Positions 1 to 64,000 of a DNA stretch of 64,000 bases are shown in pieces. How positions within the stretch are numbered: position 1 is the first letter of the stretch; each line of letters begins with the position of its first letter. The position numbers and the translations under genes were made by a program. The notes under the pieces were generated by a model. It had not been told where the DNA came from, made no database searches, and was given only the letters and a program-made list of their open reading frames with translations. Source of the DNA: Alteraurantiacibacter aquimixticola (GTDB lineage: Bacteria; Pseudomonadota; Alphaproteobacteria; Sphingomonadales; Sphingomonadaceae); NCBI RefSeq assembly GCF_004965515.1, contig NZ_SSHH01000001.1, positions 375,280 to 439,279 on the forward strand, given 5' to 3'.

Positions 1-65
1 GGCGACGCGGCAATCCAGACCGGATCGCGAGACGCTCTGGATTGCTTCGCTTCGCTCGCAATGAC
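1..65. repeat. REP-like palindrome, CATTGCGAG family (cut by window start)
   Basis: An imperfect inverted repeat: a CAATCCAG arm near 10-18 faces CTGGATTG at 37-44, followed by GCTTCGCTTCGCTCGCAATGAC. The same family, in a longer version, recurs at 16807-16910. It lies downstream of the SDR gene and may act as a transcription-end or mRNA-stabilising hairpin. The left side may extend beyond the window. Confidence 0.75.
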
Positions 66-77
66 GGTCCTATCTTC

Positions 78-941
78 CTAGTCGTTCAGCGGCTTGATCG
101 GCCCCAACTGCATGCCGCCATCGATCATCACATGGCTGCCGGTCATGTAGCTGCCTGCGTCCGAGGCGAGCAGCAGGGCAAGCGGCTTGATCTGGTAGGT
201 TTCGGCCATGCGGCCCACCGGCACCAGCTCGTCCCACGCCTTCTTCGCCGCCGGGTTCTTCTTCACCCAGCCGTCGCCGATATTGGTGACGAAGGGGCCG
301 GGCGCGATGGCGTTCACGCGGATGCCGTAGGCGGCGAGTTCATAGGCCGAATGGCGCATGAAGTGCTTCACGCCCGCCTTGGCCGCCATATAGGGCACGC
401 CGACAATCGCCTCGTTCACCTCGGCCGCATTGGAGCTGGTGATGACGATGGAGCCGCCGCGGCGGTAGCCCTTCTTCTCATTCGCCTTCATCACCCGCGC
501 CGCTTCGCGCACCGTGTGGAACACGCCGGTCAGGTTGATCGCGATCGAGGTGTCCCACTTCTCCTTGGAATAGACGTCGATCTGGCCGTTCGGATTGCGG
601 TCGCCCTCGGGCGTCCAGAAGCCGTCACCCACGTCGAGGCCGGCATTGGCGAAGGCGACGTCGCAGCCGCCATAGGCCGCGACATGGCCGTCGAACGCCC
701 TAGCCACCTGGTCGAGATTGCGCACGTCGACCCCGGCCGCACGTGCCTCATGACCCGCGTCGCGCAGCCTCTTCGCTTCGCGCTCGGCACCAACGGCATC
801 CACATCGGTCAGCGTGACCTTGGCGCCAGCCTCGGCCAGCACCTCGGCATAGGCGAGGCCGATGCCGGAGGCTGCGCCGGTGACGAGGCCAGAGCGGCCC
901 GTCAGGTCGAACTGTTCGAGTGTACCCGGCGTCTGGCTCAC
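78..941 (-). CDS. SDR family NAD(P)-dependent oxidoreductase
   Basis: A classical short-chain dehydrogenase of 287 residues that would oxidise or reduce an alcohol/ketone substrate in the cytoplasm. Visible motifs are the Rossmann TGAASGIG at residues 21-28, NAG at 99-101, the catalytic Ser in ITSS (about 169) and YMAAK with Tyr184 and Lys188. I chose the GTG at 941 because it overlaps the TGA of the upstream cupin gene as GTGA. An upstream ATG at 1013 would run 75 bases into that gene and adds no conserved sequence. It is the last gene of a minus-strand cluster with three cupins, an MFS carrier and a VOC protein, so it probably acts on an intermediate of the same catabolic route. The substrate cannot be told from sequence. 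Confidence 0.88.
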   Translation of the reverse strand: MSQTPGTLEQFDLTGRSGLVTGAASGIGLAYAEVLAEAGAKVTLTDVDAVGAEREAKRLRDAGHEARAAGVDVRNLDQVARAFDGHVAAYGGCDVAFANAGLDVGDGFWTPEGDRNPNGQIDVYSKEKWDTSIAINLTGVFHTVREAARVMKANEKKGYRRGGSIVITSSNAAEVNEAIVGVPYMAAKAGVKHFMRHSAYELAAYGIRVNAIAPGPFVTNIGDGWVKKNPAAKKAWDELVPVGRMAETYQIKPLALLLASDAGSYMTGSHVMIDGGMQLGPIKPLND

Positions 942-1492
942 AGGTAGAGCTGCTTGTTGATCGCGATGCCGTTCTCTTTGCAGTAGGTCTCGTAGTGATT
1001 CATGAACCACCACACGTCGAGCGTTTCGACGAAATTGCCGTCCTCGTCGTAGAACTCGTTGGCGCCCTGCATCCAGAAGAAGGCCTTCATGCCGTCTTCC
1101 TCGTCAGTCACCAGCGTGTGCGCATGGCCGGGGAATTCGGTGATGAAGTCTCCCGGGCGGCAGACCCAGTCATATTCGAGATAGCGGAAACTGCCTTCCA
1201 GCCCGATCGCCCAGACCATGCCACGATGCTTGTGCGTGCCGATCACGCCCTTGGACTTGATCCACAGCACATTGGCATAGACGTTGTTGCGCACGTCGAA
1301 AGCGAGGTGGCGGATCGCCGCATTGTCGCCGAAGGGAACCCACGGGCTCTCCTCCTCCGACGGGCCGACATAGGTGCCGGCGATGCAATATTGATCGAGC
1401 ATGTTCTGGTGCGCTTCGGGCACGTTGACGATCTTGAACGCGCCCGAAGGCGGGGCCTTCATCCCGCCGAGCTGCTTTTCCTGCGTGGCCAT
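938..1492 (-). CDS. Cupin, 2,4'-dihydroxyacetophenone dioxygenase-like (copy 1)
   Basis: A single-domain cupin of 184 residues resembling 2,4'-dihydroxyacetophenone dioxygenase, a non-heme iron enzyme that cleaves the side-chain C-C bond of a hydroxyacetophenone to give 4-hydroxybenzoate and formate. Likely metal ligands are His87 and His89 (HKH), Glu106 (YLEYDW) and His125 (HAHTLV). The C-terminal block VDVWWF...HYETYCKENGI is shared with the next gene, so the two are recent paralogues. It ends by overlapping the SDR gene and follows copy 2 by 13 bases, so the three cupins are probably cotranscribed. True substrate unknown; the paralogues may have different specificities. Confidence 0.8.
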   Translation of the reverse strand: MATQEKQLGGMKAPPSGAFKIVNVPEAHQNMLDQYCIAGTYVGPSEEESPWVPFGDNAAIRHLAFDVRNNVYANVLWIKSKGVIGTHKHRGMVWAIGLEGSFRYLEYDWVCRPGDFITEFPGHAHTLVTDEEDGMKAFFWMQGANEFYDEDGNFVETLDVWWFMNHYETYCKENGIAINKQLYL

Positions 1493-1505
1493 CGTTACCT
1501 CTCCC

Positions 1506-2045
1506 TTACAGATAGAGCTTCTGGTTGATGGGAATGCCGTGTTCCTTGCAGTGGTTCTCGTAGTGTTCGATGAACCACCACACGTCGACCGTATCCATAT
1601 AGGTGCCCTGGGCGTCGTAGAATTCGATCGGGCCGTTCATCCAGCCGAACAGCTTGCAGCCTTCGGGATGTTCGGTGACCAGCGTATGCGCCTCGCCCGG
1701 TGTTTCCAGGATCAGGCCGCCCGGCGTGCCCACCCAGTCATATTCCAGATAGCGGACCGAACCCGTCAGCGTGACCATCGTCACCGTGCCGCGATGCAGG
1801 TGGGTGCCGATCGTGCCCGGACCCTTCATCCACAATATGTTGGAATAGGTGTTGGTGCGCACATCGAAGCTGAGGTGCTTGATGGCGGCATTGTCGCCGA
1901 AAGGAACCCATGGGCTGTCTACATCGGTTTCCGCATCGATATAGCGGCCGCCCGGACTCAGCCGTGCGACTGTATCGCGGTACGCCCAAGGCACATCGAC
2001 GATTTCCTTGGTGTCGGACGGGGGGGCTTTCAGTTTGGTGGCCAT
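1506..2045 (-). CDS. Cupin, 2,4'-dihydroxyacetophenone dioxygenase-like (copy 2)
   Basis: Second tandem cupin, 179 residues, closest to copy 1: it shares SPWVPFGDNAAI, YLEYDW and the tail ending QLYL/KLYL. The putative iron ligands are His82 and His84 (HLH), Glu101 and His120 (GEAHTLV), so the metal site looks intact. The ATG at 2045 is preceded by a GGGAGA ribosome-binding site; the longer open frame upstream runs into copy 3 and is not needed. Expected to be a cytoplasmic ring side-chain or C-C cleaving dioxygenase or a related metal-cupin. I cannot assign its substrate. Confidence 0.8.
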   Translation of the reverse strand: MATKLKAPPSDTKEIVDVPWAYRDTVARLSPGGRYIDAETDVDSPWVPFGDNAAIKHLSFDVRTNTYSNILWMKGPGTIGTHLHRGTVTMVTLTGSVRYLEYDWVGTPGGLILETPGEAHTLVTEHPEGCKLFGWMNGPIEFYDAQGTYMDTVDVWWFIEHYENHCKEHGIPINQKLYL

Positions 2046-2059
2046 GATGATTGTCTCCC

Positions 2060-2593
2060 TTATCGGATCAGTGTGTCGACATAGTCGGCGCCGATGCCGA
2101 CCTTGTCGTAATGTTCGCGCGCCATGGCGATGTAATCGAAGACATCGAAATGGGCGGTGGTGTTGCCCTGTTCGTCCAGCCACATCAGCGGACCGGAGAC
2201 GACGAAGAAGACCTTCATCGGGTCAGGGTGTTCATAGGATACCAGCGTGTGGCTCTCGCCCGGCGTCTCGAAGATGAAGTCGCCTGCCGTGGCGGTCCAT
2301 TCATGCTCAAGATAAGCCCATTTGCCGCTGATCGTGTAGGCCCAGATGGGCTTGGGGTGGTAGTGCCGGTTCACGATGGTGGCCTTCCTGGCCATCAGCA
2401 CGTCCGCCCACATGTTGAGGCTGGGGCTGATCCATACCGGCTTGGAATAGACATCCTCCACGATGGGGACCCAATATTCTTCCGGCCCCTCCGCAATCTT
2501 GGCCATATAGGCTTCGGGCTTGGCGCCGGGGCGCAAGGCGTGGGGCACGGGCGGCGTGCCGGCCCATGGTTCGGTAGTCGGTGCTTCGGGCAT
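2060..2593 (-). CDS. 2,4'-dihydroxyacetophenone dioxygenase family protein (copy 3)
   Basis: Third cupin, 177 residues, more diverged from copies 1 and 2 and the one most like the characterised dioxygenase, including the tail HYDKVGIGADYVDTLIR. Putative ligands are His77 and His79 (HYH), Glu96 (YLEHEW) and His115 (GESHTLV); as I recall the literature these match the ligand numbering of the known enzyme. The ATG at 2593 has a GAAGGA ribosome-binding site. It lies between the MFS carrier upstream and cupin copy 2 downstream on the same strand, so transport and oxidative cleavage are probably coupled in one operon. Confidence 0.82.
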   Translation of the reverse strand: MPEAPTTEPWAGTPPVPHALRPGAKPEAYMAKIAEGPEEYWVPIVEDVYSKPVWISPSLNMWADVLMARKATIVNRHYHPKPIWAYTISGKWAYLEHEWTATAGDFIFETPGESHTLVSYEHPDPMKVFFVVSGPLMWLDEQGNTTAHFDVFDYIAMAREHYDKVGIGADYVDTLIR

Positions 2594-2682
2594 GAGGGTT
2601 CCTTCAGGCAGCTCTCGGTAAACCGGTCCCGTCTGGCGCGGGACTCGGCGAAGTTGACAATGTCTAAGGAGTACTTTGGACC

Positions 2683-3969
2683 CTAAACGGTCTCTGCCAC
2701 AAGCCCCTTGCGCGCCAGCACGGCAGGCGCGGTTTCCTTCAGCCCCATGGCAACAAAGCCGCTGACGATGGAGAGGCCGATCAGCAGCCACAGGAAGCTG
2801 TCCATGCCGAATGTGTCGTTCAGCGCGCCGCCGATGATCGGGCCGAACACGCCGCCCAGTACCTCGCAGCTGCCCATGGCGAGGCCGAGGACGGTGGCGT
2901 GGTGGACCGGCTTGAAGGTCTCGGAAGGAATGGTGGCCATGAAGATCGGGAACACGCCGTTCACCGCCCAGCCGACGAAGAAGATCGCCGCAAGGCCGAA
3001 AGCGCCGCCTTCGTAATACATCGCGCCGAGCGGGCCGAGCACGGCCAGCAGCGGCAGCCAGACCATCACCGGCTTGCGGCCGATCACGTCGGACAGGCCG
3101 GCAATGGTGAAGCTGTAGATCGCCGCGGCAATGCCCAGCGAACCCATGATCCAGCTCATGGTGGAAGGATCGTATCCTTTCACCTCGGTCAGGTAGAGCG
3201 GCATGAAGGCCCAGGTGGTCACGAAATGGGCGACCATCAGCACGCCCACGACCACGCAGATCCACATGTTGCGGACCTGCAGTGCGGCGGCGACATCGGC
3301 GAAGTAATTGCCCGATCCGGCCTTCTCCTCCTCCGCGGTTTCGGCGGGCTTTTCCGGCTCTTCCAGCATGAACCAGATGAGGGCTGCGGACAGCAGTCCG
3401 GGTACGGCGGCGAGATAGAAGGCCTCACGCCAGCTGAAGGCGGTGGCGAAGGCCACCAGCACCACCGGGGCGAGGAAGCTGCCGAGCAGGTTGGAACCGA
3501 GGTTCTGCGCCACGCCCTGCGCCAGGCCGCGCCGCTTGGGATCGACTTCGCTTGCCACCATTGCATGGCTGATCGGCATCACGCCGCCCTCGGCCGCGCC
3601 CATCAGCAGGCGGGCGGCAAAGAGGAAAACGAAGCTGGTGGCGATGCCCGACAGGAAGGAGCAGAGCGAGAAGGCGATTGTGGCGATCACCAGCAGCAGC
3701 TTGCGCTTGCCCAGGCTGTCCGACAGGCGGCCGACGAAGAAGGCCGCGATCGCCCAGCTGAAGGACAGGCCGCTGGCGAGCAGGCCGATCTGCGTCTGCG
3801 AAAGCTGCAGCTCCGGCTCCACGAAAGGCATCAGCGCGTTGAGCGCCTGCCGGTCGAAGAAGACGATGCCGAAATTCAGCGCCAGCAGGAACACCAGCAG
3901 CGTCTGGTAGGCGGGTGAATTCTTCATCCAGTTGCCGGTCGGCTGCCCGGCCGCGGTCGTGCTTGCCAT
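2683..3969 (-). CDS. MFS transporter
   Basis: A 428-residue major facilitator protein with about twelve hydrophobic segments. The first segment (about residues 22-42) is followed by the typical loop FFDRQALNAL, and GRLSDSLGKRK gives the cytoplasmic loop 2-3 signature; a second DVIGRKP-type loop lies in the C-terminal half. The family imports organic anions or aromatic acids by proton symport, or exports drugs. Its place between a VOC protein and three cupin dioxygenase genes favours uptake of the cluster's substrate, but specificity is inference. Expected in the inner membrane. Confidence 0.88.
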   Translation of the reverse strand: MASTTAAGQPTGNWMKNSPAYQTLLVFLLALNFGIVFFDRQALNALMPFVEPELQLSQTQIGLLASGLSFSWAIAAFFVGRLSDSLGKRKLLLVIATIAFSLCSFLSGIATSFVFLFAARLLMGAAEGGVMPISHAMVASEVDPKRRGLAQGVAQNLGSNLLGSFLAPVVLVAFATAFSWREAFYLAAVPGLLSAALIWFMLEEPEKPAETAEEEKAGSGNYFADVAAALQVRNMWICVVVGVLMVAHFVTTWAFMPLYLTEVKGYDPSTMSWIMGSLGIAAAIYSFTIAGLSDVIGRKPVMVWLPLLAVLGPLGAMYYEGGAFGLAAIFFVGWAVNGVFPIFMATIPSETFKPVHHATVLGLAMGSCEVLGGVFGPIIGGALNDTFGMDSFLWLLIGLSIVSGFVAMGLKETAPAVLARKGLVAETV

Positions 3970-3981
3970 TGTTCTTATGTC

Positions 3982-4527
3982 CTATCCGAAGGGCCTGATG
4001 GGGTTGGAGCCGTCCCAGTCGCGGCTCGCTTCCCAGAAGCGGGTGAAAGTCTCATTCATGCCGGGGGTGACCGGTAGCAATTCGAGGAAGCCGGAGGCCG
4101 GGCCCGATCCGTTGTCGAGATAGACCACTTCGCCGCCCGTCGGCACGGCGGCGCGATAGGCTTCGTGGTAGCCGCGGGTCTGGTAGTCGGCGCTGGCGGC
4201 ATCCACATCCGCGCAGGCGATGCCGAGATGGTGGAAGCCCCAGCCGCGCAGCTTGCGGGTTTCCCGGTAGACGCTGGGATTGTCGTCGAGCGGCTGGATC
4301 AGCTCGATCAGCATGTGCCCGGCAAAGCCCATGGCGAGAGCGATGTCGGCGGTGCTTTCATTGCCGCGATAGGTCTGTCCCGGGGTCAGCAAATTCGGCA
4401 GGACGAAGAAGGGGCCGGCCTTCATGTCGCGCACCCAATGGCCGATCGCGGCCCTGAGGTCGGGCACAATGAATGCCGTTTGCGCCACGCCACCCATCGG
4501 CTGGCCGAAGCCGAGCTCATCTGCCAT
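3982..4527 (-). CDS. VOC (glyoxalase/bleomycin-resistance fold) family protein
   Basis: A 181-residue protein with the paired beta-alpha-beta-beta-beta modules of the vicinal-oxygen-chelate fold: VAQTAFIVPDL near the start of module 1, HMLIELIQP closing it, and GWGFHHLGIACADVD starting module 2. Members are metal-dependent dioxygenases, isomerases or lyases. The ATG at 4527 is chosen over one at 4563 because a strong GGGGAGG ribosome-binding site lies just upstream. It is the first gene of the minus-strand cluster and faces the aldolase gene across a 111-base gap that must hold both promoters. Exact reaction unknown. Confidence 0.8.
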   Translation of the reverse strand: MADELGFGQPMGGVAQTAFIVPDLRAAIGHWVRDMKAGPFFVLPNLLTPGQTYRGNESTADIALAMGFAGHMLIELIQPLDDNPSVYRETRKLRGWGFHHLGIACADVDAASADYQTRGYHEAYRAAVPTGGEVVYLDNGSGPASGFLELLPVTPGMNETFTRFWEASRDWDGSNPIRPFG

Positions 4528-4638
4528 CGAATCCTCCCCTGCTGCCAGCCTGCGACCGGTCACGCCGCGCTTGGCTCGCCAATTAGGGCGACAAAGTCAA
4601 TCTCGCTGTGTAATCTGCCCCGAAAAGGGAGAGAGCGG

Positions 4639-5412
4639 ATGGCAACTCAGTTGAAGCCCGATACGGGCGAACCGAAGATCGATTGCAGCGAAGAGGAATG
4701 GCAGGCGCGGCTGGACCTTGCCGCCTGCTATCGCATCTTCGATCACATGGGCTGGTGCGAGGGGATCTATAACCACATCACCCTGCGCGTGCCCGGTGAA
4801 CGCGATGCCTTCCTGATCAATCCCTTCGGCCTGATGTGGGACGAGGTGACCGCCTCCAACCTCGTCAAGATCGATGCGCAGGGCAACAAGCTGGCGGAGA
4901 GCCCTTACCCCGTGAACCTGGCGGGCTTCACCCAGCATGCGACCTTCCACAAGGCGCTCGATTGGGCGCATGCCATCGTCCATACGCACACGCCCGATAC
5001 GATGGCGGTGTGCTGTTCGAAGGAAGGGCTGACGCCGCACAATTTCTACAGCTGCTTCTTCGAAGGGCTGGTGGGCTATCACGATTTCGAAGGCATCACC
5101 GTGCGCAACGAGGAAAGCGAGCGGCTGGTGCGGAATATCGGCAACAAGCAGGTGCTGATGCTGCGCAATCACGGCCCGGTTCTGATGGGAAAGACCATCT
5201 ACGAGATGTTTTTCCTCTATTATATGTTCCAGCGTGCTTGCGAGGTGCAGGTGAAGACCTATTCGATCGGTGAACCGATCATCGTTCCGCCCGAAGTGAT
5301 CGAGGTGCACCAGCGCGACCGCGACCTGATGCTGGTGGACGATTTCGGCAAGCTCGATTTCCGTGCCTGGACGCGGCGGATCGACAAGATCGACAGCTCC
5401 TGGCGCAACTGA
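4639..5412 (+). CDS. Class II aldolase/adducin family protein
   Basis: A 257-residue protein of the class II aldolase/adducin (fuculose-phosphate aldolase type) fold. HTHT with His115 and His117 and NHGPVLMG near residue 182 fit the zinc-binding and active-site regions. Members of this length in catabolic clusters act as aldolases or decarboxylases on hydroxylated acids. The ATG at 4639 follows a GGGAGAGAG ribosome-binding site; frames extending upstream overlap the divergent VOC gene. It starts the plus-strand arm of the cluster and is followed by the [2Fe-2S] gene 17 bases later. Confidence 0.85.
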   Translation: MATQLKPDTGEPKIDCSEEEWQARLDLAACYRIFDHMGWCEGIYNHITLRVPGERDAFLINPFGLMWDEVTASNLVKIDAQGNKLAESPYPVNLAGFTQHATFHKALDWAHAIVHTHTPDTMAVCCSKEGLTPHNFYSCFFEGLVGYHDFEGITVRNEESERLVRNIGNKQVLMLRNHGPVLMGKTIYEMFFLYYMFQRACEVQVKTYSIGEPIIVPPEVIEVHQRDRDLMLVDDFGKLDFRAWTRRIDKIDSSWRN

Positions 5413-5429
5413 GTATTGCCTGACCCCTC

Positions 5430-5975
5430 ATGACCCAGATGACCGTCAATGACCGGCCGGTCCGTTTCGACATGGACCCGCAGACCCCGCTGCTGTGGGC
5501 GTTGCGCGATGCGGCGAACCTCACGGGCAGCAAATATGGCTGTGGCGTCGGCGATTGCGGGGCCTGCATGGTGCTGGTCGATGGCGAGGCGCTGCGGTCC
5601 TGCCTCATCACCCTGGCCGAAGCGGAGGGGCGCTTCATCACCACGATCGAGGGGCTGAGCGAGGATCGCAGCCACCCGGTGCAGCAGGCGATGGTGGCGG
5701 AGCAGGCGATCCAGTGCGGCTTCTGCACGCCGGGTATCGTGATGGCCGCCGCCGCGCTGATCCAGCGCAATCCCGATCCGTCCGAGGCGGATGTCAGGGA
5801 AGCCGTGCCGAATTTGTGCCGCTGCGGCGTCTACCCGCGCCTCGTCCGCGCGATCCAGCGGGCCGGGCGCGTCGCGCGCCGCCGGGAACGGATCAGCGCC
5901 GCGCCTGCGCCGGGTATCGATATGGAGGATGCTGCCCGCGCGGTTCCTGCCTTGCGGGCCGATAGCGCGGAATGA
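5430..5975 (+). CDS. (2Fe-2S)-binding subunit of a xanthine-dehydrogenase-family molybdenum hydroxylase
   Basis: A 181-residue small subunit carrying two [2Fe-2S] sites: Cys38, Cys43, Cys46 and Cys58 (CGVGDCGAC...C) for the plant-type cluster, and Cys96, Cys99, Cys130 and Cys132 (CGFC, CRC) for the helical cluster. It is like the isoquinoline 1-oxidoreductase alpha subunit. The last 35 residues beyond the family's usual end are alanine-rich and look unconserved. No molybdopterin-binding large subunit is next to it: the next gene is a TonB receptor on the other strand. The partner must therefore be elsewhere in the genome, or the gene is an orphan. Confidence 0.87.
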   Translation: MTQMTVNDRPVRFDMDPQTPLLWALRDAANLTGSKYGCGVGDCGACMVLVDGEALRSCLITLAEAEGRFITTIEGLSEDRSHPVQQAMVAEQAIQCGFCTPGIVMAAAALIQRNPDPSEADVREAVPNLCRCGVYPRLVRAIQRAGRVARRRERISAAPAPGIDMEDAARAVPALRADSAE

Positions 5976-6022
5976 GCTGACCCGGCGCGCCTCGCAGCGC
6001 ACCGGGCCGGTCATACTTCAAC

Positions 6023-8122
6023 TCAGAAGCGCAGCCTTGCGCCGATGCTCGCATTCAGCGGCTCGGCGGGCTGGATGTTGTTGTCGCCATGCGCCGAGGG
6101 GTAATATTCCTCGTCGAACAGGTTCTCGACATTCAGCTGCAGCGAAACCTGTTCGCTGACGTCGAAATAGAGCGCCGCATCCACGCGGGTATAGGAAGGC
6201 AGCACGACATTGGTGCTGCTGCTGGCGAACTGGTCCGACATGTGGACCACGCCCGCGCCGATGCCGAAGCGTTCGGTCACGTCGTAGCGCGCCCAGGCGG
6301 TGACGTGATGCTCGGGCACCTGCTGCAGCGGCGTGCCGGCAACTGCGGAGGTGGTCGTCTGCGTGATCTCGCCGTCGAGATAGGCATAGCCGAGGCTGAC
6401 ATTGAGATTGGGTGCCAGCTCGCCCGCCAGCCCGATTTCGAAGCCATCCACCTGGCTTTCGCCCAGCGCGACGACCAGACCCGGATTGGCCGAGTCGGGT
6501 GCCTGAGTGTTGTCGCGCGTCAGGCGGAAGATGGCGGCGGTCAGGAACAGCTCGGGCTGGATCGACCACTTCACGCCGGCTTCGAGGTTCTCGAAAGTCT
6601 CCGGCTCCAGCGATGCGCTGGTAGCGTTGAGCACGGTGAACTGGTCGCCCGATTGCGGCAGGAAGGTCTCCGACCAGCTGGCATAGATCGAGACATGCTC
6701 GACCGGCTTCACCACGACGCCGAGGCGCGGGCTCCAGCGCGAATCCTTCCGCTCCGCATCGAAAGCGCCGATGATGTCGGAGGAGGTGAGGTCGAACTCG
6801 TCATAACGCACACCGCCGATCAGCTGCACTACGCCGAGGTCCATCTGCTCCTGCACATAGAAGGAGAAGGTGTTGAGGTCGGAGGTGCCGGCCCGCTGCG
6901 GCTCCAGGATGAAGGCGGGCGGGGCGATCACATCGGCCAGCGGCACGGTGATCGAGGTATCGGCGCCGCCATTGAAGCGTGCGCGGTCGCGGATGGAGTC
7001 GGTCTCCGAAGTGGTGAATTCCGCACCCACCAGCAGCGTGTGGCCGATGGCGCCGGTCTCGAACGTGCCGATCAAATTGGCCTGGCCGATCAGGTTCTCG
7101 CGATCGGTGCCGCTCTCGTAACCGGAAAGCGTCGCCGTGGTCGCGGTGGTGCCGCCACCGGGGACGAGGTTCGCATAGAACTTGTCGTAATCGGCATATT
7201 GCAGGCTCGCATTGAAGGCGAGCGCGCTGGAGAAGTCGTGGTCTACGCGCAGGCGGGCGATATGCACTTCGACATCGCTGAGATTGTAATCGGGATCGCC
7301 GAAGAAGGTCTCGTCATAGCCTTGCAGCGGTTGGCCATTGAAGCTGGGCACGCCGCGATCGACCACGCGCTCGTCATCGTCATAGGTGTAGCTGGCGGTG
7401 AGGCGCGTATCGGGACCGGCATTGATCGTCAGCGTGGGAGAGAAGCCGAAGAAGCGGCCTTCGTAGAAATCGCGGTGGCTGTCGAATTCTTCGTATGTGC
7501 CATTGATACGCAGCGCCACACCTTCGGACAGCGGTGTGTTCACGTCACCCGACAGGGCGAAGGCGCCGAATGTGTCGATCTCCGCAGCGGCACCCACGAA
7601 GCTGGTGCCGGTTTGCGCGGTCTTGCTGACGCGGTTGATCGCGCCGCCGCCCGCACCGCGGCCGAAGATCAGCGCATTGGCGCCCTTGAGCACCTCGACG
7701 CGTTCCACGTTGTAGAGCGAGCGGTAATATTGCGCATCGTCGCGCAACCCGTCGAGATAGAAGTCGGCGGTGGTTTCCTGCCCGCGGATGAACACCTCGT
7801 CGCGGTGGCCTTCGCCCGTCTCCAGGCTGACGCCGGGAACGAAGCGCAGCGCGTCGTTCAGCTGGGTGACGCCCTGATCCTCCATCTGGTCGGCGGTGAT
7901 GATGCTGACGGCCTGCGGCACGTCGATCAGCGGGGTCGCGGTCTTGGTGGCGGTGGATCCGTCGGTTTCGGCATAGCCGTCACGCTCCCCGGTCACGACG
8001 ATCTCGGTGCCAAGATAGTCGCGCTGTGCATCGTCCGTGGCATGGGCAGGCAGGGCGATGGCAATGGCGCTCAGGCTGGTGGCGAGCAGGGCAGCGCGGC
8101 GGAAGGAAACAGAGTTGATCAA
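6023..8122 (-). CDS. TonB-dependent siderophore receptor
   Basis: A 699-residue outer-membrane receptor, Fiu/FhuA-like. It has a signal peptide to about residue 28, a TonB-box-like EIVVTGERD near 40, a plug domain with VPQAVSIITADQM, FIRGQETTADFYLDGLRD and VERVEVLKGANALIFGRGAGGGAINRVSK, then a beta-barrel ending in ARLRF with terminal Phe. Its role is energy-dependent uptake of a ferric, probably catecholate, siderophore. A Fur-like sequence lies 60-78 bases upstream of the start, which fits iron control. The neighbours give no siderophore-biosynthesis genes, so it may scavenge foreign siderophores. Confidence 0.93.
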   Translation of the reverse strand: MINSVSFRRAALLATSLSAIAIALPAHATDDAQRDYLGTEIVVTGERDGYAETDGSTATKTATPLIDVPQAVSIITADQMEDQGVTQLNDALRFVPGVSLETGEGHRDEVFIRGQETTADFYLDGLRDDAQYYRSLYNVERVEVLKGANALIFGRGAGGGAINRVSKTAQTGTSFVGAAAEIDTFGAFALSGDVNTPLSEGVALRINGTYEEFDSHRDFYEGRFFGFSPTLTINAGPDTRLTASYTYDDDERVVDRGVPSFNGQPLQGYDETFFGDPDYNLSDVEVHIARLRVDHDFSSALAFNASLQYADYDKFYANLVPGGGTTATTATLSGYESGTDRENLIGQANLIGTFETGAIGHTLLVGAEFTTSETDSIRDRARFNGGADTSITVPLADVIAPPAFILEPQRAGTSDLNTFSFYVQEQMDLGVVQLIGGVRYDEFDLTSSDIIGAFDAERKDSRWSPRLGVVVKPVEHVSIYASWSETFLPQSGDQFTVLNATSASLEPETFENLEAGVKWSIQPELFLTAAIFRLTRDNTQAPDSANPGLVVALGESQVDGFEIGLAGELAPNLNVSLGYAYLDGEITQTTTSAVAGTPLQQVPEHHVTAWARYDVTERFGIGAGVVHMSDQFASSSTNVVLPSYTRVDAALYFDVSEQVSLQLNVENLFDEEYYPSAHGDNNIQPAEPLNASIGARLRF

Positions 8123-8181
8123 GATACCCTCGGAAAACTAGCGTGTATTGCTTTGATGAGATTGATTTTCAAAAGCGCATC

Positions 8182-8200
8182 TATTGAGAGTCATTTGCAC
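8182..8200. promoter_or_regulatory. Fur-box-like site upstream of the TonB receptor
   Basis: The stretch TATTGAGAGTCATTTGCAC resembles the TTGAGAATnATTTGCAA type of Fur-binding site seen before TonB receptor genes in this group. It lies in an AT-rich part of the 158-base divergent gap between the receptor and arsC. Recognised by eye only; no score was computed. Confidence 0.45.
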
Positions 8201-8280
8201 TTTCAACAGCAAATCCGAGCTCTTGGCGATCTTCCCGCGAGCGGCTAGGCACGAAATGCATTGAGAAGAGAGGCGAGCAA

Positions 8281-8622
8281 ATGAAGGCCACGATCTGGCA
8301 CAACCCGCGCTGCAGCAAGTCACGCCAGGCGCTGCAGGTGCTGGAGGAGAAGGGTTACGAGGTGGAGGTCATCCGCTATCTCGACGACCCGCCCAGCCGC
8401 GAAACGCTTGCCCGGCTCTACAAGGCGGCGGGCATGCGCCCTGCCGAGGGGCTGCGGCTCGGCGGGACCGATGCGAAGGAGCGCGGCCTGCCAGATGCGG
8501 ATGACGACACGGTGCTCGATGCCATGGCCGCCGATCCCAAGCTGATCGAACGGCCGCTGGTGGAGACGGCAAAAGGCGTGCGGTTGTGCCGTCCACCCGA
8601 ACGCATCGCGGACATCACCTGA
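8281..8622 (+). CDS. arsC: Arsenate reductase (glutaredoxin type)
   Basis: A 113-residue ArsC/Spx-fold protein. IWHNPRCSKSRQAL holds the active Cys11 at the start of the first helix, and LIERPLV near residue 88 contains the family's conserved arginine region. It would reduce arsenate to arsenite with glutathione and glutaredoxin in the cytosol. It stands alone, with no arsR, arsB or arsH nearby, so a housekeeping or other redox role is also possible. The start ATG at 8281 follows AAGAGAGG. Confidence 0.88.
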   Translation: MKATIWHNPRCSKSRQALQVLEEKGYEVEVIRYLDDPPSRETLARLYKAAGMRPAEGLRLGGTDAKERGLPDADDDTVLDAMAADPKLIERPLVETAKGVRLCRPPERIADIT

Positions 8623-8742
8623 TCCGGTGATGGGGACAATTTACCGCCAAGACGTTGCAATGCTTCGCGCATTTTGCGAGGCTTGCTTTGTGACACAGCG
8701 ACGCATCACGTGCACGGCCTTTCAGGGGGCTGCATTCTTCCA

Positions 8743-9369
8743 ATGAACGGCAATGAACTGGCCCGGAGTCGCGGCATTCCGCGTCTCAAGGAGAAGATCA
8801 AGCGCGCGCTCGGCCCGGCCGGCGTGTTCTTCCGCGGCTTCCTTGAACATCCGCGCATGGTGGGTGCGATCCTGCCGTCCAGCCCGGCTGTCATCAAGGC
8901 GATGCTTGAGCCCGTCGACTGGGCAAATACGAAGCTGTTCGTCGAATATGGCCCCGGCGTGGGCACGTTCTGCCAGCCCGTGCTCGACCGCCTGCCGCGC
9001 GATGGCGAGTTGCTGGTGATCGACACCAACCCGCTCTTCATCGAATATTTGCGCAAGACCATCTCGGACAGCCGTTTCCACGCCGTGCTTGGTTCGGCCG
9101 AGGATGTGGAGGATATCGTGCGCTCGATCGGTCATGAGAAGGCGGACTATGTCCTCTCGGGCCTTCCCTTCTCGACCCTGCCCGAAGGCGTAGGCCCGGC
9201 CATCGCCTCTGCCACGGCACGGGTGATCCGCAAGGGCGGGGCTTTCCTGACCTATCAATATGCGGGCGCCGCGCGTGCGCTGACCGCGCGCCATTTCCCG
9301 CGCGTCACCTCCACCCGCGTGTGGGCGAATATCCCGCCCTGCGTGCTCGCCTGGGGCTGGCAGGACTGA
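8743..9369 (+). CDS. Class I SAM-dependent methyltransferase, PmtA/phospholipid N-methyltransferase-like
   Basis: About 208 residues. VEYGPGVGTF is the SAM-binding motif I, VIDTNPLFIEYL matches motif II, and YVLSGLPFSTLPE resembles the N/S-GLPF catalytic motif of the rRNA-dimethylase and phosphatidylethanolamine N-methyltransferase group. The preceding FFRGFLEHPRMVGAILPSS is typical of the phospholipid N-methyltransferase branch, so membrane-lipid methylation is the best guess. I use the ATG at 8743; the frame is open back to 8674 but that extension looks unconserved. No strong ribosome-binding site is visible. Confidence 0.75.
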   Translation: MNGNELARSRGIPRLKEKIKRALGPAGVFFRGFLEHPRMVGAILPSSPAVIKAMLEPVDWANTKLFVEYGPGVGTFCQPVLDRLPRDGELLVIDTNPLFIEYLRKTISDSRFHAVLGSAEDVEDIVRSIGHEKADYVLSGLPFSTLPEGVGPAIASATARVIRKGGAFLTYQYAGAARALTARHFPRVTSTRVWANIPPCVLAWGWQD

Positions 9370-9394
9370 GCGGGCACGCGCTCCGCAAAAAGAT

Positions 9395-10246
9395 CTAGTC
9401 GAAGGTTTTCGAAAGGCTCTCGGACCCGCTGCCGGCCAGCTGCTGGTACATGGAAACGAGCAGGCCGCAGAGGATCATCGCCACTACCGCGCCCATAGCG
9501 CCATTGGTCAGGCCCAGCACGATATTGGTCGCGCTGCCGCCTCCGAATGCCGATGCAAGCAGCCCGGCCACCGCGCCGATCAGCAGGCTGATGACGAGAT
9601 AGGCAATGAACAGCAGGGCGAAAAAGCCGAAGATCCGCCGCGAATGCGAGCCCGTCAGCGTCCAGGAGCGCTTCACTGCCGCCACCGGATTGCGCTGTCC
9701 CTCCAGCGCGACGACCGGCGTCGTCAGGCAGAAACGGACCGAAACGTAGAGCATCACCACCATCATCGCGATGGCGATGATCACGCCCAGCACGGCTGCC
9801 AGCGCCCCGCCGCCAATCAGGCCGACCACCGCGCTTACCAGCCCGGTGACAATCACCAGCGCGATCCCGATGGCGATGTAAGCAAGGATCATCAGCAGCA
9901 GGACACCGATCAGCGTGGGCAGGCATTGCGCGCCCAGCCGCAGCGCCTCACCCACCGTGGGGCGATCCGCGCCCATCAGCGCGATCATCGCGGTATAGCC
10001 GATCATCTGGAAGATTACGGCGAAGATAACATAGATAACAAGCGATCCGGCGACTTCGCCGAACATGGCGGCAAGCCGGTCGGGATCGGGATTACCCTGC
10101 AGGCCGGTCATCAGGTCGGGGAAGGCGACATACATCAGCATGCCCGGGATCAGCAGGAAGATCCCCGCGATCACCGCCAGCAATTGCCAATTGGCCTGCA
10201 CCAGCGCAACGCCTTGCGACCAGGTGCGGTTCATGTCGAAATTCAT
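9395..10246 (-). CDS. Multi-pass membrane protein (glycerophosphodiesterase membrane-domain-like)
   Basis: A 283-residue integral membrane protein with around six hydrophobic stretches, several glycine- and isoleucine-rich. The middle motif RFCLTTPVVALEGQRNPVAAVKRSWTLT is typical of the membrane domain family associated with glycerophosphoryl diester phosphodiesterase and similar YciC-like proteins. No catalytic domain is present. The ATG at 10246 is preceded by an AGGAGGG ribosome-binding site; an upstream ATG at 10300 is unlikely. It is divergent from lipB across 68 bases. Function unknown. Confidence 0.7.
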   Translation of the reverse strand: MNFDMNRTWSQGVALVQANWQLLAVIAGIFLLIPGMLMYVAFPDLMTGLQGNPDPDRLAAMFGEVAGSLVIYVIFAVIFQMIGYTAMIALMGADRPTVGEALRLGAQCLPTLIGVLLLMILAYIAIGIALVIVTGLVSAVVGLIGGGALAAVLGVIIAIAMMVVMLYVSVRFCLTTPVVALEGQRNPVAAVKRSWTLTGSHSRRIFGFFALLFIAYLVISLLIGAVAGLLASAFGGGSATNIVLGLTNGAMGAVVAMILCGLLVSMYQQLAGSGSESLSKTFD

Positions 10247-10314
10247 GGGCCTGTCCCTCCTTCGTGCAAGTAGCTTGATAAACCGCGCAAGCTGCTTCAC
10301 GCAATCGCCCAGCG

Positions 10315-10980
10315 ATGGACAATACCCCCTTTCCCCCTGAGGCGCCCGAATGGCGCATGTCAGACAGCCCCGTCCCCTATCGCGAGGCGCTGGCCGCGCA
10401 GGAAGCGCGCAATGCGGCGATCCGTGCGGGAGAGGCGGCCGAGCTGATCTGGCTGCTCGAACACCCGCCGGTCTATACTGCCGGGACCAGCGCGGACCCT
10501 GCCGAAGTGCTCGACCCGCGTTTCGACGTGGTGGAAACCGGGCGCGGCGGGCGGCACACCTATCACGGGCCGGGCCAGCGCGTGGGCTATGTGCTGCTCG
10601 ACCTGTCGCGCCGGGGCAAGGATGTGCGCCGCTTCGTGCATGGACTGGAGCGCTGGGTGATTGAGACGCTGGCGGGTTTCGGCGTCGAAAGCTGGGCGGT
10701 GCCGGACAGGGTGGGCATCTGGACGACGGACATTGACGGACGCGAGGCCAAGATCGGCGCCATCGGCGTGCGCGTGCGGCGCTGGGTGACGATGCACGGT
10801 TTTTCGGTGAACCTTTCGCCCGACCTTTCCCATTTCACCGGCATCGTGCCCTGCGGCATTGACGAGTTTGGCGTCACCAGCCTCGAACGGCTCGGGATCG
10901 ACCTTGCGCCCGGGCAGTGGGATGAGGCATTGCGGGAAACGAGCGGCGCTTTTCTCGCCGCGCTGGAGGACGATACGTGA
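10315..10980 (+). CDS. lipB: Lipoyl(octanoyl) transferase
   Basis: A 221-residue octanoyl-ACP:protein N-octanoyltransferase, which moves octanoate from acyl carrier protein onto lipoyl domains in the cytosol. [21 protein letters not shown] is the substrate-binding block, AKIGAIGVR carries the catalytic lysine and GIVPCGI the catalytic cysteine. The start at 10315 keeps the conserved EWRxSDSPVPYxEAL entry. It overlaps the next lipoprotein gene by four bases (GTGA). Confidence 0.95.
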
Positions 10981-11303
10981 CGACAAGAGGTCACCACCGA
11001 CGCCTGGCCCTGGCTATTCCCGCGCTGATGCTGCTGGCATCCTGCGGGGACGAGGTGGAGGAGCCTGCCGGGGATGACGCGCGCGAGGCGTCGGGCGAGA
11101 TCCTGCCCGGCTCGATCGACGATTCCATGATCGCCACAGACCGCGTGCGCTCGCAACCGCCATTGCTGCGCGAAGTGCCGGCGACGCCCAGCGCTGACGC
11201 AGCCACCGGTTCCGTGGATGCGGAAGCCGGTTCCGGGGAAACGCCGGAACCCGCGACCGTCGAGGAGGCGGGCCTTCCGGCGGCAGGAGAGCCCACCGAG
11301 TAG
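10977..11303 (+). CDS. Small acidic lipoprotein, hypothetical
   Basis: 108 residues with a basic N-terminus, a hydrophobic stretch [14 protein letters not shown] ending in a lipobox (Cys about residue 23), then an acidic low-complexity body rich in Glu, Ala, Pro and Thr with no recognisable fold. The GTG start overlaps the lipB stop, so it is translationally coupled to lipB. Probably lipid-anchored in the periplasm. I do not recognise a family. Confidence 0.65.
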
Positions 11304-11314
11304 GCGCTGGTCGC

Positions 11315-12637
11315 TCAGGCGGGCATTTCCGCCCTGCGCAGCGTATAGGCCTGTTCGACTTCCGCCAGGTCGGGACCGCCCATCGAAAGCCTTGCCTGGT
11401 CCAGCAGGTCGTGCGCCTCGCGCTCCAGCCGTTTCGCGCGTCCTCCTGGGCCGATTGCCAGTGCGGCCTTGGCCAGCACGTCCAGCATCACCTTGGTTGA
11501 TAGCGGGTTGGTCGCCGCCGCGCTGCGGATCGCACCGAAGCCGCGCGCGACATAGTGATCGAAATCATCAGGCACGGGGAAGACGCGGCAGGTCTCCGCA
11601 TCCTCCTCGCAGACCCGCTTTTCCAGCCGCCGCTGGCCCAGCTCGGCCGTCGCCGCGCCCAGCCAGTGTAGCGCGGTGATTGCGGTGAAGGGATCGTTGA
11701 TGCCGGGGGAGAGGGCGCGCAGGCCGATCTCCACCAGCTCGTCGATCAGGAATTGCGGGTCCTGTTCCGGCGTGCGCGCGGGGCCGAGATTGAACTGCTC
11801 TCGCAGCTTATTGCGGATATCGTCATCCAGCTTGCCGCCGCGCAATTGCGCCAGCTCTATTCCGTCATGGACGAAATCGCCCGTGCGCACTTTCAGCGCG
11901 ATATCGCAATCGTGCTCGTCTCCGATGCGTGCAAGCTCGGTAAATTCGATCAGCTGGACATAGCCGGGACGGTCGGCATGGAGCGGCTCGCCTTCCGGGC
12001 TGGTGGTGGGGCCATCGTCCGAGCCTTCGTCCGGATAGGTCTTCTCGATCCCCTGGATCAGCCGCTTGCCGATCCCTTCCAGCACATTGGCAATGCGGAT
12101 GCCGGAGGGGACGTGGTTGAGAAAGAACACCAGCACCGCAACCGACAGCGCCATCAGGAGGTAGGCGACGAGCAGCGAAAGCTGCGGCACGAAGCCGGGC
12201 AGGGCGGTTGCAGCGGCCTCAGCCGCGTCGGCTGCGCTCTCGTCCTCCGCGCGGATCGTCCGCAACACGGTGATCGCATAGACAAAAGTGCCGATGAAGG
12301 TCGCGAGGCTGAGCTGGTTGCCCTTGTCCTCCATGAAATTGGTCAGCAGGCGCGGGCCGTAAGTGCTGCTGGCATAGGACACCGCGACGATGGTGATCGA
12401 AAACACGGTGGAAGCGACCGCGATCATCGCCCCGGCGATGACCGTGAGCATGTTCGATGCCCCCTCCGGCCGCGCGGGCGTGAGCCACTCCATGTCGTTC
12501 AGGAAGGCGGCAAAGCCGTTGCGGTCGAGCCAGACGAGCAGGAAAGCCAGCGCCCCTCCGCCAATCGCGAAGAGCGCGGGATAGAACCAGTAATTCGCGT
12601 TAAGCCGCGCCCAGAACCAGCGGATTTCTGCTGTCAT
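11315..12637 (-). CDS. DUF2254 domain-containing membrane protein
   Basis: A 440-residue protein with four predicted membrane helices in the first half (about residues 18-38, 62-85, 105-130, 150-172), followed by a soluble C-terminal domain. VIAGAMIAVASTVFSITIVA and the SYASSTYGPRLLTNFM block are the hallmark of DUF2254. The later SPGINDPFTAITALHWLGA motif also fits the family. Function is not established. It is convergent with the lipB-lipoprotein pair, 11 bases apart. Confidence 0.85.
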   Translation of the reverse strand: MTAEIRWFWARLNANYWFYPALFAIGGGALAFLLVWLDRNGFAAFLNDMEWLTPARPEGASNMLTVIAGAMIAVASTVFSITIVAVSYASSTYGPRLLTNFMEDKGNQLSLATFIGTFVYAITVLRTIRAEDESAADAAEAAATALPGFVPQLSLLVAYLLMALSVAVLVFFLNHVPSGIRIANVLEGIGKRLIQGIEKTYPDEGSDDGPTTSPEGEPLHADRPGYVQLIEFTELARIGDEHDCDIALKVRTGDFVHDGIELAQLRGGKLDDDIRNKLREQFNLGPARTPEQDPQFLIDELVEIGLRALSPGINDPFTAITALHWLGAATAELGQRRLEKRVCEEDAETCRVFPVPDDFDHYVARGFGAIRSAAATNPLSTKVMLDVLAKAALAIGPGGRAKRLEREAHDLLDQARLSMGGPDLAEVEQAYTLRRAEMPA

Positions 12638-12706
12638 GCATGGGGTAACGCGCGGGGGAGCGGTTGGTTGCGCCGATCACTCGCCGCCTGCGAGTAGCGC
12701 TCATTC

Positions 12707-12907
12707 TTAGTTTGCGCCGGGCGCTTTAGTGCTCAGCGCAAGAGTCGCCACTTCGGCGATCGTCTCCGGAGCGCCGAACGCAATCGCGATAGAAAAGAGT
12801 ACTATTGGGACAGAAAGGAATAGCAAAACGCAGATGAAAGCCAACACGGGCGAGCCATCATCAAGGAAGGCCTTCACGACTTCCGAAATGGCTTGCCAGC
12901 GGTTCAC
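12707..12907 (-). CDS. Small hypothetical membrane protein
   Basis: 66 residues with one or two strongly hydrophobic stretches (VLAFICVLLFLSVPIVLFSIAIAF, about residues 21-44), a short polar N-terminus and a polar tail. Base composition is lower in GC than the flanking genes, matching the AT-rich gap just upstream. No family recognised and no clear ribosome-binding site, so reality as a gene is moderate. Confidence 0.4.
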   Translation of the reverse strand: MNRWQAISEVVKAFLDDGSPVLAFICVLLFLSVPIVLFSIAIAFGAPETIAEVATLALSTKAPGAN

Positions 12908-13339
12908 GAACCGCCGTCCAATATATAAATGACCTTGCTCATACGCACATCATACAGGCGCAGAGGCATTGTCGCAAAGGCACATATAGCGACAATCAAG
13001 ACAATATAGGGGGTGAGCAATATTGTCAAAAAAATTGAAGTATTCGCGTTGAATCGGCGATTATCGGCAGACTTCCGTTGATGTAGTTGATTTAAAAGGA
13101 AATTCTCGGAAAGAGCCGCGAGACTTGTAACCTTCTGAATTTTAAGTTTTTTTTCTTAAAATCGACTTTGTTGACTGGCGCTACGACTTCTGAATCCCTC
13201 ACTCGTGAATTGATTTACCCACAGAAAATGGGTCTGAGATCGTTATCAATTTAGCGAATGAGCCTGTGGAAAAGTTGGCAGAATAGAGGGGTTCGGATAT
13301 CGGCTGAGAGAGATTTGGGAGCTTTTCGAATCGGTTGGG
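12908..13339. other. AT-rich intergenic region (432 bases) without a supported gene
   Basis: Much lower in GC than the rest of the window and without a convincing reading frame. It contains a perfect 8-base inverted repeat around a T8 loop (13139-13162) and two 8-of-9 matches to the DnaA box TTATCCACA in opposite orientation: TTACCCACA at 13215-13223 and TGTGGAAAA at 13265-13273. It may be a replication- or nucleoid-related site or a remnant of transferred DNA. No evidence decides between these. Confidence 0.5.
13139..13162. repeat. Inverted repeat ATTTTAAG / CTTAAAAT around a T8 loop
   Basis: Arms 13139-13146 and 13155-13162 are perfectly complementary; the loop is eight T. The stem is all-AT apart from one G:C pair, so it is a weak RNA hairpin and not a standard intrinsic terminator. 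Confidence 0.6.
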
Positions 13340-14326
13340 CTAAGCCCGCCCCAGATCACCTTTGCCGACAGTCCCCGCGGCCATTTCCAGCATCCGGTCG
13401 AGGCTCTTCTTCGCATCGAGCCGCAGCTGTTCCTCGATCTCGATACGCGGTTCGAGGTCACGCAGGCAGAGGTAGAGCTTCTCCATCGTATTGAGCGCCA
13501 TGTAAGGGCAGATATTGCAGGCGCAGTTTCCGTCCGCACCCGGCGCGCCGATGAAGGTCTTCTCCGGTAGCGCCTTTTCCATCTGGTGGATGATATGCGG
13601 TTCGGTCGCCACGATCAGAGTGTCGCCCTCGAAGGTCTTGGCGAAATTGAGGATGCCGCTGGTCGAGCCGACGAAATCGGCATGGTCGATAATGTGCGGC
13701 GGGCATTCCGGATGCGCGGCGATGGGGGCATCGGGGTGCTGCTGCTTGAGCTTCAGCAACTCCTTCTCGCTGAAAGCTTCATGCACGATGCAGACGCCCG
13801 GCCACAGCAGCATTTCGCGGTTGAACTTGCGGGACAGGTATCCGCCAAGGTGGCGGTCCGGCCCGAAGATGATCTTCTGGTCCTCGGGGATCTGCGACAG
13901 GATCGTTTCGGCGGACGAGCTGGTAACGATGATGTCGGACAGCGCCTTCACCTCGGTCGAACAGTTGATGTAGGTCAGCGCGATATGGTCCGGATGCCGC
14001 TCGCGGAAAGCCTTGAACTTGTCCGGCGGGCAGCTGTCTTCGAGCGAACAGCCAGCCTCCATGTCGGGCAGGACCACGATCTTCTCGGGGCTGAGGATCT
14101 TGGCGGTCTCCGCCATGAACTTCACGCCGCAAAAGGCGATCACGTCCGCATCGGTTTCCGCCGCCTTCTTGGAAAGCTCCAGGCTGTCGCCCACGAAGTC
14201 GGCAATGTCCTGCAAGTCGGGCGTCTGGTAGTAATGCGCCAGGATGATCGCGTTCTTCTCCTTGCGGAGGCGGTTGATCTCTTCAAGCAGGTCGGTGCCG
14301 GCGGGGATGAGGGTCTGGAGGGTCAT
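13340..14326 (-). CDS. nadA: Quinolinate synthase
   Basis: A 328-residue NadA, the [4Fe-4S] enzyme that condenses iminoaspartate with dihydroxyacetone phosphate to quinolinate for NAD synthesis. Conserved blocks include ILAHYYQTPDLQDIADFVGDSL, FCGVKFMAETAKIL, HPECPP and CNICPYM; the cysteines in these regions supply the cluster ligands. The ATG at 14326 follows GAAGAGG. nadB and nadC, often linked to it, are not adjacent. Confidence 0.95.
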   Translation of the reverse strand: MTLQTLIPAGTDLLEEINRLRKEKNAIILAHYYQTPDLQDIADFVGDSLELSKKAAETDADVIAFCGVKFMAETAKILSPEKIVVLPDMEAGCSLEDSCPPDKFKAFRERHPDHIALTYINCSTEVKALSDIIVTSSSAETILSQIPEDQKIIFGPDRHLGGYLSRKFNREMLLWPGVCIVHEAFSEKELLKLKQQHPDAPIAAHPECPPHIIDHADFVGSTSGILNFAKTFEGDTLIVATEPHIIHQMEKALPEKTFIGAPGADGNCACNICPYMALNTMEKLYLCLRDLEPRIEIEEQLRLDAKKSLDRMLEMAAGTVGKGDLGRA

Positions 14327-14392
14327 GCTACCTCTTCATGGTGCGAAAATGTGTCTGCTGGGTGCGATATAGCGCCTGCGCCGCAAATTGCA

Positions 14393-15280
14393 TTAATTGC
14401 CGGGAGCAATCGACCATTGCTCATCGGAAAGTGCGACCTTTTCCTGCTTTTCCAGCTCGATAAGATGCGCATGCACGCTTTGCGAAGCTGCGGGCCAGAG
14501 GAATTCGGCGACGCCCTTATACATCACCGGCACCAGCTCTGTGATGGTGCGCGGCTGTTCGGCCAGCAGCTTCACAATCTGCCGCTCGCGCGCGCGGCGG
14601 TGGCCGGCCATGCCGCGCACCAGCTGGCGCGGCTTCGTTACTGCCGGGCCATGCGCGGGGTAATAGATGCGGTCCTCGCGCTCATAGAGCTTGGTCAGGC
14701 TCGCCATGTAGTCGCCCATATCGCCATCGGGCGGGACGACGACGCTGGTGGACCAGCCCATCACGTGATCGCCGGTGAACAGGGCGCCGCTTTCCTCCAG
14801 CGCGTAGCAGAGGTGGTTGGAGGTGTGGCCGGGCGTGGCCACGGCGGTGAGCGTCCAGCCGGGGCCGGTCACCTGCTCGCCATCGGCCAGCACGCGGTCG
14901 GGCTCGTACTCCTTGTCGAAAGGCGCATCCACGCGCGGGGCGTCGCTCTGGATATGCAGCGGAGCGCAGCCGATGATCGGCGCGCCGGTGCTTTTCGCCA
15001 ACGGCGCGGCGGCGGGCGAGTGGTCGCGGTGCGTGTGCGTGCACATGATCGCCGTCACGCGCGCATTGCCTATCGCGGCTTCCAGCGCGGCGAGGTGCTG
15101 GGGATCGGCGGGGCCGGGGTCGATCACCGCCAGCCCATCCTCACTGCCGACAAGGTAGGTCTGCGTGCCGGTAAAGGTGAAGGGCGAGCCATTGGGGGCC
15201 AGCACTCGGCGCACCAGCGGCTCCAGCTCTTCGCATTCGCCGGTCGGCCAGGGTTGCGGGGGAAGCGACATGCGCGGCAT
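14393..15280 (-). CDS. MBL-fold metallo-hydrolase
   Basis: About 295 residues of metallo-beta-lactamase fold with the zinc motif THTHRDHS (His82, His84, Asp86, His87), VAIDPG-like VIDPGPADP before it, GHTSNHLCY and GDHVMGW further on, and a C-terminal winged-helix-like tail (MAGHRRARERQIVKLL onward). This is the LACTB2/ribonuclease-Z-like hydrolase type; the substrate is unknown. The start is uncertain: ATGs at 15307, 15280 and 15271 are possible and I use 15280, the first clear of the divergent glpK start at 15306. Confidence 0.82.
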   Translation of the reverse strand: MPRMSLPPQPWPTGECEELEPLVRRVLAPNGSPFTFTGTQTYLVGSEDGLAVIDPGPADPQHLAALEAAIGNARVTAIMCTHTHRDHSPAAAPLAKSTGAPIIGCAPLHIQSDAPRVDAPFDKEYEPDRVLADGEQVTGPGWTLTAVATPGHTSNHLCYALEESGALFTGDHVMGWSTSVVVPPDGDMGDYMASLTKLYEREDRIYYPAHGPAVTKPRQLVRGMAGHRRARERQIVKLLAEQPRTITELVPVMYKGVAEFLWPAASQSVHAHLIELEKQEKVALSDEQWSIAPGN

Positions 15281-15305
15281 ATGGGCGAGGAGGGAGAGAA
15301 TTGCC

Positions 15306-16778
<1,473 letters not shown>

Positions 16779-16806
16779 CTTGCTGTTGGCGCTGGCCCCT
16801 GTGGTC

Positions 16807-16910
16807 GTCATTGCGAGCGGAGCGGAAGCGCAGCTGGCCTTGGCCAACCAATCCAGGGCTTGGCGCGGAACTGCTCCGGATTGCCGCGTCGCTTCGCTCC
16901 TCGCAATGAC
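16807..16910. repeat. Inverted REP element, GTCATTGCGAG ... CTCGCAATGAC
   Basis: A 104-base palindromic unit with outer arms GTCATTGCGAG and CTCGCAATGAC and inner CCAATCCAG / CCGGATTGCCGCG segments. Same family as the element at 1-65. It sits between the convergent glpK and rcdA genes, the usual place for such elements. Confidence 0.8.
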
Positions 16911-16939
16911 GAATTAAGCCAAGGTTCGCTTGCCGCCCC

Positions 16940-17407
16940 CTAAAGGCCGCTCACCGCATTACCCAGCCGCTCGCGCAGGCGGTGGATGGCGCTGGGGTGC
17001 ATCGTGTAGCTTTCGCGCCAGGCATTATCGAGCCGGGCGATGCGCGCGTAAAAGGCCCTCGTGCGGCCGATCAGCTCGCGCACCTCTCGATCGAGCATGG
17101 CGAGCTGTTCCGGATCGCTTTCCGGTTGCGCGGGCGGCAGGCGGCCATGGCGGCGCAGCTGGAATTCGCTCAGCTCCCCGGCGAAATAGGCGCGGTGATT
17201 GAGCAGCCAGGCGATCGCATGCATCATCCGCGTGGTGGTGCGCAGCGCCTCGCAAGACAGGGCCACGCGCGACAGGCCGGCATTGGCCGACACGGCATCC
17301 AGCCGTCCCGACAGGTCGAACACGGAGCGTGCTTCTTCGGCCAGGTCGATGGCGTCGTGGTAGAGCGTCTCCACGATGGTGGGGCTGATGCTGGCGGGTG
17401 TGGCCAT
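16940..17407 (-). CDS. rcdA: DUF1465 protein, RcdA-type adaptor of CtrA degradation
   Basis: 155 residues, largely helical, matching the DUF1465 family whose studied member, Caulobacter RcdA, is a ClpXP adaptor promoting cell-cycle degradation of CtrA. Visible family features are LYHDAIDLAEEARSVFD, SCEALRTTTRMMHAIAWLLNHRAYFAGELS and LIGRTRAFYARIARLD. Role in this organism is inferred from the family. The upstream region has a single TTAA at 17456-17459 but no full TTAA-N7-TTAA CtrA site. The adjoining DUF465 gene reads the same way. Confidence 0.82.
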   Translation of the reverse strand: MATPASISPTIVETLYHDAIDLAEEARSVFDLSGRLDAVSANAGLSRVALSCEALRTTTRMMHAIAWLLNHRAYFAGELSEFQLRRHGRLPPAQPESDPEQLAMLDREVRELIGRTRAFYARIARLDNAWRESYTMHPSAIHRLRERLGNAVSGL

Positions 17408-17548
17408 GCCGCCTTTGCTATCGCGCGCGCCGGTCCTGCACCAGACTGGTAAGCGTTAATATCCCAGCTCAATTTCCCCTGTCCCGATGGGAAACGCTTT
17501 ACCCGCCTAGCGGATCTTGCTGATTGACGTGGTGCGGCCGGCGCTTTG

Positions 17549-17746
17549 TCAGGCGATGATGTCGGGGGTGAGGTAATCCTCGATCTGCGCGATCTGGTCC
17601 TTCAATGCCAGCTTGCGTTTCTTCAGCCGGGCGACCCGCAGCTGGTCGGGCCCGTCAGTATCGGTCAGCGCAGCAATAGCGGCATCGAGGTCGCGATGCT
17701 CGACCCTGAGCGCCGCCAGCCTCTTGCGCATTTCCTCTTCGGTCAC
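17549..17746 (-). CDS. DUF465 (YdcH-like) small coiled-coil protein
   Basis: 65 residues, highly charged and helical, with RLAALRVEHRDLDAAIAAL and the typical VARLKKRKLALKDQIAQIEDYL end of DUF465. The start is GTG at 17746, with AAAGGGA upstream. A second DUF465 gene diverges from it 197 bases away. The function of the family is unknown. Confidence 0.82.
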   Translation of the reverse strand: MTEEEMRKRLAALRVEHRDLDAAIAALTDTDGPDQLRVARLKKRKLALKDQIAQIEDYLTPDIIA

Positions 17747-17848
17747 GCCCGGTCCCTTTCACCCGCATTGCTTGCGATCGTGTTGCCGGCACGACTGGTA
17801 GCAGCCCGCGATTGCCGATCCAGACTTTTCGTGATTTGATGACAATTG

Positions 17849-17876
17849 CGCGACTCACGGGAGTCCGCGAGTCGCG
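17849..17876. repeat. Hairpin CGCGACTC / GAGTCGCG with three clustered GANTC sites
   Basis: Perfect 8-base arms at 17849-17856 and 17869-17876. The element holds GACTC at 17852-17856 and GAGTC at 17861-17865 and 17869-17873, i.e. three GANTC (CcrM-type methylation) sites in 22 bases, in the divergent promoter gap between two DUF465 genes next to rcdA. Confidence 0.65.
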
Positions 17877-17943
17877 TTCGCAACGTCATGCTGTGCCCTG
17901 AACAACAGGGGCCATGCCACACATATCCGACAGGAGAACGCCA

Positions 17944-18099
17944 ATGGAATCCTCGCATGTCGCCGCCCTCGAAGCAAAACACGAAGGGCTGGAACGCCGT
18001 CTCAAGGAAGAGATGAACCGGCCTTCACCCGACATGGAGACGATCCAGGCACTCAAGAAGAAGAAGCTGAAGCTGAAGGAAGAGCTTTCGCTGCATTGA
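17944..18099 (+). CDS. DUF465 (YdcH-like) small coiled-coil protein, second copy
   Basis: 51 residues: HVAALEAKHEGLERRLKEEM and LKKKKLKLKEELSLH match the DUF465 pattern, a two-helix hairpin ending in a lysine-rich stretch. The ATG at 17944 is preceded by CAGGAG; a longer frame from 17914 lacks a ribosome-binding site. Divergent from the DUF465 gene at 17549-17746 and 87 bases upstream of ptsP on the same strand. Function unknown. Confidence 0.8.
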   Translation: MESSHVAALEAKHEGLERRLKEEMNRPSPDMETIQALKKKKLKLKEELSLH

Positions 18100-18186
18100 T
18101 GGCCGTCTGACATTTCTTGTCTCGCGGGCGAAAGCTTCGCTCGCGAGACATTCCCAAAGCGGTGAATATGTTCTAGGCATGTCCTC

Positions 18187-20460
18187 ATGCCAGGAGCCGC
18201 CGCTGCCGCACGATCGATCCTCACCCAGTTGCACGAGGTCATGGCCGCGCGCACCCATGCGCAGGCCAAGCTCAACCGCATCGTCGACATTATCGGTGAA
18301 GCGCTCGATAGCGAGGTGTGCTCGATCTACCTCCTGCGCGAGGGGATGCTGGAGCTTTACGCTACCCGCGGCCTGAACCAGAGCGCGGTCCACGTCACTC
18401 GCCTGGGCGTGGGCGAGGGCCTGACAGGCACCATCGCCGCGAATATCGAGACGCTGAACCTCGACGAGGCGACGACCCATCCCGAATTCCAGTACCGCCC
18501 CGAAACGGGCGAGGAAAAGTTTCACTCCTTCGCCGGCGTGCCCATCGTGCGCCGCGCCCGCGCCATCGGCGTGCTGACCGTGCAGCATGTCGAATCGCGC
18601 AAATATGAAGAGGTGGAGATCGAGGCGCTGCAGACGGTCGCCATGGTGCTGGCCGAGCTCATCCACAATGCCGGACTGGTCGATGAGGAGGACCTTGGCG
18701 AACGCTCCGAAGCGCAGAGCGGGCAGCAGGTGCTCGACGGTCTGAAACTGGTGAAGGGCCTGGCGCTGGGCAAAGCGGTATTCCACCAGCCGCGCATCCA
18801 TATCGAACAGACCGTGGCCGAGGATATCGAGGCCGAGCGCCAGCGCGTCTATCTCGCCTTCGACAAGATGCGCGAGCAGATCGACACCATGGCCGGCCAG
18901 GCCGAATTCGGCGTGGATGGCGAGCATGAACAGGTGCTCGAGACCTACAAGATGTTCGCCTATGACGAAGGCTGGTCGCGCCGCATCAACGAGGCGATCG
19001 ATAGCGGCCTGACGGCGGAAGCCGCGATCGAGCGGGTGCAGCAGCGCACCCGCCAGCGCATGCGCGAGATTTCGGACCCGCTGCTGGCGGACCGGATGCA
19101 TGATCTTGAGGATCTCGCCAACCGGCTGATCCGCATCGTCTCCGGCCAGCTGGGCACGGCGGCGACCACGGGGCTGCATGGCGATAGCATCCTGATCGCC
19201 AAGAATCTCGGCCCCGCCGAACTGCTCGAATATGACAAGCGGCGCTTGAAGGCCGTGGTGCTGGAGGAAGGCAGCCTCACCGCCCATGTGGTGATCGTCG
19301 CGCGCGCCATGGGCGTGCCGGTGATCGGCCGCGTGCGCAACGTCCGCGGGCTGGTGCGCGAGGGCGATACGCTGCTGGTCGATGGCGATGCGGCCAAGGT
19401 TACCGTGCGCCCGGGCCAGGGCGTGCTCGACGCTTTCGAGGCGCGGCTGGTGCAGAAGCGCCAGCGGCAGGCCGAATATGCCAAGCTGCGCGATGTCGAA
19501 CCCTTCACCCGCGATGGCGAGCGGATCGAGGTGATGATGAATGCGGGCCTGCGTGACGATGTCGCCATGCTCAGCCTGACGGGCGCGGACGGCATCGGCC
19601 TCTACCGCACCGAATTCCAGTTCCTCGTATCCGCTGCCCTGCCGCAGCGCGACCGGCAGACGCGTCTCTATCGCGACGTGCTCGATGCCGCAGGCGACAA
19701 GAAGGTGATCTTCCGCACCGTCGATATCGGCGGCGACAAGTCGCTGCCCTATCTCTCCAGCGAAAAGAGCCGCGAGGACGAGAACCCGGCCATGGGCTGG
19801 CGCGCGCTGCGCCTGGCGCTGGAGCGCGAAGGGCTGATGAAGGTGCAGGCCCGCGCGCTGCTGGAAGGCGCGGCAGGCCGGGAATTGAACGTGATGTTCC
19901 CCATGGTCTCCGAGCCATGGGAATTCGATGCCGCGAAAGAGGTGTTCGAAGGCCAGCTCGCCTTCCTGAAGAAGCGCAAGCACAAGCTGCCGAGCGCGAT
20001 CCGCTATGGCGTGATGCTGGAAGTGCCCTCGCTGGCAGAGACGCTGGACCTGCTGCTGCCGAAGATATCCTTCATCTCGATCGGCACGAACGACCTGACG
20101 CAGTTCCTCTTCGCTGCAGACCGCGCCAATCCCTCGCTGGCGGAACGTTATGACTGGCTGAGTCCCGCGATCCTGCGCTTCCTGCAGCGCGTGGTGCGCA
20201 ACTGCGCGGGCAGCGGTGTGGAACTGGGCGTCTGCGGCGAGATGGGCGGCAGGCGCATGGAAGCGCTCGCGCTGATTGGCCTGGGCATTCGCCGCCTGTC
20301 GATCACACCCGCTTCCATCGGTCAGATCAAGGAGCTGGTGCGCCAGGTGGATACCAAGGATATCGGAGAGGCGATGAAGGGCTGGATGGCCCAGCCGCCG
20401 CAGGATATGCGCGCCGCCTTGTCCGCCTGGGCGGAAGAGCGCGGAATAGAGGTGGAATAG
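18187..20460 (+). CDS. ptsP: Phosphoenolpyruvate-protein phosphotransferase PtsP (EI-Ntr)
   Basis: A 757-residue nitrogen-type enzyme I, which starts the PTS-Ntr phosphorelay by transferring phosphate from PEP to NPr. An N-terminal GAF domain (about residues 20-160, with AGVPIVRRARAIGVLTVQ) precedes the EI N-domain, the phosphohistidine motif GSLTAHVVIVARAMGVP (His367) and the PEP-binding TIM barrel with DGIGLYRTEFQFL, GTNDLTQF (about 633) and GVCGEMGG. ptsH and ptsN are not nearby. In this family GAF domains can sense glutamine or 2-oxoglutarate, which would link to the nitrogen genes at 45-63 kb, though that link is only functional inference. Confidence 0.93.
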   Translation: MPGAAAAARSILTQLHEVMAARTHAQAKLNRIVDIIGEALDSEVCSIYLLREGMLELYATRGLNQSAVHVTRLGVGEGLTGTIAANIETLNLDEATTHPEFQYRPETGEEKFHSFAGVPIVRRARAIGVLTVQHVESRKYEEVEIEALQTVAMVLAELIHNAGLVDEEDLGERSEAQSGQQVLDGLKLVKGLALGKAVFHQPRIHIEQTVAEDIEAERQRVYLAFDKMREQIDTMAGQAEFGVDGEHEQVLETYKMFAYDEGWSRRINEAIDSGLTAEAAIERVQQRTRQRMREISDPLLADRMHDLEDLANRLIRIVSGQLGTAATTGLHGDSILIAKNLGPAELLEYDKRRLKAVVLEEGSLTAHVVIVARAMGVPVIGRVRNVRGLVREGDTLLVDGDAAKVTVRPGQGVLDAFEARLVQKRQRQAEYAKLRDVEPFTRDGERIEVMMNAGLRDDVAMLSLTGADGIGLYRTEFQFLVSAALPQRDRQTRLYRDVLDAAGDKKVIFRTVDIGGDKSLPYLSSEKSREDENPAMGWRALRLALEREGLMKVQARALLEGAAGRELNVMFPMVSEPWEFDAAKEVFEGQLAFLKKRKHKLPSAIRYGVMLEVPSLAETLDLLLPKISFISIGTNDLTQFLFAADRANPSLAERYDWLSPAILRFLQRVVRNCAGSGVELGVCGEMGGRRMEALALIGLGIRRLSITPASIGQIKELVRQVDTKDIGEAMKGWMAQPPQDMRAALSAWAEERGIEVE

Positions 20461-20562
20461 CGGGCGATTGCGGCAAGTCGGCTTGACTTGTCGGCCTCTC
20501 GCTCCATTGATGGCGTCAATCACGGGCCGCACGAATGCGGGCCCGAACCGGTCGGAAATTTC

Positions 20563-21405
20563 ATGAGCGAACAGATCGAAATGCCTGAGGATACACTCCT
20601 CCCGCGCGGGGTGGGTCCGCAATTGCGCCTCGCGCGCGAAAAGGCCGGGTTGAGTGTTGAGGATGTCGCGGAAAGGACGCGCATCGCCCAGCGCTACATC
20701 AACGCGATCGAGGAAGGCGAATTCGGCAAGCTGTCCGGGCGTAGCCACGCGGTCGGATTTGCCCGCAATATTGCGCGCGAAGTAGGGCTGGACGAGAACG
20801 ACATCGTTGCCATGGTCCGCGCCGAAATGGATGCGGCGGCACCCGCCGAGCGTGAGCGTCGTGACAGTTACGAGCCGGGCGACCCGGCGCGTGCGCCTTC
20901 CGGTCGGCTGGTATGGCTCTCGATCCTGGGCGTGCTGATCCTCCTGGCGGGCCTGTTCACCGCCTATCGCGTATCGCTTTCGCCCGCAGCCGAACTGCCC
21001 TCGCTGGTCGAGCAGCAGGAGGCCGAGGAAGCTGAAGCCGCCGCAGCGGCCGCCGCCGCAGAGGCCGAAGCGGGCACGCAATCGGCTGAGCCAAGCCCGG
21101 CGGGTGCCGTGGTCTTCACCGCCACAGCGCCCAATGTCTGGGTGCGTTTTTACGATGCTGCCGGGCGCCGCCTGATGGAGCGTGAACTGGCCGAGGGCGA
21201 AAGCTACACAGTGCCTGCTGATGTCGACGGACCGCAATTGTGGACCGGCCGCCCCGATGCGCTGCGCATCACCGTGGGCGGACAGCTGATACCGCCGCTT
21301 GCGAGCGAGATGGTGACCATGCGCGACGTGCCGGTGGACGCAGCCTCGCTGCTGGCGCGCGAGATACCGGTCAACACGGCCAGTGCCCCGCTATCGCAGC
21401 TATAG
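20563..21405 (+). CDS. RodZ-like protein: helix-turn-helix plus membrane and DUF4115 domain
   Basis: 280 residues. An N-terminal HTH_25 domain (about 15-75: LRLAREKAGLSVEDVAERTRIAQRYINAIEEGEF), a single membrane helix (about 115-135), an Ala/Glu-rich linker, and a periplasmic DUF4115 beta domain (FTATAPNVWVRFYDAAGRRLMERELAEGESY). This is the layout of RodZ, which ties MreB to the cell-wall machinery. The ATG at 20563 starts the conserved part. It precedes the CpoB-like gene on the same strand. Confidence 0.85.
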   Translation: MSEQIEMPEDTLLPRGVGPQLRLAREKAGLSVEDVAERTRIAQRYINAIEEGEFGKLSGRSHAVGFARNIAREVGLDENDIVAMVRAEMDAAAPAERERRDSYEPGDPARAPSGRLVWLSILGVLILLAGLFTAYRVSLSPAAELPSLVEQQEAEEAEAAAAAAAAEAEAGTQSAEPSPAGAVVFTATAPNVWVRFYDAAGRRLMERELAEGESYTVPADVDGPQLWTGRPDALRITVGGQLIPPLASEMVTMRDVPVDAASLLAREIPVNTASAPLSQL

Positions 21406-21537
21406 GGCATGTCCCTTAGCGGGACGCGTAGCGGGGGATTTCCAGGCTGGGCGGCTCCACTCCGCACGGTTCATCCTCTATTCGGTGAGCGAGTGACACG
21501 CAGGCACGAGGCGTTGAAGACAATGGGAAGGCAAGCA

Positions 21538-22503
21538 ATGGCAGGCAGGATTTTGGCAGCACGCAGCTTTGGTGGCTCGCTGGTCGCCGCGGCACTGGTG
21601 GCGGGGATGGTCCCGCAGGCGGCACATGCGCAGATCGACAACCGGCTGGAGAGCATAGAAGCGCAGCTGCGCGCCTTGCAGCGGGCGGTCTTTCCCGGCG
21701 GCGATTCACGCTTTTTCGAGCCGGAGATCACTGCCAACACCGCGCAGCCGGTTCAGCGCCCGCAGGCCGGCGTTCCCTCCGCCAGCGCGCTGACCGACGT
21801 GCTCGCGCGGCTCGATGCGATCGAGCAGCAGCTGGCCCGCCTGACCGCCGCGACCGAGGTGAACGAAAATTCCCTCGCCCTGCTCGACATGCGGGTGAAC
21901 GAGATCGAGCAGGCGCGGGCTACCACTGTCGCAGCCACTCCCACTCCCACTCCCACTCCCGCTCCCGCCCAGCCGACCGGCGTGATCCCCGTGGGTGAAG
22001 GCAATGAGCTTGGCGGACTGGCATCGACCGTAAATACGCCGGCCCCCGCGGTGGCCGGCCCCACGCCCGAACGGCTCGCTGGTGTGCAGGGCATCACCAA
22101 GCCCGTGACCGACGACCGGGGTGATGATGAATATACCTATGGCTTCCGCCTGTGGGATGCGGGCTATTACCCCGAAGCGCAGCAGCAGCTGGCGATGTTC
22201 GTGGAGCAATATCCGAGCCACTGGCGCACTACCTATGGTCGCAACCTGCTGGGCCGCGCCTTCCTCGATGCCGGCGATGCCCGCCGCGCAGCGACGCATT
22301 TCTTCGAGAACTACCAGTCCGACAAGCAGGCCGCCCGCGCCGCAGACAGCCTGCTCTACCTTGCCGAGAGCATGATCGAGCTGGGCGACACCCGCCGCGC
22401 CTGCATCGCGCTGGCCGAGTTCGGCGATACCTATCCGGCGCTCGCCACCGGCCGCCTGCAGGGGCTCTATGACACCAGCCGGGGCCGTGTCGACTGCGAG
22501 TGA
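21538..22503 (+). CDS. CpoB/YbgF-like periplasmic TPR protein
   Basis: 321 residues: signal peptide to AHAQ (about residue 33), a short coiled coil (IDNRLESIEAQLRALQRAV and LARLDAIEQQLARL), a Pro/Thr-rich linker, then a C-terminal repeat domain with YTYGFRLWDAGYYPEAQQQLAMFVEQYP as in YbgF/CpoB, which coordinates outer-membrane constriction with peptidoglycan synthesis at the septum. tol-pal genes are not adjacent here. The ATG at 21538 follows GGAAGG. The linker is encoded by a hexanucleotide repeat. The last 35 bases overlap tilS. Confidence 0.85.
   Translation: MAGRILAARSFGGSLVAAALVAGMVPQAAHAQIDNRLESIEAQLRALQRAVFPGGDSRFFEPEITANTAQPVQRPQAGVPSASALTDVLARLDAIEQQLARLTAATEVNENSLALLDMRVNEIEQARATTVAATPTPTPTPAPAQPTGVIPVGEGNELGGLASTVNTPAPAVAGPTPERLAGVQGITKPVTDDRGDDEYTYGFRLWDAGYYPEAQQQLAMFVEQYPSHWRTTYGRNLLGRAFLDAGDARRAATHFFENYQSDKQAARAADSLLYLAESMIELGDTRRACIALAEFGDTYPALATGRLQGLYDTSRGRVDCE
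21936..21959. repeat. CACTCC hexanucleotide tandem repeat (4 units) inside the CpoB-like gene
   Basis: Four perfect CACTCC units followed by degenerate CGCTCC units encode alternating Pro-Thr/Pro-Ala in the linker. Because the unit is a multiple of three, slippage would change linker length without a frameshift. Confidence 0.8.
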
Positions 22504-23452
22504 TCCGATTCCGCCGGAGCTTGTCGAACGGTTCCGCGCGGCGCTCGAACGGCTGAATCCCGAAGGCGGCAAGATCGGCCTCGCCGTGTCGGGCGGGCCC
22601 GATTCCATGGCCATGCTGCTGCTCGCCCATGCGGTGATTCCGGGGCAGTTCGAAGTCGCGACCGTGGATCACGGCTTGCGTCCGGAGGCGAAGGATGAAT
22701 GCGCGCTGGTCATCGTCGCTTGCACGGCGCGGGGGATTCCCTGCGAGGTGCTGCGCGTCGAGGTGGGCGAGGGCAATCTGCTGGCGAAGGCGCGGAAGGC
22801 GCGATACGAAGTGCTGGGCGGCTGGGCGGAGCGTCGGCGACTTGGGGTTATAGCTACCGCGCACCACGCAGACGACCAGGTGGAAACGCTGCTCATGCGG
22901 CTCAACCGTGGCGTCGGCGTGACCGGGCTTTCCGGCATCCGCGAACGTGTTACGCTTGACGAAGCAGGCAAGGTCACCCTGATCCGGCCTGTGCTCGACT
23001 TCACCCGCCGTGAGCTGTTTGCTGTAGTTCAATCCGCGGCACAGCGATTCGTCGAAGACCCCTCCAACGCCGATGCCGATTTCGAGCGGGTGCGCATGCG
23101 CCAGGCGCTTGAAGGAGTCGAATGGCTCGAACCGCGCATGCTGGCTGCCTCCGCCCGCCATCTCGCCGAGGCCGATGATGCCTTGTGGTGGGCGAGCGAT
23201 ATTGCTTGGCATAACAACTCTCGCAAGGAGGACGGCTTGCTTCGCATTCATCCGATCGGACCGCGAGCGATCCGGATGCGTCTGCTTGGTCACGCGCTGT
23301 TCGAATTCGGCGGTGATCCCGAAGGCGGGGACCTTGCACGACTGCTCGACCGGCTCGAGCGGGGCGAGGGCGGCAACCTCGCAGGCGTACTGGTTACGGT
23401 TGATGGCGAGGAATGGGTGGTTCGCCCCGAACCGCCGCGCAAGACGGGCTGA
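22469..23452 (+). CDS. tilS: tRNA(Ile)-lysidine synthase
   Basis: A 327-residue PP-loop ATPase that converts C34 of the CAU-anticodon tRNA-Ile to lysidine, making it read AUA. The P-loop AVSGGPDSMAMLLLAH (about 39-54), TVDHGLRPEA, ATAHHADDQVETLLMRL and RPVLDFTR are diagnostic. Shorter than E. coli TilS, lacking much of its C-terminal domain, as is common in alphaproteobacteria. The start at 22469 overlaps the CpoB-like gene by 35 bases; GTG at 22487 is an alternative. Confidence 0.92.
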   Translation: MTPAGAVSTASDPIPPELVERFRAALERLNPEGGKIGLAVSGGPDSMAMLLLAHAVIPGQFEVATVDHGLRPEAKDECALVIVACTARGIPCEVLRVEVGEGNLLAKARKARYEVLGGWAERRRLGVIATAHHADDQVETLLMRLNRGVGVTGLSGIRERVTLDEAGKVTLIRPVLDFTRRELFAVVQSAAQRFVEDPSNADADFERVRMRQALEGVEWLEPRMLAASARHLAEADDALWWASDIAWHNNSRKEDGLLRIHPIGPRAIRMRLLGHALFEFGGDPEGGDLARLLDRLERGEGGNLAGVLVTVDGEEWVVRPEPPRKTG

Positions 23453-23461
23453 CAAGCAACT

Positions 23462-23552
23462 CCGTTCGTCCTGAGCTTGTCGAAGGACCGCTTTCGTCTT
23501 GCCAAAGGGAAGAAGGGAAAGAACGGCCCTTCGACAAGCTCAGGGCGAACGG
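23462..23552. repeat. Inverted REP pair, CCTGAGCTTGTCGAAGG family
   Basis: Left arm 23463-23486 (CGTTCGTCCTGAGCTTGTCG...) and right arm 23528-23552 (CCTTCGACAAGCTCAGGGCG...) face each other across about 41 bases, between the convergent tilS and L,D-transpeptidase genes. The same family occurs at 42410-42497 and flanking 38047-38331. Confidence 0.85.
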
Positions 23553-23565
23553 CAACCTGCGGTCC

Positions 23566-24300
23566 CTAACCCCCCAGCTGGCCGCCCACGCCGGTCATCA
23601 CGCCGTCGGTAATGATCACCACGTCGCCAACCTTTGCAATATCGTACAACCGGCTGACGAATTCGTCGGGCACGCCGATGCAGCCATGGCTGGCATAGCC
23701 GAGCTCGACCGTCGATCCGCCATGGATCGCCACGCCGTCCCAGGTCAGCCGTAGCGTCCAGGGCATGGGGGCGTTGTTGTATTTCTCGGAGACATTGTGC
23801 CGTTCCTTGGTCAGGATCGGGAAGGTTCCGGTGGGCGTCGGGTGGTCGGGCGTGCCGAGCAGGGTCGCGGCCGCGCCGATCTCGTAGCCATTGCGGAACA
23901 CGCTGATCACGCGCGCCTGCAAGTCCACCGTCATCACCAGAGGGCCGTCGGGAACGCCTTCGTCATCCCAGTGCCATTCGCCATAGCGGATCGGTCCTTC
24001 GATCGGCAGGACGCGCTTGATGACGAAGGGATTCTCCGGATCGTAGGCGGGTACCTCCTGCACCACCGGCTGCGAGGTGAATTCCGGAAGCGCCTCTGCC
24101 TGTCCGTCCAGCGACAGGTCGACGGGAGCGGCAGCGGTGACGGCGGTATTCTCCGCCAGAACGTCGTTGCCCTCGATCCAGCTCGCCATCTCGTCATTAT
24201 TGGCCTTTGCGACCAATGCGTTTCCGCCGAAAGCCATGCTGGCGATCAGCATCACTGATACGGCGGTTGCCCCGCCAATCCATTTTGCAGGCGAATTCAT
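23566..24300 (-). CDS. L,D-transpeptidase (YkuD family)
   Basis: A 244-residue exported enzyme with an N-terminal membrane/signal segment (about 7-27) and a C-terminal YkuD domain. The active-site block IHGGSTVELGYASHGCIG puts His193, His205, Gly206 and Cys207 in the family's HXX...SHGC arrangement; VDLQARVISVFRNG and TPTGTFPI are other family strands. It would make 3-3 peptidoglycan cross-links or attach proteins to the wall in the periplasm. The start at 24300 is preferred over 24312 or 24345. Confidence 0.88.
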   Translation of the reverse strand: MNSPAKWIGGATAVSVMLIASMAFGGNALVAKANNDEMASWIEGNDVLAENTAVTAAAPVDLSLDGQAEALPEFTSQPVVQEVPAYDPENPFVIKRVLPIEGPIRYGEWHWDDEGVPDGPLVMTVDLQARVISVFRNGYEIGAAATLLGTPDHPTPTGTFPILTKERHNVSEKYNNAPMPWTLRLTWDGVAIHGGSTVELGYASHGCIGVPDEFVSRLYDIAKVGDVVIITDGVMTGVGGQLGG

Positions 24301-24391
24301 GGATGCCCCCATGCCCCAAGCATTGAATGCCGACAGTAACATCATAGCGCGAGTCCCGAAAGGGGACGTGGCAGTTACCCCGAATTAACGC

Positions 24392-27166
24392 TTATCCATG
24401 GGCCCCGAAGATGTTCGCGATCGCCGTGCTGATGCGTAGCGAGAGGGCATAGGCGGTCTCGATCGGATCGATGAAATCGCGCCTTATCGCCTCGTAACCG
24501 TGGTCCTCGCCTTCCGGATAGTCGGTCGGCTCATCCAGCTGGAAATCGGTGATCTTGGGAAAGCTGGTGGGATAGGCGCGGCGAAGCTGCGCCAGCGCCT
24601 CGTCGACGCGCAGGGTGAAGACCATTTCCAGCACATCATCACGCGACACGTCATTGGCGCGGCTGAATACCGGCACGCTGACCGCGCGGATGAACATGTG
24701 TTGCAGCAGGGCGAGCCGCAGCGCCTGCAGCACGCCAATCATGCGGCGCTTTTCCTCGCGGTTGGCGGTCGGGTCCTCGTCCGGGATCAGGTCCAGCAGG
24801 CGGTGCAATTTCAGCGCATCGACGCGCAGGCGGCTGGCGAGGCGGCGGAACACGCCCACCCGGTCATCCTTCACCAGGTACTCTGCCAGCTTCTCGCACG
24901 CGGAAGTCAGGTGGCTTTCGGTCCCGCGGTAGGGGCGGCTGGCCCAGTATGCGGAATTGAACAGCTCACCATGTGCGGCGACGGTCTTCACGCTGGCGAG
25001 CGCATTGGAAGCGCGCACCAGGCGAACCAGCTGCCGCCCGCGCTCGCTATCCTGCAACAGCTGCGCCATCTCCTCGTAATTGCCCTCCGCCGCGTGGCCG
25101 ATCCCGGCGATCACATTCACCGGATAGCCGAGCTGCTGCAGGATGGCATTGTGCGGAATGGCGCGGATTTGCCGCAGGCTCATCTCGCGGTCGGCGGATA
25201 GGTCGCTCTGCCGGCGGCTGACGCGGCTGCCGGTGGAATTGAGCAGGCCGAGGCCGAAGGCGGTCACAGCGCGGCTGTATGTGCGGCTTTCCAGATGCTC
25301 GCGCTGATGCTCCTTGATCGCGCGGTAGAAATCGAGGCTGAGGTCGGTGCGGCGATAGAACAGGTCTTTCGGCGCGTCCGGATCGGTATGGGCGGGGCGG
25401 ATGCAGGCGATGCGCGTCAGCGTCGCCAGCGCCAGTTCGGGGGTGGAGAACCACAGGTAACCGTCGCCGCCCTGGAAGCTCACTTCAGGCTCCAGCATGA
25501 TGCCGGCGCGGGCAAAGCGGCGCTTCGCCCAGGGCGAAAGCGGCCAGTTCAGCCGGTCTTCCAGCGAGGAAGGATGCGCGCCGCGGCCCATGCTTTCGCC
25601 ATGGGTGTTGAAGATCAGCGCGGCGACGCCTTCCATCTCGTGCTCGGCCATCGCCTCGGCCAGCCGGCCCTGTAGGCGCTCGATGGCGAGGCTGGCTGGG
25701 ATCTGCCCTACGAAGCGACCAGCATCGGAAAAGCCGGTCTGGATCGCCACGCGCCCGCGCACCTTGGCGTAATCGCGATAGATCTCCTCCGCCAGCAGCG
25801 CATCGACGAAGCGGCCGCCATGTTCCAGCGCGGTCTCGGTCTCGAACAGGGGCGAGATATCGACCTTGTCCTCGATCCCGAACAGCTTGGCGAAATAGAG
25901 CGCGGCGAGGATCGTCGCAGGCTCCTCGCATTCGGCGATCAGCATGCGGATCGGTGCATCCGCATCCACATGGGCGAGGATCTGCGCCATCGCCAGGAAT
26001 TGCCGGATCGCGGTGGAGCTTTCGATTGCGAGCGCGCCGAAGTTGGAGCGGTGCGGCTTCACCTGCTCGATCGCGCGGCGGATATGGACGATCGCGCCCT
26101 TGCTGGCGAGGTCGATCGCGCCGGTCGGATCAAGCTTGCGGCGGATCGCATTGTTGAGCTGTTTCGCGTTCACGCGGAAGTGGATCCAGCCCATGCCAAG
26201 GCCATCGGCGCGCATGGAAGCGGCGAGCGTCTTCAGCGCCACGGCGCGGGCGGCATCGTCGGTCTCGGCCGCTTCCTGTTCCAGCCGCTCGATATAGGGC
26301 GCGAGCGAAAGCAGCTTGCGCGGATCGCTGGCAGTCAGGCGATTGGCGGCCACCGAAAGCGCGGCGGGATCGGACAGGTCGCCCGCGAAATCGGCCGCGC
26401 GTTCCTCGGCATAATTGGTCGCCGGCTTCAGCTCGTTGAGCAGCGGATGCGCGGGGTCGATCTTCGCCAGCGCATCGCAATAGAGCGAGAGTCGCTCGAC
26501 CTTTTCGGCAAGGCGAAAGCCGATCGAATTGGACCAGGTGATGTCCGTGCGGCCATCCATGTCATAGCCGACCCAGCTGGCGAAGCGGAAAGGCAGCGGC
26601 TTCATCGCCAGCCACTCGTCCGGCCAGCTTTTGCGCGCATGGTCGAGCAGCGCGGCGTTCAGCGTATCGCGCGCGACCTGCGCATTGGCGATGGCGTGCA
26701 TCGCTTGCCCGTGCTCGTAGGCGAGCGTGACTTGCGGACGTTCGCCGATCACGCAATCGGGTTCCACGCCCTCTCCGGCGGCGGCAGCGGCGGCCACTGC
26801 ATCGGTCTGCGCGGGCGTCATCAGGAAAGTCGGGTGCGCGGTGAAGACGGCGTGGAGCTGCGGGCTGCCCCAGCGATCCGCGAAGGCTGCGAAAGTCGGT
26901 TCGGTCAGGCATTCTTCCAGCGCGGCGACATTGGCATCGCGGCCGACTGGCGCGACCATGTTGCGCAGCCGCTCCGCCCGCTGGCCCAAGGCCGCGCATT
27001 CGAGTTCGGCTATGATCGCGGCGCAATCCTCCAGTGACAGCTCACCGCTTTCGAGCATGCGCGACAGGTCCAGCGAGAGCTGGAAGACGGGGTTGAACAG
27101 CGGCGTTTCCGCCGTGCGCTGATGGCTTTGCTGGAGGCGTTCGGTAAGGTCGGCCAGCGTGGTCAT
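24392..27166 (-). CDS. Divergent phosphoenolpyruvate carboxylase-like protein
   Basis: 924 residues, with overall PEP carboxylase architecture and last in the Entner-Doudoroff operon (ATGA overlap with eda). It keeps TAHPT with catalytic-type His111 (E. coli His138), the Asp of GFSD and GRG with Arg528 (E. coli Arg587). Other hallmark positions differ: TAHPTE is TAHPTF; the lysine after SD (Lys546 in E. coli) is Arg484; FHGRGG reads FNTHGE, replacing Arg581 with His522; GGDRDGNP reads GYDMDGRT; and the C-terminal QNTG is absent (ends FGAHG). It could be a sphingomonad-type PEPC still making oxaloacetate or a homologue with changed chemistry. Annotating it simply as ppc would overstate what is visible. 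Confidence 0.75.
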   Translation of the reverse strand: MTTLADLTERLQQSHQRTAETPLFNPVFQLSLDLSRMLESGELSLEDCAAIIAELECAALGQRAERLRNMVAPVGRDANVAALEECLTEPTFAAFADRWGSPQLHAVFTAHPTFLMTPAQTDAVAAAAAAGEGVEPDCVIGERPQVTLAYEHGQAMHAIANAQVARDTLNAALLDHARKSWPDEWLAMKPLPFRFASWVGYDMDGRTDITWSNSIGFRLAEKVERLSLYCDALAKIDPAHPLLNELKPATNYAEERAADFAGDLSDPAALSVAANRLTASDPRKLLSLAPYIERLEQEAAETDDAARAVALKTLAASMRADGLGMGWIHFRVNAKQLNNAIRRKLDPTGAIDLASKGAIVHIRRAIEQVKPHRSNFGALAIESSTAIRQFLAMAQILAHVDADAPIRMLIAECEEPATILAALYFAKLFGIEDKVDISPLFETETALEHGGRFVDALLAEEIYRDYAKVRGRVAIQTGFSDAGRFVGQIPASLAIERLQGRLAEAMAEHEMEGVAALIFNTHGESMGRGAHPSSLEDRLNWPLSPWAKRRFARAGIMLEPEVSFQGGDGYLWFSTPELALATLTRIACIRPAHTDPDAPKDLFYRRTDLSLDFYRAIKEHQREHLESRTYSRAVTAFGLGLLNSTGSRVSRRQSDLSADREMSLRQIRAIPHNAILQQLGYPVNVIAGIGHAAEGNYEEMAQLLQDSERGRQLVRLVRASNALASVKTVAAHGELFNSAYWASRPYRGTESHLTSACEKLAEYLVKDDRVGVFRRLASRLRVDALKLHRLLDLIPDEDPTANREEKRRMIGVLQALRLALLQHMFIRAVSVPVFSRANDVSRDDVLEMVFTLRVDEALAQLRRAYPTSFPKITDFQLDEPTDYPEGEDHGYEAIRRDFIDPIETAYALSLRISTAIANIFGAHG

Positions 27167-27798
27167 GCGCCGAGGCTCGACGCCGCCTTGGCGAGTTCGC
27201 GTATCTCCTCGGGCGAGGCGCCCTTGGGCACGACCCACGACCCGCCGACGCACAGCACGCTGGGCAGCGCCAGCCAGTCGGGTGCGGTCTGGGCGCTGAT
27301 GCCGCCGGTGGGGCAGAACTTCGCCTTGTAGAAGGGCGCGGCGAGGGCCTTCAAAGCAGGGATGCCGCCTGCGGCCATGGCGGGGAAGAACTTGAAGTGT
27401 TCAAGGCCCATATCCATGCCGCGCATGATGTCACCCGCCGTGGCAATGCCGGGAAGGAAGGGTGTGCCGCTCTTCAACGCGGCTTCGCCCAGCGGCTGCG
27501 TCAGGCCGGGAGAGACGATGAATTCGGCCCCCGCATCCAGCGCTGCGCCCAGTTCGCGCGAATTGGTGACGGTACCCGCACCGACCACAGCGCCCTTCAC
27601 CAGGTTCATGCGCTTGATCACATTGAGCGCCGCATCCGTGCGCAAGGTCACCTCCAGCGCCGTCAGCCCGCCTTCGACCAGCGCCTCGGCCACTTCGCGC
27701 GCTTCGCCATCATCCTCGATCACCAGCACGGGGATCACGGGGGCGAGGCGCATCACGCGCTCGATCTCATGCGGGTTGTAGGCGGCGGTATCGCTCAT
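27163..27798 (-). CDS. eda: 2-dehydro-3-deoxy-6-phosphogluconate aldolase
   Basis: A 211-residue class I KDPG aldolase that splits KDPG into pyruvate and glyceraldehyde-3-phosphate, the last step of the Entner-Doudoroff pathway. Lys136 in HFKFFPA is the Schiff-base lysine and Glu49 in ALEVTLRT the catalytic base; GAGTVTN and PTGGI are also typical. It overlaps glk upstream (27795-27798) and ppc downstream (ATGA), so expression is coupled. Confidence 0.96.
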   Translation of the reverse strand: MSDTAAYNPHEIERVMRLAPVIPVLVIEDDGEAREVAEALVEGGLTALEVTLRTDAALNVIKRMNLVKGAVVGAGTVTNSRELGAALDAGAEFIVSPGLTQPLGEAALKSGTPFLPGIATAGDIMRGMDMGLEHFKFFPAMAAGGIPALKALAAPFYKAKFCPTGGISAQTAPDWLALPSVLCVGGSWVVPKGASPEEIRELAKAASSLGA

Positions 27799-28775
27799 GC
27801 GGCAGCTCCTTCATGGCGCTGGAAGAATGCAGCCGCGGCACCGAACAGGCCGGGCTGCGGATGGGTTATCAGCTTTACCGGCATCCGCGCCATCATGCCG
27901 GCAAAGCGGCCCTTGGCGCAGAAGCGTTCGGCAAAGCCGGATGTAGGCAAATAGTCGCGCAGACGATAGCCGAGACCGCCCGCGATGACCACGGCGGAGG
28001 CGCCTTGCGACAGTGCCGTATCGCCCGCCACCGAGCCGAGCGAGAGGGCGAAGCGGTCCATCGCCGCGCCCGCAAGGCTATCACTGCCGTCCTGCGCGGC
28101 GGTCCAGATGGCGACATCGTCCTGCTCGCGCACGGCCTTGCCTTCGAGGGCTGCGAGCGTGGCGTAGATCTCGACAATGGCCGGGCCGGAGACGACGCGC
28201 TCGGCCGAAACGCGGGTGTGGGTCTTGCGGATACGGGCGAGGATCGCATCCTCGATCGGGTCGAGCGGGGCGAAATCGACATGGCCGCCCTCGGTCGCCT
28301 GCACATGGGTGAGGCCTTTGCCATTGCGCCACAGCCAGGCGACGCCGAGCCCGGTACCGGGGCCGAGCACGCTGATCGTGCCGCTGGCAGGCAGGGGCTC
28401 ATCCGGTCCGGCAAGGTGGAGGAACTGGTCCTCCGGCGCGCGGGAGACGGCATGCGCCACGGCCTCGAAATCATTGACCAGCACGTAGTCGGATACGCCC
28501 AGCTTCTCCCTGATCAGGGCAGGGCGGATGATCCACGGATTGTTGGTGAAGCGGATCACATCGCCGCCTACGGGTCCGGCGATGGCGATGGCGACCTTGT
28601 CGGGCAGGCTGCCGCCCTGCCGCTCGCGGTAATCCTCCCACGCGGTCTGGAAGCTGGCGTGGTCCTCGGTCTCCAGCGTTACCGGCTCGTCGAGCGTGAT
28701 CGTTCCATCGTCGCTGCGCGTGGCGATGCAGAAACGGGCATGCGTGCCGCCGACATCGATCGCGACGATCTGCAT
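27795..28775 (-). CDS. glk: Glucokinase
   Basis: A 326-residue Glk-type glucokinase producing glucose-6-phosphate. The N-terminal phosphate-binding IVAIDVGGTHARFC, LVNDFEAVAHAV, LGPGTGLGVAWL and ATEGGHVDFAP blocks are visible. The ATG at 28775 shares its A with the TAA of edd (TAATG); open frame further upstream lies inside edd. Third gene of zwf-edd-glk-eda, feeding glucose into the same pathway. Confidence 0.95.
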   Translation of the reverse strand: MQIVAIDVGGTHARFCIATRSDDGTITLDEPVTLETEDHASFQTAWEDYRERQGGSLPDKVAIAIAGPVGGDVIRFTNNPWIIRPALIREKLGVSDYVLVNDFEAVAHAVSRAPEDQFLHLAGPDEPLPASGTISVLGPGTGLGVAWLWRNGKGLTHVQATEGGHVDFAPLDPIEDAILARIRKTHTRVSAERVVSGPAIVEIYATLAALEGKAVREQDDVAIWTAAQDGSDSLAGAAMDRFALSLGSVAGDTALSQGASAVVIAGGLGYRLRDYLPTSGFAERFCAKGRFAGMMARMPVKLITHPQPGLFGAAAAFFQRHEGAAA

Positions 28776-30592
28776 TACAGCCCCGCCGCCGCCAGCATGG
28801 CGCTGCCGCCCTTTTCCGCCTCGTCCGCGCCGATGCGGAACATGGCGAAGATCTCGCGACCCGTTCCGCTCGCGGGCGGGGGTGCCTCGGCAGGTGTGCG
28901 CTTGGTAAGGTCCGCCGTGGTGGAGAGCGTGCCGGTGGTCGCGCACAGCTTCACCATGTCGCCATCTTCAAGCAGCGAGAGCGGACCGCCGCCCAGTGCT
29001 TCAGGCGAGCAATGGATCGCGGCGGGCACCTTGCCCGATGCGCCCGACATGCGGCCATCGGTGACCAGCGCCACCTTGTATCCCTTGTCCTGCAGCACGC
29101 CCAGGACCGGGGTCAGCGCGTGGAGTTCGGGCATGCCATTGGCGCGCGGGCCCTGGAAGCGCACGACGACGATCACGTCGCGGTTGAGTTCGCCGTCCCT
29201 GAAGGCTTGGGCCACCTGCCGCTGGTCGGAGAAGACGCGGCAGGGCGCTTCGATCGTATAGCGATCCTCTGTCACCGCGCTGGTCTTGAAACAGGCGCGG
29301 CCGAGATTGCCCTCGACCAGCCGCATGCCGCCATCGGCCTGGAAGGGATCGGAGGCGGGGCGGAGCATCTCCTTGTCGCCGCTCTCACCCACATCGCGCC
29401 AGGCGAGGCTCTCACCATCGAGCCAAGGTTCCTTGGCATAATCGTTGAGGCCATCCTGCCCGGCGACGGTCAGCACATCGGCGTGGGCAAGACCCGCCTT
29501 CAGCAGCTCGCCAACGACAAAGCCGATCCCGCCCGCATTGTGGAAGTGGTTCACATCGCCCGAACCGTTGGGATAGACGCGGCTCAATAGCGGCACGGCG
29601 GCGGAAAGCTCGGCGAGGTCGGTCCAGTCGATCACGATCCCGGCCGCGCGCGCGAAGGCGGGAATGTGGATCGCATGGTTGGTCGATCCGCCGGTGGCGA
29701 GCAGGCCGACGGCGGCGTTCACCACCGCCTTTTCGTCCACGACCTTGGCCAGCGGGCGGTAGTCGTTCCCCTCGCGCGTGATCGCGGCGAGGCGGTGGAC
29801 GGCGGCACGGTCGAGCTCCTGCCGCAAAGGCGTGTTCGGCGTGACGAAGGCGGCGCCCGGCATGTGCAGGCCCATCAGCTCCATCATCATCTGGTTCGAA
29901 TTGGCCGTGCCGTAAAAGGTGCAGGTGCCCGCCGAATGGTAGGACTTGCTCTCGCTTTCGAGCAGTTCGGCGCGGGTCGCCTTGCCTTCGGCATAAAGCT
30001 GGCGGACCCGCTGCTTCTCCTTGTTCGGGATGCCGCTGGGCATCGGCCCGCTGGGCACAAACATGGCGGGCAGCCAGCCGAAGCGCAGGCTCCCCATGAG
30101 TAGGCCCGGCACGATCTTGTCGCAAATGCCCAGCAACGCCACCGAGTCATACATGTGGTGCGAGAGGCCCACCCCGGCGGCGAGAGCGATCACGTCGCGG
30201 CTGAACAGGGAGAGCTCCATGCCCTCCTTGCCCTGCGTGACCCCGTCGCACATGGCGGGCGTCGCGCCTGCCACCTGTGCCGTGGCGCCCACTTCGCGGG
30301 CATAGAGCTTCAGCCGCGGCGGGTAGGCGCCATAGGGCTGGTGGGCGGAGATCGTGTCGTTGTATGCGCTGATGATGCCGATATTCGGCCCGGCCCGGGT
30401 GGCGATGGCCTGCTTGTCTTCCTCGGCGGCGGCAAAGCCATGGGCGAGGTTGGAACAAGGCAGGGCGGCATTGCGGTCCTTATGCAGCTCGCCCTCCTCC
30501 TCCATGAGCCGGAGATAGGCGGCGCGGCTGTCCTTCGATCGCTCGATAATCCGGTCCGTCACCCGCTCGAGCGCGGGGTGGAGGTTACTCAT
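28775..30592 (-). CDS. edd: Phosphogluconate dehydratase
   Basis: 605 residues, an IlvD/Edd-family [4Fe-4S] enzyme that dehydrates 6-phosphogluconate to [29 protein letters not shown] and [22 protein letters not shown] carry the cluster cysteines, and [12 protein letters not shown] and [18 protein letters not shown] are family signatures. It overlaps zwf by eight bases and glk by one. Confidence 0.96.
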
Positions 30593-32015
30593 GCCAGCTC
30601 ACCCCGTCGCGTTCGGCAAGGGCGATGGCGGCGCTGGGACCCCAGCTTCCGGCGGCATAGGTCCTGGGCGTGATGCCTTCCTTGGCCCAGGTCTCGCGGA
30701 TCGCATCGATCCATTTCCATTGCGCCTCCACCTCGTCACGCCGGACGAACAGCGTCTGATCGCCATGGATCAGGTCGAGCAGCAGGCGTTCATAGGCGAT
30801 GCGCTTGACCTTGCCGGAAAAGGCATCGGGCATGGCGATATCGAGGGGGACGGGGCGCAGCACCATGCCCTCCTGGTCGATGCCGGGCACCTTGGCCATC
30901 AGGTTGAGCTGCACGTTCTCGGTCGGCTGGATGCCGATCACGAGCTTGTTCGCGCTCATCTTCGCGCCTTCGAAAATCGAGTGCGGCACCGATTTGAACT
31001 GCACCACGATCTCGGTCACGCGTTCGTGCAGGCGCTTGCCTGTGCGCATGTAGAAGGGCACGCCGCGCCAGCGCCAATTGTCGACATGCGCCTTCAGCGC
31101 GACGAAAGTCTCCGTATCGCTGTCACGCCCCAGCTCCTCGTCATAGCCGGGCACTATCTTGCCGCTACTCGCACCGCCGCGATACTGGCCGGTCACCACC
31201 TCGTCCGCCGAGACGGGGCGCAGCGCGCGCAGCACTTTCACCTTCTCGTCGCGCACCGCATTGGCGGAGAAGCTGGAGGGCGGTTCCATCGCCACCAGAG
31301 CGAGCAGCTGCAGCATGTGGTTCTGCACCATGTCACGCAGCGCGCCGGCATCGTCATAGAAATCGACCCGGCTTTCGAGGCCGACGGTCTCGGCCACGGT
31401 GATCTGCACATGGTCGATATATTGCGAACGCCACAGCGGCTCGAACATCAGGTTGGCGAAACGCAGCGCGAGGAGGTTCTGCACCGTCTCCTTGCCGAGG
31501 TAATGGTCGATGCGGAAAATCCGCTCCTCGGGAAAGGCGGAGGCGACCGCATCGTTGATCTCGCAGCTGGAGGCGAGGTCGTTGCCGAGCGGTTTCTCCA
31601 GGCTGATGCGCGCGCCTTCACCTGCAAGACCGGCTGCCTGCAGCCCTTCGATCGTCGGCTTGAACAGGCTGGGCGCGGTGGAGAGGAAGATCGCCACATC
31701 CTCGCCAGGACCAGCCTGCTTCGCCAGCTCCTTGTAGCCTTCGGGCGTGGTCACATCCAGTTGCTGGTAGTGCAGCCGGTTGAGGAAATCGGCGACGCCG
31801 CCGCGCCGTTCGGCGGGCAGGAACTTCTCCAGCGCATCGCGGGAGAAATTGCGGAATTCGCCATCGCTCATCTCCGAACGCGCGGTTCCGACGATGCGCA
31901 GGTCTTCCGGCACCAGCCCTTCGGCATGCAGCGCGCAAAGGCTGGGGAGGAGCATGCGGCGCGACAGATCCCCCGTCGCTCCGAACAATAATAACGTATG
32001 GGCCTGTGCGGTCAT
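30585..32015 (-). CDS. zwf: Glucose-6-phosphate 1-dehydrogenase
   Basis: 476 residues, oxidising glucose-6-phosphate to phosphogluconolactone with NADP or [22 protein letters not shown] is the nucleotide-binding loop and [22 protein letters not shown] the substrate-binding signature with the active lysine. First gene of the operon. No 6-phosphogluconolactonase gene (pgl) lies in the operon, so that step is encoded elsewhere or is spontaneous. A LacI-type operator lies 113 bases upstream. Confidence 0.96.
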
Positions 32016-32127
32016 TCCTGTTCCCTGTCGCGTGTCGCGGTCACTCTAGACCGAATATGTTGCGCTGCAATAGCAGCGCATTCGAATACAGTGCCGGCGT
32101 TGCGTACTGCACTTCCATATCTCGCAG

Positions 32128-32141
32128 TGGTAGCGCTAACA
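32128..32141. promoter_or_regulatory. LacI-family-type operator upstream of zwf
   Basis: TGGTAGCGCTAACA is a nearly perfect 14-base palindrome with the central CG and TG/CA ends typical of LacI-family operators. It lies in the 151-base gap between the transglutaminase stop and the zwf start, so a sugar-responsive repressor encoded elsewhere may control the whole Entner-Doudoroff operon. The regulator is not in this window. Confidence 0.55.
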
Positions 32142-32166
32142 ATAGTGAAGTTCCGCACTTCCGGCG

Positions 32167-32967
32167 TCAGTCGCGGGGGTTCACTTCCACGCGGTGATCG
32201 CCGAATTGCGCGAGGCCGAAGACGGTGAGGAAACTGACATCCGCGGCATCGCGGCCAACACCGATCTTCACCGTTTTGTCCGCTTCCGCCATGCCAGTCG
32301 CATCGACGAGGTACCATGCACCGCCGCCTTCGACTGTCGGGTCGGCCAGGAAGACTTCGGCCACGGCATGGAAGTCCTGCGGCGTCACGCGCGGGGCATA
32401 GCAGCTGACATAGCGCGCCGGGATCGTCGCCGCGCGGGCGAGCGAGACCATCACATGGGCAAAGTCGCGGCAGATCCCGCGCCTTTCGACGAAGGTATCG
32501 ACCGCTGTGGTCGTGGCATTGCTGCTGCCCGGCTCATAGGCGATTTCCTGCGCGATCCAATCACGCATGGCGGCGATCTTGGCCCCGCCTTCCTGCGCGC
32601 CGAAGCGGCTGGCGACGAAGCTCTGCATCCGGTCCGCCTGGCAATAGCGGGAATCGAACAGGTACTTCACCGTCGAGCCCGGCAGCTCATGCGCGGGCAG
32701 GGCGGCCAGCGCGGCGATGTCATGCGTGTTGCGCGAAATGGCGACGCTGGCGGAATAGTCGACCGTCACCTCGCCCTCCGCACGCAGCCAGATCCGCTCC
32801 CCGATATCGTCCTGCGCGGGCACGCGCGCCATATGGATCGCCTCGGACAATTGCGTGTCGGCGGAGAGGACCTGCTGTTCGGGAATGTCCGCCGCCTCGA
32901 ACTGCAGGAGCAGGTCGGTCGGATGATCGAGCCGGAAAGTGAAGTGCGCGCTGATATCGATGGGCAT
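32167..32967 (-). CDS. Transglutaminase-like cysteine peptidase family protein
   Basis: 266 residues with a transglutaminase core: RGICRDFAHVMVSLARA holds the catalytic Cys, FHAVAEVFL the His and WYLVDATG the Asp. An N-terminal beta-rich domain (about residues 1-110) precedes it, as in bacterial transglutaminase-like proteins thought to be peptidases or amidases. No signal peptide. Two adjacent ATGs exist (32970, 32967); the second is better spaced from GAGGGG. Upstream of zwf on the same strand but probably a separate unit. Confidence 0.85.
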   Translation of the reverse strand: MPIDISAHFTFRLDHPTDLLLQFEAADIPEQQVLSADTQLSEAIHMARVPAQDDIGERIWLRAEGEVTVDYSASVAISRNTHDIAALAALPAHELPGSTVKYLFDSRYCQADRMQSFVASRFGAQEGGAKIAAMRDWIAQEIAYEPGSSNATTTAVDTFVERRGICRDFAHVMVSLARAATIPARYVSCYAPRVTPQDFHAVAEVFLADPTVEGGGAWYLVDATGMAEADKTVKIGVGRDAADVSFLTVFGLAQFGDHRVEVNPRD

Positions 32968-33173
32968 CATCCCCTCAATGCGTCAGCGCGGCGAAGTATC
33001 CTAGCGAATTGTCGCGCCAGTCACGCGCCCATCACATGCGCTCGCCCGCCCGGTCCTGAGCGGCGTCGGCGCGCGGGCGACAGAGACCTTGGCAAAGCGG
33101 CTTATCCGATGCACAATTGCCGCCAGAAAAAATGGCGGGACATAACGATCCCGACGAGAGGGGATAGTCGATC

Positions 33174-35753
33174 ATGGCCAAGCAGCTTCGCTTGTTGCGT
33201 CTTTGCGCGCTTCTTCCAGTTTCACTCCTGCTTGGGGCAGGGTCCGGCGTTGCGGCACAGGATAGCCACGCCCACGCCGATATGGAGGCCGAGGCGGCTC
33301 CGGCACAGGTCAGGTCGTTGCGCTGGTCCGATCCCGCCACTTGGCCCGACGGGAAGGTGCCGGACGAGGGCGATGCGGTGACGATCGAGCGCGACATGGA
33401 CGTGCTTCTCGACGTCAGCCCGCCCGCTTTGCGCAGCCTGACGGTCAACGGCAAGCTCCGCTTTTCCGACGAACGCGATATCGAGCTCTCGACCGAGTGG
33501 ATCTACGTTCCCGGCGGCGAGCTGGAGATCGGCACCGAGGACAAGCCGCATACGCGCAAGGCCACCATTACGCTGACCGACAATGTCCCCGGCGAAGACC
33601 TCAACACGATGGGCGATCGCGGGATCATGCTAATGCGCGGCACGCTCAACCTGCATGGCGACCGCGAGCATACCTGGACCAAGCTCGCCCGCACGGCGGA
33701 GGCCGGCAGCAGCGCAATCGAAGTGCTCGATGCCAGCGGCTGGCGCGTGGGTGACGAGATCGTCCTCGCCTCCACCGACTTCAACCCGCGACAGGCGGAA
33801 CGGCGCCATATCGCCGCCATCGACGGCAATGTGCTGACGCTCGACGCGCCGCTCGACTACATGCATTTCGGCGAGATCACCTTCGGCGTGGACGAGCGCG
33901 GCGAAGTCGGCCTGCTGACGCGCAATATCCTCATCCAGTCCTCCGAAGACTCGAACGAGACATATTTCGGCGGGCACATCATGGCGATGGTCGGCTCGAA
34001 GATGTTCGTCTCGGGCATCGAATTGAACCGCATGGGCCAGCACATGAATCTGGCGCGCTACCCGATCCACTGGCACCTGATCGGCGAGGGTGCAGGGCAG
34101 TATATCCGCAACTCGGCGATCCACGACACGTTCAGCCGCTGCGTGACGGTGCACGGCACCAACAACCTGCGCGTGGAAAACAACGTGACCTACAACAATG
34201 TGGGCCACTGCTTCTTCCTCGAAGACGGGATCGAGACGGGCAATGCATTCGTCCGCAATCTCGGCATCCAGACCAAGTGTCATCCGACGCTGCCCTGCGA
34301 TCCGACCAACCTCACCCTGCCGCACCAGGCGATGGACGGGCAGCGGGCCGACAATATCCTGATCCCCTCGGACAACACGGCTTCCACATTCTGGATCACC
34401 AATCCGGACAATAGCTATATCGGCAATGTGGCGGCAGGCTCCGACCAGATCGGCTTCTGGATCGCGCTTCCGCAGCACCCGACCGGCCAGTTCGAAGGCA
34501 CGGAGATCAGCGCCCAGACATGGCCGCGCCGGATGAAGCTGCGCGAGTTCACCGGCAATACCGCCCACTCCAATTTCGACGGATTGATGTTCGATCGCGG
34601 CCCAGCGCCCGACGGCACGTTCAACGTCGGCGGCGCGGCGCATATCAGCCGTGCGGATCCCTCCGACGCGGCCAGTGCGCCGGTGCCATCGGTCGTCGAC
34701 AACTACACCGCCTACAAGAACCGCAACGGCGCCATCTGGGGCCGCGGCGAGTATCACCTGTTCACCAATTTGAAGCTGGCCGACAACGCCATCGGCTTCA
34801 CCCATGCGGCGGGTGCTCCGGGTGCCGCGCCCTACACCTCGCGCGTGGTTGACTCGCTGTTCGTGGGTGAGAGCGGCAATATCGGCAATCCGACAAGCCC
34901 CGAGGAAGTGGCCTATGGCCGCAGCCTGCCGGCCGCCGCCGCCGATTTCCCGATCCGCGGCTATGAATATTACGATTACCTCCACGAAGTCGTGAACACG
35001 CGCTTCGTGAACTACCAGGCCAACGACCAGCGCGATGCGGGCGCGCTTTCCTACCTGCTGTTCACCAGCTTCGGCATGAGCACTCATAACTCGGTCGAGG
35101 GACTGACCTTCGAAGACGCCAAGCCGGTCAGCTTCCCGCCCGTCGATCGTCGCTGGGCGTCCGATTTCGGTGGCCGCGCTGCCTACAGGAGTGCGGCCTT
35201 CCATGACCGGGATGGCTCGGTCACCGGCGTTCCCGGCTCCTATGTCGTGATCGACAACGGCATCGCCTCGCATGACGAAGCCTGCCAGATCAGGTCGAGC
35301 TGGGGTGCTGCCGTCTGCGAAGGTGATATCGGCCGCTTCCACATCGCCGGCAACTTCCCCGATTTCGGCAATCAGCCGATCACCGAACCGGTCATCCTCG
35401 ACCGCGACGGCAGGCGTTTCGAATATAATGGCGAAACCACGATCGGCAGCGGCGCGGAGGTTCGGGTGGACACCGCCCGCGATGCGATGTCGATTTCCTT
35501 GCGCGAAATGGACCAGGGCTCCTTCGTGATCCTGCAGCTGCCCGGCTTCACCAGCGCCGCCCGCGGCGCGGAGCAGGCTAGCCTCGACGCCCTGCGCGCG
35601 GCGAGCGAGACCGCCTGGTTCCGGGACGACAACTCGCTCTGGGTCAAGCTCGTGGTCGAAGACGCCGCCGCCGATGGCGACGTCCTCGTGCAGGTCGGCC
35701 AGCTGCGCGCGCAGGCGACCATCGATGTGAGCAGGACAGGCCTCGGCGGCTAA
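33174..35753 (+). CDS. Secreted G8-domain, right-handed beta-helix protein
   Basis: 859 residues with a signal peptide (about 1-28, AAQ cleavage). Residues about 48-160 resemble a G8 domain: LRWSDPATWPDGKVPDEGDAVTI, RSLTVNGKLRF and IYVPGGELEIGTED. Then comes a long right-handed beta-helix-like region with PIHWHLIGEGAGQYIRNSAIHDTFSRCVTVHGTNNLRVENNVTYNNVGH, which is very like the G8-PbH1 core of eukaryotic CEMIP/TMEM2 and fibrocystin-L. CEMIP-type proteins depolymerise hyaluronan, so a polysaccharide-degrading or -binding role outside the cell is plausible but unproven. No neighbouring gene clarifies it; the flanking genes point away or are unrelated. Confidence 0.8.
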   Translation: MAKQLRLLRLCALLPVSLLLGAGSGVAAQDSHAHADMEAEAAPAQVRSLRWSDPATWPDGKVPDEGDAVTIERDMDVLLDVSPPALRSLTVNGKLRFSDERDIELSTEWIYVPGGELEIGTEDKPHTRKATITLTDNVPGEDLNTMGDRGIMLMRGTLNLHGDREHTWTKLARTAEAGSSAIEVLDASGWRVGDEIVLASTDFNPRQAERRHIAAIDGNVLTLDAPLDYMHFGEITFGVDERGEVGLLTRNILIQSSEDSNETYFGGHIMAMVGSKMFVSGIELNRMGQHMNLARYPIHWHLIGEGAGQYIRNSAIHDTFSRCVTVHGTNNLRVENNVTYNNVGHCFFLEDGIETGNAFVRNLGIQTKCHPTLPCDPTNLTLPHQAMDGQRADNILIPSDNTASTFWITNPDNSYIGNVAAGSDQIGFWIALPQHPTGQFEGTEISAQTWPRRMKLREFTGNTAHSNFDGLMFDRGPAPDGTFNVGGAAHISRADPSDAASAPVPSVVDNYTAYKNRNGAIWGRGEYHLFTNLKLADNAIGFTHAAGAPGAAPYTSRVVDSLFVGESGNIGNPTSPEEVAYGRSLPAAAADFPIRGYEYYDYLHEVVNTRFVNYQANDQRDAGALSYLLFTSFGMSTHNSVEGLTFEDAKPVSFPPVDRRWASDFGGRAAYRSAAFHDRDGSVTGVPGSYVVIDNGIASHDEACQIRSSWGAAVCEGDIGRFHIAGNFPDFGNQPITEPVILDRDGRRFEYNGETTIGSGAEVRVDTARDAMSISLREMDQGSFVILQLPGFTSAARGAEQASLDALRAASETAWFRDDNSLWVKLVVEDAAADGDVLVQVGQLRAQATIDVSRTGLGG

Positions 35754-35791
35754 CTCAACCGGATCGCCGCCGGGCCCAAAAGCCGCCGGGC

Positions 35792-36208
35792 CTAGTCGCC
35801 CATTACATGGGCGACGACCTGGCGGCGATGCGGCTGGCTGCGATGTTCGGCAAGGTAGATGCCCTGCCACGTGCCCAGCGCCATCCGCCCGTCCACCACA
35901 GGGATCGATAGCGAGGCACCGGTCAGCGTGGCGCGCAGATGGGCGGGCATGTCGTCCGGCCCCTCGTCATCATGCTCGTATCCGGCGTTCTCCGGCGCGA
36001 CCATTTCCATCCACCGCAACATGTCCCGCTTCACCGCCGGCGCCGCATTCTCATTGATGGTGAGCGATGCGGAAGTGTGCCGGCAAAACAGCGTGACGAG
36101 GCCGGTGGTCACGCCGGTCGTGGCGAGCCACTGCGCGACATCGGAGGTGAACTCGACCAGCGACTTGCCGGAGGTGGGGATGGTGAAGGTCTGGGTGTGG
36201 TGGGGCAT
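35792..36208 (-). CDS. YjbQ family protein (UPF0047)
   Basis: 138 residues of the YjbQ/UPF0047 fold: TLFCRHTSASLTINENA, the acidic DDEGPDDMPAHLRATL stretch and GTWQGIYLAEHR are the invariant blocks. Some members show weak thiamine-phosphate synthase activity; the physiological role is unsettled. I start at the ATG at 36208; one at 36244 is possible. Convergent with the G8 gene. Confidence 0.88.
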   Translation of the reverse strand: MPHHTQTFTIPTSGKSLVEFTSDVAQWLATTGVTTGLVTLFCRHTSASLTINENAAPAVKRDMLRWMEMVAPENAGYEHDDEGPDDMPAHLRATLTGASLSIPVVDGRMALGTWQGIYLAEHRSQPHRRQVVAHVMGD

Positions 36209-36350
36209 GGTGGTGGGTATAGCGGTGCGAGGGCGCTGGTGCACGGGTTCTCACCCTCTTTGCTTTCAAAAAGGTTGGTCCGTCTGCTTCATGGAGCGCG
36301 CGCGATATTCACCATTGAAACATGTTCTGAATAGCGAATAGACAGCTATC

Positions 36351-37946
36351 ATGACGATCTATTTCATGCCGCCGCTGCGCGTGTTGCTCACTGCAGCTCT
36401 TGTTTTTTTGCCGGCAGCGTCGCTTGCGGCGCAGGAAAAGGGCGATGTTCGCTGGCGCGACCTGCCAGACAACGAGCTTGGAACGAAGGCACAGGATTTC
36501 TTCGCCAATCCTACTGCCGCGCCCTGCACGGAAGGCATGCCCGCGATCTCTGAACTTGCGCGTCGTCATCCCAATACACCGGCCTACGGAAACATGTTGA
36601 TCCTGGCTCGAATGTTTTGCGCCATGGACGAGGGGCGATGGGAAACTGCGTTGGACAGTCTTCGGGAAGTTGAAGCTGGCGGCGTACCCTTCGACCCATT
36701 CTTCGGGTTGAGCATCGCGACCTGGGCTGGGGACACGGAGGAGGTGCTGCGGCGGCTGGAAGCGGTCGTCGTGCATGGCGCGGCGCCAATCGACGGACCC
36801 GACGCGGAACAGGCGACCAGCGGCGCCTTGCGCTTGTTGTTCCGAGAACACCTACATGAAAAGCTTCGCGCCTTGTCCTATCGCGCGTTCAGGGCAGGCA
36901 GCTTGGATGCGATGGACACCGACTATGCCGCCAATTTCGCCAGCTACGCGATCAAGCCGGCGATGGAAAATAACCCGGAAGACCTGCCAACCCTGCTCTC
37001 TTATATGAAGCAGCCGCAAAGCTACATCAATTTGCTGCAGGACCGGGAATTTGAGGCAATCTGGCCGCAGTTGGAAGAGCGCGTCGGCCTCCACTTCCGC
37101 GGCGTGGCGGCTATCGATCTGGCCGAAAAGCAGTCGATATTCGAAGCAGATCCAGGCAATAGCGAGGGTTTGCGAGATTACGCATACGCGCTGTATTATG
37201 CTGGCCGCTTTGCCGATTTGCTAGAGCAGGTGACAGATTGGAGGGAAGCCTTCAATCTCGACGGGGAAATCGACGAGCATTTGGGCTGGGCGATGAATTT
37301 GGCCGCCTACTCCGCCGATGCGACCGGCGACCCGGAAAGGGCCGATCAATTCATGGTGGAACTTGCTGCACTTGACGAGAACATCCACCCTTGGGTCGTC
37401 AACTTCACCATCAATCACTCCATACGCTTGTTCGAAAAGGGACGTTATGAAGAGGCGCTCGCAGCACTCGGTCGAGCCGGTGAAGTGGCCGACGTACACG
37501 GATCGACCTATGCGCGCATGCTGGTGTCCGAATACCGTGCATGTTCCTTGCAACAACTCGGCCGGGCTAACGAGGCTGAGGAGGAATTCGTCTACCTGCG
37601 CGACAATGCCGGGGACAGTTACCGAGTGGCGGCCGGCGGCATGCTTTGCCTTGGTAAGCGGGATGAGCTGGTAGCGTTGCTACTGGAAGCGATGGAGGAC
37701 GAGGATGAACGCAGGGAAATTGCCAGGCTGATGCAGCGTGAAGGATATGAATTCGAATACCGCCCTTCAAAGCTTCCTGTGATTCGAGATGTAATCCTCG
37801 CAGAGGATGCACTACGGGTTCCGCTCGAAAGCGAAATCAGGATCGTGCCTGACAGCTTGATCCCCGCACCGGCTTGGCAGTGGATGACCGTCAGGGACGG
37901 TAGAATTCCGGATAATGAGGATTCCGGGGGCAATATAGCTAATTGA
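36351..37946 (+). CDS. Secreted repeat (TPR-like) hypothetical protein
   Basis: 531 residues with a signal peptide (MPPLRVLLTAALVFLPAASLAAQ after a short leader) and an all-helical body. Pairs such as NMLILARMFCAMDEGRWETALDSL, RDYAYALYYAGRFADLLEQV and RLFEKGRYEEALAALGRAG fit TPR or TPR-like repeats. I do not recognise the family. GC content and codon use look lower than in the neighbours, suggesting transfer. No clear ribosome-binding site; an in-frame ATG at 36366 is an alternative start. Probably periplasmic. Confidence 0.65.
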   Translation: MTIYFMPPLRVLLTAALVFLPAASLAAQEKGDVRWRDLPDNELGTKAQDFFANPTAAPCTEGMPAISELARRHPNTPAYGNMLILARMFCAMDEGRWETALDSLREVEAGGVPFDPFFGLSIATWAGDTEEVLRRLEAVVVHGAAPIDGPDAEQATSGALRLLFREHLHEKLRALSYRAFRAGSLDAMDTDYAANFASYAIKPAMENNPEDLPTLLSYMKQPQSYINLLQDREFEAIWPQLEERVGLHFRGVAAIDLAEKQSIFEADPGNSEGLRDYAYALYYAGRFADLLEQVTDWREAFNLDGEIDEHLGWAMNLAAYSADATGDPERADQFMVELAALDENIHPWVVNFTINHSIRLFEKGRYEEALAALGRAGEVADVHGSTYARMLVSEYRACSLQQLGRANEAEEEFVYLRDNAGDSYRVAAGGMLCLGKRDELVALLLEAMEDEDERREIARLMQREGYEFEYRPSKLPVIRDVILAEDALRVPLESEIRIVPDSLIPAPAWQWMTVRDGRIPDNEDSGGNIAN

Positions 37947-37996
37947 CCATTGCTGCATCGGTCGAAATTTCCCGGGACAGCCTATCTAGCCAACCC

Positions 37997-38023
37997 CCGC
38001 TCAGCCTGAGCTTGTCCAAGGCC
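37997..38023. repeat. REP arm upstream of the GIY-YIG gene
   Basis: A 27-base arm of the CCTGAGCTTGTCGAAGG family. It matches the reverse complement of 38351-38377 at 25 of 27 positions. It ends 23 bases before the GIY-YIG start codon. Confidence 0.85.
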
Positions 38024-38046
38024 ACGCGCCAAGGTTAGCCCGCCCC

Positions 38047-38331
38047 ATGGCCTTCTACGCCTACCTCCTGCGATGCAATGACGGCAGCTACTATGCCGGG
38101 CATACGGACGATATCGATTTGCGCGTGGCCCGGCACAATAGCGGGGCTCTCGGCGGATATACTGCCGCGCGCCTGCCGGTGACCTTGGTCTGGTCGGACA
38201 CATTCCCTACGCGCGAGGAGGCGTTTGCGGCGGAGCGTCGGATCAAGGGGTGGAGCAGGGCCAAGAAGGAGGCCCTGATCGCCGGGGACTGGGATCTGGT
38301 GTCGCGGTTGGCGCGAAATCGGCAAGGGTGA
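38047..38331 (+). CDS. GIY-YIG nuclease family protein (UPF0213-like)
   Basis: 94 residues, a stand-alone GIY-YIG domain: FYAYLLRCNDGSYYAGHTDD gives the two-strand YLL...YAG motif, RVARHNSG carries the conserved Arg, and TREEAFAAERRIKGWSRAKKEALI has the catalytic Glu and the usual basic tail. It would be a small metal-dependent endonuclease. The gene lies between two inverted REP arms (37997-38023 and 38351-38377) and is otherwise isolated. Cellular role unknown; DNA repair, or an association with the REP repeats, are possibilities. Confidence 0.9.
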   Translation: MAFYAYLLRCNDGSYYAGHTDDIDLRVARHNSGALGGYTAARLPVTLVWSDTFPTREEAFAAERRIKGWSRAKKEALIAGDWDLVSRLARNRQG

Positions 38332-38350
38332 GGGGCTGAAGTTCGCGCGT

Positions 38351-38377
38351 GGCCTTCGACAAGTTCAGGCTGAGCGG
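38351..38377. repeat. REP arm downstream of the GIY-YIG gene
   Basis: Inverted partner of 37997-38023, beginning 20 bases after the GIY-YIG stop. Orientation of the two arms is the same as in the gene-free REP pairs at 23462-23552 and 42410-42497. Confidence 0.85.
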
Positions 38378-38640
38378 AGGTGGGGTGAGTGACGGTGGCA
38401 GCGGCAACCGGCGACTTTCCTACAGCGCAGCTGTCCCGATAGGGCAAGCCTCGGCTCTTTCACACGTCCGCACCCCCACGCGTTCTAGCTTCATGGAACG
38501 GTGCGAAACGGAAGGTTACACGCTTTCGCGGTCTTCCGAGCGGGAACTCGCGCAATTCTGCGCCTCTCGCCCCCGTTCAGCTTTTCACATTTACTCCGGT
38601 TTCGTGTTCCACCTCAGCGGGAAACGGGCGCGTTCTCGGT
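38378..38640. other. Intergenic stretch without a supported gene
   Basis: Part of the 359-base gap between the GIY-YIG gene and rimO. An open frame on the plus strand from 38349 runs through the REP arm and the duplicated rimO tail and has no family resemblance, so I do not call it. I see no tRNA or clear terminator here. Confidence 0.5.
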
Positions 38641-38700
38641 CGCCCTATCGCTTCGCTACTTGAGGCGATGCTGTCCGCCCTATCGCTTCGCTACTTGAGG
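38641..38700. repeat. 25-base direct repeat: duplicated rimO tail
   Basis: CGCCCTATCGCTTCGCTACT plus TGAGG occurs at 38641-38665 and again at 38676-38700. The second copy contains the rimO stop codon and its last codons (minus strand); the first copy, 10 bases beyond, is a non-coding duplicate of that 3' end. Confidence 0.85.
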
Positions 38701-40076
38701 GCGGGTACCCCATACAGGTCGTGCGCATCGGCCTCCTCGACCTCGATATCGATGAAGTCGCCTGCCTTCAGCGTCGCGGCGACGTTGCGCAGGTAGACGG
38801 CGCCGTCGATCTCCGGGGCGTCGGCTTGACTGCGGGCGGTGGCGCCGATATCGCCATCCTCGTCGGGTTCGCCCACCTCGTCCACGATCACGGGGATCAC
38901 CTTGCCGACCTTGGCGGCGAGCTTGGCGGCGCTGATGCGCTCGGTCACTTCCATGACGCGGGCGAAGCGTTCCTCCTTCACCTCCTCGGACACCGGGTCG
39001 GGCAGGGCATTGGCCTGTGCGCCTTCTACGGGCTCGAAGCGGAAGGCGCCGACGCGGTCGAGCTGGGCTTCCTCCAGCCAGTCGAGCAGGTACTGGAAGT
39101 CCTCCTCGGTCTCTCCCGGGAAGCCGACCACGAAGCTGGAGCGGATGGCGATGTCCGGGCAGATTGCGCGCCATGTCTTCAGGCGTTCGAGCACCTTCGC
39201 CTCATTGGCGGGGCGCTTCATGGCCTTCAGTACCTTGGGGCTCGCATGCTGGAAGGGGATGTCGAGATAGGGGGTGATCAGTCCTTCCGCCATCAGCGGG
39301 ATCACCGCATCGACATGGGGGTAGGGGTAGACATAGTGGAGGCGCACCCAAGGCGTGTCGCCTTCGGCCGTGCGTAGCTGGCCGAGCTCGCGGGCAAGGT
39401 CGGTCATGTGGGCGCGGACGGGGTGACCCTTCCACATGCGCTCCTCATGGCGGGTGTCGACGCCGTATGCGGAGGTGTCCTGGCTGATGACCAGCAGCTC
39501 CTTGGTGCCGGCGGCGACGAGCTTCTCCGCCTCGCGCAGCACGGCATCGACGCGGCGGCTGGCGAGCTTGCCGCGCAGGTCCGGGATGATGCAGAAGGCG
39601 CAAGAGTGGTTACAGCCCTCGCTGATCTTGAGGTAGCTGTAGTGGCGCGGGGTCAGCTTCACCATGTCGTCGCTGGGTTGCGGGACGAGGTCGATAAAGG
39701 GACCTTGCGAGGGCGGTGCGGCTTCGTGCACGGCTTCGACCACGTCCTCATACTGGTGCGCGCCGGTGATGGCGAGGACCTGGGGGAAGCGGGCGCGGAT
39801 CAGTTCCGCCTCGTCACCCATGCAGCCGGTCACGATCACGCGGCCGTTCTCGGCAATGGCCTCGCCGATCGCCTCCAGGCTCTCTTCCTTGGCGGAATCG
39901 AGGAAGCCGCAAGTGTTGACGAGCACCACGTCTGCGCCCTCATAGTCGGGCGACATGGCATAGCCGTCGGCGCGCAGCTTGGTGAGAATGCGCTCGGAAT
40001 CGACCAGCGCCTTGGGGCAGCCGAGGCTGACCATGCCGACGCGCTTCTGCTCGGGTATCGTGGTGCTTGTTGCCAT
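38691..40076 (-). CDS. rimO: Ribosomal protein S12 methylthiotransferase
   Basis: A 461-residue radical-SAM methylthiotransferase that modifies Asp88 of ribosomal protein S12. An N-terminal UPF0004 domain with [13 protein letters not shown] and [15 protein letters not shown] provides cysteines for the auxiliary cluster, [12 protein letters not shown] is the radical-SAM motif, and a C-terminal TRAM domain follows. SLGCPK distinguishes RimO from MiaB. Divergent from the DUF1761 gene. Its 3' end is duplicated just downstream. Confidence 0.95.
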
Positions 40077-40152
40077 GATGCGCGCGCCCCTACACCCGGC
40101 GGGCGCTTTGCGCTAGTCTCTCGCGCAGGACGGACAGGAAGGGAGTTGGACT

Positions 40153-40551
40153 ATGGGACCGGTGAACTGGCTGGCAGTGGCGCTGGGGGCGGTGGCCTTC
40201 TTCGCCGTGGGAGCAATCTGGTACAGCCTGCTGTTCGGCAAGGCGTGGCAGCGCGAAACGGGCCTGACGGAGGAGAAGCTGGCGGGGGCGAACATGCCGA
40301 TGATCTTCGGCCTGTGCTTCCTGTTGGAGCTGGTGGTCGCATGGATGCTCGGCCACCTGATCGCGCGGACCAACCCGCAGCCGCATGTGATCATGATGTT
40401 CGCGCTGGGCTTCGGCGCGTTCCTGATGGCCCCGGCGATCGGCATCAACTACCTCTACCAGCGCAAGTCGCTGAAGCTGTGGCTGATCGATGCGGGGCAC
40501 TTCGTGGTCGGCATGGCGGCGATGGGCGGGGTGTTCGTCGCCCTCAGCTGA
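40153..40551 (+). CDS. DUF1761 domain-containing membrane protein
   Basis: 132 residues with four hydrophobic helices. NWLAVALGAVAFFAVGAIWYSLLFGKAWQRETGL is the diagnostic start of DUF1761, followed by AGANMPMIFGLCFLLELVVAWML. Inner-membrane protein of unknown function. The start has GGAAGGGAG upstream. Convergent with the channel gene, six bases apart. Confidence 0.88.
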   Translation: MGPVNWLAVALGAVAFFAVGAIWYSLLFGKAWQRETGLTEEKLAGANMPMIFGLCFLLELVVAWMLGHLIARTNPQPHVIMMFALGFGAFLMAPAIGINYLYQRKSLKLWLIDAGHFVVGMAAMGGVFVALS

Positions 40552-40557
40552 GCCGCC

Positions 40558-41640
40558 TCAGCTCGAGGACGAGATCTCGTCCTCTGCGGTGGGGAGGTCG
40601 GTGGGGCGGATCTCCACCACGATATCGCCTGCCTGCAGCGCGCCGGCCTCGTCCTCCCAGAAGCCGCGCGCACCGCCGTTGCGGTAGATGCGCAGGCCCT
40701 TGCCGCTGGTCAGTTCGTTAAGCGACTTGCCGATCTCCTCCGGCCGCACGGGCCGTTCGACCAGCTGCACGCGCCCGGTGACCGAGGCGAGGTCGGCGAG
40801 GTAGTCGGCAATATGCGCCCCTTGTGCGCTGCCCGCCAGCAGCAGGCCGGTGAAGCGCACCGGGTTGATCACGTTGTCCGCGCCCGCCTGGTGCGCCAGT
40901 AGCTCATTGTCCGAAGCGCGCACGACCACGCTGATGGGGACATTGGGCGCGAGGTGGCGGACGGTCAGCACGATCAGGATGCTGGCATCGTCGCGCCCGG
41001 CGGAAACCAGCACGGTCTGCGCCTCCGCGATCCGCACCGCCATAAGGCTGTCGTCGCGCGTGGCATCGGCCTCGATCACGTTGCAGCCAAGCGCTTCGGC
41101 TTGCTCCAACCGGTCCGGGTTGGGGTCCATGACAACGATCTCGCGCGGATCGGTGCCGCGTTCGATCAGCTCGCTCACTGCCTCGGAGCCGGAGACCCCG
41201 AAACCGAGCACGACCACATGGTCGGACAGCTGGCTCTGGATGCGGGCCATACGGAACTTCTCCCAGCTTCTCTTGATGATGAAGTTATAGGCGGTGCCGA
41301 CGAAAATGAAGAGCACCGCAAAGCGCACCGGCGTCACGATCAGCGCTTCGACCAGCCGCGAACGGTCGCTGATCGGGGCGATATCGCCAAAGCCGGTGGT
41401 GGTGATGGAGATCATGGTGAAATAGACGACGTCGAGGAAACTCACATGCCCATCGACATTGTCGACCAGCCCGTCGCGATCGGCATAGTGGATCAGGACC
41501 ACCGTCATGATCAGGCTGAAGGCGAGGCCGAGGCGAATGCCGAGATCGCCCCAGACGGGCACCTTGACCGCGCGCCGCAGCGGAGTGAAGCGCTTTGCCC
41601 TCGACTGGCGGACGGAGTTACGCTTTTCGCCCTCGCTCAT
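40558..41640 (-). CDS. Two-TM potassium channel with RCK (TrkA-N) domain
   Basis: A 360-residue Kch/MthK-like channel. Helices at about 32-52 and 88-110 flank the pore loop with filter TTTGFGD (canonical TVGYGD varied), followed by an RCK/TrkA-N domain with VVLGFGVSGSEAVSELIERG and VVMDPNPDRLEQAEALG, and a C-terminal TrkA-C-like part. It would conduct K+ or related ions under ligand control in the inner membrane. Its ATG overlaps the surE stop (ATGA). Confidence 0.85.
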   Translation of the reverse strand: MSEGEKRNSVRQSRAKRFTPLRRAVKVPVWGDLGIRLGLAFSLIMTVVLIHYADRDGLVDNVDGHVSFLDVVYFTMISITTTGFGDIAPISDRSRLVEALIVTPVRFAVLFIFVGTAYNFIIKRSWEKFRMARIQSQLSDHVVVLGFGVSGSEAVSELIERGTDPREIVVMDPNPDRLEQAEALGCNVIEADATRDDSLMAVRIAEAQTVLVSAGRDDASILIVLTVRHLAPNVPISVVVRASDNELLAHQAGADNVINPVRFTGLLLAGSAQGAHIADYLADLASVTGRVQLVERPVRPEEIGKSLNELTSGKGLRIYRNGGARGFWEDEAGALQAGDIVVEIRPTDLPTAEDEISSSS

Positions 41641-42392
41641 TCCGCGAACCTGTCCGCCAATGTGCCGAGTGCGGCGTGATTGGTGAGGTCGAGCTGCAGC
41701 GGCGTGACCGCGACGTAGCCTTCGGCCACTGCTTCGAGGTCGGTGCCGTGATCGAGCGTGTGCTCCATCTCCTCCAGCCCGAACCAGTAATAGCTGCGCC
41801 CGCGCGGATCGGTGCCTTCGACCAGGCTGCCGCGGCTGTAATCATGAAAGCCCTGCCGCACCACGCGAACGCCTTTCACGTGCTCGGCGGGGCAATCGGG
41901 GAAGTTGACGTTGACGAGCGTGCGCTTCGCCATCGGCACTTCGATCAGCGGAGCAAGTACGCGGGCGGCCCAGCTCTCGGCAGCGGCAAAGGTCGCGCCG
42001 CGTTCGCGCATGGCTTGCGACAGGGCAATCGCCGGAATGCCCGCAAGCGCGGCTTCCATCGCGGCAGAGATGGTGCCCGAATAGGTGATGTCGTCGGCCA
42101 GGTTCTCGCCCGCATTGATGCCGGAAATGACGAGGTCGGGTTTCCTGTCGGCAAACAGCTTGCGCAGGCCGAGGTTCACCGCATCGGTAGGCGTGCCGGT
42201 GACGGCAAAGCGTTTCTCGCCATAAGTGCGCAGACGGACCGGCTGGTGGAGGGTGAGCGAATGGCCGGCGCCGGACTGTTCTTCCGCCGGGGCACAGACC
42301 CACACATCGTCGCTCAGCGTCGCGGCAATCGCCTCCAGCACTGCGAGGCCGGGTGCGTGGATGCCATCGTCATTGGTGAGCAGTATGCGCAA
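41637..42392 (-). CDS. surE: 5'/3'-nucleotidase SurE
   Basis: 251 residues; the metal-binding ILLTNDDGIHAPGL at the N-terminus, GTPTDAVNLGL, ISGINAGENLADDITYSGTISAAMEA and VNVNFPDCP are the SurE signatures. It dephosphorylates nucleoside monophosphates and short polyphosphates. It lies downstream of serS across a REP pair and overlaps the channel gene. Confidence 0.95.
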   Translation of the reverse strand: MRILLTNDDGIHAPGLAVLEAIAATLSDDVWVCAPAEEQSGAGHSLTLHQPVRLRTYGEKRFAVTGTPTDAVNLGLRKLFADRKPDLVISGINAGENLADDITYSGTISAAMEAALAGIPAIALSQAMRERGATFAAAESWAARVLAPLIEVPMAKRTLVNVNFPDCPAEHVKGVRVVRQGFHDYSRGSLVEGTDPRGRSYYWFGLEEMEHTLDHGTDLEAVAEGYVAVTPLQLDLTNHAALGTLADRFAE

Positions 42393-42409
42393 GCGCTGCC
42401 TTTCCGTCC

Positions 42410-42497
42410 CGTTCGCCCTGAGCTTGTCGAAGGGCCGTACTTCCCTTTGCTGAAGAGGTGAAGGAAAAGCGGTCCTTCGACAAGCTCAGGACGAACG
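42410..42497. repeat. Inverted REP pair, CCTGAGCTTGTCGAAGG family
   Basis: Arms 42410-42433 and 42474-42497 face each other across about 40 bases in the gap between serS and surE, so an RNA hairpin would separate the two coding parts of that transcript. Same family as 23462-23552. Confidence 0.85.
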
Positions 42498-42500
42498 AAT

Positions 42501-43784
42501 TCAACCCATTGGTTCGAGTTTCTGGAGCCCGCCCATATAGGGCGCCAGTGCTTCCGGTACACTGACCGAGCCATCCTCGTTCTGGTAGTTCTCCAGCACC
42601 GCCACCAGCGTGCGGCCGACCGCGAGGCCGGAGCCGTTCAGCGTGTGGACGAATTCGGTCTTCTTGGCCCCGTCTTCGGGACGATAGCGCGCATTCATGC
42701 GCCGCGCCTGGAAGTCGCCGCACCAGCTGACAGAGCTGATCTCGCGATAGGCGTCCTGCCCCGGCAGCCACACCTCGATATCGAAGGTCTTGCGCGCACC
42801 GAAGCCCATGTCGCCGGTGCACAGCATGACCACGCGATAGGGCAGTTCGAGCGCCTTCAATATGCTCTCTGCGGATTCGAGCATATGCTCATGTTCCGTA
42901 TGCGCGTCCTCGGGACGGCAGATGGAGACGAGCTCCACCTTGTCGAACTGGTGCTGGCGGATGAAGCCGCGCGTATCCTTGCCCGCCGCGCCCGCTTCGC
43001 TGCGGAAACAGGGGGTGAGGGCGGTGAGGCGGATCGGGGCGGAGAGGTCGTCGATGATCTGCTCGCGCACAGAATTGGTCAGGCTGACCTCGGCGGTGGG
43101 GATGAGCCAGCGATCATCGGTGGTGCGGAACAGGTCCTCGGCAAACTTGGGCAGCTGGCCGGTGCCGAACAGCGCCTCGTCACGCACCAGCAGCGGCGGG
43201 GCGCATTCAGTATAGCCGTTCTCACCCGTCTGCCTGTCGAGCATGAATTGCCCCAGCGCCCGGTTGAGCCGTGCCATTTGCCCGCGCAGGAAAGTGAAGC
43301 GCGCGCCGGACATGCTGGCGCCCGTCTCGAAATCCATGCCCAGCGCCGGGCCCATATCGGCATGTTCCGCCGGCTTGAAATGGAAGGCGCGCGGCACCGT
43401 CCAGCGGCTGACTTCCTTGTTGTCGTCCTCGTCCGCGCCCTCGGGCACGCCGTCGGCGGGGAGGTTGGGGATGGCGGCGAGCGCATCGTTCAGCGCCTTG
43501 GCCTTTGCGCGCTCCTCCTCCTCCAGCGCGGGCATGGACTGCTTCAGCTCGGCCACTTCGGCCTTCAGCGCCTCTGCCTTGTCCTTGTCGCCCTGGCCCA
43601 TCGCCTGGCCGATCGCCTTGGAAGCCTCGTTCCGGCGGCTCTGCATTTCCTGCAGGCGGGTGGTCAGCGAGCGGCGGTCCTCGTCTAGCACCAGCAGGGT
43701 GGCGGATTGCGGTTCCAGCCCGCGCTTGGCGAGTGCTGCGTCGAAGGCGACGGGATTTTCGCGAATGCTACGAAGGTCATGCAT
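42501..43784 (-). CDS. serS: Serine-tRNA ligase
   Basis: A 427-residue class II synthetase with an N-terminal coiled-coil arm (about 28-100) and catalytic motifs: [21 protein letters not shown] (motif 2 region) and [19 protein letters not shown] (motif 3). Full length. Divergent from the sulfotransferase gene. The stop lies four bases from a REP arm. Confidence 0.96.
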
Positions 43785-43882
43785 GGGCGCGGGCTATGCC
43801 TTGGCGGTGCGGGGCTTGTCCAGTGGCGTTTCACGCACATCGGCAGGGGGAACCGGGTTGAGCGCAGCGCGTAGCTTTGCCT

Positions 43883-45202
43883 ATGGTAATCGCGAGCAAT
43901 CGCGCGGCTGGCTTGGGGACTTGTTCATTGCAGGAAGGGACGATTGAGCCGCCGCGGCGCACGCGTTTCGTCGACACGGTGAGCGGGGCGATGGCGCTGG
44001 CGCGGCGCACGGGTCTGGCAAAGCAGCCGGTCCTCGACAAACAGCTGCTGATGGAAGAGGCGAGCGAACGCACCGGCCTGTCCGATTTCGGCGATCCGTG
44101 GTTCGAACGGCCCTTCGATGTCCTGCTCGATGCGTTGCATTGCGAAGCGCGGCTGAACCCTGCGGGTGAATGGGCGGCGAAGGCGCAATTTCTCAAGCTG
44201 CTGGATGACAGGTTGTGGGCGCAGCAATGGTTTGCCGAGCATCCGGAAATCCTCGCCCGCCCGTTGCCGCGCCCGGTGATCGTGGTCGGCATCATGCGGT
44301 CCGGCACCACGCGCATGCACCGCCTGCTCTCGGCCGACCGGCGCTTTTCGCATCTGCGCCAGTTCGAAACGATCAGCCCGGTCCCGCGCCCCGGCTTCAC
44401 CCATGGGGGCAAGGATTCGCGGATCACGCTGGCGAAGCGGATCGGCATGGTGGCGAAGCTCTCCAACCCGAAGACGCTCGACATCCACCCCACCGGAGCC
44501 ATGCAGCCGGAGGAGGAGCTGGGCCTGCTGGTCAATTCGATGTGGAGCATGAAGCACGAGGCGCAGTGGTTCGTCCCCTCCTATGGCCGCTGGTGCGAGG
44601 AGCAGGATCCCAAGCCCGCTTATTTGCAGATGGCGCGGCTGCTGCAGCTGATCGGCTGGGCGCAGCAGAGTTCATCGCTGAGGCCGTGGATCCTGAAGAC
44701 GCCGCAGCACATGATGGACCTGCCCACCTTGCTGGAGCTGTTTCCCGATGCCCGACTGGTCTTCACCCATCGCGACCCGGTGGCGGTGGTCGGCAGCGCC
44801 GCCTCGCTCGCCTGGAACCAGACGATCATCTATTCCGACCATGCCGATCCGCATGTCATCGGCGAGGAATGGCTGCGCAAGACACGGGTGATGATCGAAC
44901 GCATGCGCAAGGCGCGCGATTCCATTCCCGCCGAACGGATGATCGACGTGCATTTTGACGAGATGGACAGCGACTGGCGCGGCGCGATGGGCCGGGTCTA
45001 CGACTTCCTCGGCCTCGACATCACGCCGACGCTGCCCGCGATGGCGGACTACCAGCGCCGCACCGGCAGCGGGAAGCGCCGCCGACACGTCTATAGCCTC
45101 AGCGAGTTCGGCCTGACCGAAGCGCGCGTGGCCGAAGAGCTGGGCGATTACGTCGCGACTTACGGCATCACTCGCGAAGGCCGCCAACGCGCCGCATCGT
45201 AA
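43883..45202 (+). CDS. Sulfotransferase family protein
   Basis: About 439 residues of the bacterial sulfotransferase_3 type. VIVVGIMRSGTTRMHRLLSAD is the PAPS 5'-phosphosulfate loop, and LVFTHRDPVAVVGSAASL the 3'-phosphate-binding block. It would transfer sulfate from PAPS to an unknown acceptor. The ATG at 43883 is my choice; the frame also offers TTG at 43877. Convergent with the DUF2892 gene. Confidence 0.85.
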   Translation: MVIASNRAAGLGTCSLQEGTIEPPRRTRFVDTVSGAMALARRTGLAKQPVLDKQLLMEEASERTGLSDFGDPWFERPFDVLLDALHCEARLNPAGEWAAKAQFLKLLDDRLWAQQWFAEHPEILARPLPRPVIVVGIMRSGTTRMHRLLSADRRFSHLRQFETISPVPRPGFTHGGKDSRITLAKRIGMVAKLSNPKTLDIHPTGAMQPEEELGLLVNSMWSMKHEAQWFVPSYGRWCEEQDPKPAYLQMARLLQLIGWAQQSSSLRPWILKTPQHMMDLPTLLELFPDARLVFTHRDPVAVVGSAASLAWNQTIIYSDHADPHVIGEEWLRKTRVMIERMRKARDSIPAERMIDVHFDEMDSDWRGAMGRVYDFLGLDITPTLPAMADYQRRTGSGKRRRHVYSLSEFGLTEARVAEELGDYVATYGITREGRQRAAS

Positions 45203-45206
45203 CCCG

Positions 45207-45395
45207 CTACTTCTTGCAGGTATTCACCCCGATCAGCGAATAGAGCGGGCAAGTGCGCAGGAAACCGGTCGCGAGCGGGATGATCCCGATCCAGCCCCAT
45301 GGCGTCTGCGGCCCTACGAAGACCAGTGCGATCAGGATAACGCCCACGATCATACGCAGGATGCGATCGGTGCTGCCGACATTGGTTGCGAACAT
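45207..45395 (-). CDS. DUF2892 small membrane protein
   Basis: 62 residues: NVGSTDRILRMIVGVILIALVF and GIIPLATGFLRTCPLYSLIGVNTC are the DUF2892 (YgaP transmembrane-like) pattern with two helices and paired cysteines. The ATG at 45395 follows a very strong AAGGAGGTG. An FNR-like box lies 54 bases upstream. Function unknown; often seen with sulfur or redox genes. Confidence 0.85.
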   Translation of the reverse strand: MFATNVGSTDRILRMIVGVILIALVFVGPQTPWGWIGIIPLATGFLRTCPLYSLIGVNTCKK

Positions 45396-45448
45396 GATGT
45401 CACCTCCTTGATTGGCAGGCCTTATGCGCCCTTTGCGCGCCTGCTCCA

Positions 45449-45462
45449 TTGATTGAGGTCAA
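45449..45462. promoter_or_regulatory. FNR/CRP-type box between the DUF2892 gene and nasT
   Basis: TTGATTGAGGTCAA matches the FNR consensus TTGAT-N4-ATCAA at nine of ten conserved positions. It is 54 bases upstream of the DUF2892 start and 95 bases upstream of nasT, so it could control either or both in response to oxygen or nitrogen oxides. Assigned by eye. Confidence 0.45.
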
Positions 45463-45557
45463 GCTGGACTGTCTCTCAAAAGCACGTTCAAGGCGCAATC
45501 GGCAGGCTAGCGCCTGTTGCGCTTGCGCCGGAATTGCTGCGATGCAATATGCGCGGA

Positions 45558-46136
45558 ATGAAGATTGCCATTGTCGATGAAAGCGCAGCGCGCGCCTCGA
45601 TTATCGAGGAGGGCTTGAGCGAACTCGACGAGCCGGAAATCCATATCCTCACACAGCGCCAGGGCCTTCTCGCACGGATCGAGGAGATTTCGCCCGATAT
45701 CGTGCTGATCGACCTCGGCAACCCCTCGCGCGACGTGCTCGAGGAGTATTTCACGGTCAGCCGCGCCTTGGCGAAGCCGATCGCCATGTTCGTGGACCAG
45801 AGCGACGACGATGCCATCGCCGCCTCCATCGATGCAGGCGTCTCGGCCTATGTCGTCGATGGCCTTGCCTCCAACCGCATCAAGCCGCTGCTCGACCTGG
45901 CGGTGAAGCGCTTCAATGCCTTCGCCCGGCTGCAGACCGACCTTGCCGAAGCCAAGGGCAAGCTGGCCGAGCGCGAGACGATCGACAGGGCGAAGCGCAT
46001 CCTGATGGATAGCAAGGGCGTGACCGAGCCCGAAGCCTATGCCGAATTGCGGCGCAAGGCGATGTCATCCAACCGCCGGATCGCCGAGATCGCCGAGGCG
46101 GTTGTGACCGCGCATGACCTGATGGGAGGCAAATAG
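45558..46136 (+). CDS. nasT: ANTAR-domain antiterminator of nitrate assimilation
   Basis: 192 residues: a receiver-like domain (about 1-120; DIVLIDLG with Asp52 at the usual phospho-acceptor place) joined to a C-terminal ANTAR RNA-binding domain (about 128-188: ERETIDRAKRILMDSKGVTEPEAYAELRRKAM). In NasS-NasT systems the sensor NasS holds NasT until nitrate or nitrite binds, then NasT prevents termination in nas leaders. It lies three bases upstream of nasS, and two suitable leaders occur downstream (47365-47543, 56361-56552). The start at 45558 gives the conserved MKIAIVDE. Confidence 0.92.
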   Translation: MKIAIVDESAARASIIEEGLSELDEPEIHILTQRQGLLARIEEISPDIVLIDLGNPSRDVLEEYFTVSRALAKPIAMFVDQSDDDAIAASIDAGVSAYVVDGLASNRIKPLLDLAVKRFNAFARLQTDLAEAKGKLAERETIDRAKRILMDSKGVTEPEAYAELRRKAMSSNRRIAEIAEAVVTAHDLMGGK

Positions 46137-46139
46137 AGA

Positions 46140-47351
46140 GTGACGACACGAGAGATCACCATCGGATTCCTGCCCCTGGTCGATGCCTGCCTGCCGATCC
46201 TGGCCCAGGAACACGGCTTTGCCGAAGAAGAAGGGCTGTCGCTGAAGTTCGTGAAGGATGTCAGCTGGGCGACCGTGCTCGACCGGCTGCTCTATGGTCA
46301 TACCGAAGCCGCGCATATGCTGGCCCCGCTGGCGATTGCCACCACGCTGGGGCGGGGGAGGCCCGCGCAACCGCTGGTCGCGCCTTTCGTCCTCGGCCTC
46401 AACGGCAATGGCGTGACGCTGGCAAAATCGCTGGCTGAACGCATTGCGGTGCCGGGCCAGTTTGCCGATCCGGCGGCATTGGGCGCGGCGCTGAAAGGCG
46501 AAGTGGAGGCGGCCAACGCGTCGGGACGCAAGCTGCGCTTCGGCGTGGTGCATCGCTATTCGAGCCACAATTACAAGCTGCGCTACTGGCTGGCAGCCTG
46601 CGGCATTCGCCCGGATGAAGATGTCGAGATCGTCACCGTCGCGCCGCCCTTCGTCGCCGATGCCATGGCGGGTGGCGAGATCGACGGCGCCTGCGTCGGC
46701 GAACCGTGGAATTCGGTCTGCGTCGAGCGCGATGTCGGCGTAATGGTGCTGGCAACCGCGCAGATCTGGCGCCGCGGGGTGGAAAAGGTGCTGGCCATGC
46801 GTGCGCCCGTTCTGGAAGAGCGGCGCGCGGACATGGAAGCGCTGATCCGCGCCATGCGCAAGGCGGGGCGGCACTTCGTCGACCTGAATAATCTCGAGCG
46901 CAATGCCCGAATCCTCTCCTCCGCACCCTATCTGGCGGCCGATGAGAAGCTGGTGGCGCGCGCGATTTCGGACCGGCTGGTTCTGGCGCATGGCCACAAG
47001 CCGGTGCATTTCCCCGATTTCATGTTTCAATACAGCGAGGCGGCGAACTTCCCATGGGTCAGCCAGGCGGCCTGGCTCTATTCGCAAATGGTCCGCTGGG
47101 ACCACTTCGATTACGATGCCGAAGACGCGCGAAAGGCCGCGCAAGTGTTCCGCCCGGACGTATACCGCAGTGCACTAAAGAGCACCGGTGACGATTTGCC
47201 CGCAGCCAATTCAAAGGTTGAAGGGAGCGTGACAAAGCTGACACAGGTGGGCACGCAGCAGGGCAATATCACATTGTCTTCCAACACGTTTTTCGATGGA
47301 CGAACTTTCGATCCGGACACCATCGAGAGCTATCTGGACACGCTGGATTAG
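46140..47351 (+). CDS. nasS: Nitrate/nitrite sensor NasS (cytoplasmic NrtA-like protein)
   Basis: 403 residues of the NrtA/CmpA periplasmic-binding fold, but with no signal peptide: it begins directly with TTREITIGFLPLVDACLPILAQEHGFAEEEGL. This and the link to nasT identify it as NasS, which binds nitrate or nitrite and controls NasT. SHNYKLRYWLAACGI and GGEIDGACVGEPWN match the NrtA family. GTG start. The nrtA leader starts right after its stop. Confidence 0.9.
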   Translation: MTTREITIGFLPLVDACLPILAQEHGFAEEEGLSLKFVKDVSWATVLDRLLYGHTEAAHMLAPLAIATTLGRGRPAQPLVAPFVLGLNGNGVTLAKSLAERIAVPGQFADPAALGAALKGEVEAANASGRKLRFGVVHRYSSHNYKLRYWLAACGIRPDEDVEIVTVAPPFVADAMAGGEIDGACVGEPWNSVCVERDVGVMVLATAQIWRRGVEKVLAMRAPVLEERRADMEALIRAMRKAGRHFVDLNNLERNARILSSAPYLAADEKLVARAISDRLVLAHGHKPVHFPDFMFQYSEAANFPWVSQAAWLYSQMVRWDHFDYDAEDARKAAQVFRPDVYRSALKSTGDDLPAANSKVEGSVTKLTQVGTQQGNITLSSNTFFDGRTFDPDTIESYLDTLD

Positions 47352-47364
47352 GTGGAAAATCTTC

Positions 47365-47543
47365 GCTGCAGTGCAAAAAGGCCTTTACTGCGCGCCGCCG
47401 AATCGCATATCTCTTGCCTCGAACGGAGCGGCAGGTCTCACTGTTGAGACAGGTATCAACGCTTCGATCGGTTTCAACATAGCGTGGCAACGTCGCCGCC
47501 CGATCTGGTTCCTTGCGAGGACCCATGTCGAGGCGGCTTTTTT
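47365..47543 (+). promoter_or_regulatory. NasT-type antitermination leader before nrtA
   Basis: The 222-base gap shares three blocks with the leader before nirB: GCTGCAGTGCAAAAAG (47365-47380; 15 of 16 identical), CGTGGCAACGTCGCCGCC (47483-47500; 16 of 18) and GGCGGCTTTTTTGCGT (47532-47547; identical). The last two blocks form the arms and T-tract of a terminator. A GCAGT/ACTGC stem at 47368-47391 could be part of the ANTAR target. I could not assign the two AxxGxx hexaloops with certainty. Confidence 0.75.
47493..47543 (+). terminator. Intrinsic terminator in the nrtA leader
   Basis: GCCGCC (47495-47500) pairs with GGCGGC (47532-47537), with further imperfect pairing inside (CGA/TCG, TCCT/AGGA), followed by six T (47538-47543). 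It lies 30 bases before the nrtA start, so it would stop transcription unless NasT intervenes. Confidence 0.8.
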
Positions 47544-47573
47544 GCGTTCTGCGCCGATCTGGAGACGGGACAG

Positions 47574-49007
47574 ATGAGCTTTTCGCGGCGGGAATTTTCC
47601 AAGCGTATCACCATGGCCGCAGTGGCCGGCATTGCCAGCCTTGCGCTGGTCAGCTGCGGTTCGGGCAGCACCTCCGAAGGGGGGAGCAATGTGGTCGCCG
47701 CCAACCTCGACGGTGCGATCGAAAAGCCCAATCTGACGCTCGGCTTTATCAAGCTGACCGACATGGCGCCGCTGGCCATCGCGCTGGAAAAGGGTTTCTT
47801 CGCCGAGGAGGGCCTCAACGTCCGCCTCGAACCGCAGGCGAACTGGAAAGTGCTGCTCGACGGCGTGATCGGCGGGCAGCTGGACGGGGCTCACATGCTC
47901 GCCGGACAGCCCATCGCGGCAACCATCGGATACGGCACGCAGGCGGACCTGATCGCGCCGCTCAGCCTCGACCTCAACGGCAATGCCATCACCTTGTCGA
48001 ACAAGGTGTGGGAGCAGATTCGCGACGACCTGCCCGAAGGCGCTGACGGCAAGCCGGTGCACCCGATTTCCGCTTCCCACCTGAAGCCGGTGGTCGAGCA
48101 ATTCGAAGCCGAGGGCCGTCCCTTCAACATGGGCATGGTCTTCCCCGTCAGCACGCATAATTACGAGCTGCGCTACTGGCTCGCGGCGGGCGGCCTCAAC
48201 CCCGGCTTCTATACCGATGGCGACGTGACCGGGACGGTGAGCGCGGACGTGAACCTCTCGGTCACGCCGCCGCCGCAGATGCCCGCCACGATGGAGGCCG
48301 GTACGATCGAAGGCTATTGCGTGGGCGAGCCCTGGAACCAGCAGGCGGTGTTCATGGGCATCGGCGTGCCGGTGATCACCGACGACCAGATCTGGGACGA
48401 CAATCCGGAAAAGGTCTTCGGCCTGCGCGAGGATTTCGCCGAGAAATACCCGGCGACCACCGCCGCCCTGCTGCGCGCCATCATCAAGGCGCAGCAATGG
48501 CTCGATGCCGATGGCGGCGCCAACCGTGCAGAGGCGGTGGAGATTCTCAGCCGTTCCAACTACGTGGGCGCCGATGCCGAGGTGATCGCCGCATCCATGA
48601 CCGGCGTCTTCACCTTCGAGCCCGGCGACACGCGGCCGGCGGAAGGCTTCAACATCTTCTTCGATAAATATGCGGGCTATCCCTACTACTCGGATGCCAT
48701 CTGGTACCTCACGCAGATGCGCCGCTGGGGCCAGATCGCCGAGGACAAGACCGACGCCTGGTATTTCGAGACCGCCGAAGCCGTCTATCGCCCCGACCTC
48801 TATCTCGCCGCCGCCAACAGGCTGGTGGAAGAGGGTGTGCTGGAGGAAGGCGACGTGCCGGAGACCGACGGCTTCCGCGGCCCCCAGTCGGGCTTCATCG
48901 ACGGCATCACCTATAATGGCCGCCAGCCCAACAATTACCTCTCCATGTTCAACATCGGCCTGCAGCAGGGCCAGCGCGTGACGGCCTCCGGCGTCACGGG
49001 CAGCTGA
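47574..49007 (+). CDS. nrtA: ABC nitrate transporter substrate-binding lipoprotein
   Basis: 477 residues. The N-terminus [25 protein letters not shown] combines a twin-arginine motif (Arg5, Arg6) with a lipobox (Cys28), so it is probably Tat-exported and lipid-anchored in the periplasm. The body has the NrtA fold ([52 protein letters not shown]). It delivers nitrate (perhaps nitrite) to NrtB. Paralogue of nasS just upstream. The start has GGAGACGGG. Confidence 0.93.
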
Positions 49008-49015
49008 ACACGGAA

Positions 49016-50101
49016 ATGAGCGAAGGAAACAGTACGATGGCAACCGTCTATGCAGATGCGCAACCGACCGATGAGCCGGCCGTGGAGGCCGCATCGGGAT
49101 CGGTAGCGGGCAAGGTCGCCGCGCCTCCTGCCGAAACCGAAAGCGCGAAGAAGGAGGCAAAGCCCGCCTTCTTCGCAGGTCAGGGCGCCAAGCTGATGAA
49201 GGGGCTGCTGGCCCCGATGATGGGCATCCTGATCTTCCTCGGCCTGTGGGCTGTGCTGGCACCGCAGGTCGATACCTCGCTCGGCGCATTGCCCGGTCCG
49301 GTCGAAGTGGCGGGACAAGGCGTGGCGCTGTACGAGGAATGGGGTGCGGCCAATGAGGTGGAATCGCAATTCTATGCCGACCAGGATGCGCGCAATGCTG
49401 CCTATATCGAGGCCGGTACGCCCGGGCGGGTGACCGATTTCGCATATAACGGCCCGCCCACCTTCGTTGACCAGATCATCACCTCGCTGCAGACGGTGGC
49501 GCTGGGCTTCATCCTGGCGACGCTGGTGGCGGTGCCGATCGGGCTGGTCTGCGGGTTGTCGCCGGTAGTGAACGCGGCGATCAATCCGCTGGTGCAGATC
49601 ATGAAGCCGGTCAGCCCGCTCGCCTGGCTGCCGATCGTGACCATGGTGATTTCGGCCGTGGTGAGCAGCGCCGATCCGCTGCTGCCCAAGGCCTTCATCA
49701 TCTCCGCACTGGTGGTGATGCTGTGTTCGCTGTGGCCCACGCTGATCAATACGGCGGTCGGCACCAGCAGCATCGACAAGGACCTCCTGAACGTCGGCCG
49801 CGTGCTCAAGCTGGGCTGGTTCGCGAAGCTGACCAAGCTCGTCCTGCCCGCATCGCTCCCTTACATCTTCACCGGCATGCGCCTGTCGCTGGGCGTTGGC
49901 TGGATGGTGCTGATCGCGGCGGAAATGCTCGCGCAGAACCCGGGCCTCGGCAAGTTCGTGTGGGATGAATTCCAGAACGGCTCCAGCCAGTCGCTCGCCC
50001 GCATCATGTTCGCGGTGGTGGTGATCGGTTTCATCGGCTTCGGCCTCGACCGCATCATGATGGCTCTGCAGTCGCTCGCTTCCAAGAACAGGACGGTGTG
50101 A
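49016..50101 (+). CDS. nrtB: ABC nitrate transporter permease
   Basis: 361 residues: a polar, alanine-rich N-terminal tail, a first membrane helix near 62-82, an inserted periplasmic stretch (about 85-145) and a binding-protein-type permease domain with the EAA-like loop TSSIDKDLLNVGRVLKLGWFAKLTKLVLPASLPYIFTGMRLSLG. Starts at 49016 or 49037. It overlaps the ATPase gene by four bases (GTGA). Confidence 0.92.
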   Translation: MSEGNSTMATVYADAQPTDEPAVEAASGSVAGKVAAPPAETESAKKEAKPAFFAGQGAKLMKGLLAPMMGILIFLGLWAVLAPQVDTSLGALPGPVEVAGQGVALYEEWGAANEVESQFYADQDARNAAYIEAGTPGRVTDFAYNGPPTFVDQIITSLQTVALGFILATLVAVPIGLVCGLSPVVNAAINPLVQIMKPVSPLAWLPIVTMVISAVVSSADPLLPKAFIISALVVMLCSLWPTLINTAVGTSSIDKDLLNVGRVLKLGWFAKLTKLVLPASLPYIFTGMRLSLGVGWMVLIAAEMLAQNPGLGKFVWDEFQNGSSQSLARIMFAVVVIGFIGFGLDRIMMALQSLASKNRTV

Positions 50102-51804
50102 TCATGAGCGCAACTCCCATCCTCTCGCTGCGCAGCGTCAGCAAGTCCTACAAGGGCCAGTCAGGCGACGACACGCATGTGCTCGACGGGATCGACCTGG
50201 ACGTGGCCGAAGGCGAATTCGTTGCAATCCTTGGCTTTTCGGGCGCGGGCAAGACCACGCTGATCAATTCGGTGGCCGGGCTTGTCGAACCCGATGGCGG
50301 GCAGATCCTGTTGAAAGGCAAGCCGATCGAGGGGACCAGCAAGGATCGGGGCCTGGTTTTCCAGTCCTACTCGCTGTTTCCCTGGCTATCGGTGGAATCC
50401 AACGTCGCGCTGGCGGTAGACGCGGTGCACAAGGACAGGAGCAAGGCGGAACGCGCCGCACTGGTGAAGCAGAAGGTGGAACTGGTCGGCCTGGGCCATG
50501 CGATGGACCGCAAGCCGGCCCAGCTTTCGGGCGGCATGCGCCAGCGCGTTGCGGTGGCCCGCGCACTCGCCATGGAACCCGAAATCCTGCTGCTGGACGA
50601 GCCGCTTTCCGCGCTCGACGCGCTGACCCGCGCCAAGCTGCAGGACGAAATTGAGCGCATTCGCAAGGAGGAGGGTCGCACAATTCTCCTCGTCACGAAC
50701 GACGTGGACGAAGCGCTCCTTCTTGCCGACCGTGTCGCGGTGCTGACCCCCGCACCTGCGGCACGGATCGGCAGGATCTGGGATGTCGATGTGGCCCGCC
50801 CTCGCGATCGCGAGGCGGTGAACGACGATGTCCATTTCCAGAAGCTGCGCAAGGAGATCGTTTCCTATCTCGGCACGCTGAATGCGGAAAGCGGGACGGT
50901 TGGCGAAAGCTCGGTGGAGCTGCCCAATGTCACGCCGCTCGACCTCGCGCCCCAAAGAGACCCAAATCTCCCGCAGGCTTATCGCGAGGCGGCGCATAGC
51001 CCGGTCGAGAAGCGCTACCTGGAATTCTACAAGCTCGACAAGGTGTACCCCACGCCCAAAGGCCCGCTGAAAGTGGTCGAGGATTTCAACCACATCATGG
51101 ACAAGGGCGAGTTTATCTCGCTGATCGGCCATTCGGGTTGCGGCAAGTCCACCGTGCTGACCATGGCGGCAGGTCTCAATGAGATTTCCGGCGGTGGTAT
51201 CGTGCTCGAAAATCGCGAGATCAGTGCGGCCGGACCCGACAAGGCAGTGGTGTTCCAGGCCCCGAGCCTGATGCCCTGGCTCACCGCGCGGCAGAACGTC
51301 GCTCTCGGCGTGGAGCGGGTCTATCCGCATGCAAGCAGGGCCGAGCGGCGCGATATCGTCGACTATTATCTCGACCGTGTTGGTCTTGGCGATTCCAAGG
51401 AAAAGCTGGCGGCTGAAATGTCCAACGGCATGCGCCAGCGCGTGGGTATCGCCCGCGCCTTTGCCCTGTCGCCGCGGCTGCTGCTGCTCGACGAACCCTT
51501 CGGCATGCTCGACAGTCTCACCCGCTGGGACTTGCAGGACGTGCTGGTGGAGACGTGGAACCGCACCAAGGTGACCGCGATCATGGTCACGCATGACGTG
51601 GACGAGGCGATCCTGCTGGCGGACAAGGTCGTAATGATGACCAACGGCCCGCGCGCCACCATCGGCAAGGTGCTGGAGGTAGACCTGCCGCGACCGCGCG
51701 ACCGCAAGGAACTGCTCGAACATCCGAAATTCTATCAATACCGGCAGGAAGTGCTGCACTTCCTTGCCGAATACGATCACGGGCCCGCCGCAAAGGCAGC
51801 CTGA
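50098..51804 (+). CDS. nrtC: Nitrate ABC transporter ATPase, fused NrtC-NrtD double domain
   Basis: 568 residues with two ABC ATPase domains in one chain: domain 1 (about 5-255) has Walker A GFSGAGKTT, LSGGMRQRVAVARAL and LLLDEPLSALD; domain 2 (about 300-555) has GHSGCGKST, MSNGMRQRVGIARAF and LLLDEPFGMLD. The second signature is degenerate (SNGM for SGGM). It replaces the separate NrtC and NrtD ATPases; the substrate-binding-like C-terminal domain of cyanobacterial NrtC is absent. GTG at 50098 or ATG at 50104. Confidence 0.92.
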   Translation: MIMSATPILSLRSVSKSYKGQSGDDTHVLDGIDLDVAEGEFVAILGFSGAGKTTLINSVAGLVEPDGGQILLKGKPIEGTSKDRGLVFQSYSLFPWLSVESNVALAVDAVHKDRSKAERAALVKQKVELVGLGHAMDRKPAQLSGGMRQRVAVARALAMEPEILLLDEPLSALDALTRAKLQDEIERIRKEEGRTILLVTNDVDEALLLADRVAVLTPAPAARIGRIWDVDVARPRDREAVNDDVHFQKLRKEIVSYLGTLNAESGTVGESSVELPNVTPLDLAPQRDPNLPQAYREAAHSPVEKRYLEFYKLDKVYPTPKGPLKVVEDFNHIMDKGEFISLIGHSGCGKSTVLTMAAGLNEISGGGIVLENREISAAGPDKAVVFQAPSLMPWLTARQNVALGVERVYPHASRAERRDIVDYYLDRVGLGDSKEKLAAEMSNGMRQRVGIARAFALSPRLLLLDEPFGMLDSLTRWDLQDVLVETWNRTKVTAIMVTHDVDEAILLADKVVMMTNGPRATIGKVLEVDLPRPRDRKELLEHPKFYQYRQEVLHFLAEYDHGPAAKAA

Positions 51805-51864
51805 CGCAATCCTGGGAGGGGCCGGTGGCGGCAAAGGGGCCGTCGTCGCGAAACAATTGACATA

Positions 51865-51948
51865 GCCGGAGCGATCCGGCGCCCGGCGGGCAACGGAGCT
51901 CGCCTCTCTTTTTCCGTTTCGGAAAGAGCCGTCCGTGCTGGGCGGCTC
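51865..51948 (+). promoter_or_regulatory. Hairpin-rich leader before the porin gene
   Basis: Three hairpins lie in the 159-base gap: GCCGGA-gcga-TCCGGC (51865-51880), TTTCCG-ttt-CGGAAA (51911-51925) and GAGCCGTCC-gtgct-GGGCGGCTC (51926-51948, one G:U). The last two are back to back and stop one base before an AGGGAGGTG ribosome-binding site. It lacks the blocks of the two NasT leaders, so it is probably an mRNA-processing or stability element or a porin-specific control. Confidence 0.55.
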
Positions 51949-51963
51949 CAGGGAGGTGACTCT

Positions 51964-53175
51964 ATGCGTATCAAGACCTGTCTTCTGACTGCCACTGCCA
52001 TCGCGTGCTTTTCCAGTCCGGCTCTCGCCGCCCCCGGCGATCCGATCGTGATCGAGGAGGGCTGGACGCTCGATCTCCAGGCCAATACGCGCCTGCGCTA
52101 TGAAACCGTGTCGCAGGACAACGCTGCGGGCGATGCCGATGCGCTGACCCTGCGCGGACGGCTGGGCGCCGAACTGGCGCATATGGGCTTCAAGGTGTTG
52201 GTCGAAGGCGAGGGCACCGCGGCGCTGATCGACGATTACAATGACACGCAGCCGGGCAATGGTGTGGAGCCTTTCTCGGTCGTCGCAGATCCGGAGAACA
52301 TGGAGCTCAACCGGATCCAGGTCTCCTATAGCGACGAGGGCTTCACCGGCACGCTGGGCCGCCAGCGGGTGATCATGGGCAATGCGCGTTTCGTCGGCAA
52401 TGTCGGCTGGCGGCAGAACGAGCAGACCTTCGATGCGGCGCGCCTTCAGGTCGGCACCGGCCCTTTCAAGGCCGATGCGGTCTGGGCGATTTCCCAGCGC
52501 ACGATCTTCGGCGTCGACAGCCCGAACGAGTATTTCGACGGCAACTTCGTCTTCCTCAATGCAGGGGTCGATCTCGATGTCGTGGATGTGACGGCGTTCA
52601 GCTACATCGTCGATTACGACACGCGCGATGCCTTCTCCAGCCAGACCTTCGGCGCGACCGCCAGTGCTGCCGTGCCACTGGGCGCGGCCAGCCTGGACCT
52701 CTCGGCCACCTATGCCACGCAGGCTGACGCCGGCAGCAACCCGGTCGACTACTCGGCCGATTTCATCAGCCTGACCGTGGGCACCACCATTGCCGGCTTC
52801 AACCTTTCCGCCAATTACGAGGAGCTGGGCAGCGATGACGGCGTGGCCGCGTTCCAGACGCCGATGGCGACGCTCCACGCTTTCCAGGGCTGGGCGGACC
52901 TGTTCCTGACCACGCCTGCCACCGGCGTGCGCGATTACAATGTCGGGCTGCGCAAGCAGTTCAGCCTGCCGGGCGTAGGCAATGTGACCGCGGCGGTGAT
53001 CTATCACGACTTCGACAGCGACTTCGGCGGGATCGATTACGGCTCCGAATGGGATGCCTCGCTGGGCTTCAAGGTCGGCCCGGTCGGTCTGCTCCTCAAA
53101 TATGCCAATTACGACGCGAATGCCTTCGCCGTCGATACGGAGAAGTTCTGGCTGCAGGCCGAATACAGCTTCTGA
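51964..53175 (+). CDS. Outer-membrane porin, alginate-export-like beta-barrel
   Basis: 403 residues with a clear signal peptide (AHA/ALAA near 24) and an all-beta body ending in Phe (AEYSF), typical of a barrel. ANTRLRYETVSQ near the N-terminus and TLGRQRVIMGNARFVGNVGWRQNEQTFDAARL match the alginate_exp family. In this cluster the likely job is passage of nitrate and nitrite across the outer membrane. A strong AGGGAGGTG ribosome-binding site precedes the start. Confidence 0.87.
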   Translation: MRIKTCLLTATAIACFSSPALAAPGDPIVIEEGWTLDLQANTRLRYETVSQDNAAGDADALTLRGRLGAELAHMGFKVLVEGEGTAALIDDYNDTQPGNGVEPFSVVADPENMELNRIQVSYSDEGFTGTLGRQRVIMGNARFVGNVGWRQNEQTFDAARLQVGTGPFKADAVWAISQRTIFGVDSPNEYFDGNFVFLNAGVDLDVVDVTAFSYIVDYDTRDAFSSQTFGATASAAVPLGAASLDLSATYATQADAGSNPVDYSADFISLTVGTTIAGFNLSANYEELGSDDGVAAFQTPMATLHAFQGWADLFLTTPATGVRDYNVGLRKQFSLPGVGNVTAAVIYHDFDSDFGGIDYGSEWDASLGFKVGPVGLLLKYANYDANAFAVDTEKFWLQAEYSF

Positions 53176-53209
53176 TTCAGAGCGTTAACCCCAATGGATG
53201 GAGGGTATA

Positions 53210-54061
53210 ATGTCATATCTGCTACCAAGTGAATTCGTCACTAAGCTGGTCGACGCCGGTGAATCCAAGATATTCATGTCGACCAAGGACACGCTGATCC
53301 GCGCCTACATGGCGGGTGCCACTCTGGCACTGGCGGCGGCCTTTGCCGTCACTATCAACGTGCAAACCGGCGAGCCTCTGGCGGGCGCGGTGCTGTTCCC
53401 GGTGGGCTTCTGCCTGCTCTATTTGCTCGGATATGACTTGTTGACCGGCGTCTTTGTGCTGTGTCCACTTGCCGTGTGGGACAGGAGGCCAGGCTGTACA
53501 TGGGGCGGAGTCCTCAGGAACTGGGGCCTCGTCTTCGTCGGCAACTTTGCCGGCGCGCTGACCACGGCCGTGATGATGGCGATCTACTGGACCTATGGCT
53601 TTGCCGCGGAAGAGACCAATCCGGTCGGCCTGATCTTCGCCACAATGGGCGAAGCGCGCACCGTGGGCTACGCCGAATATGGCCTTGCAGGCTGGATCAC
53701 GGTCTTCGTGCGCGCCATGCTGTGCAACTGGATGGTTTCGACCGGTGTGGTCGGCGCGCAGGTCTCGACCACCGTCACCGGCAAGGTGCTGGCGATGTGG
53801 ATGCCGATCATGCTGTTCTTCTACATGGTGTTCGAGCATTCGATCGTGAACATGTTCCTGTTCCCGAGTGGCCTGATGATGGGCGGCGATTTCAGCATCG
53901 GTGACTATCTGCTGTGGAATGAAATCCCGGTGGTCCTTGGCAACCTGGTGGGCGGCCTGACCTTCACCGGGCTGATGCTCTACTCCACCCATGTCCGCAC
54001 CAGCCCCAGCCGCAAGCCTGCCGCTGTCGAGGCGGACGCCAAGCTGACCCGCGTCGCCTGA
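53210..54061 (+). CDS. nirC: Formate/nitrite transporter family channel
   Basis: 283 residues with six to seven membrane helices of the FNT fold. The two broken-helix regions appear as LFPVGFCLLYLLGYDLLTGVF and NWMVSTGVVGAQ, and the C-terminal half has GDFSIGDYLLWNEIPVVLGNLVGGL. Context argues for nitrite (or nitrate/cyanate-linked anion) transport rather than formate; the nirC name rests on context. The ATG at 53210 follows GGAGGG. Confidence 0.85.
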   Translation: MSYLLPSEFVTKLVDAGESKIFMSTKDTLIRAYMAGATLALAAAFAVTINVQTGEPLAGAVLFPVGFCLLYLLGYDLLTGVFVLCPLAVWDRRPGCTWGGVLRNWGLVFVGNFAGALTTAVMMAIYWTYGFAAEETNPVGLIFATMGEARTVGYAEYGLAGWITVFVRAMLCNWMVSTGVVGAQVSTTVTGKVLAMWMPIMLFFYMVFEHSIVNMFLFPSGLMMGGDFSIGDYLLWNEIPVVLGNLVGGLTFTGLMLYSTHVRTSPSRKPAAVEADAKLTRVA

Positions 54062-54088
54062 CCCCGACGCGAGCAAGGGAGGCGGGCT

Positions 54089-55918
54089 GTGACGGATGTG
54101 TCCGCCTCCCGTAGCTTGCAGGCCCCGGCCATGACCAGGCAGACGCTTGCCATCTCGCTGGGCCAGTATTCCTCCGCCGGAACTAAGGCGGAGAACCAGG
54201 ATTTCCATGGCGCGCTGACGCCGGACGGCGCGGACCTTGCCACCAAGGGAATCGCGCTCGCCCTTGCCGACGGCATCAGCACCAGTCGGCGCGGGGCGGA
54301 GGCCGCCGCGATCGCGGTCAACAGCTTCCTGACCGATTATTTCTGCACCTCCGAAGGCTGGAGCGTGCGCAAGTCCGGCGAATGCGTGATCGGCGCGACC
54401 AATAGCTGGATGCATGCCGAAAACGCCCGCTACCGCCCGCGTGAAGAAGGCGAGGATCGCGAGGCGGCGGGCCTGATCTGCACGCTGAGCGCGATCGTGT
54501 TCAAATCTCGCAGCGCGCATATCTTCCATGTCGGCGATGCGCAGGTTCTGCGCCTGACGGGCAGGCAGGCCGAAGTGCTCACCACGGAGCATCGCATCCA
54601 TCTGGGCGGCGGGGAGAGCTATCTTGGCCGCGCCATGGGGGCCAATCCGCAGCTGGAAGTCGAATACCGCAAGCTCGCGGTGGAAGCGGGCGATATCTTC
54701 CTGCTCTCGACCGATGGCGTCCACGAATTCGTCGGCACGGCGGACCTGCTTACGGCCATCGAGCAATGTCGCGATCTCGACGAAGCGGCGAAGAGGCTGG
54801 CCGATCTCGCCGCCGATCGCGGCAGCGGCGACAACCTCACCGTGCAGATCGCGCGGGTGGAGAGCCTGCCCCAGGGCGATGTGGGCGACCTGCTGGGCGG
54901 CGACCTGCGCCTCGCCCCCGCACCCGTGCTGGAGGAGGGGCAGGATTTCGAAGGCTATCGCATCCTGCGCCAGCTGCATTCGGGGCCGCGCAGCCATGCC
55001 TATCTCGCGCGCCATGCGGAGGACGATGCCGATGTCGTGATCAAGGTGCCATCCACCGAACGCTCGCAGGACGCCGACGCGCTGGCCGGCCTGCTGCTGG
55101 AAGAATGGGTGATGCGGCGGCTCGACCATCCCAACCTGCTCTCCGCCGTCCCCCTGCATGCCGCGCGGGCCCATGTCTTTTCGGTCAGCCGCCATGTTTC
55201 GGGGCGCACGCTGCACCAGTGGATCCTCGACAATGCGCCCGGCCAGATCGCGCCCGTGCGCCGGATAGTGAACCAGGTTTCCGCTGGCCTTGAGGCGATG
55301 CACCGCCGCGAAATGCTCCATCGCGACCTGCGCCCCCACAACATCATGATCGATGAGAGCGGCCATGCGACGATCATCGATTTCGGCTCCACCCAGGTGG
55401 CGGGGCTGGACGAGATCGCGATGCCGGAGATGGAGGATGCGGCCTATGCCGGCACGATCCAGTATTCCGCGCCCGAGCTTTATCTGGGCGAAGCGGCGAG
55501 CGTTGCGAGCGATGTCTTCTCGCTCGGCGTCATCGCCTACCACATGCTGACCGGCAGCCTGCCCTATGGTGCACGCGTATCCGCCGCCGACACGGCAAGG
55601 GCGCAGCGCAAGCTTGCCTATATCCCCGCCGCCTCGCGCAATCCGGACATTCCCGAATGGGTCGATGCCGCGCTGGCCCGTGCCGTCGCCGTCGATCCGG
55701 CCAAACGTTACGCCACACCGGCGGAGTTTGTGAGCGATCTTGCCCGCCCCAATCCGGAGCTGCTGCGCAATACGCTGCCCCTGTTGCAGCGCGGTTCGCT
55801 CAACACGTGGCGGCTGATCGCGTTGGTGCTGGCGGCCGCACTCGTCATTTCCATCATCACCCGGCCGGATTTTGCCCCGAGCCGTCCACCTGCAGAAAAA
55901 GAGGAGTCAGACCCATGA
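54089..55918 (+). CDS. PP2C phosphatase - Ser/Thr protein kinase fusion, membrane anchored
   Basis: 609 residues: PP2C-type phosphatase (about 20-255; ALADGIST, FHVGDAQVLRL, LLSTDGVHEFV, GSGDNLTVQIA) followed by a eukaryotic-like kinase (about 285-550; Lys319 in VVIKVPS, HRDLRPHNIMID with Asp413, DFG with Asp431, YSAPE activation segment) and one C-terminal membrane helix (about 574-591). Both catalytic centres look intact. In Pseudomonas aeruginosa a similar kinase gene sits beside nirB in the nas cluster, as I recall. Target unknown; transporters, NasT or nitrate/nitrite reductase are candidates. GTG start with GGGAGGCG upstream; overlaps cynS (ATGA). Confidence 0.9.
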   Translation: MTDVSASRSLQAPAMTRQTLAISLGQYSSAGTKAENQDFHGALTPDGADLATKGIALALADGISTSRRGAEAAAIAVNSFLTDYFCTSEGWSVRKSGECVIGATNSWMHAENARYRPREEGEDREAAGLICTLSAIVFKSRSAHIFHVGDAQVLRLTGRQAEVLTTEHRIHLGGGESYLGRAMGANPQLEVEYRKLAVEAGDIFLLSTDGVHEFVGTADLLTAIEQCRDLDEAAKRLADLAADRGSGDNLTVQIARVESLPQGDVGDLLGGDLRLAPAPVLEEGQDFEGYRILRQLHSGPRSHAYLARHAEDDADVVIKVPSTERSQDADALAGLLLEEWVMRRLDHPNLLSAVPLHAARAHVFSVSRHVSGRTLHQWILDNAPGQIAPVRRIVNQVSAGLEAMHRREMLHRDLRPHNIMIDESGHATIIDFGSTQVAGLDEIAMPEMEDAAYAGTIQYSAPELYLGEAASVASDVFSLGVIAYHMLTGSLPYGARVSAADTARAQRKLAYIPAASRNPDIPEWVDAALARAVAVDPAKRYATPAEFVSDLARPNPELLRNTLPLLQRGSLNTWRLIALVLAAALVISIITRPDFAPSRPPAEKEESDP

Positions 55919-56358
55919 TGACCAAATCCGATGTCACCACCATGATCCGCGCCGCCAAGCGCGAAAAGCAGATCAGCTGGGCGGAGATTGCCGCTGCTGC
56001 GGGGCAGAGTGAGGTCTTCGTCACCTCCGCCTGCCTCGGCATGAACAGCCTGCTGCCCGAACCGGCGGCAAAAGTGGCAAAGCTGCTCGACCTTCCGGAA
56101 GAGGCGGTGACGGTGCTCACCGAATTCCCCACCAAGCAGTTCGACAAACTCGTGCCGACCGATCCCTGCATCTATCGCTGGTACGAAATCACCGGCGTCT
56201 TCGGAGAGGCCTTCAAGGAGCTGGTGCAGGAGAAATTCGGTGACGGGATCATGAGTGCGATCGATTTCGACATGGAGATCGAGAAAGTCGAGCATGAGAA
56301 GGGCGACCGCGTAAAGGTTGTGATGAGCGGGAAATTCCTGCCCTACAAAAGCTGGTAA
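55915..56358 (+). CDS. cynS: Cyanate hydratase (cyanase)
   Basis: 147 residues: an N-terminal helical HTH-like domain and the decamer-forming C-terminal domain. Active-site residues Arg88, Glu91 and Ser114 match E. coli Arg96, Glu99 and Ser122 with a constant offset of eight. It converts cyanate plus bicarbonate to ammonia and two CO2. It is translationally coupled to the kinase gene, so cyanate is treated as part of the nitrogen supply here. No cynT carbonic anhydrase adjoins it. Confidence 0.95.
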   Translation: MMTKSDVTTMIRAAKREKQISWAEIAAAAGQSEVFVTSACLGMNSLLPEPAAKVAKLLDLPEEAVTVLTEFPTKQFDKLVPTDPCIYRWYEITGVFGEAFKELVQEKFGDGIMSAIDFDMEIEKVEHEKGDRVKVVMSGKFLPYKSW

Positions 56359-56360
56359 AC

Positions 56361-56552
56361 GTGCAACGGTGGCGGTGGGCCGTTGCTGCACTGCAAAAAG
56401 AGGCTTGCCGCCACCTGCCCGAATCGGCTATTGCCATTTCCAGCAAGTGTTGTGCCCGTCCATCGGTGGACGATCCGGCCCTCTCGCTGACAGATCAAAT
56501 CACAACGTGGCAATGGCGCCGCCAGTCTTTCGCAAGACTTGGCGGCTTTTTT
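56361..56552 (+). promoter_or_regulatory. NasT-type antitermination leader before nirB
   Basis: Shares GCTGCACTGCAAAAAG (56385-56400), CGTGGCAATGGCGCCGCC (56506-56523) and GGCGGCTTTTTTGCGT (56541-56556) with the nrtA leader in the same order and similar spacing. A GTGCAACGG/CCGTTGCTGCAC stem (56361-56392) would compete with the first block. The arrangement fits an ANTAR-controlled leader giving the nirB-nirD-nasA-cobA part its own nitrate switch. Confidence 0.75.
56518..56552 (+). terminator. Intrinsic terminator in the nirB leader
   Basis: GCCGCCA (56518-56524) and GTCTT (56525-56529) pair with AAGAC (56534-56538) and TGGCGGC (56540-56546) around a TCGC loop with one bulged T, followed by six T (56547-56552). 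It ends 29 bases before the nirB start. Confidence 0.88.
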
Positions 56553-56581
56553 GCGTGCGTTGTCGACAAGGGACTTGGACG

Positions 56582-59068
56582 ATGAACGCCCAGACGACAA
56601 TCGAGACGCCGAAGCGCGAGAAGCTGGTGGTGATCGGCAACGGCATGGCCGGCTGCCGCGCGGTGGAGGAAGTGCTCGAGCGCGATGCCGACCGCTACGA
56701 CATCACCATTTTCGGGGCCGAGCCGCGGGTCAATTACAACCGCATCATGCTTTCCCCTGTGCTGGCGGGCGAAAAGACCTTCGAAGAGATCGTGATCAAC
56801 GGGCAGGACTGGTACGATGACAATGGCATCACGCTGGTCGGCGGCGATCCGGTCGATCATATCGATCGCGAGGCGAAGACGGTCGTCAGCCGCTCGGGCC
56901 GGGTAGAGCCTTACGACAAGTTGCTGATCGCCACCGGCTCCGATCCCTTCATCATTCCCATTCCCGGAAACGACCTTGAAGGCGTGGTGACGTTCCGCGA
57001 CCTCGACGATGTCGACACAATGCTCGCCGCTGCGGAGAAGGGCGGTGATGCAGTGGTGATCGGCGGTGGCCTGCTCGGGCTGGAGGCTGCGCATGGCCTC
57101 TCGCTTCGCGGCATGAAGGTCACCGTCGTTCACCTCATGCCCACACTGATGGAACGCCAGCTCGACGAGGCGGCGGGCTACCTGCTGCGGCAGGAACTGG
57201 AAGGCCGCGGCCAGACGATCCTCACCAGCGCCAACACCAAGGTGATCCACGGCGTCGAAGGCAAGGTCGTCGGCATCGAGCTGGAAGACGGGACGAAGGT
57301 GAAGGCCGACATCGTGGTGATGGCCGCGGGCATCAAGCCTGCGACCGGCCTCGCCAAGGGTGCGAACCTCGAATGCGAGCGCGGGATCGTGGTGGATGAC
57401 CACATGGTCACGTCGGACCCTGATATCCTGGCGGTGGGCGAATGCGTCCAGCATCGCGGGGCTTGCTACGGCCTCGTCGCGCCGCTGTGGGAGATGTGCC
57501 GATCGCTGGCAGATCACCTGACCGAACAGCCCAGTGGCTATGAAGGATCGGTCACCTCGACCAAGCTTAAGGTTTCGGGCATCGATTTGTTTTCGGCAGG
57601 CGATTTCTCCGGCGGAGAGGATTGCGAGGATATCGTGATGCGCGATGCCTCTCGCGGCATCTACAAGCGCGTGGTGGTCAAGGACGGCAAGATCGTCGGC
57701 GCGGTGCTCTATGGCGATACGGCCGACGGCAACTGGTATTTCGACCTCCTGAAGAAGGAGGAGGATATCTCCGACATTCGCGAGGCGCTGATCTTCGGAC
57801 AGGCCTTTGCCAGCGGCGGAGGTGCCCTTGCGGACCCTAATGCCGCCGTTGCCGCCCTGTCGGATGATGCGGAAATCTGCGGCTGCAACGGCGTCTCCAA
57901 GGGCAAGGTCGTCCAGTGCATCAATGGAGGCGCCCACAGCCTCGATGCGGTGCGCTCCACCTGCAAGGCCTCGGCCAGCTGCGGCTCCTGCACCAATCTC
58001 GTCGAAAGCCTGCTGGCGATCACTTTGGGCGAGGACGCGGTCGCAAGCGGCCCCAAGACCATGTGCAAGTGCACCAGCTTCACCCATGACGATGTGCGCC
58101 GCCTGATCCTGGAAAAGGAACTGAAAGTCATCCCGCAGGTGATGCAGGAACTGCACTGGACCACCCCCGATGGCTGTTCCAGCTGCCGCCCCGCGCTCAA
58201 TTACTATCTGCTCTGCGCATGGCCCGGCGAATATGAGGATGACGAGAAGAGCCGCTTCGTCAATGAGCGCCTGCACGCCAATATCCAGAAGGACGGCACC
58301 TACTCCGTCGTGCCGCGCATGTGGGGCGGGCTGACCAGCCCCAAGGAACTGCGCGCGATTGCCGACGTGGTCGAGAAATACGATGCGCCGATGGTCAAGG
58401 TGACCGGCGGCCAGCGGCTCGACATCTTCGGCATCAAGAAGGAAGACCTTCCTGCCGTCTGGGCCGATCTCAACGCCGCCGGCATGGTCTCGGGCCACGC
58501 ATACGGCAAGGCGCTGCGCACGGTGAAGACCTGCGTCGGCAGCGAATGGTGCCGCTTCGGCACGCAGGATTCGACCGGGCTCGGGGTCAAGATCGAGAAG
58601 ATGACCTGGGGCAGCTACATGCCGCACAAGTTCAAGATCGCCGTCAGCGGCTGCCCGCGCAATTGCGCCGAAGCGACGATCAAGGATTTCGGCGTGGTCT
58701 GCGTCGACAGCGGTTACGAGCTGCATGTCGGCGGCAATGGCGGGATCAAGGTCCGCGCCACGGACCTGCTGTGCAAGGTTGAGACCGAGGAGGAGGCGAT
58801 GGAACATTGCGCCGCCTTCATCCAGCTCTATCGCGAGGATGCGCATTACCTCGAACGCACGGCCCCCTGGCTGGAGCGCAAGGGCCTCGACTGGATCAAG
58901 TCGCAGCTGTTCGACGATCCGGAACGGATCACCCGCCTCGCCGCGCGCTTCCGCCTGTCGCAGAAATACTGGCAGGTCGATCCCTGGGCGGGCCGTGCGG
59001 CAGGCGCCCACAAGGACCTGCACAGCCACATCGCCGAAATCCGCCCGCTTGAAATGGAGAATGCATGA
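56582..59068 (+). CDS. nirB: NADH-dependent nitrite reductase, large subunit
   Basis: 828 residues, reducing nitrite to ammonia with NADH. FAD-binding GNGMAG (19-24), NADH-binding VVIGGGLLGLEAAHGL (about 158), a BFD-type [2Fe-2S] region with CGCNGVSKG (Cys433, Cys435) and CGSC, and the siroheme/[4Fe-4S] motif Cys651-x5-Cys657 and Cys691-x3-Cys695 (SGCPRNCAEA). Complete, overlapping nirD by four bases. Expression probably depends on the leader just upstream. Confidence 0.96.
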   Translation: MNAQTTIETPKREKLVVIGNGMAGCRAVEEVLERDADRYDITIFGAEPRVNYNRIMLSPVLAGEKTFEEIVINGQDWYDDNGITLVGGDPVDHIDREAKTVVSRSGRVEPYDKLLIATGSDPFIIPIPGNDLEGVVTFRDLDDVDTMLAAAEKGGDAVVIGGGLLGLEAAHGLSLRGMKVTVVHLMPTLMERQLDEAAGYLLRQELEGRGQTILTSANTKVIHGVEGKVVGIELEDGTKVKADIVVMAAGIKPATGLAKGANLECERGIVVDDHMVTSDPDILAVGECVQHRGACYGLVAPLWEMCRSLADHLTEQPSGYEGSVTSTKLKVSGIDLFSAGDFSGGEDCEDIVMRDASRGIYKRVVVKDGKIVGAVLYGDTADGNWYFDLLKKEEDISDIREALIFGQAFASGGGALADPNAAVAALSDDAEICGCNGVSKGKVVQCINGGAHSLDAVRSTCKASASCGSCTNLVESLLAITLGEDAVASGPKTMCKCTSFTHDDVRRLILEKELKVIPQVMQELHWTTPDGCSSCRPALNYYLLCAWPGEYEDDEKSRFVNERLHANIQKDGTYSVVPRMWGGLTSPKELRAIADVVEKYDAPMVKVTGGQRLDIFGIKKEDLPAVWADLNAAGMVSGHAYGKALRTVKTCVGSEWCRFGTQDSTGLGVKIEKMTWGSYMPHKFKIAVSGCPRNCAEATIKDFGVVCVDSGYELHVGGNGGIKVRATDLLCKVETEEEAMEHCAAFIQLYREDAHYLERTAPWLERKGLDWIKSQLFDDPERITRLAARFRLSQKYWQVDPWAGRAAGAHKDLHSHIAEIRPLEMENA

Positions 59069-59454
59069 TGTCCGCCACGGTCGGCAAATGGCTCGATATC
59101 GGTCCCACCACGCAGATCGAGCCGGGCACGGCGCGCACGCTGCCGGTGGCAGGGGCGGACGAGATCGCCGTCTTCCACACCATGCGCGGCGAGTTCTACG
59201 CGCTGGTCAACAAGTGCCCGCACAAGCAGGGCCCGCTCAGCCAGGGCATCATCCATGGCGACAGCGTCTCCTGTCCGCTGCACAATTGGCGCATCTCGCT
59301 GAAAAGCGGCGAGGCGCTGGGCGATGACAAGGGCTGCACCCCCACCATCCCGCTGAAAGTGGACAATGGCCGCATCTACCTGCTGCGAGAGGCGGTGATC
59401 CCTACCGGCCCTTTTGACGAACCCGCGCCCGCGGCGCAGGTCGCGGCGGCCTGA
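59065..59454 (+). CDS. nirD: Nitrite reductase small subunit
   Basis: 129 residues with a Rieske-type fold; here the ligand motifs CPHKQGP (Cys51, His53) and CPLHNW (Cys70, His73) are present, so it may hold a real [2Fe-2S] cluster, unlike some enterobacterial NirD. Partner of NirB in the cytosol. Overlaps nirB by ATGA and is two bases before nasA. Confidence 0.93.
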   Translation: MMSATVGKWLDIGPTTQIEPGTARTLPVAGADEIAVFHTMRGEFYALVNKCPHKQGPLSQGIIHGDSVSCPLHNWRISLKSGEALGDDKGCTPTIPLKVDNGRIYLLREAVIPTGPFDEPAPAAQVAAA

Positions 59455-59456
59455 TC

Positions 59457-62027
59457 TTGGCAAAGGGCGCGCCCATCAACACCACCTGCGCCTATTGCGG
59501 CGTGGGATGCGGAATTGCCGCTCAGGTAAAGGGCGCGCGCGAAGTCACCATCAAGGGCGACAAGACGCACCCTGCCAATCATGGCCGGTTGTGCTCCAAG
59601 GGTACCTATTTGGGTGAGACGCTGGAGCTGGAAGGCCGCTTGCTGCACCCGATGCTGGGCGAGCGGCGAGCGAGCTGGGATGAGGCGCTGGACGATGTGG
59701 CAGAGCGCCTGCAGAGCGTAATCGCCGAGCACGGCCCCGAAAGCGTGGCCTTCTACGTTTCCGGCCAGTTGCTGACCGAGGACTATTACGTCGCCAACAA
59801 GCTCGCCAAGGGCTTTATCGGCACGGGGACCATCGACACCAATTCGCGCCTTTGCATGGCGAGTGCGGTTGCCGCGCATAACCGCGCATTCGGCGAGGAC
59901 GTGGTGCCTTGCAGTTACGAGGATCTCGATTGCGCGGACCTGGTCGTGCTTGTCGGCTCCAACACCGCGTGGTGCCATCCGGTCATCTGGCAGCGGATCG
60001 AGAAACTGCGCGAGCGGCGTGGGACGAAGCTGGTCGTGATCGACCCGCGGCGCACCGAAACCGCGGCACTGGCCGACCTGCACATTCCTGTCGCCCCCGA
60101 TGGCGATATCGCGCTGTTCAATGCGCTGCTCGATGCGGTGGCGAAGCGCGGCGGGCTGGATGCGAAGTTCCTGCGCGACCAGTGCGAGGTGCCCGAGGGC
60201 TTCTTCGCCGGGCTTTCCGGCGAGCATGGTGTCAATCCGCAGATCTTCGCCAAGCTGGTCGACCTCCTTATGGAACGCCCGCGCATGCTCACCCTGTTCA
60301 GCCAGGGTGCCAACCAGTCCGCCTGCGGGACGGACAAGGGCAATGCGATCATCAATTTCCACCTCGCAACGGGCCGCATCAACCGGCTGGGCGCGGGACC
60401 TTTCAGCATTACCGGCCAGCCCAATGCGATGGGCGGACGCGAAGTGGGCGGGCTTGCCAACACGCTCGCCTGCCACCTTGGCTTTTCCGAGGATGAGCGC
60501 GCCGATGTCGCGGGTTTCTGGAAGACCGATCGCCTGTGTTCCGGGCAGGGCTTGAAGGCGGTCGACCTGTTCCGCGCCGTGCATGAGGGGCGGATCAAGT
60601 TCCTCTGGGTGATGGCGACCAATCCGGCGGTGTCGATGCCCGATGCGGGCTTCGTGCGCGAGGCGCTGGCGCGCTGCCCGAACATCGTGGTCTCGGACGT
60701 GATTGCCGATACCGACACGGCGAAGTTCGCCCATGTGCGCCTGCCCGCGCTCGGCTGGGCGGAGAAGGATGGGACGGTCACCAATTCCGAACGCCGCGTC
60801 TCGCGCCAGCGGGCGCTGCTCGCTGCTCCCGGAGAGGCGCGGGCCGACTGGCGGATCGTCTGCGATGTCGCCGCTCGGCTGGGACACGGGCGGCACTTCG
60901 ACTTTACCTCGCCCGCAGCAATCTTCCGCGAATACGCGGCGATGACGGCACTTGCCGGTCGCCATGGCAAGAAGCTCGACCTCACCCAATGGGCTGATTG
61001 CAGCGATCGCGATTATGAGCGGATGCTGCCCTTCCAGTGGGGCGGCACGCATCCGCTGCGGCACGGCTTTGCCACCAGCGACGGCAAGGCGCGGCTGATC
61101 GCCGTGACCGCACCTAAAACGCAAGTGGATGGAATGGTGCTCAATACCGGCCGCTATCGCGACCAGTGGCACACGATGACGCGCACCGGCCTCAGCCCCT
61201 CGCTCTCTGTCCATCGACGCGAGCCGCTGGTGGAAGTGCATCCCGCCGATGCCGAACGTCTTGCGCTCGAGGATGGCGGGCTGGCGTGCGTTTCCAGCGC
61301 GGCGGGGGAAAGCATCTATCGCGTGGCGGTGAGCGATGGGCAGGTGACCGGCCAGATCTTCGTGCCGATGCATTTCACCGATGCCAATTCGGGCGGCGGG
61401 CGTACGGGCCTGCTGGTAGAGGCGAAGACCGATCCCGTTTCTGGCCAGCCCGCCTTCAAGAACGTCGCTGCCGATATCGCGCCCTGGCAGCCCGAATGGC
61501 GCGCCTTCCTGCTCACCCGTACCCGCGTGCAGCCCGACTGCACCTATTGGGCGCAAATGCGCGTGAAAGGCGGCTGGCTGACCGAGCTTGCGGGGCTGGG
61601 CGCCGTGGATATCGATGCGTTGCTGCCCGAGGGCATGCGGCGCGAGGTCGCCGATATCGCACGCGGCATGCGCCGGGTCACGGTGGGCGATGAAGACGGA
61701 CAGATGCTGGCCGCGCTCTATCTCACCCGGTCCGGCGAACTGCCTGCGCGCGACTGGATCGTACGCCAATTCGCCGCGCCCGATGCCAGCGACCATGAGT
61801 TGCTTGCCGGACGTCCCGCCATCGCCTTGCCCGATCGCGGCAAGGTCGTCTGCGTCTGTCACGATGTGGGAGAGAACACCATTCGCGAAGCCGCCGCCAA
61901 CGGCGCGAATACGGTTCAGGCGGTTGGCGAGGCGACCTGTGCGGGGACCAATTGCGGGTCCTGTCGCACGCTGATCGCGCAGATCATAGAAGAGACGGAT
62001 GCCACCGTCAGGGAGGCTGCGGAATGA
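59457..62027 (+). CDS. nasA: Assimilatory nitrate reductase catalytic subunit with C-terminal BFD domain
   Basis: 856 residues of the Mo-bisMGD oxidoreductase family: [4Fe-4S] ligands Cys11, Cys14, Cys18 and Cys46, molybdopterin region LTEDYYVANKLAKGFIGTGTIDTNSRLCMASA, GQPNAMGGREVGG, and molydopterin-dinucleotide domain with NTGRYRDQWHTMTRTG. A C-terminal bacterioferritin-associated-ferredoxin-like [2Fe-2S] domain (Cys799, Cys801, Cys833, Cys836) is fused, giving a built-in electron entry. The start appears to be TTG at 59457; no ATG lies between the nirD stop and the first conserved cysteine. Confidence 0.95.
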   Translation: MAKGAPINTTCAYCGVGCGIAAQVKGAREVTIKGDKTHPANHGRLCSKGTYLGETLELEGRLLHPMLGERRASWDEALDDVAERLQSVIAEHGPESVAFYVSGQLLTEDYYVANKLAKGFIGTGTIDTNSRLCMASAVAAHNRAFGEDVVPCSYEDLDCADLVVLVGSNTAWCHPVIWQRIEKLRERRGTKLVVIDPRRTETAALADLHIPVAPDGDIALFNALLDAVAKRGGLDAKFLRDQCEVPEGFFAGLSGEHGVNPQIFAKLVDLLMERPRMLTLFSQGANQSACGTDKGNAIINFHLATGRINRLGAGPFSITGQPNAMGGREVGGLANTLACHLGFSEDERADVAGFWKTDRLCSGQGLKAVDLFRAVHEGRIKFLWVMATNPAVSMPDAGFVREALARCPNIVVSDVIADTDTAKFAHVRLPALGWAEKDGTVTNSERRVSRQRALLAAPGEARADWRIVCDVAARLGHGRHFDFTSPAAIFREYAAMTALAGRHGKKLDLTQWADCSDRDYERMLPFQWGGTHPLRHGFATSDGKARLIAVTAPKTQVDGMVLNTGRYRDQWHTMTRTGLSPSLSVHRREPLVEVHPADAERLALEDGGLACVSSAAGESIYRVAVSDGQVTGQIFVPMHFTDANSGGGRTGLLVEAKTDPVSGQPAFKNVAADIAPWQPEWRAFLLTRTRVQPDCTYWAQMRVKGGWLTELAGLGAVDIDALLPEGMRREVADIARGMRRVTVGDEDGQMLAALYLTRSGELPARDWIVRQFAAPDASDHELLAGRPAIALPDRGKVVCVCHDVGENTIREAAANGANTVQAVGEATCAGTNCGSCRTLIAQIIEETDATVREAAE

Positions 62028-62836
62028 CCAAGATTGCAAAAGGCGAAGTCTGGGGCGAAGTCTGGCTGGTCGGTGCAGGTCCGGGCGATCCCGACCTGCT
62101 GACCCGCAAGGCCGAACGGCTGATTGGCGCTGCCAGCGTGGTCTTCCACGATGCGCTGGTGGGCCCGGGCGTGCTCGACCTGATCCCCGCGGATGTCCGG
62201 CGCGTTTCGGTGGGCAAGCGCGCTGGCCGCCATTCGAAGGACCAGAAGACGATCGATCAGCTAATCGTCGAAGCAGCGCTGGCGGGTGAACGGGTGGTTC
62301 GTCTCAAAGGCGGCGACCCGTCGATCTTTGGTCGCTCCATGGAAGAGCTGACGGCTTGCCGCGAGGCGGGCATTTCGGTGCGCATCTGCCCCGGCATCAC
62401 CGCCGCCAGTGCGGCTTCGGCCAGCCTGGGCACCTCCTTGACCCTTCGTGGACTGGCCCGGCGGCTGACCTTCGTCACCGCCCACACGAAGAAGGGGCAG
62501 CTGCTCGCGCTCGACTGGCAGGCGCTGGCCGATCCGCAGGCGACACTTGCCATCTATATGGGCAAGAGCTCGGCCCCCGAGATCGCCAAAGGGCTGATGG
62601 AAGCCGGCATGGCGGGCGATACGCCGGTGGCGATGGTGGAGAATGCCAGCCTGCCGGAGGAGAAGATCTTCCGCACTCGCCTTGACCTGCTGCCTCTCGG
62701 TGCGAAGACCGCGCTTGGCTCCGGCCCGGCGCTGCTGCTGATCGGCTGCATTGCCGAACGCAACGAGGAGGTGGCACTGCATGAGGCGAAAGCGGAACTG
62801 GCCCGCACTCTCGCACAGCAAGAGCCTGAAGCCTAA
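62024..62836 (+). CDS. cobA: Uroporphyrinogen-III C-methyltransferase
   Basis: 270 residues of the SUMT family, making precorrin-2 for siroheme needed by NirB. VWLVGAGPGDPDLLTRKAERLI, VRLKGGDPSIFGRSMEEL, PGITAASAASASLGTSLTLRG and YMGKSSAPEIAKGLM are the usual blocks. It lacks the CysG dehydrogenase/chelatase part, which must be elsewhere. Overlaps nasA (ATGA) and ends four bases into the convergent glycosyltransferase gene. Confidence 0.95.
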   Translation: MTKIAKGEVWGEVWLVGAGPGDPDLLTRKAERLIGAASVVFHDALVGPGVLDLIPADVRRVSVGKRAGRHSKDQKTIDQLIVEAALAGERVVRLKGGDPSIFGRSMEELTACREAGISVRICPGITAASAASASLGTSLTLRGLARRLTFVTAHTKKGQLLALDWQALADPQATLAIYMGKSSAPEIAKGLMEAGMAGDTPVAMVENASLPEEKIFRTRLDLLPLGAKTALGSGPALLLIGCIAERNEEVALHEAKAELARTLAQQEPEA

Positions 62837-63738
62837 GCGTATTCTTCGTAAAGGCTCGCCCCGAAGGCCGAGGTAAGCACGCCTGCATGGAGGGCGCCGC
62901 GTGCCAAATTACGCGCCTTACCGGTCTTGTTGGGCGCGAATAGCGCAGCAAGCGCGCAATAGGCGACCCGGATGAAGGCCGAGCCGGCAATAGAAACTCT
63001 CGACCGTGTCCCGCGCTGCAATGCACGGAAATGGATTTGTCCCGAGCGGTAGCGACGCCGCAGCAGCCACTTGAGATTTGCGCGCGCCGGCGCAACCGGT
63101 TCCGATACCATCGCCTTGGGCTCGAAGGCGAAGCTGGCGCCATTATCGAGCATGTCGTGGAAGAACATCGTGTCCTCACCGCCAACTGTCCCCAACTCCT
63201 CCCGGAAACGCAGGCCATGGCGCTCCACGAACAGGCGGTCGATCATGACATTGCAGGTCGATCCATTATGCGCCGCTTCGCGCGGGCCCATGCTGTGCGA
63301 ATGGAAATCGCCGCGGATCATCCAGTCGGGAGCGGTCTCGGGATCGTAGATCGCCCGGGTCGGACCGAAGACGCAGTTCTTGCCCGGTCGTGCGGCGGCC
63401 AGTGCCGCCAACCATCCCTCTTCCGCGGTCTCGTCATCATCGATGAAGGCTACCCAGTCCGCGCTTGCATTATCCAGGCAGGCATTGCGGGCGCGCGAGA
63501 TGTTCTTCTCCGGCGCATGCACATAGATGTGGTCGAGGTTCAAGGAACGGCAGCAGGCTGCGATCTCCTCGAGACGGGCAGCTGTGCTGTCATTATCCGC
63601 CACGATGACGCGGAGCCGCAAATGGTCGGGCAGATCCTGCGCCGCGATCGAGGCAAGAGTCCCGGCAATCTCGGGCCGGCGATAGGTGCAAATGCACACG
63701 TCGATCGTTTCAAGGGCTTGCGAAGAGGTCATATCCAC
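62833..63738 (-). CDS. Glycosyltransferase family 2
   Basis: 301 residues: VCICTYRRPEIAGTLASI starts the GT-A fold, VIVADNDST binds nucleotide, FIDDDETAEEGWL is the metal-binding DxD and GGEDTMFFHDML the acceptor-site ED block. A C-terminal hydrophobic patch (about 255-275) may associate with the membrane. Likely acts in polysaccharide or surface glycan synthesis; donor and acceptor unknown. Overlaps cobA tail to tail by four bases. Confidence 0.85.
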   Translation of the reverse strand: MDMTSSQALETIDVCICTYRRPEIAGTLASIAAQDLPDHLRLRVIVADNDSTAARLEEIAACCRSLNLDHIYVHAPEKNISRARNACLDNASADWVAFIDDDETAEEGWLAALAAARPGKNCVFGPTRAIYDPETAPDWMIRGDFHSHSMGPREAAHNGSTCNVMIDRLFVERHGLRFREELGTVGGEDTMFFHDMLDNGASFAFEPKAMVSEPVAPARANLKWLLRRRYRSGQIHFRALQRGTRSRVSIAGSAFIRVAYCALAALFAPNKTGKARNLARGALHAGVLTSAFGASLYEEYA

Positions 63739-63745
63739 CGATCGC

Positions 63746-64000
63746 TCAGGCAGGTTGCCGCTGCATCATATGGTCCGCCAGCCGCAATGCCAGCGCCACG
63801 ATGGTCAGGGTCGGATTCGCATGGCCGCCGGTCGGCATGACCGATGAGCCGGTGAAATAGAGATTGTCCACGCCGTGCACCGCGCTGTTGCCGTCGACCA
63901 CGCCGGTCGCACCGGTCTCGCTCATGCGCGTGGCGCCGATGTGGTGATAGCTTTCGCGCAACTGCCCGTTCGCCATCGTACCGCGCGTGGAAAAGCCCTC
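63746..64000 (-). CDS. GMC family oxidoreductase, C-terminal part (cut by window end)
   Basis: The last 84 codons or so of a gene continuing beyond the window. ESYHHIGATRMS...GVVDGNSAVHGVDNLYFTGSSVMPTGGHANPTLTIVALALRLADHM is the C-terminal substrate/FAD domain of GMC oxidoreductases, with the active His in YHHIGATRM and Asn in GHANPT. The frame is open through 64000. It precedes the glycosyltransferase gene by seven bases on the same strand, so they are probably cotranscribed. Confidence 0.88.
   Translation of the reverse strand, partial: EGFSTRGTMANGQLRESYHHIGATRMSETGATGVVDGNSAVHGVDNLYFTGSSVMPTGGHANPTLTIVALALRLADHMMQRQPA

Follow-up and report, generated by a model that had tools for sequence, protein, structure and literature searches.

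A small nuclease gene and its flanking arms

Why does a gene for a small GIY-YIG nuclease lie between two inverted copies of a REP, and what would the one have to do with the other? The question is raised by a locus in the window (the whole 64-kb stretch of Alteraurantiacibacter aquimixticola DNA that was analysed), in which two inward-facing arms, 37997-38023 and 38351-38377, show reverse-complement identity at 25/27 positions on direct reading. This arrangement, first described from the letters alone (referred to hereafter as the sequence-only reading), is confirmed and can be taken further, as the match extends to 33 nt in each arm (37997-38029 and 38345-38377). Two more inward pairs of the family, claimed in the same reading, were recovered as real by a core search. 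The features discussed below are:

37997..38029, + strand: left REP arm, class 1 (CCGCTCA tag, core CTGAGCTTGTCCAAGG, tail CCACGCGC), 31/33 positions identical to the right arm
38047..38331, + strand: GIY-YIG nuclease gene, 94 aa, with Y6, Y16, R26 and E63; AlphaFold2 mean pLDDT 93.9
38345..38377, - strand: right REP arm, inverted copy, core CTGAACTTGTCGAAGG
23462..23552, no strand: empty inward REP pair, class 2 arms; single long hairpin, z -10.4
42410..42497, no strand: empty inward REP pair, class 2 arms; z -9.3

The gene opens with ATG, and its product matches the Pfam GIY-YIG domain with E=2.7e-15; we take Y6, Y16, R26 and E63 to be catalytic-type residues of this superfamily. A search of NCBIfam returned no match, and nothing in the whole window reached the gathering threshold in Rfam. 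A short direct repeat, CGCCCTATCGCTTCGCTACTTGAGG, is present in two copies at 38620-38700 of the window, directly downstream of rimO.

The arm family in the source genome

The arm core, CTGAGCTTGTCGAAGG, was found at 9 sites in the window when up to 3 mismatches were allowed, against 0.64 expected from shuffles. The whole genome (3.43 Mb, 5 contigs; G000 among our genome handles) holds 54 core sites at up to 2 mismatches, with 0 for a reversed-pattern control. Neighbouring core sites less than 400 bp apart form 15 inward pairs and 1 outward pair, leaving 22 sites unpaired; the starts are 47-61 bp apart in 14/16 of the neighbouring pairs, and the other 2/16, with starts 323 and 347 bp apart, enclose a GIY-YIG gene each. 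These spacing and orientation counts mean that the source genome contains two filled REP pairs and many empty ones. The second close GIY-YIG copy, also arm-flanked, lies outside the window at G000:C1:491337-491618 (locus L032), has class 2 arms and occupies one of two conserved sites to which we return below.

According to the sequence-only reading, the nuclease locus is an ordinary REP pair with a nuclease gene as its filling. This stands insofar as the inward pairs belong to the same family, but not as regards subclass: the arms of the window unit (CCGCTCA...GGCCACGCGC) differ from those of the two empty window pairs (CCGTTCG...GRCCGYNYTT), the latter being similar to the arms around the genome's other GIY-YIG gene. 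Being of class 2, the two empty pairs would, by the subclass rule set out below, belong to that second unit and not to the window nuclease.

Window arms consist of a CCG tag, a 5-bp stem and an 11-nt loop; tags in close-clade arms are CCGCTCA, CCGTTCG, CCGACTG and similar, and the GTAG tag is absent. Two-sided changes in the stem (GNCCT with AGGNC) exceed those in shuffles (21 cells vs 7.1; 23/26 distinct own-genome arms), and 119/130 stem cells pair across all 26 distinct arms, so that a hairpin is supported at the level of the arm family. The single arm of the window unit folds no better than its shuffles, and each of the two empty window pairs folds into one long hairpin. In dispersed pairs (G027 among others) one arm often has a GGAC stem and its partner GGGC or GCAC, the stem sequence thus being often unequal between the two arms.

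How general the flanking is

Within a set of 40 genomes of the genus, 23 genes form the close clade (full-length, at least 54% identity to the window protein; three truncated copies in G003, G036 and G039 are excluded, and G016, with an in-frame stop, is included). Both CTGAGCYTGTCGAAGG-type (CTGAGC) arms were present at 18 of these, one arm at 3 and none at 2, one of which has another inverted repeat. CTGAGC arms were seen at 0/34 of the divergent GIY genes of the genus, 26/34 of which have another inverted repeat with a score of at least 14, mostly a CGTC-tagged palindrome. Use of these divergent paralogues as unflanked negative controls was rejected, since most of them have REPs of their own.

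The pattern extends beyond the genus. In the best 80 of at least 560 matches in named genomes (the named loci), both arms flank the gene in 55, one arm in 17 and none in 8, compared to both arms in 0 and one arm in 7 of 579 displaced control windows; an inverted repeat with a score of at least 14 is found at 63/80 of these best-matching loci and in 1/579 displaced windows. Matches reach Betaproteobacteria bins and one complete Methylomicrobium genome, as well as metagenome bins called Chloroflexi, Nitrospirota and Thermodesulfobacteriota, which may be contaminated. We further located 270 genes, 27 of which were removed for stops or identical context. The remaining 243 are a non-random set (top matches, purposely chosen arm-poor genomes and arm-rich exceptions), whose arms were scored with seven motif classes, one of them (C5) loose: 185 have a matched inverted pair, 43 a single arm and 15 none, against 1 pair and 166 single arms in 996 displaced controls. 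The flank-enrichment check proposed with the sequence-only reading has thus been run, and its outcome is far above the displaced controls (0/579 and 1/996).

The left-arm core starts ~40-50 nt upstream of the start codon in most loci. CGTC-tagged palindromic arms occur at most paralogues having an inverted pair, and in genomes that were picked as exceptions many loci have a GIY-YIG gene bounded by other, often CGTC-tagged, repeats. Right flanks of L206, L255 and L204 carry compound arms, by eye with a second hairpin nested within the outer one. At L337:1420-1900 (Methylobacterium bullatum, another order), a GIY-YIG homologue is, again by eye, bounded by a different inverted repeat of the CCTCAGGATGAGG type.

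Arm class follows the gene

Mapped on the protein tree of the 185 paired genes, arm class requires 16 changes against a shuffled mean of 75.4, with 0/200 shuffles as low, on a tree of a short protein that has many weak forks and in which near-copies aid clustering. Arm class follows protein clade.

A finer comparison was made within the genus, where the expected arm tail of each genome was fixed before counting (class 1, ACGC, as in the window unit; class 2, CCG; class 3, CTG) and counts include the unit's own arms. All 8 genomes predicted from a class-3 gene have 5-56 class-3 arms and only 0-1 class-2 arms. Class-2 arms number 17 in G000, 22 in G025, 8 in G019, 18 in G021 and 12 in G037, and 0 in G029, for which the class-2 prediction had been bracketed. 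Class-1 arms number 2-7 in G000, G009, G016, G021, G036 and G037, those of G009 being only the unit's own two, and 0 in all 7 class-3-only genomes; G007, predicted as class 1, has 0 arms of the class-1 pattern, its own arms having another tail. Class-3 arms also occur in genomes with a class-2 gene (33 in G021, 44 in G037 and 7 in G019) and with class 1 (5 in G036 and 4 in G007), and some further genomes carry a few arms of a class for which no gene was found, among them G013, G014, G017, G019, G029 and G038 with 1-7 class-1 arms. Arm subclass therefore fits gene subclade largely, not wholly.

Gene presence and the number of dispersed arms

Across the family, 397 genomes were scored with up to 13 candidates per genome, and a genome was assigned the close clade at a best E <1e-25, best listed scores being bimodal (1e-28 or below, or 1e-12 to 1e-19). 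The median arm count is 27 in the 137 genomes with the close clade and 0 in the 260 without it, and at least 10 arms are present in 101/137 and 48/260, respectively, a contrast for which p-values disregard kinship between genomes and are hence inflated. Complete genus members have 13-146 arms with the gene (16 genomes) and 0-9 without it (16 genomes), with no overlap, in a comparison from which 7 incomplete genomes were omitted, as was G003, with its 7 arms and a truncated gene.

Exceptions occur in both directions. At least 10 arms are carried by 42/231 complete family genomes without the close clade, 34 of these 42 having distant GIY genes only (best 1.1e-15) and 8 none. A second search of the 42 with a different query found no close gene, and 30 loci fetched from exception genomes gave 0 CTGAGC pairs and one single arm, 100 nt off; the arms in these genomes are possible relics of a lost gene. 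Conversely, fewer than 5 such arms are seen in 27 of the 137 close-clade genomes, and in part of those fetched the gene is bounded by an inverted repeat of another kind. Exact copies of the CGTC class C1 are few: the window's genome has 15, whereas G001 (69% complete) and G035 have none besides the gene-flanking two. Judging from this slight spread in G001 and G035, some arm classes may be mainly confined to the unit itself.

Signs of exchange, empty sites and likely inheritance

In relatives, units of different class occur at the same intergenic site. At one such site, with flanks 88-92% identical, the unit is of the CTGAGC type in L075 and L181 and of the CGTC type in L258; outside the right arm of L181 lies a piece resembling the end of a CGTC arm, likely a leftover of the other unit's arm. 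Different units also occupy a common site in G036 (right arm only) and G037, with flanks 89-91% identical, and in G007 and G023, with flanks 77-83% identical; G003 has a truncated gene and pieces of both arms there. A CGTC-class unit in L139 faces an empty CTGAGC pair at the corresponding place in L191, and the ~670 bp that hold a unit and an extra REP in L280 have a 16-bp counterpart in L198. In collinear DNA, the units of G037 and G021 sit at two neighbouring sites separated by ~0.5 kb; either genome is empty where the other has its unit, and the inserts contain extra DNA besides the units.

A comparison with empty sites in relatives had also been called for, and its result is divided: empty sites exist for these related units, but none that is clean for the window unit. 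rimO is present in 39/40 genus genomes; the 29 other rimO loci compared have neither the window gene nor its arms and lack the TPR-gene neighbour as well, which leaves no clean empty site among them.

Two conserved sites hold 44 and 31 of the 243 genes (by a stricter clustering without arm-only chaining), and many of the units there look vertically inherited. Matches were found in 26 plasmid records, the best of which (56.5% and 54.3%, both Sphingomonas replicons) are at close-clade level, the first adjoining a gene annotated as RNA methyltransferase, and in 23 phage records, at 46.8% for the best. Going by these identity levels, we see no sign that the close clade is carried by phages and little sign of carriage by plasmids.

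Fold and conservation of the nuclease

The AlphaFold2 model has the UPF0213 proteins 1zg2 and 1ywl as its nearest folds, followed by Slx1, and the sequence profile agrees (E 6.1e-20 to UPF0213-type 1zg2/1ywl), so that the window protein shares both profile and fold with this type. It is a stand-alone GIY-YIG domain of ~95 aa, as in UPF0213 / YhbQ-like proteins, and has the domain and the Tyr/Arg/Glu residues of the GIY-YIG superfamily (PF01541). Y16, R26 and E63, which we assume to be catalytic in the superfamily, are retained in 240, 243 and 243 of the 243 genes, respectively. Ten pairwise comparisons among five genes gave dN/dS values of 0.05-0.19, at dS values (0.6-2.3) that are partly saturated. 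Conserved residues and low dN/dS together show the nuclease gene to be subject to purifying selection.

A proposed nuclease-REP unit and its possible spread by break and repair

We suggest that the locus is probably a selfish nuclease-REP unit, that is, a GIY-YIG gene bounded by inverted copies of the REP that its product recognises. At the level of sequence, the analysis shows matched arms, the fit of arm class to clade, dispersed arms that go with gene presence and largely with subclass, different units at one site in relatives, and purifying selection on the gene. The parts of this proposal differ in strength. It is very likely that the nuclease recognises its cognate arm, and the arm that co-varies with the nuclease is the most likely substrate. 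That the unit is mobile as gene plus arms is likely, though with less assurance, and for the nuclease being the driver of REP spread the case is evenly poised. Accordingly worded, the REP-GIY unit of the sequence-only reading is real and recurrent (55 of the best 80 loci and 185/243 genes paired), and the role equivalent to that of a RAYT, also put forward there, remains a matter of inference.

In mechanistic terms, the protein would bind and nick its own REP, the likeliest form of which is a single strand or an extruded hairpin, with arm specificity coming from tag, loop and tail. Breaks at REPs might then be healed by copying another REP-bounded segment, by which either the whole unit or a short empty pair could be copied into new intergenic sites. 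The reaction of GIY-YIG enzymes is hydrolysis of DNA, and no covalent joining intermediate is known for them. Joining would hence be left to the repair system of the host, and we favour such a homing-like break-and-copy over RAYT-like transposition. As with GIY-YIG homing endonucleases, breakage and repair at border-related sites could be the way in which the gene spreads; unlike them, the window unit retains intact sites at both borders and interrupts none. As to insertion into, and disruption of, its own recognition site, by which a homing endonuclease is marked, different units were seen at one site and one unit lies opposite an empty pair whose arms are of a different class, but the borders stay intact.

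The proposed nuclease-REP unit would be parallel to the RAYT REPtrons, without a Y1 transposase. REPtrons comprise a REP-flanked gene, gene-free inward pairs and, where several classes coexist, repeat-specific genes, as described in the main text of Di Nocera et al. 2013 (PMC3733652). Flanking arms, inward gene-free pairs elsewhere and repeat-specific genes are found in our system as well, but the enclosed gene encodes nothing but a GIY-YIG domain, in place of a Y1 HUH enzyme, the arms have no GTAG tag, and no strand-transfer chemistry is known for GIY-YIG enzymes.

The same source divides REPs into a GTAG superfamily, served by RAYTs, and a CGTC superfamily (CGTC tag, 8-9 bp stem, 4-5 nt loop) without a dedicated transposase, in association with which its main text reports no gene; neither "GIY" nor "UPF0213" occurs in that main text (PMC3733652). 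Window arms differ from CGTC REPs in tag, stem and loop. Many arms of the distant GIY-YIG paralogues, in contrast, start with CGTC and are palindromes, this being so for most paralogues that have an inverted pair, and here GIY-YIG genes lie between such arms. What mobilises CGTC REPs was left open by Di Nocera et al. 2013 (PMC3733652, as far as its main text goes), and in the Sphingomonadaceae genomes examined small GIY-YIG genes occupy that place, class by class. We therefore put forward, tentatively and with somewhat less than even confidence, a wider "GIY-REPtron" reading, in which GIY-YIG nucleases would be dedicated, RAYT-independent machinery for much of the bacterial REPs, supplying the CGTC and a third, CCG-tagged superfamily, with each clade moving its own REP and gene by break and repair.

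A self-contained selfish unit could explain the origin and spread of "transposase-less" repeats. It would also provide natural pairs of small nuclease and target repeat whose specificity can be read, and the repeat CTGAGCYTGTCGAAGS, present in 254/397 family genomes, would gain a likely nuclease partner. An old question becomes testable at the bench, namely whether each GIY-YIG protein cuts its own REP and not its neighbour's. A literature search, in which most papers were judged by title, found none linking GIY-YIG genes with REPs, and the arm letters used as a query returned only papers unrelated by title. One table in a Moraxella catarrhalis paper names a GIY-YIG endonuclease and RayT, unlinked in the part concerned (PMC9465073).

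Other explanations

Several other readings of the locus have to be weighed against a mobile nuclease-REP unit. A host function is the first of these. Ssn proteins, reportedly described in a 2025 paper, are said to be GIY-YIG enzymes cleaving single-stranded DNA at a Neisseria repeat (NTS) and to have thousands of homologues, each with its own sequence specificity. The Ssn family probably already includes the pairing of nuclease and repeat. The window nuclease could likewise be a guard that cuts incoming single-stranded DNA at repeats and limits natural transformation, with repeats that shield its own locus and spread by other means. Superfamily and gene-repeat pairing are the same as reported for Ssn: a small GIY-YIG nuclease and a dispersed short repeat, present also at the gene, which in our case is called cognate by inference from co-variation. 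Purifying selection and the retention at conserved sites would suit a host role too. What sets the window clade apart are its CCG-tagged arms with 5-bp stem and 11-nt loop, and the kind of evidence at hand, unit-like exchange and gene-linked repeat copy number. A guard alone leaves the gene-dependent number and subclass of arms and the exchange at sites unexplained, unless spread is a by-product, and we regard it as unlikely.

A RAYT-type or other transposase might instead move the REPs, the GIY-YIG gene being a passenger trapped between two of them. RAYTs are indeed thought to mobilise GTAG REPs, according to the main text of PMC3733652, and arm-rich genomes without a close-clade gene do exist. 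Mere trapping, however, sits poorly with 185/243 GIY genes being paired, in several clades and with REP class following clade, and the arms are without the GTAG tag. Nor did a RAYT profile (enterobacterial RayT only), run over 1.26/3.43 Mb (37%) of the genome and covering 53/54 arm sites, give a significant match (best E 2.5). We consider the passenger reading very improbable.

About as improbable are arms that are purely regulatory, serving as terminators or as operators in self-control of the nuclease, with no mobility. The distance of the left-arm core from the start codon, mostly ~40-50 nt, might speak for this, yet most genomic copies lie away from any GIY gene, termination requires no matched inverted pairs, and differing units at one site as well as empty sites speak against it; its probability is slight indeed. 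A chance neighbourhood of a small gene and abundant repeats, for which the 54 core sites of the genome might be cited, is contradicted by the controls (0/579 and 1/996 windows) and has next to no likelihood.

Reading frames that run through the right arm

In 30/80 named loci (the best 80 of at least 560 matches), the frame of the nuclease gene stays open for at least 80 codons beyond the point where it normally stops and runs through the right arm or beyond it; one of these frames reaches the end of its contig. By Pfam, the four read-through products scanned (3001 to 3810-4239) have, after the GIY-YIG domain, a SpoU methylase in L204 and L217, a pseudouridine synthase in L230 and a JAB domain in L207. 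Such frames represent either fusions that occur naturally or a pair of overlapping genes, the latter being the annotation in NZ_CP155752 (L336). In L230 the right arm is translated as GPSTSSG-like residues.
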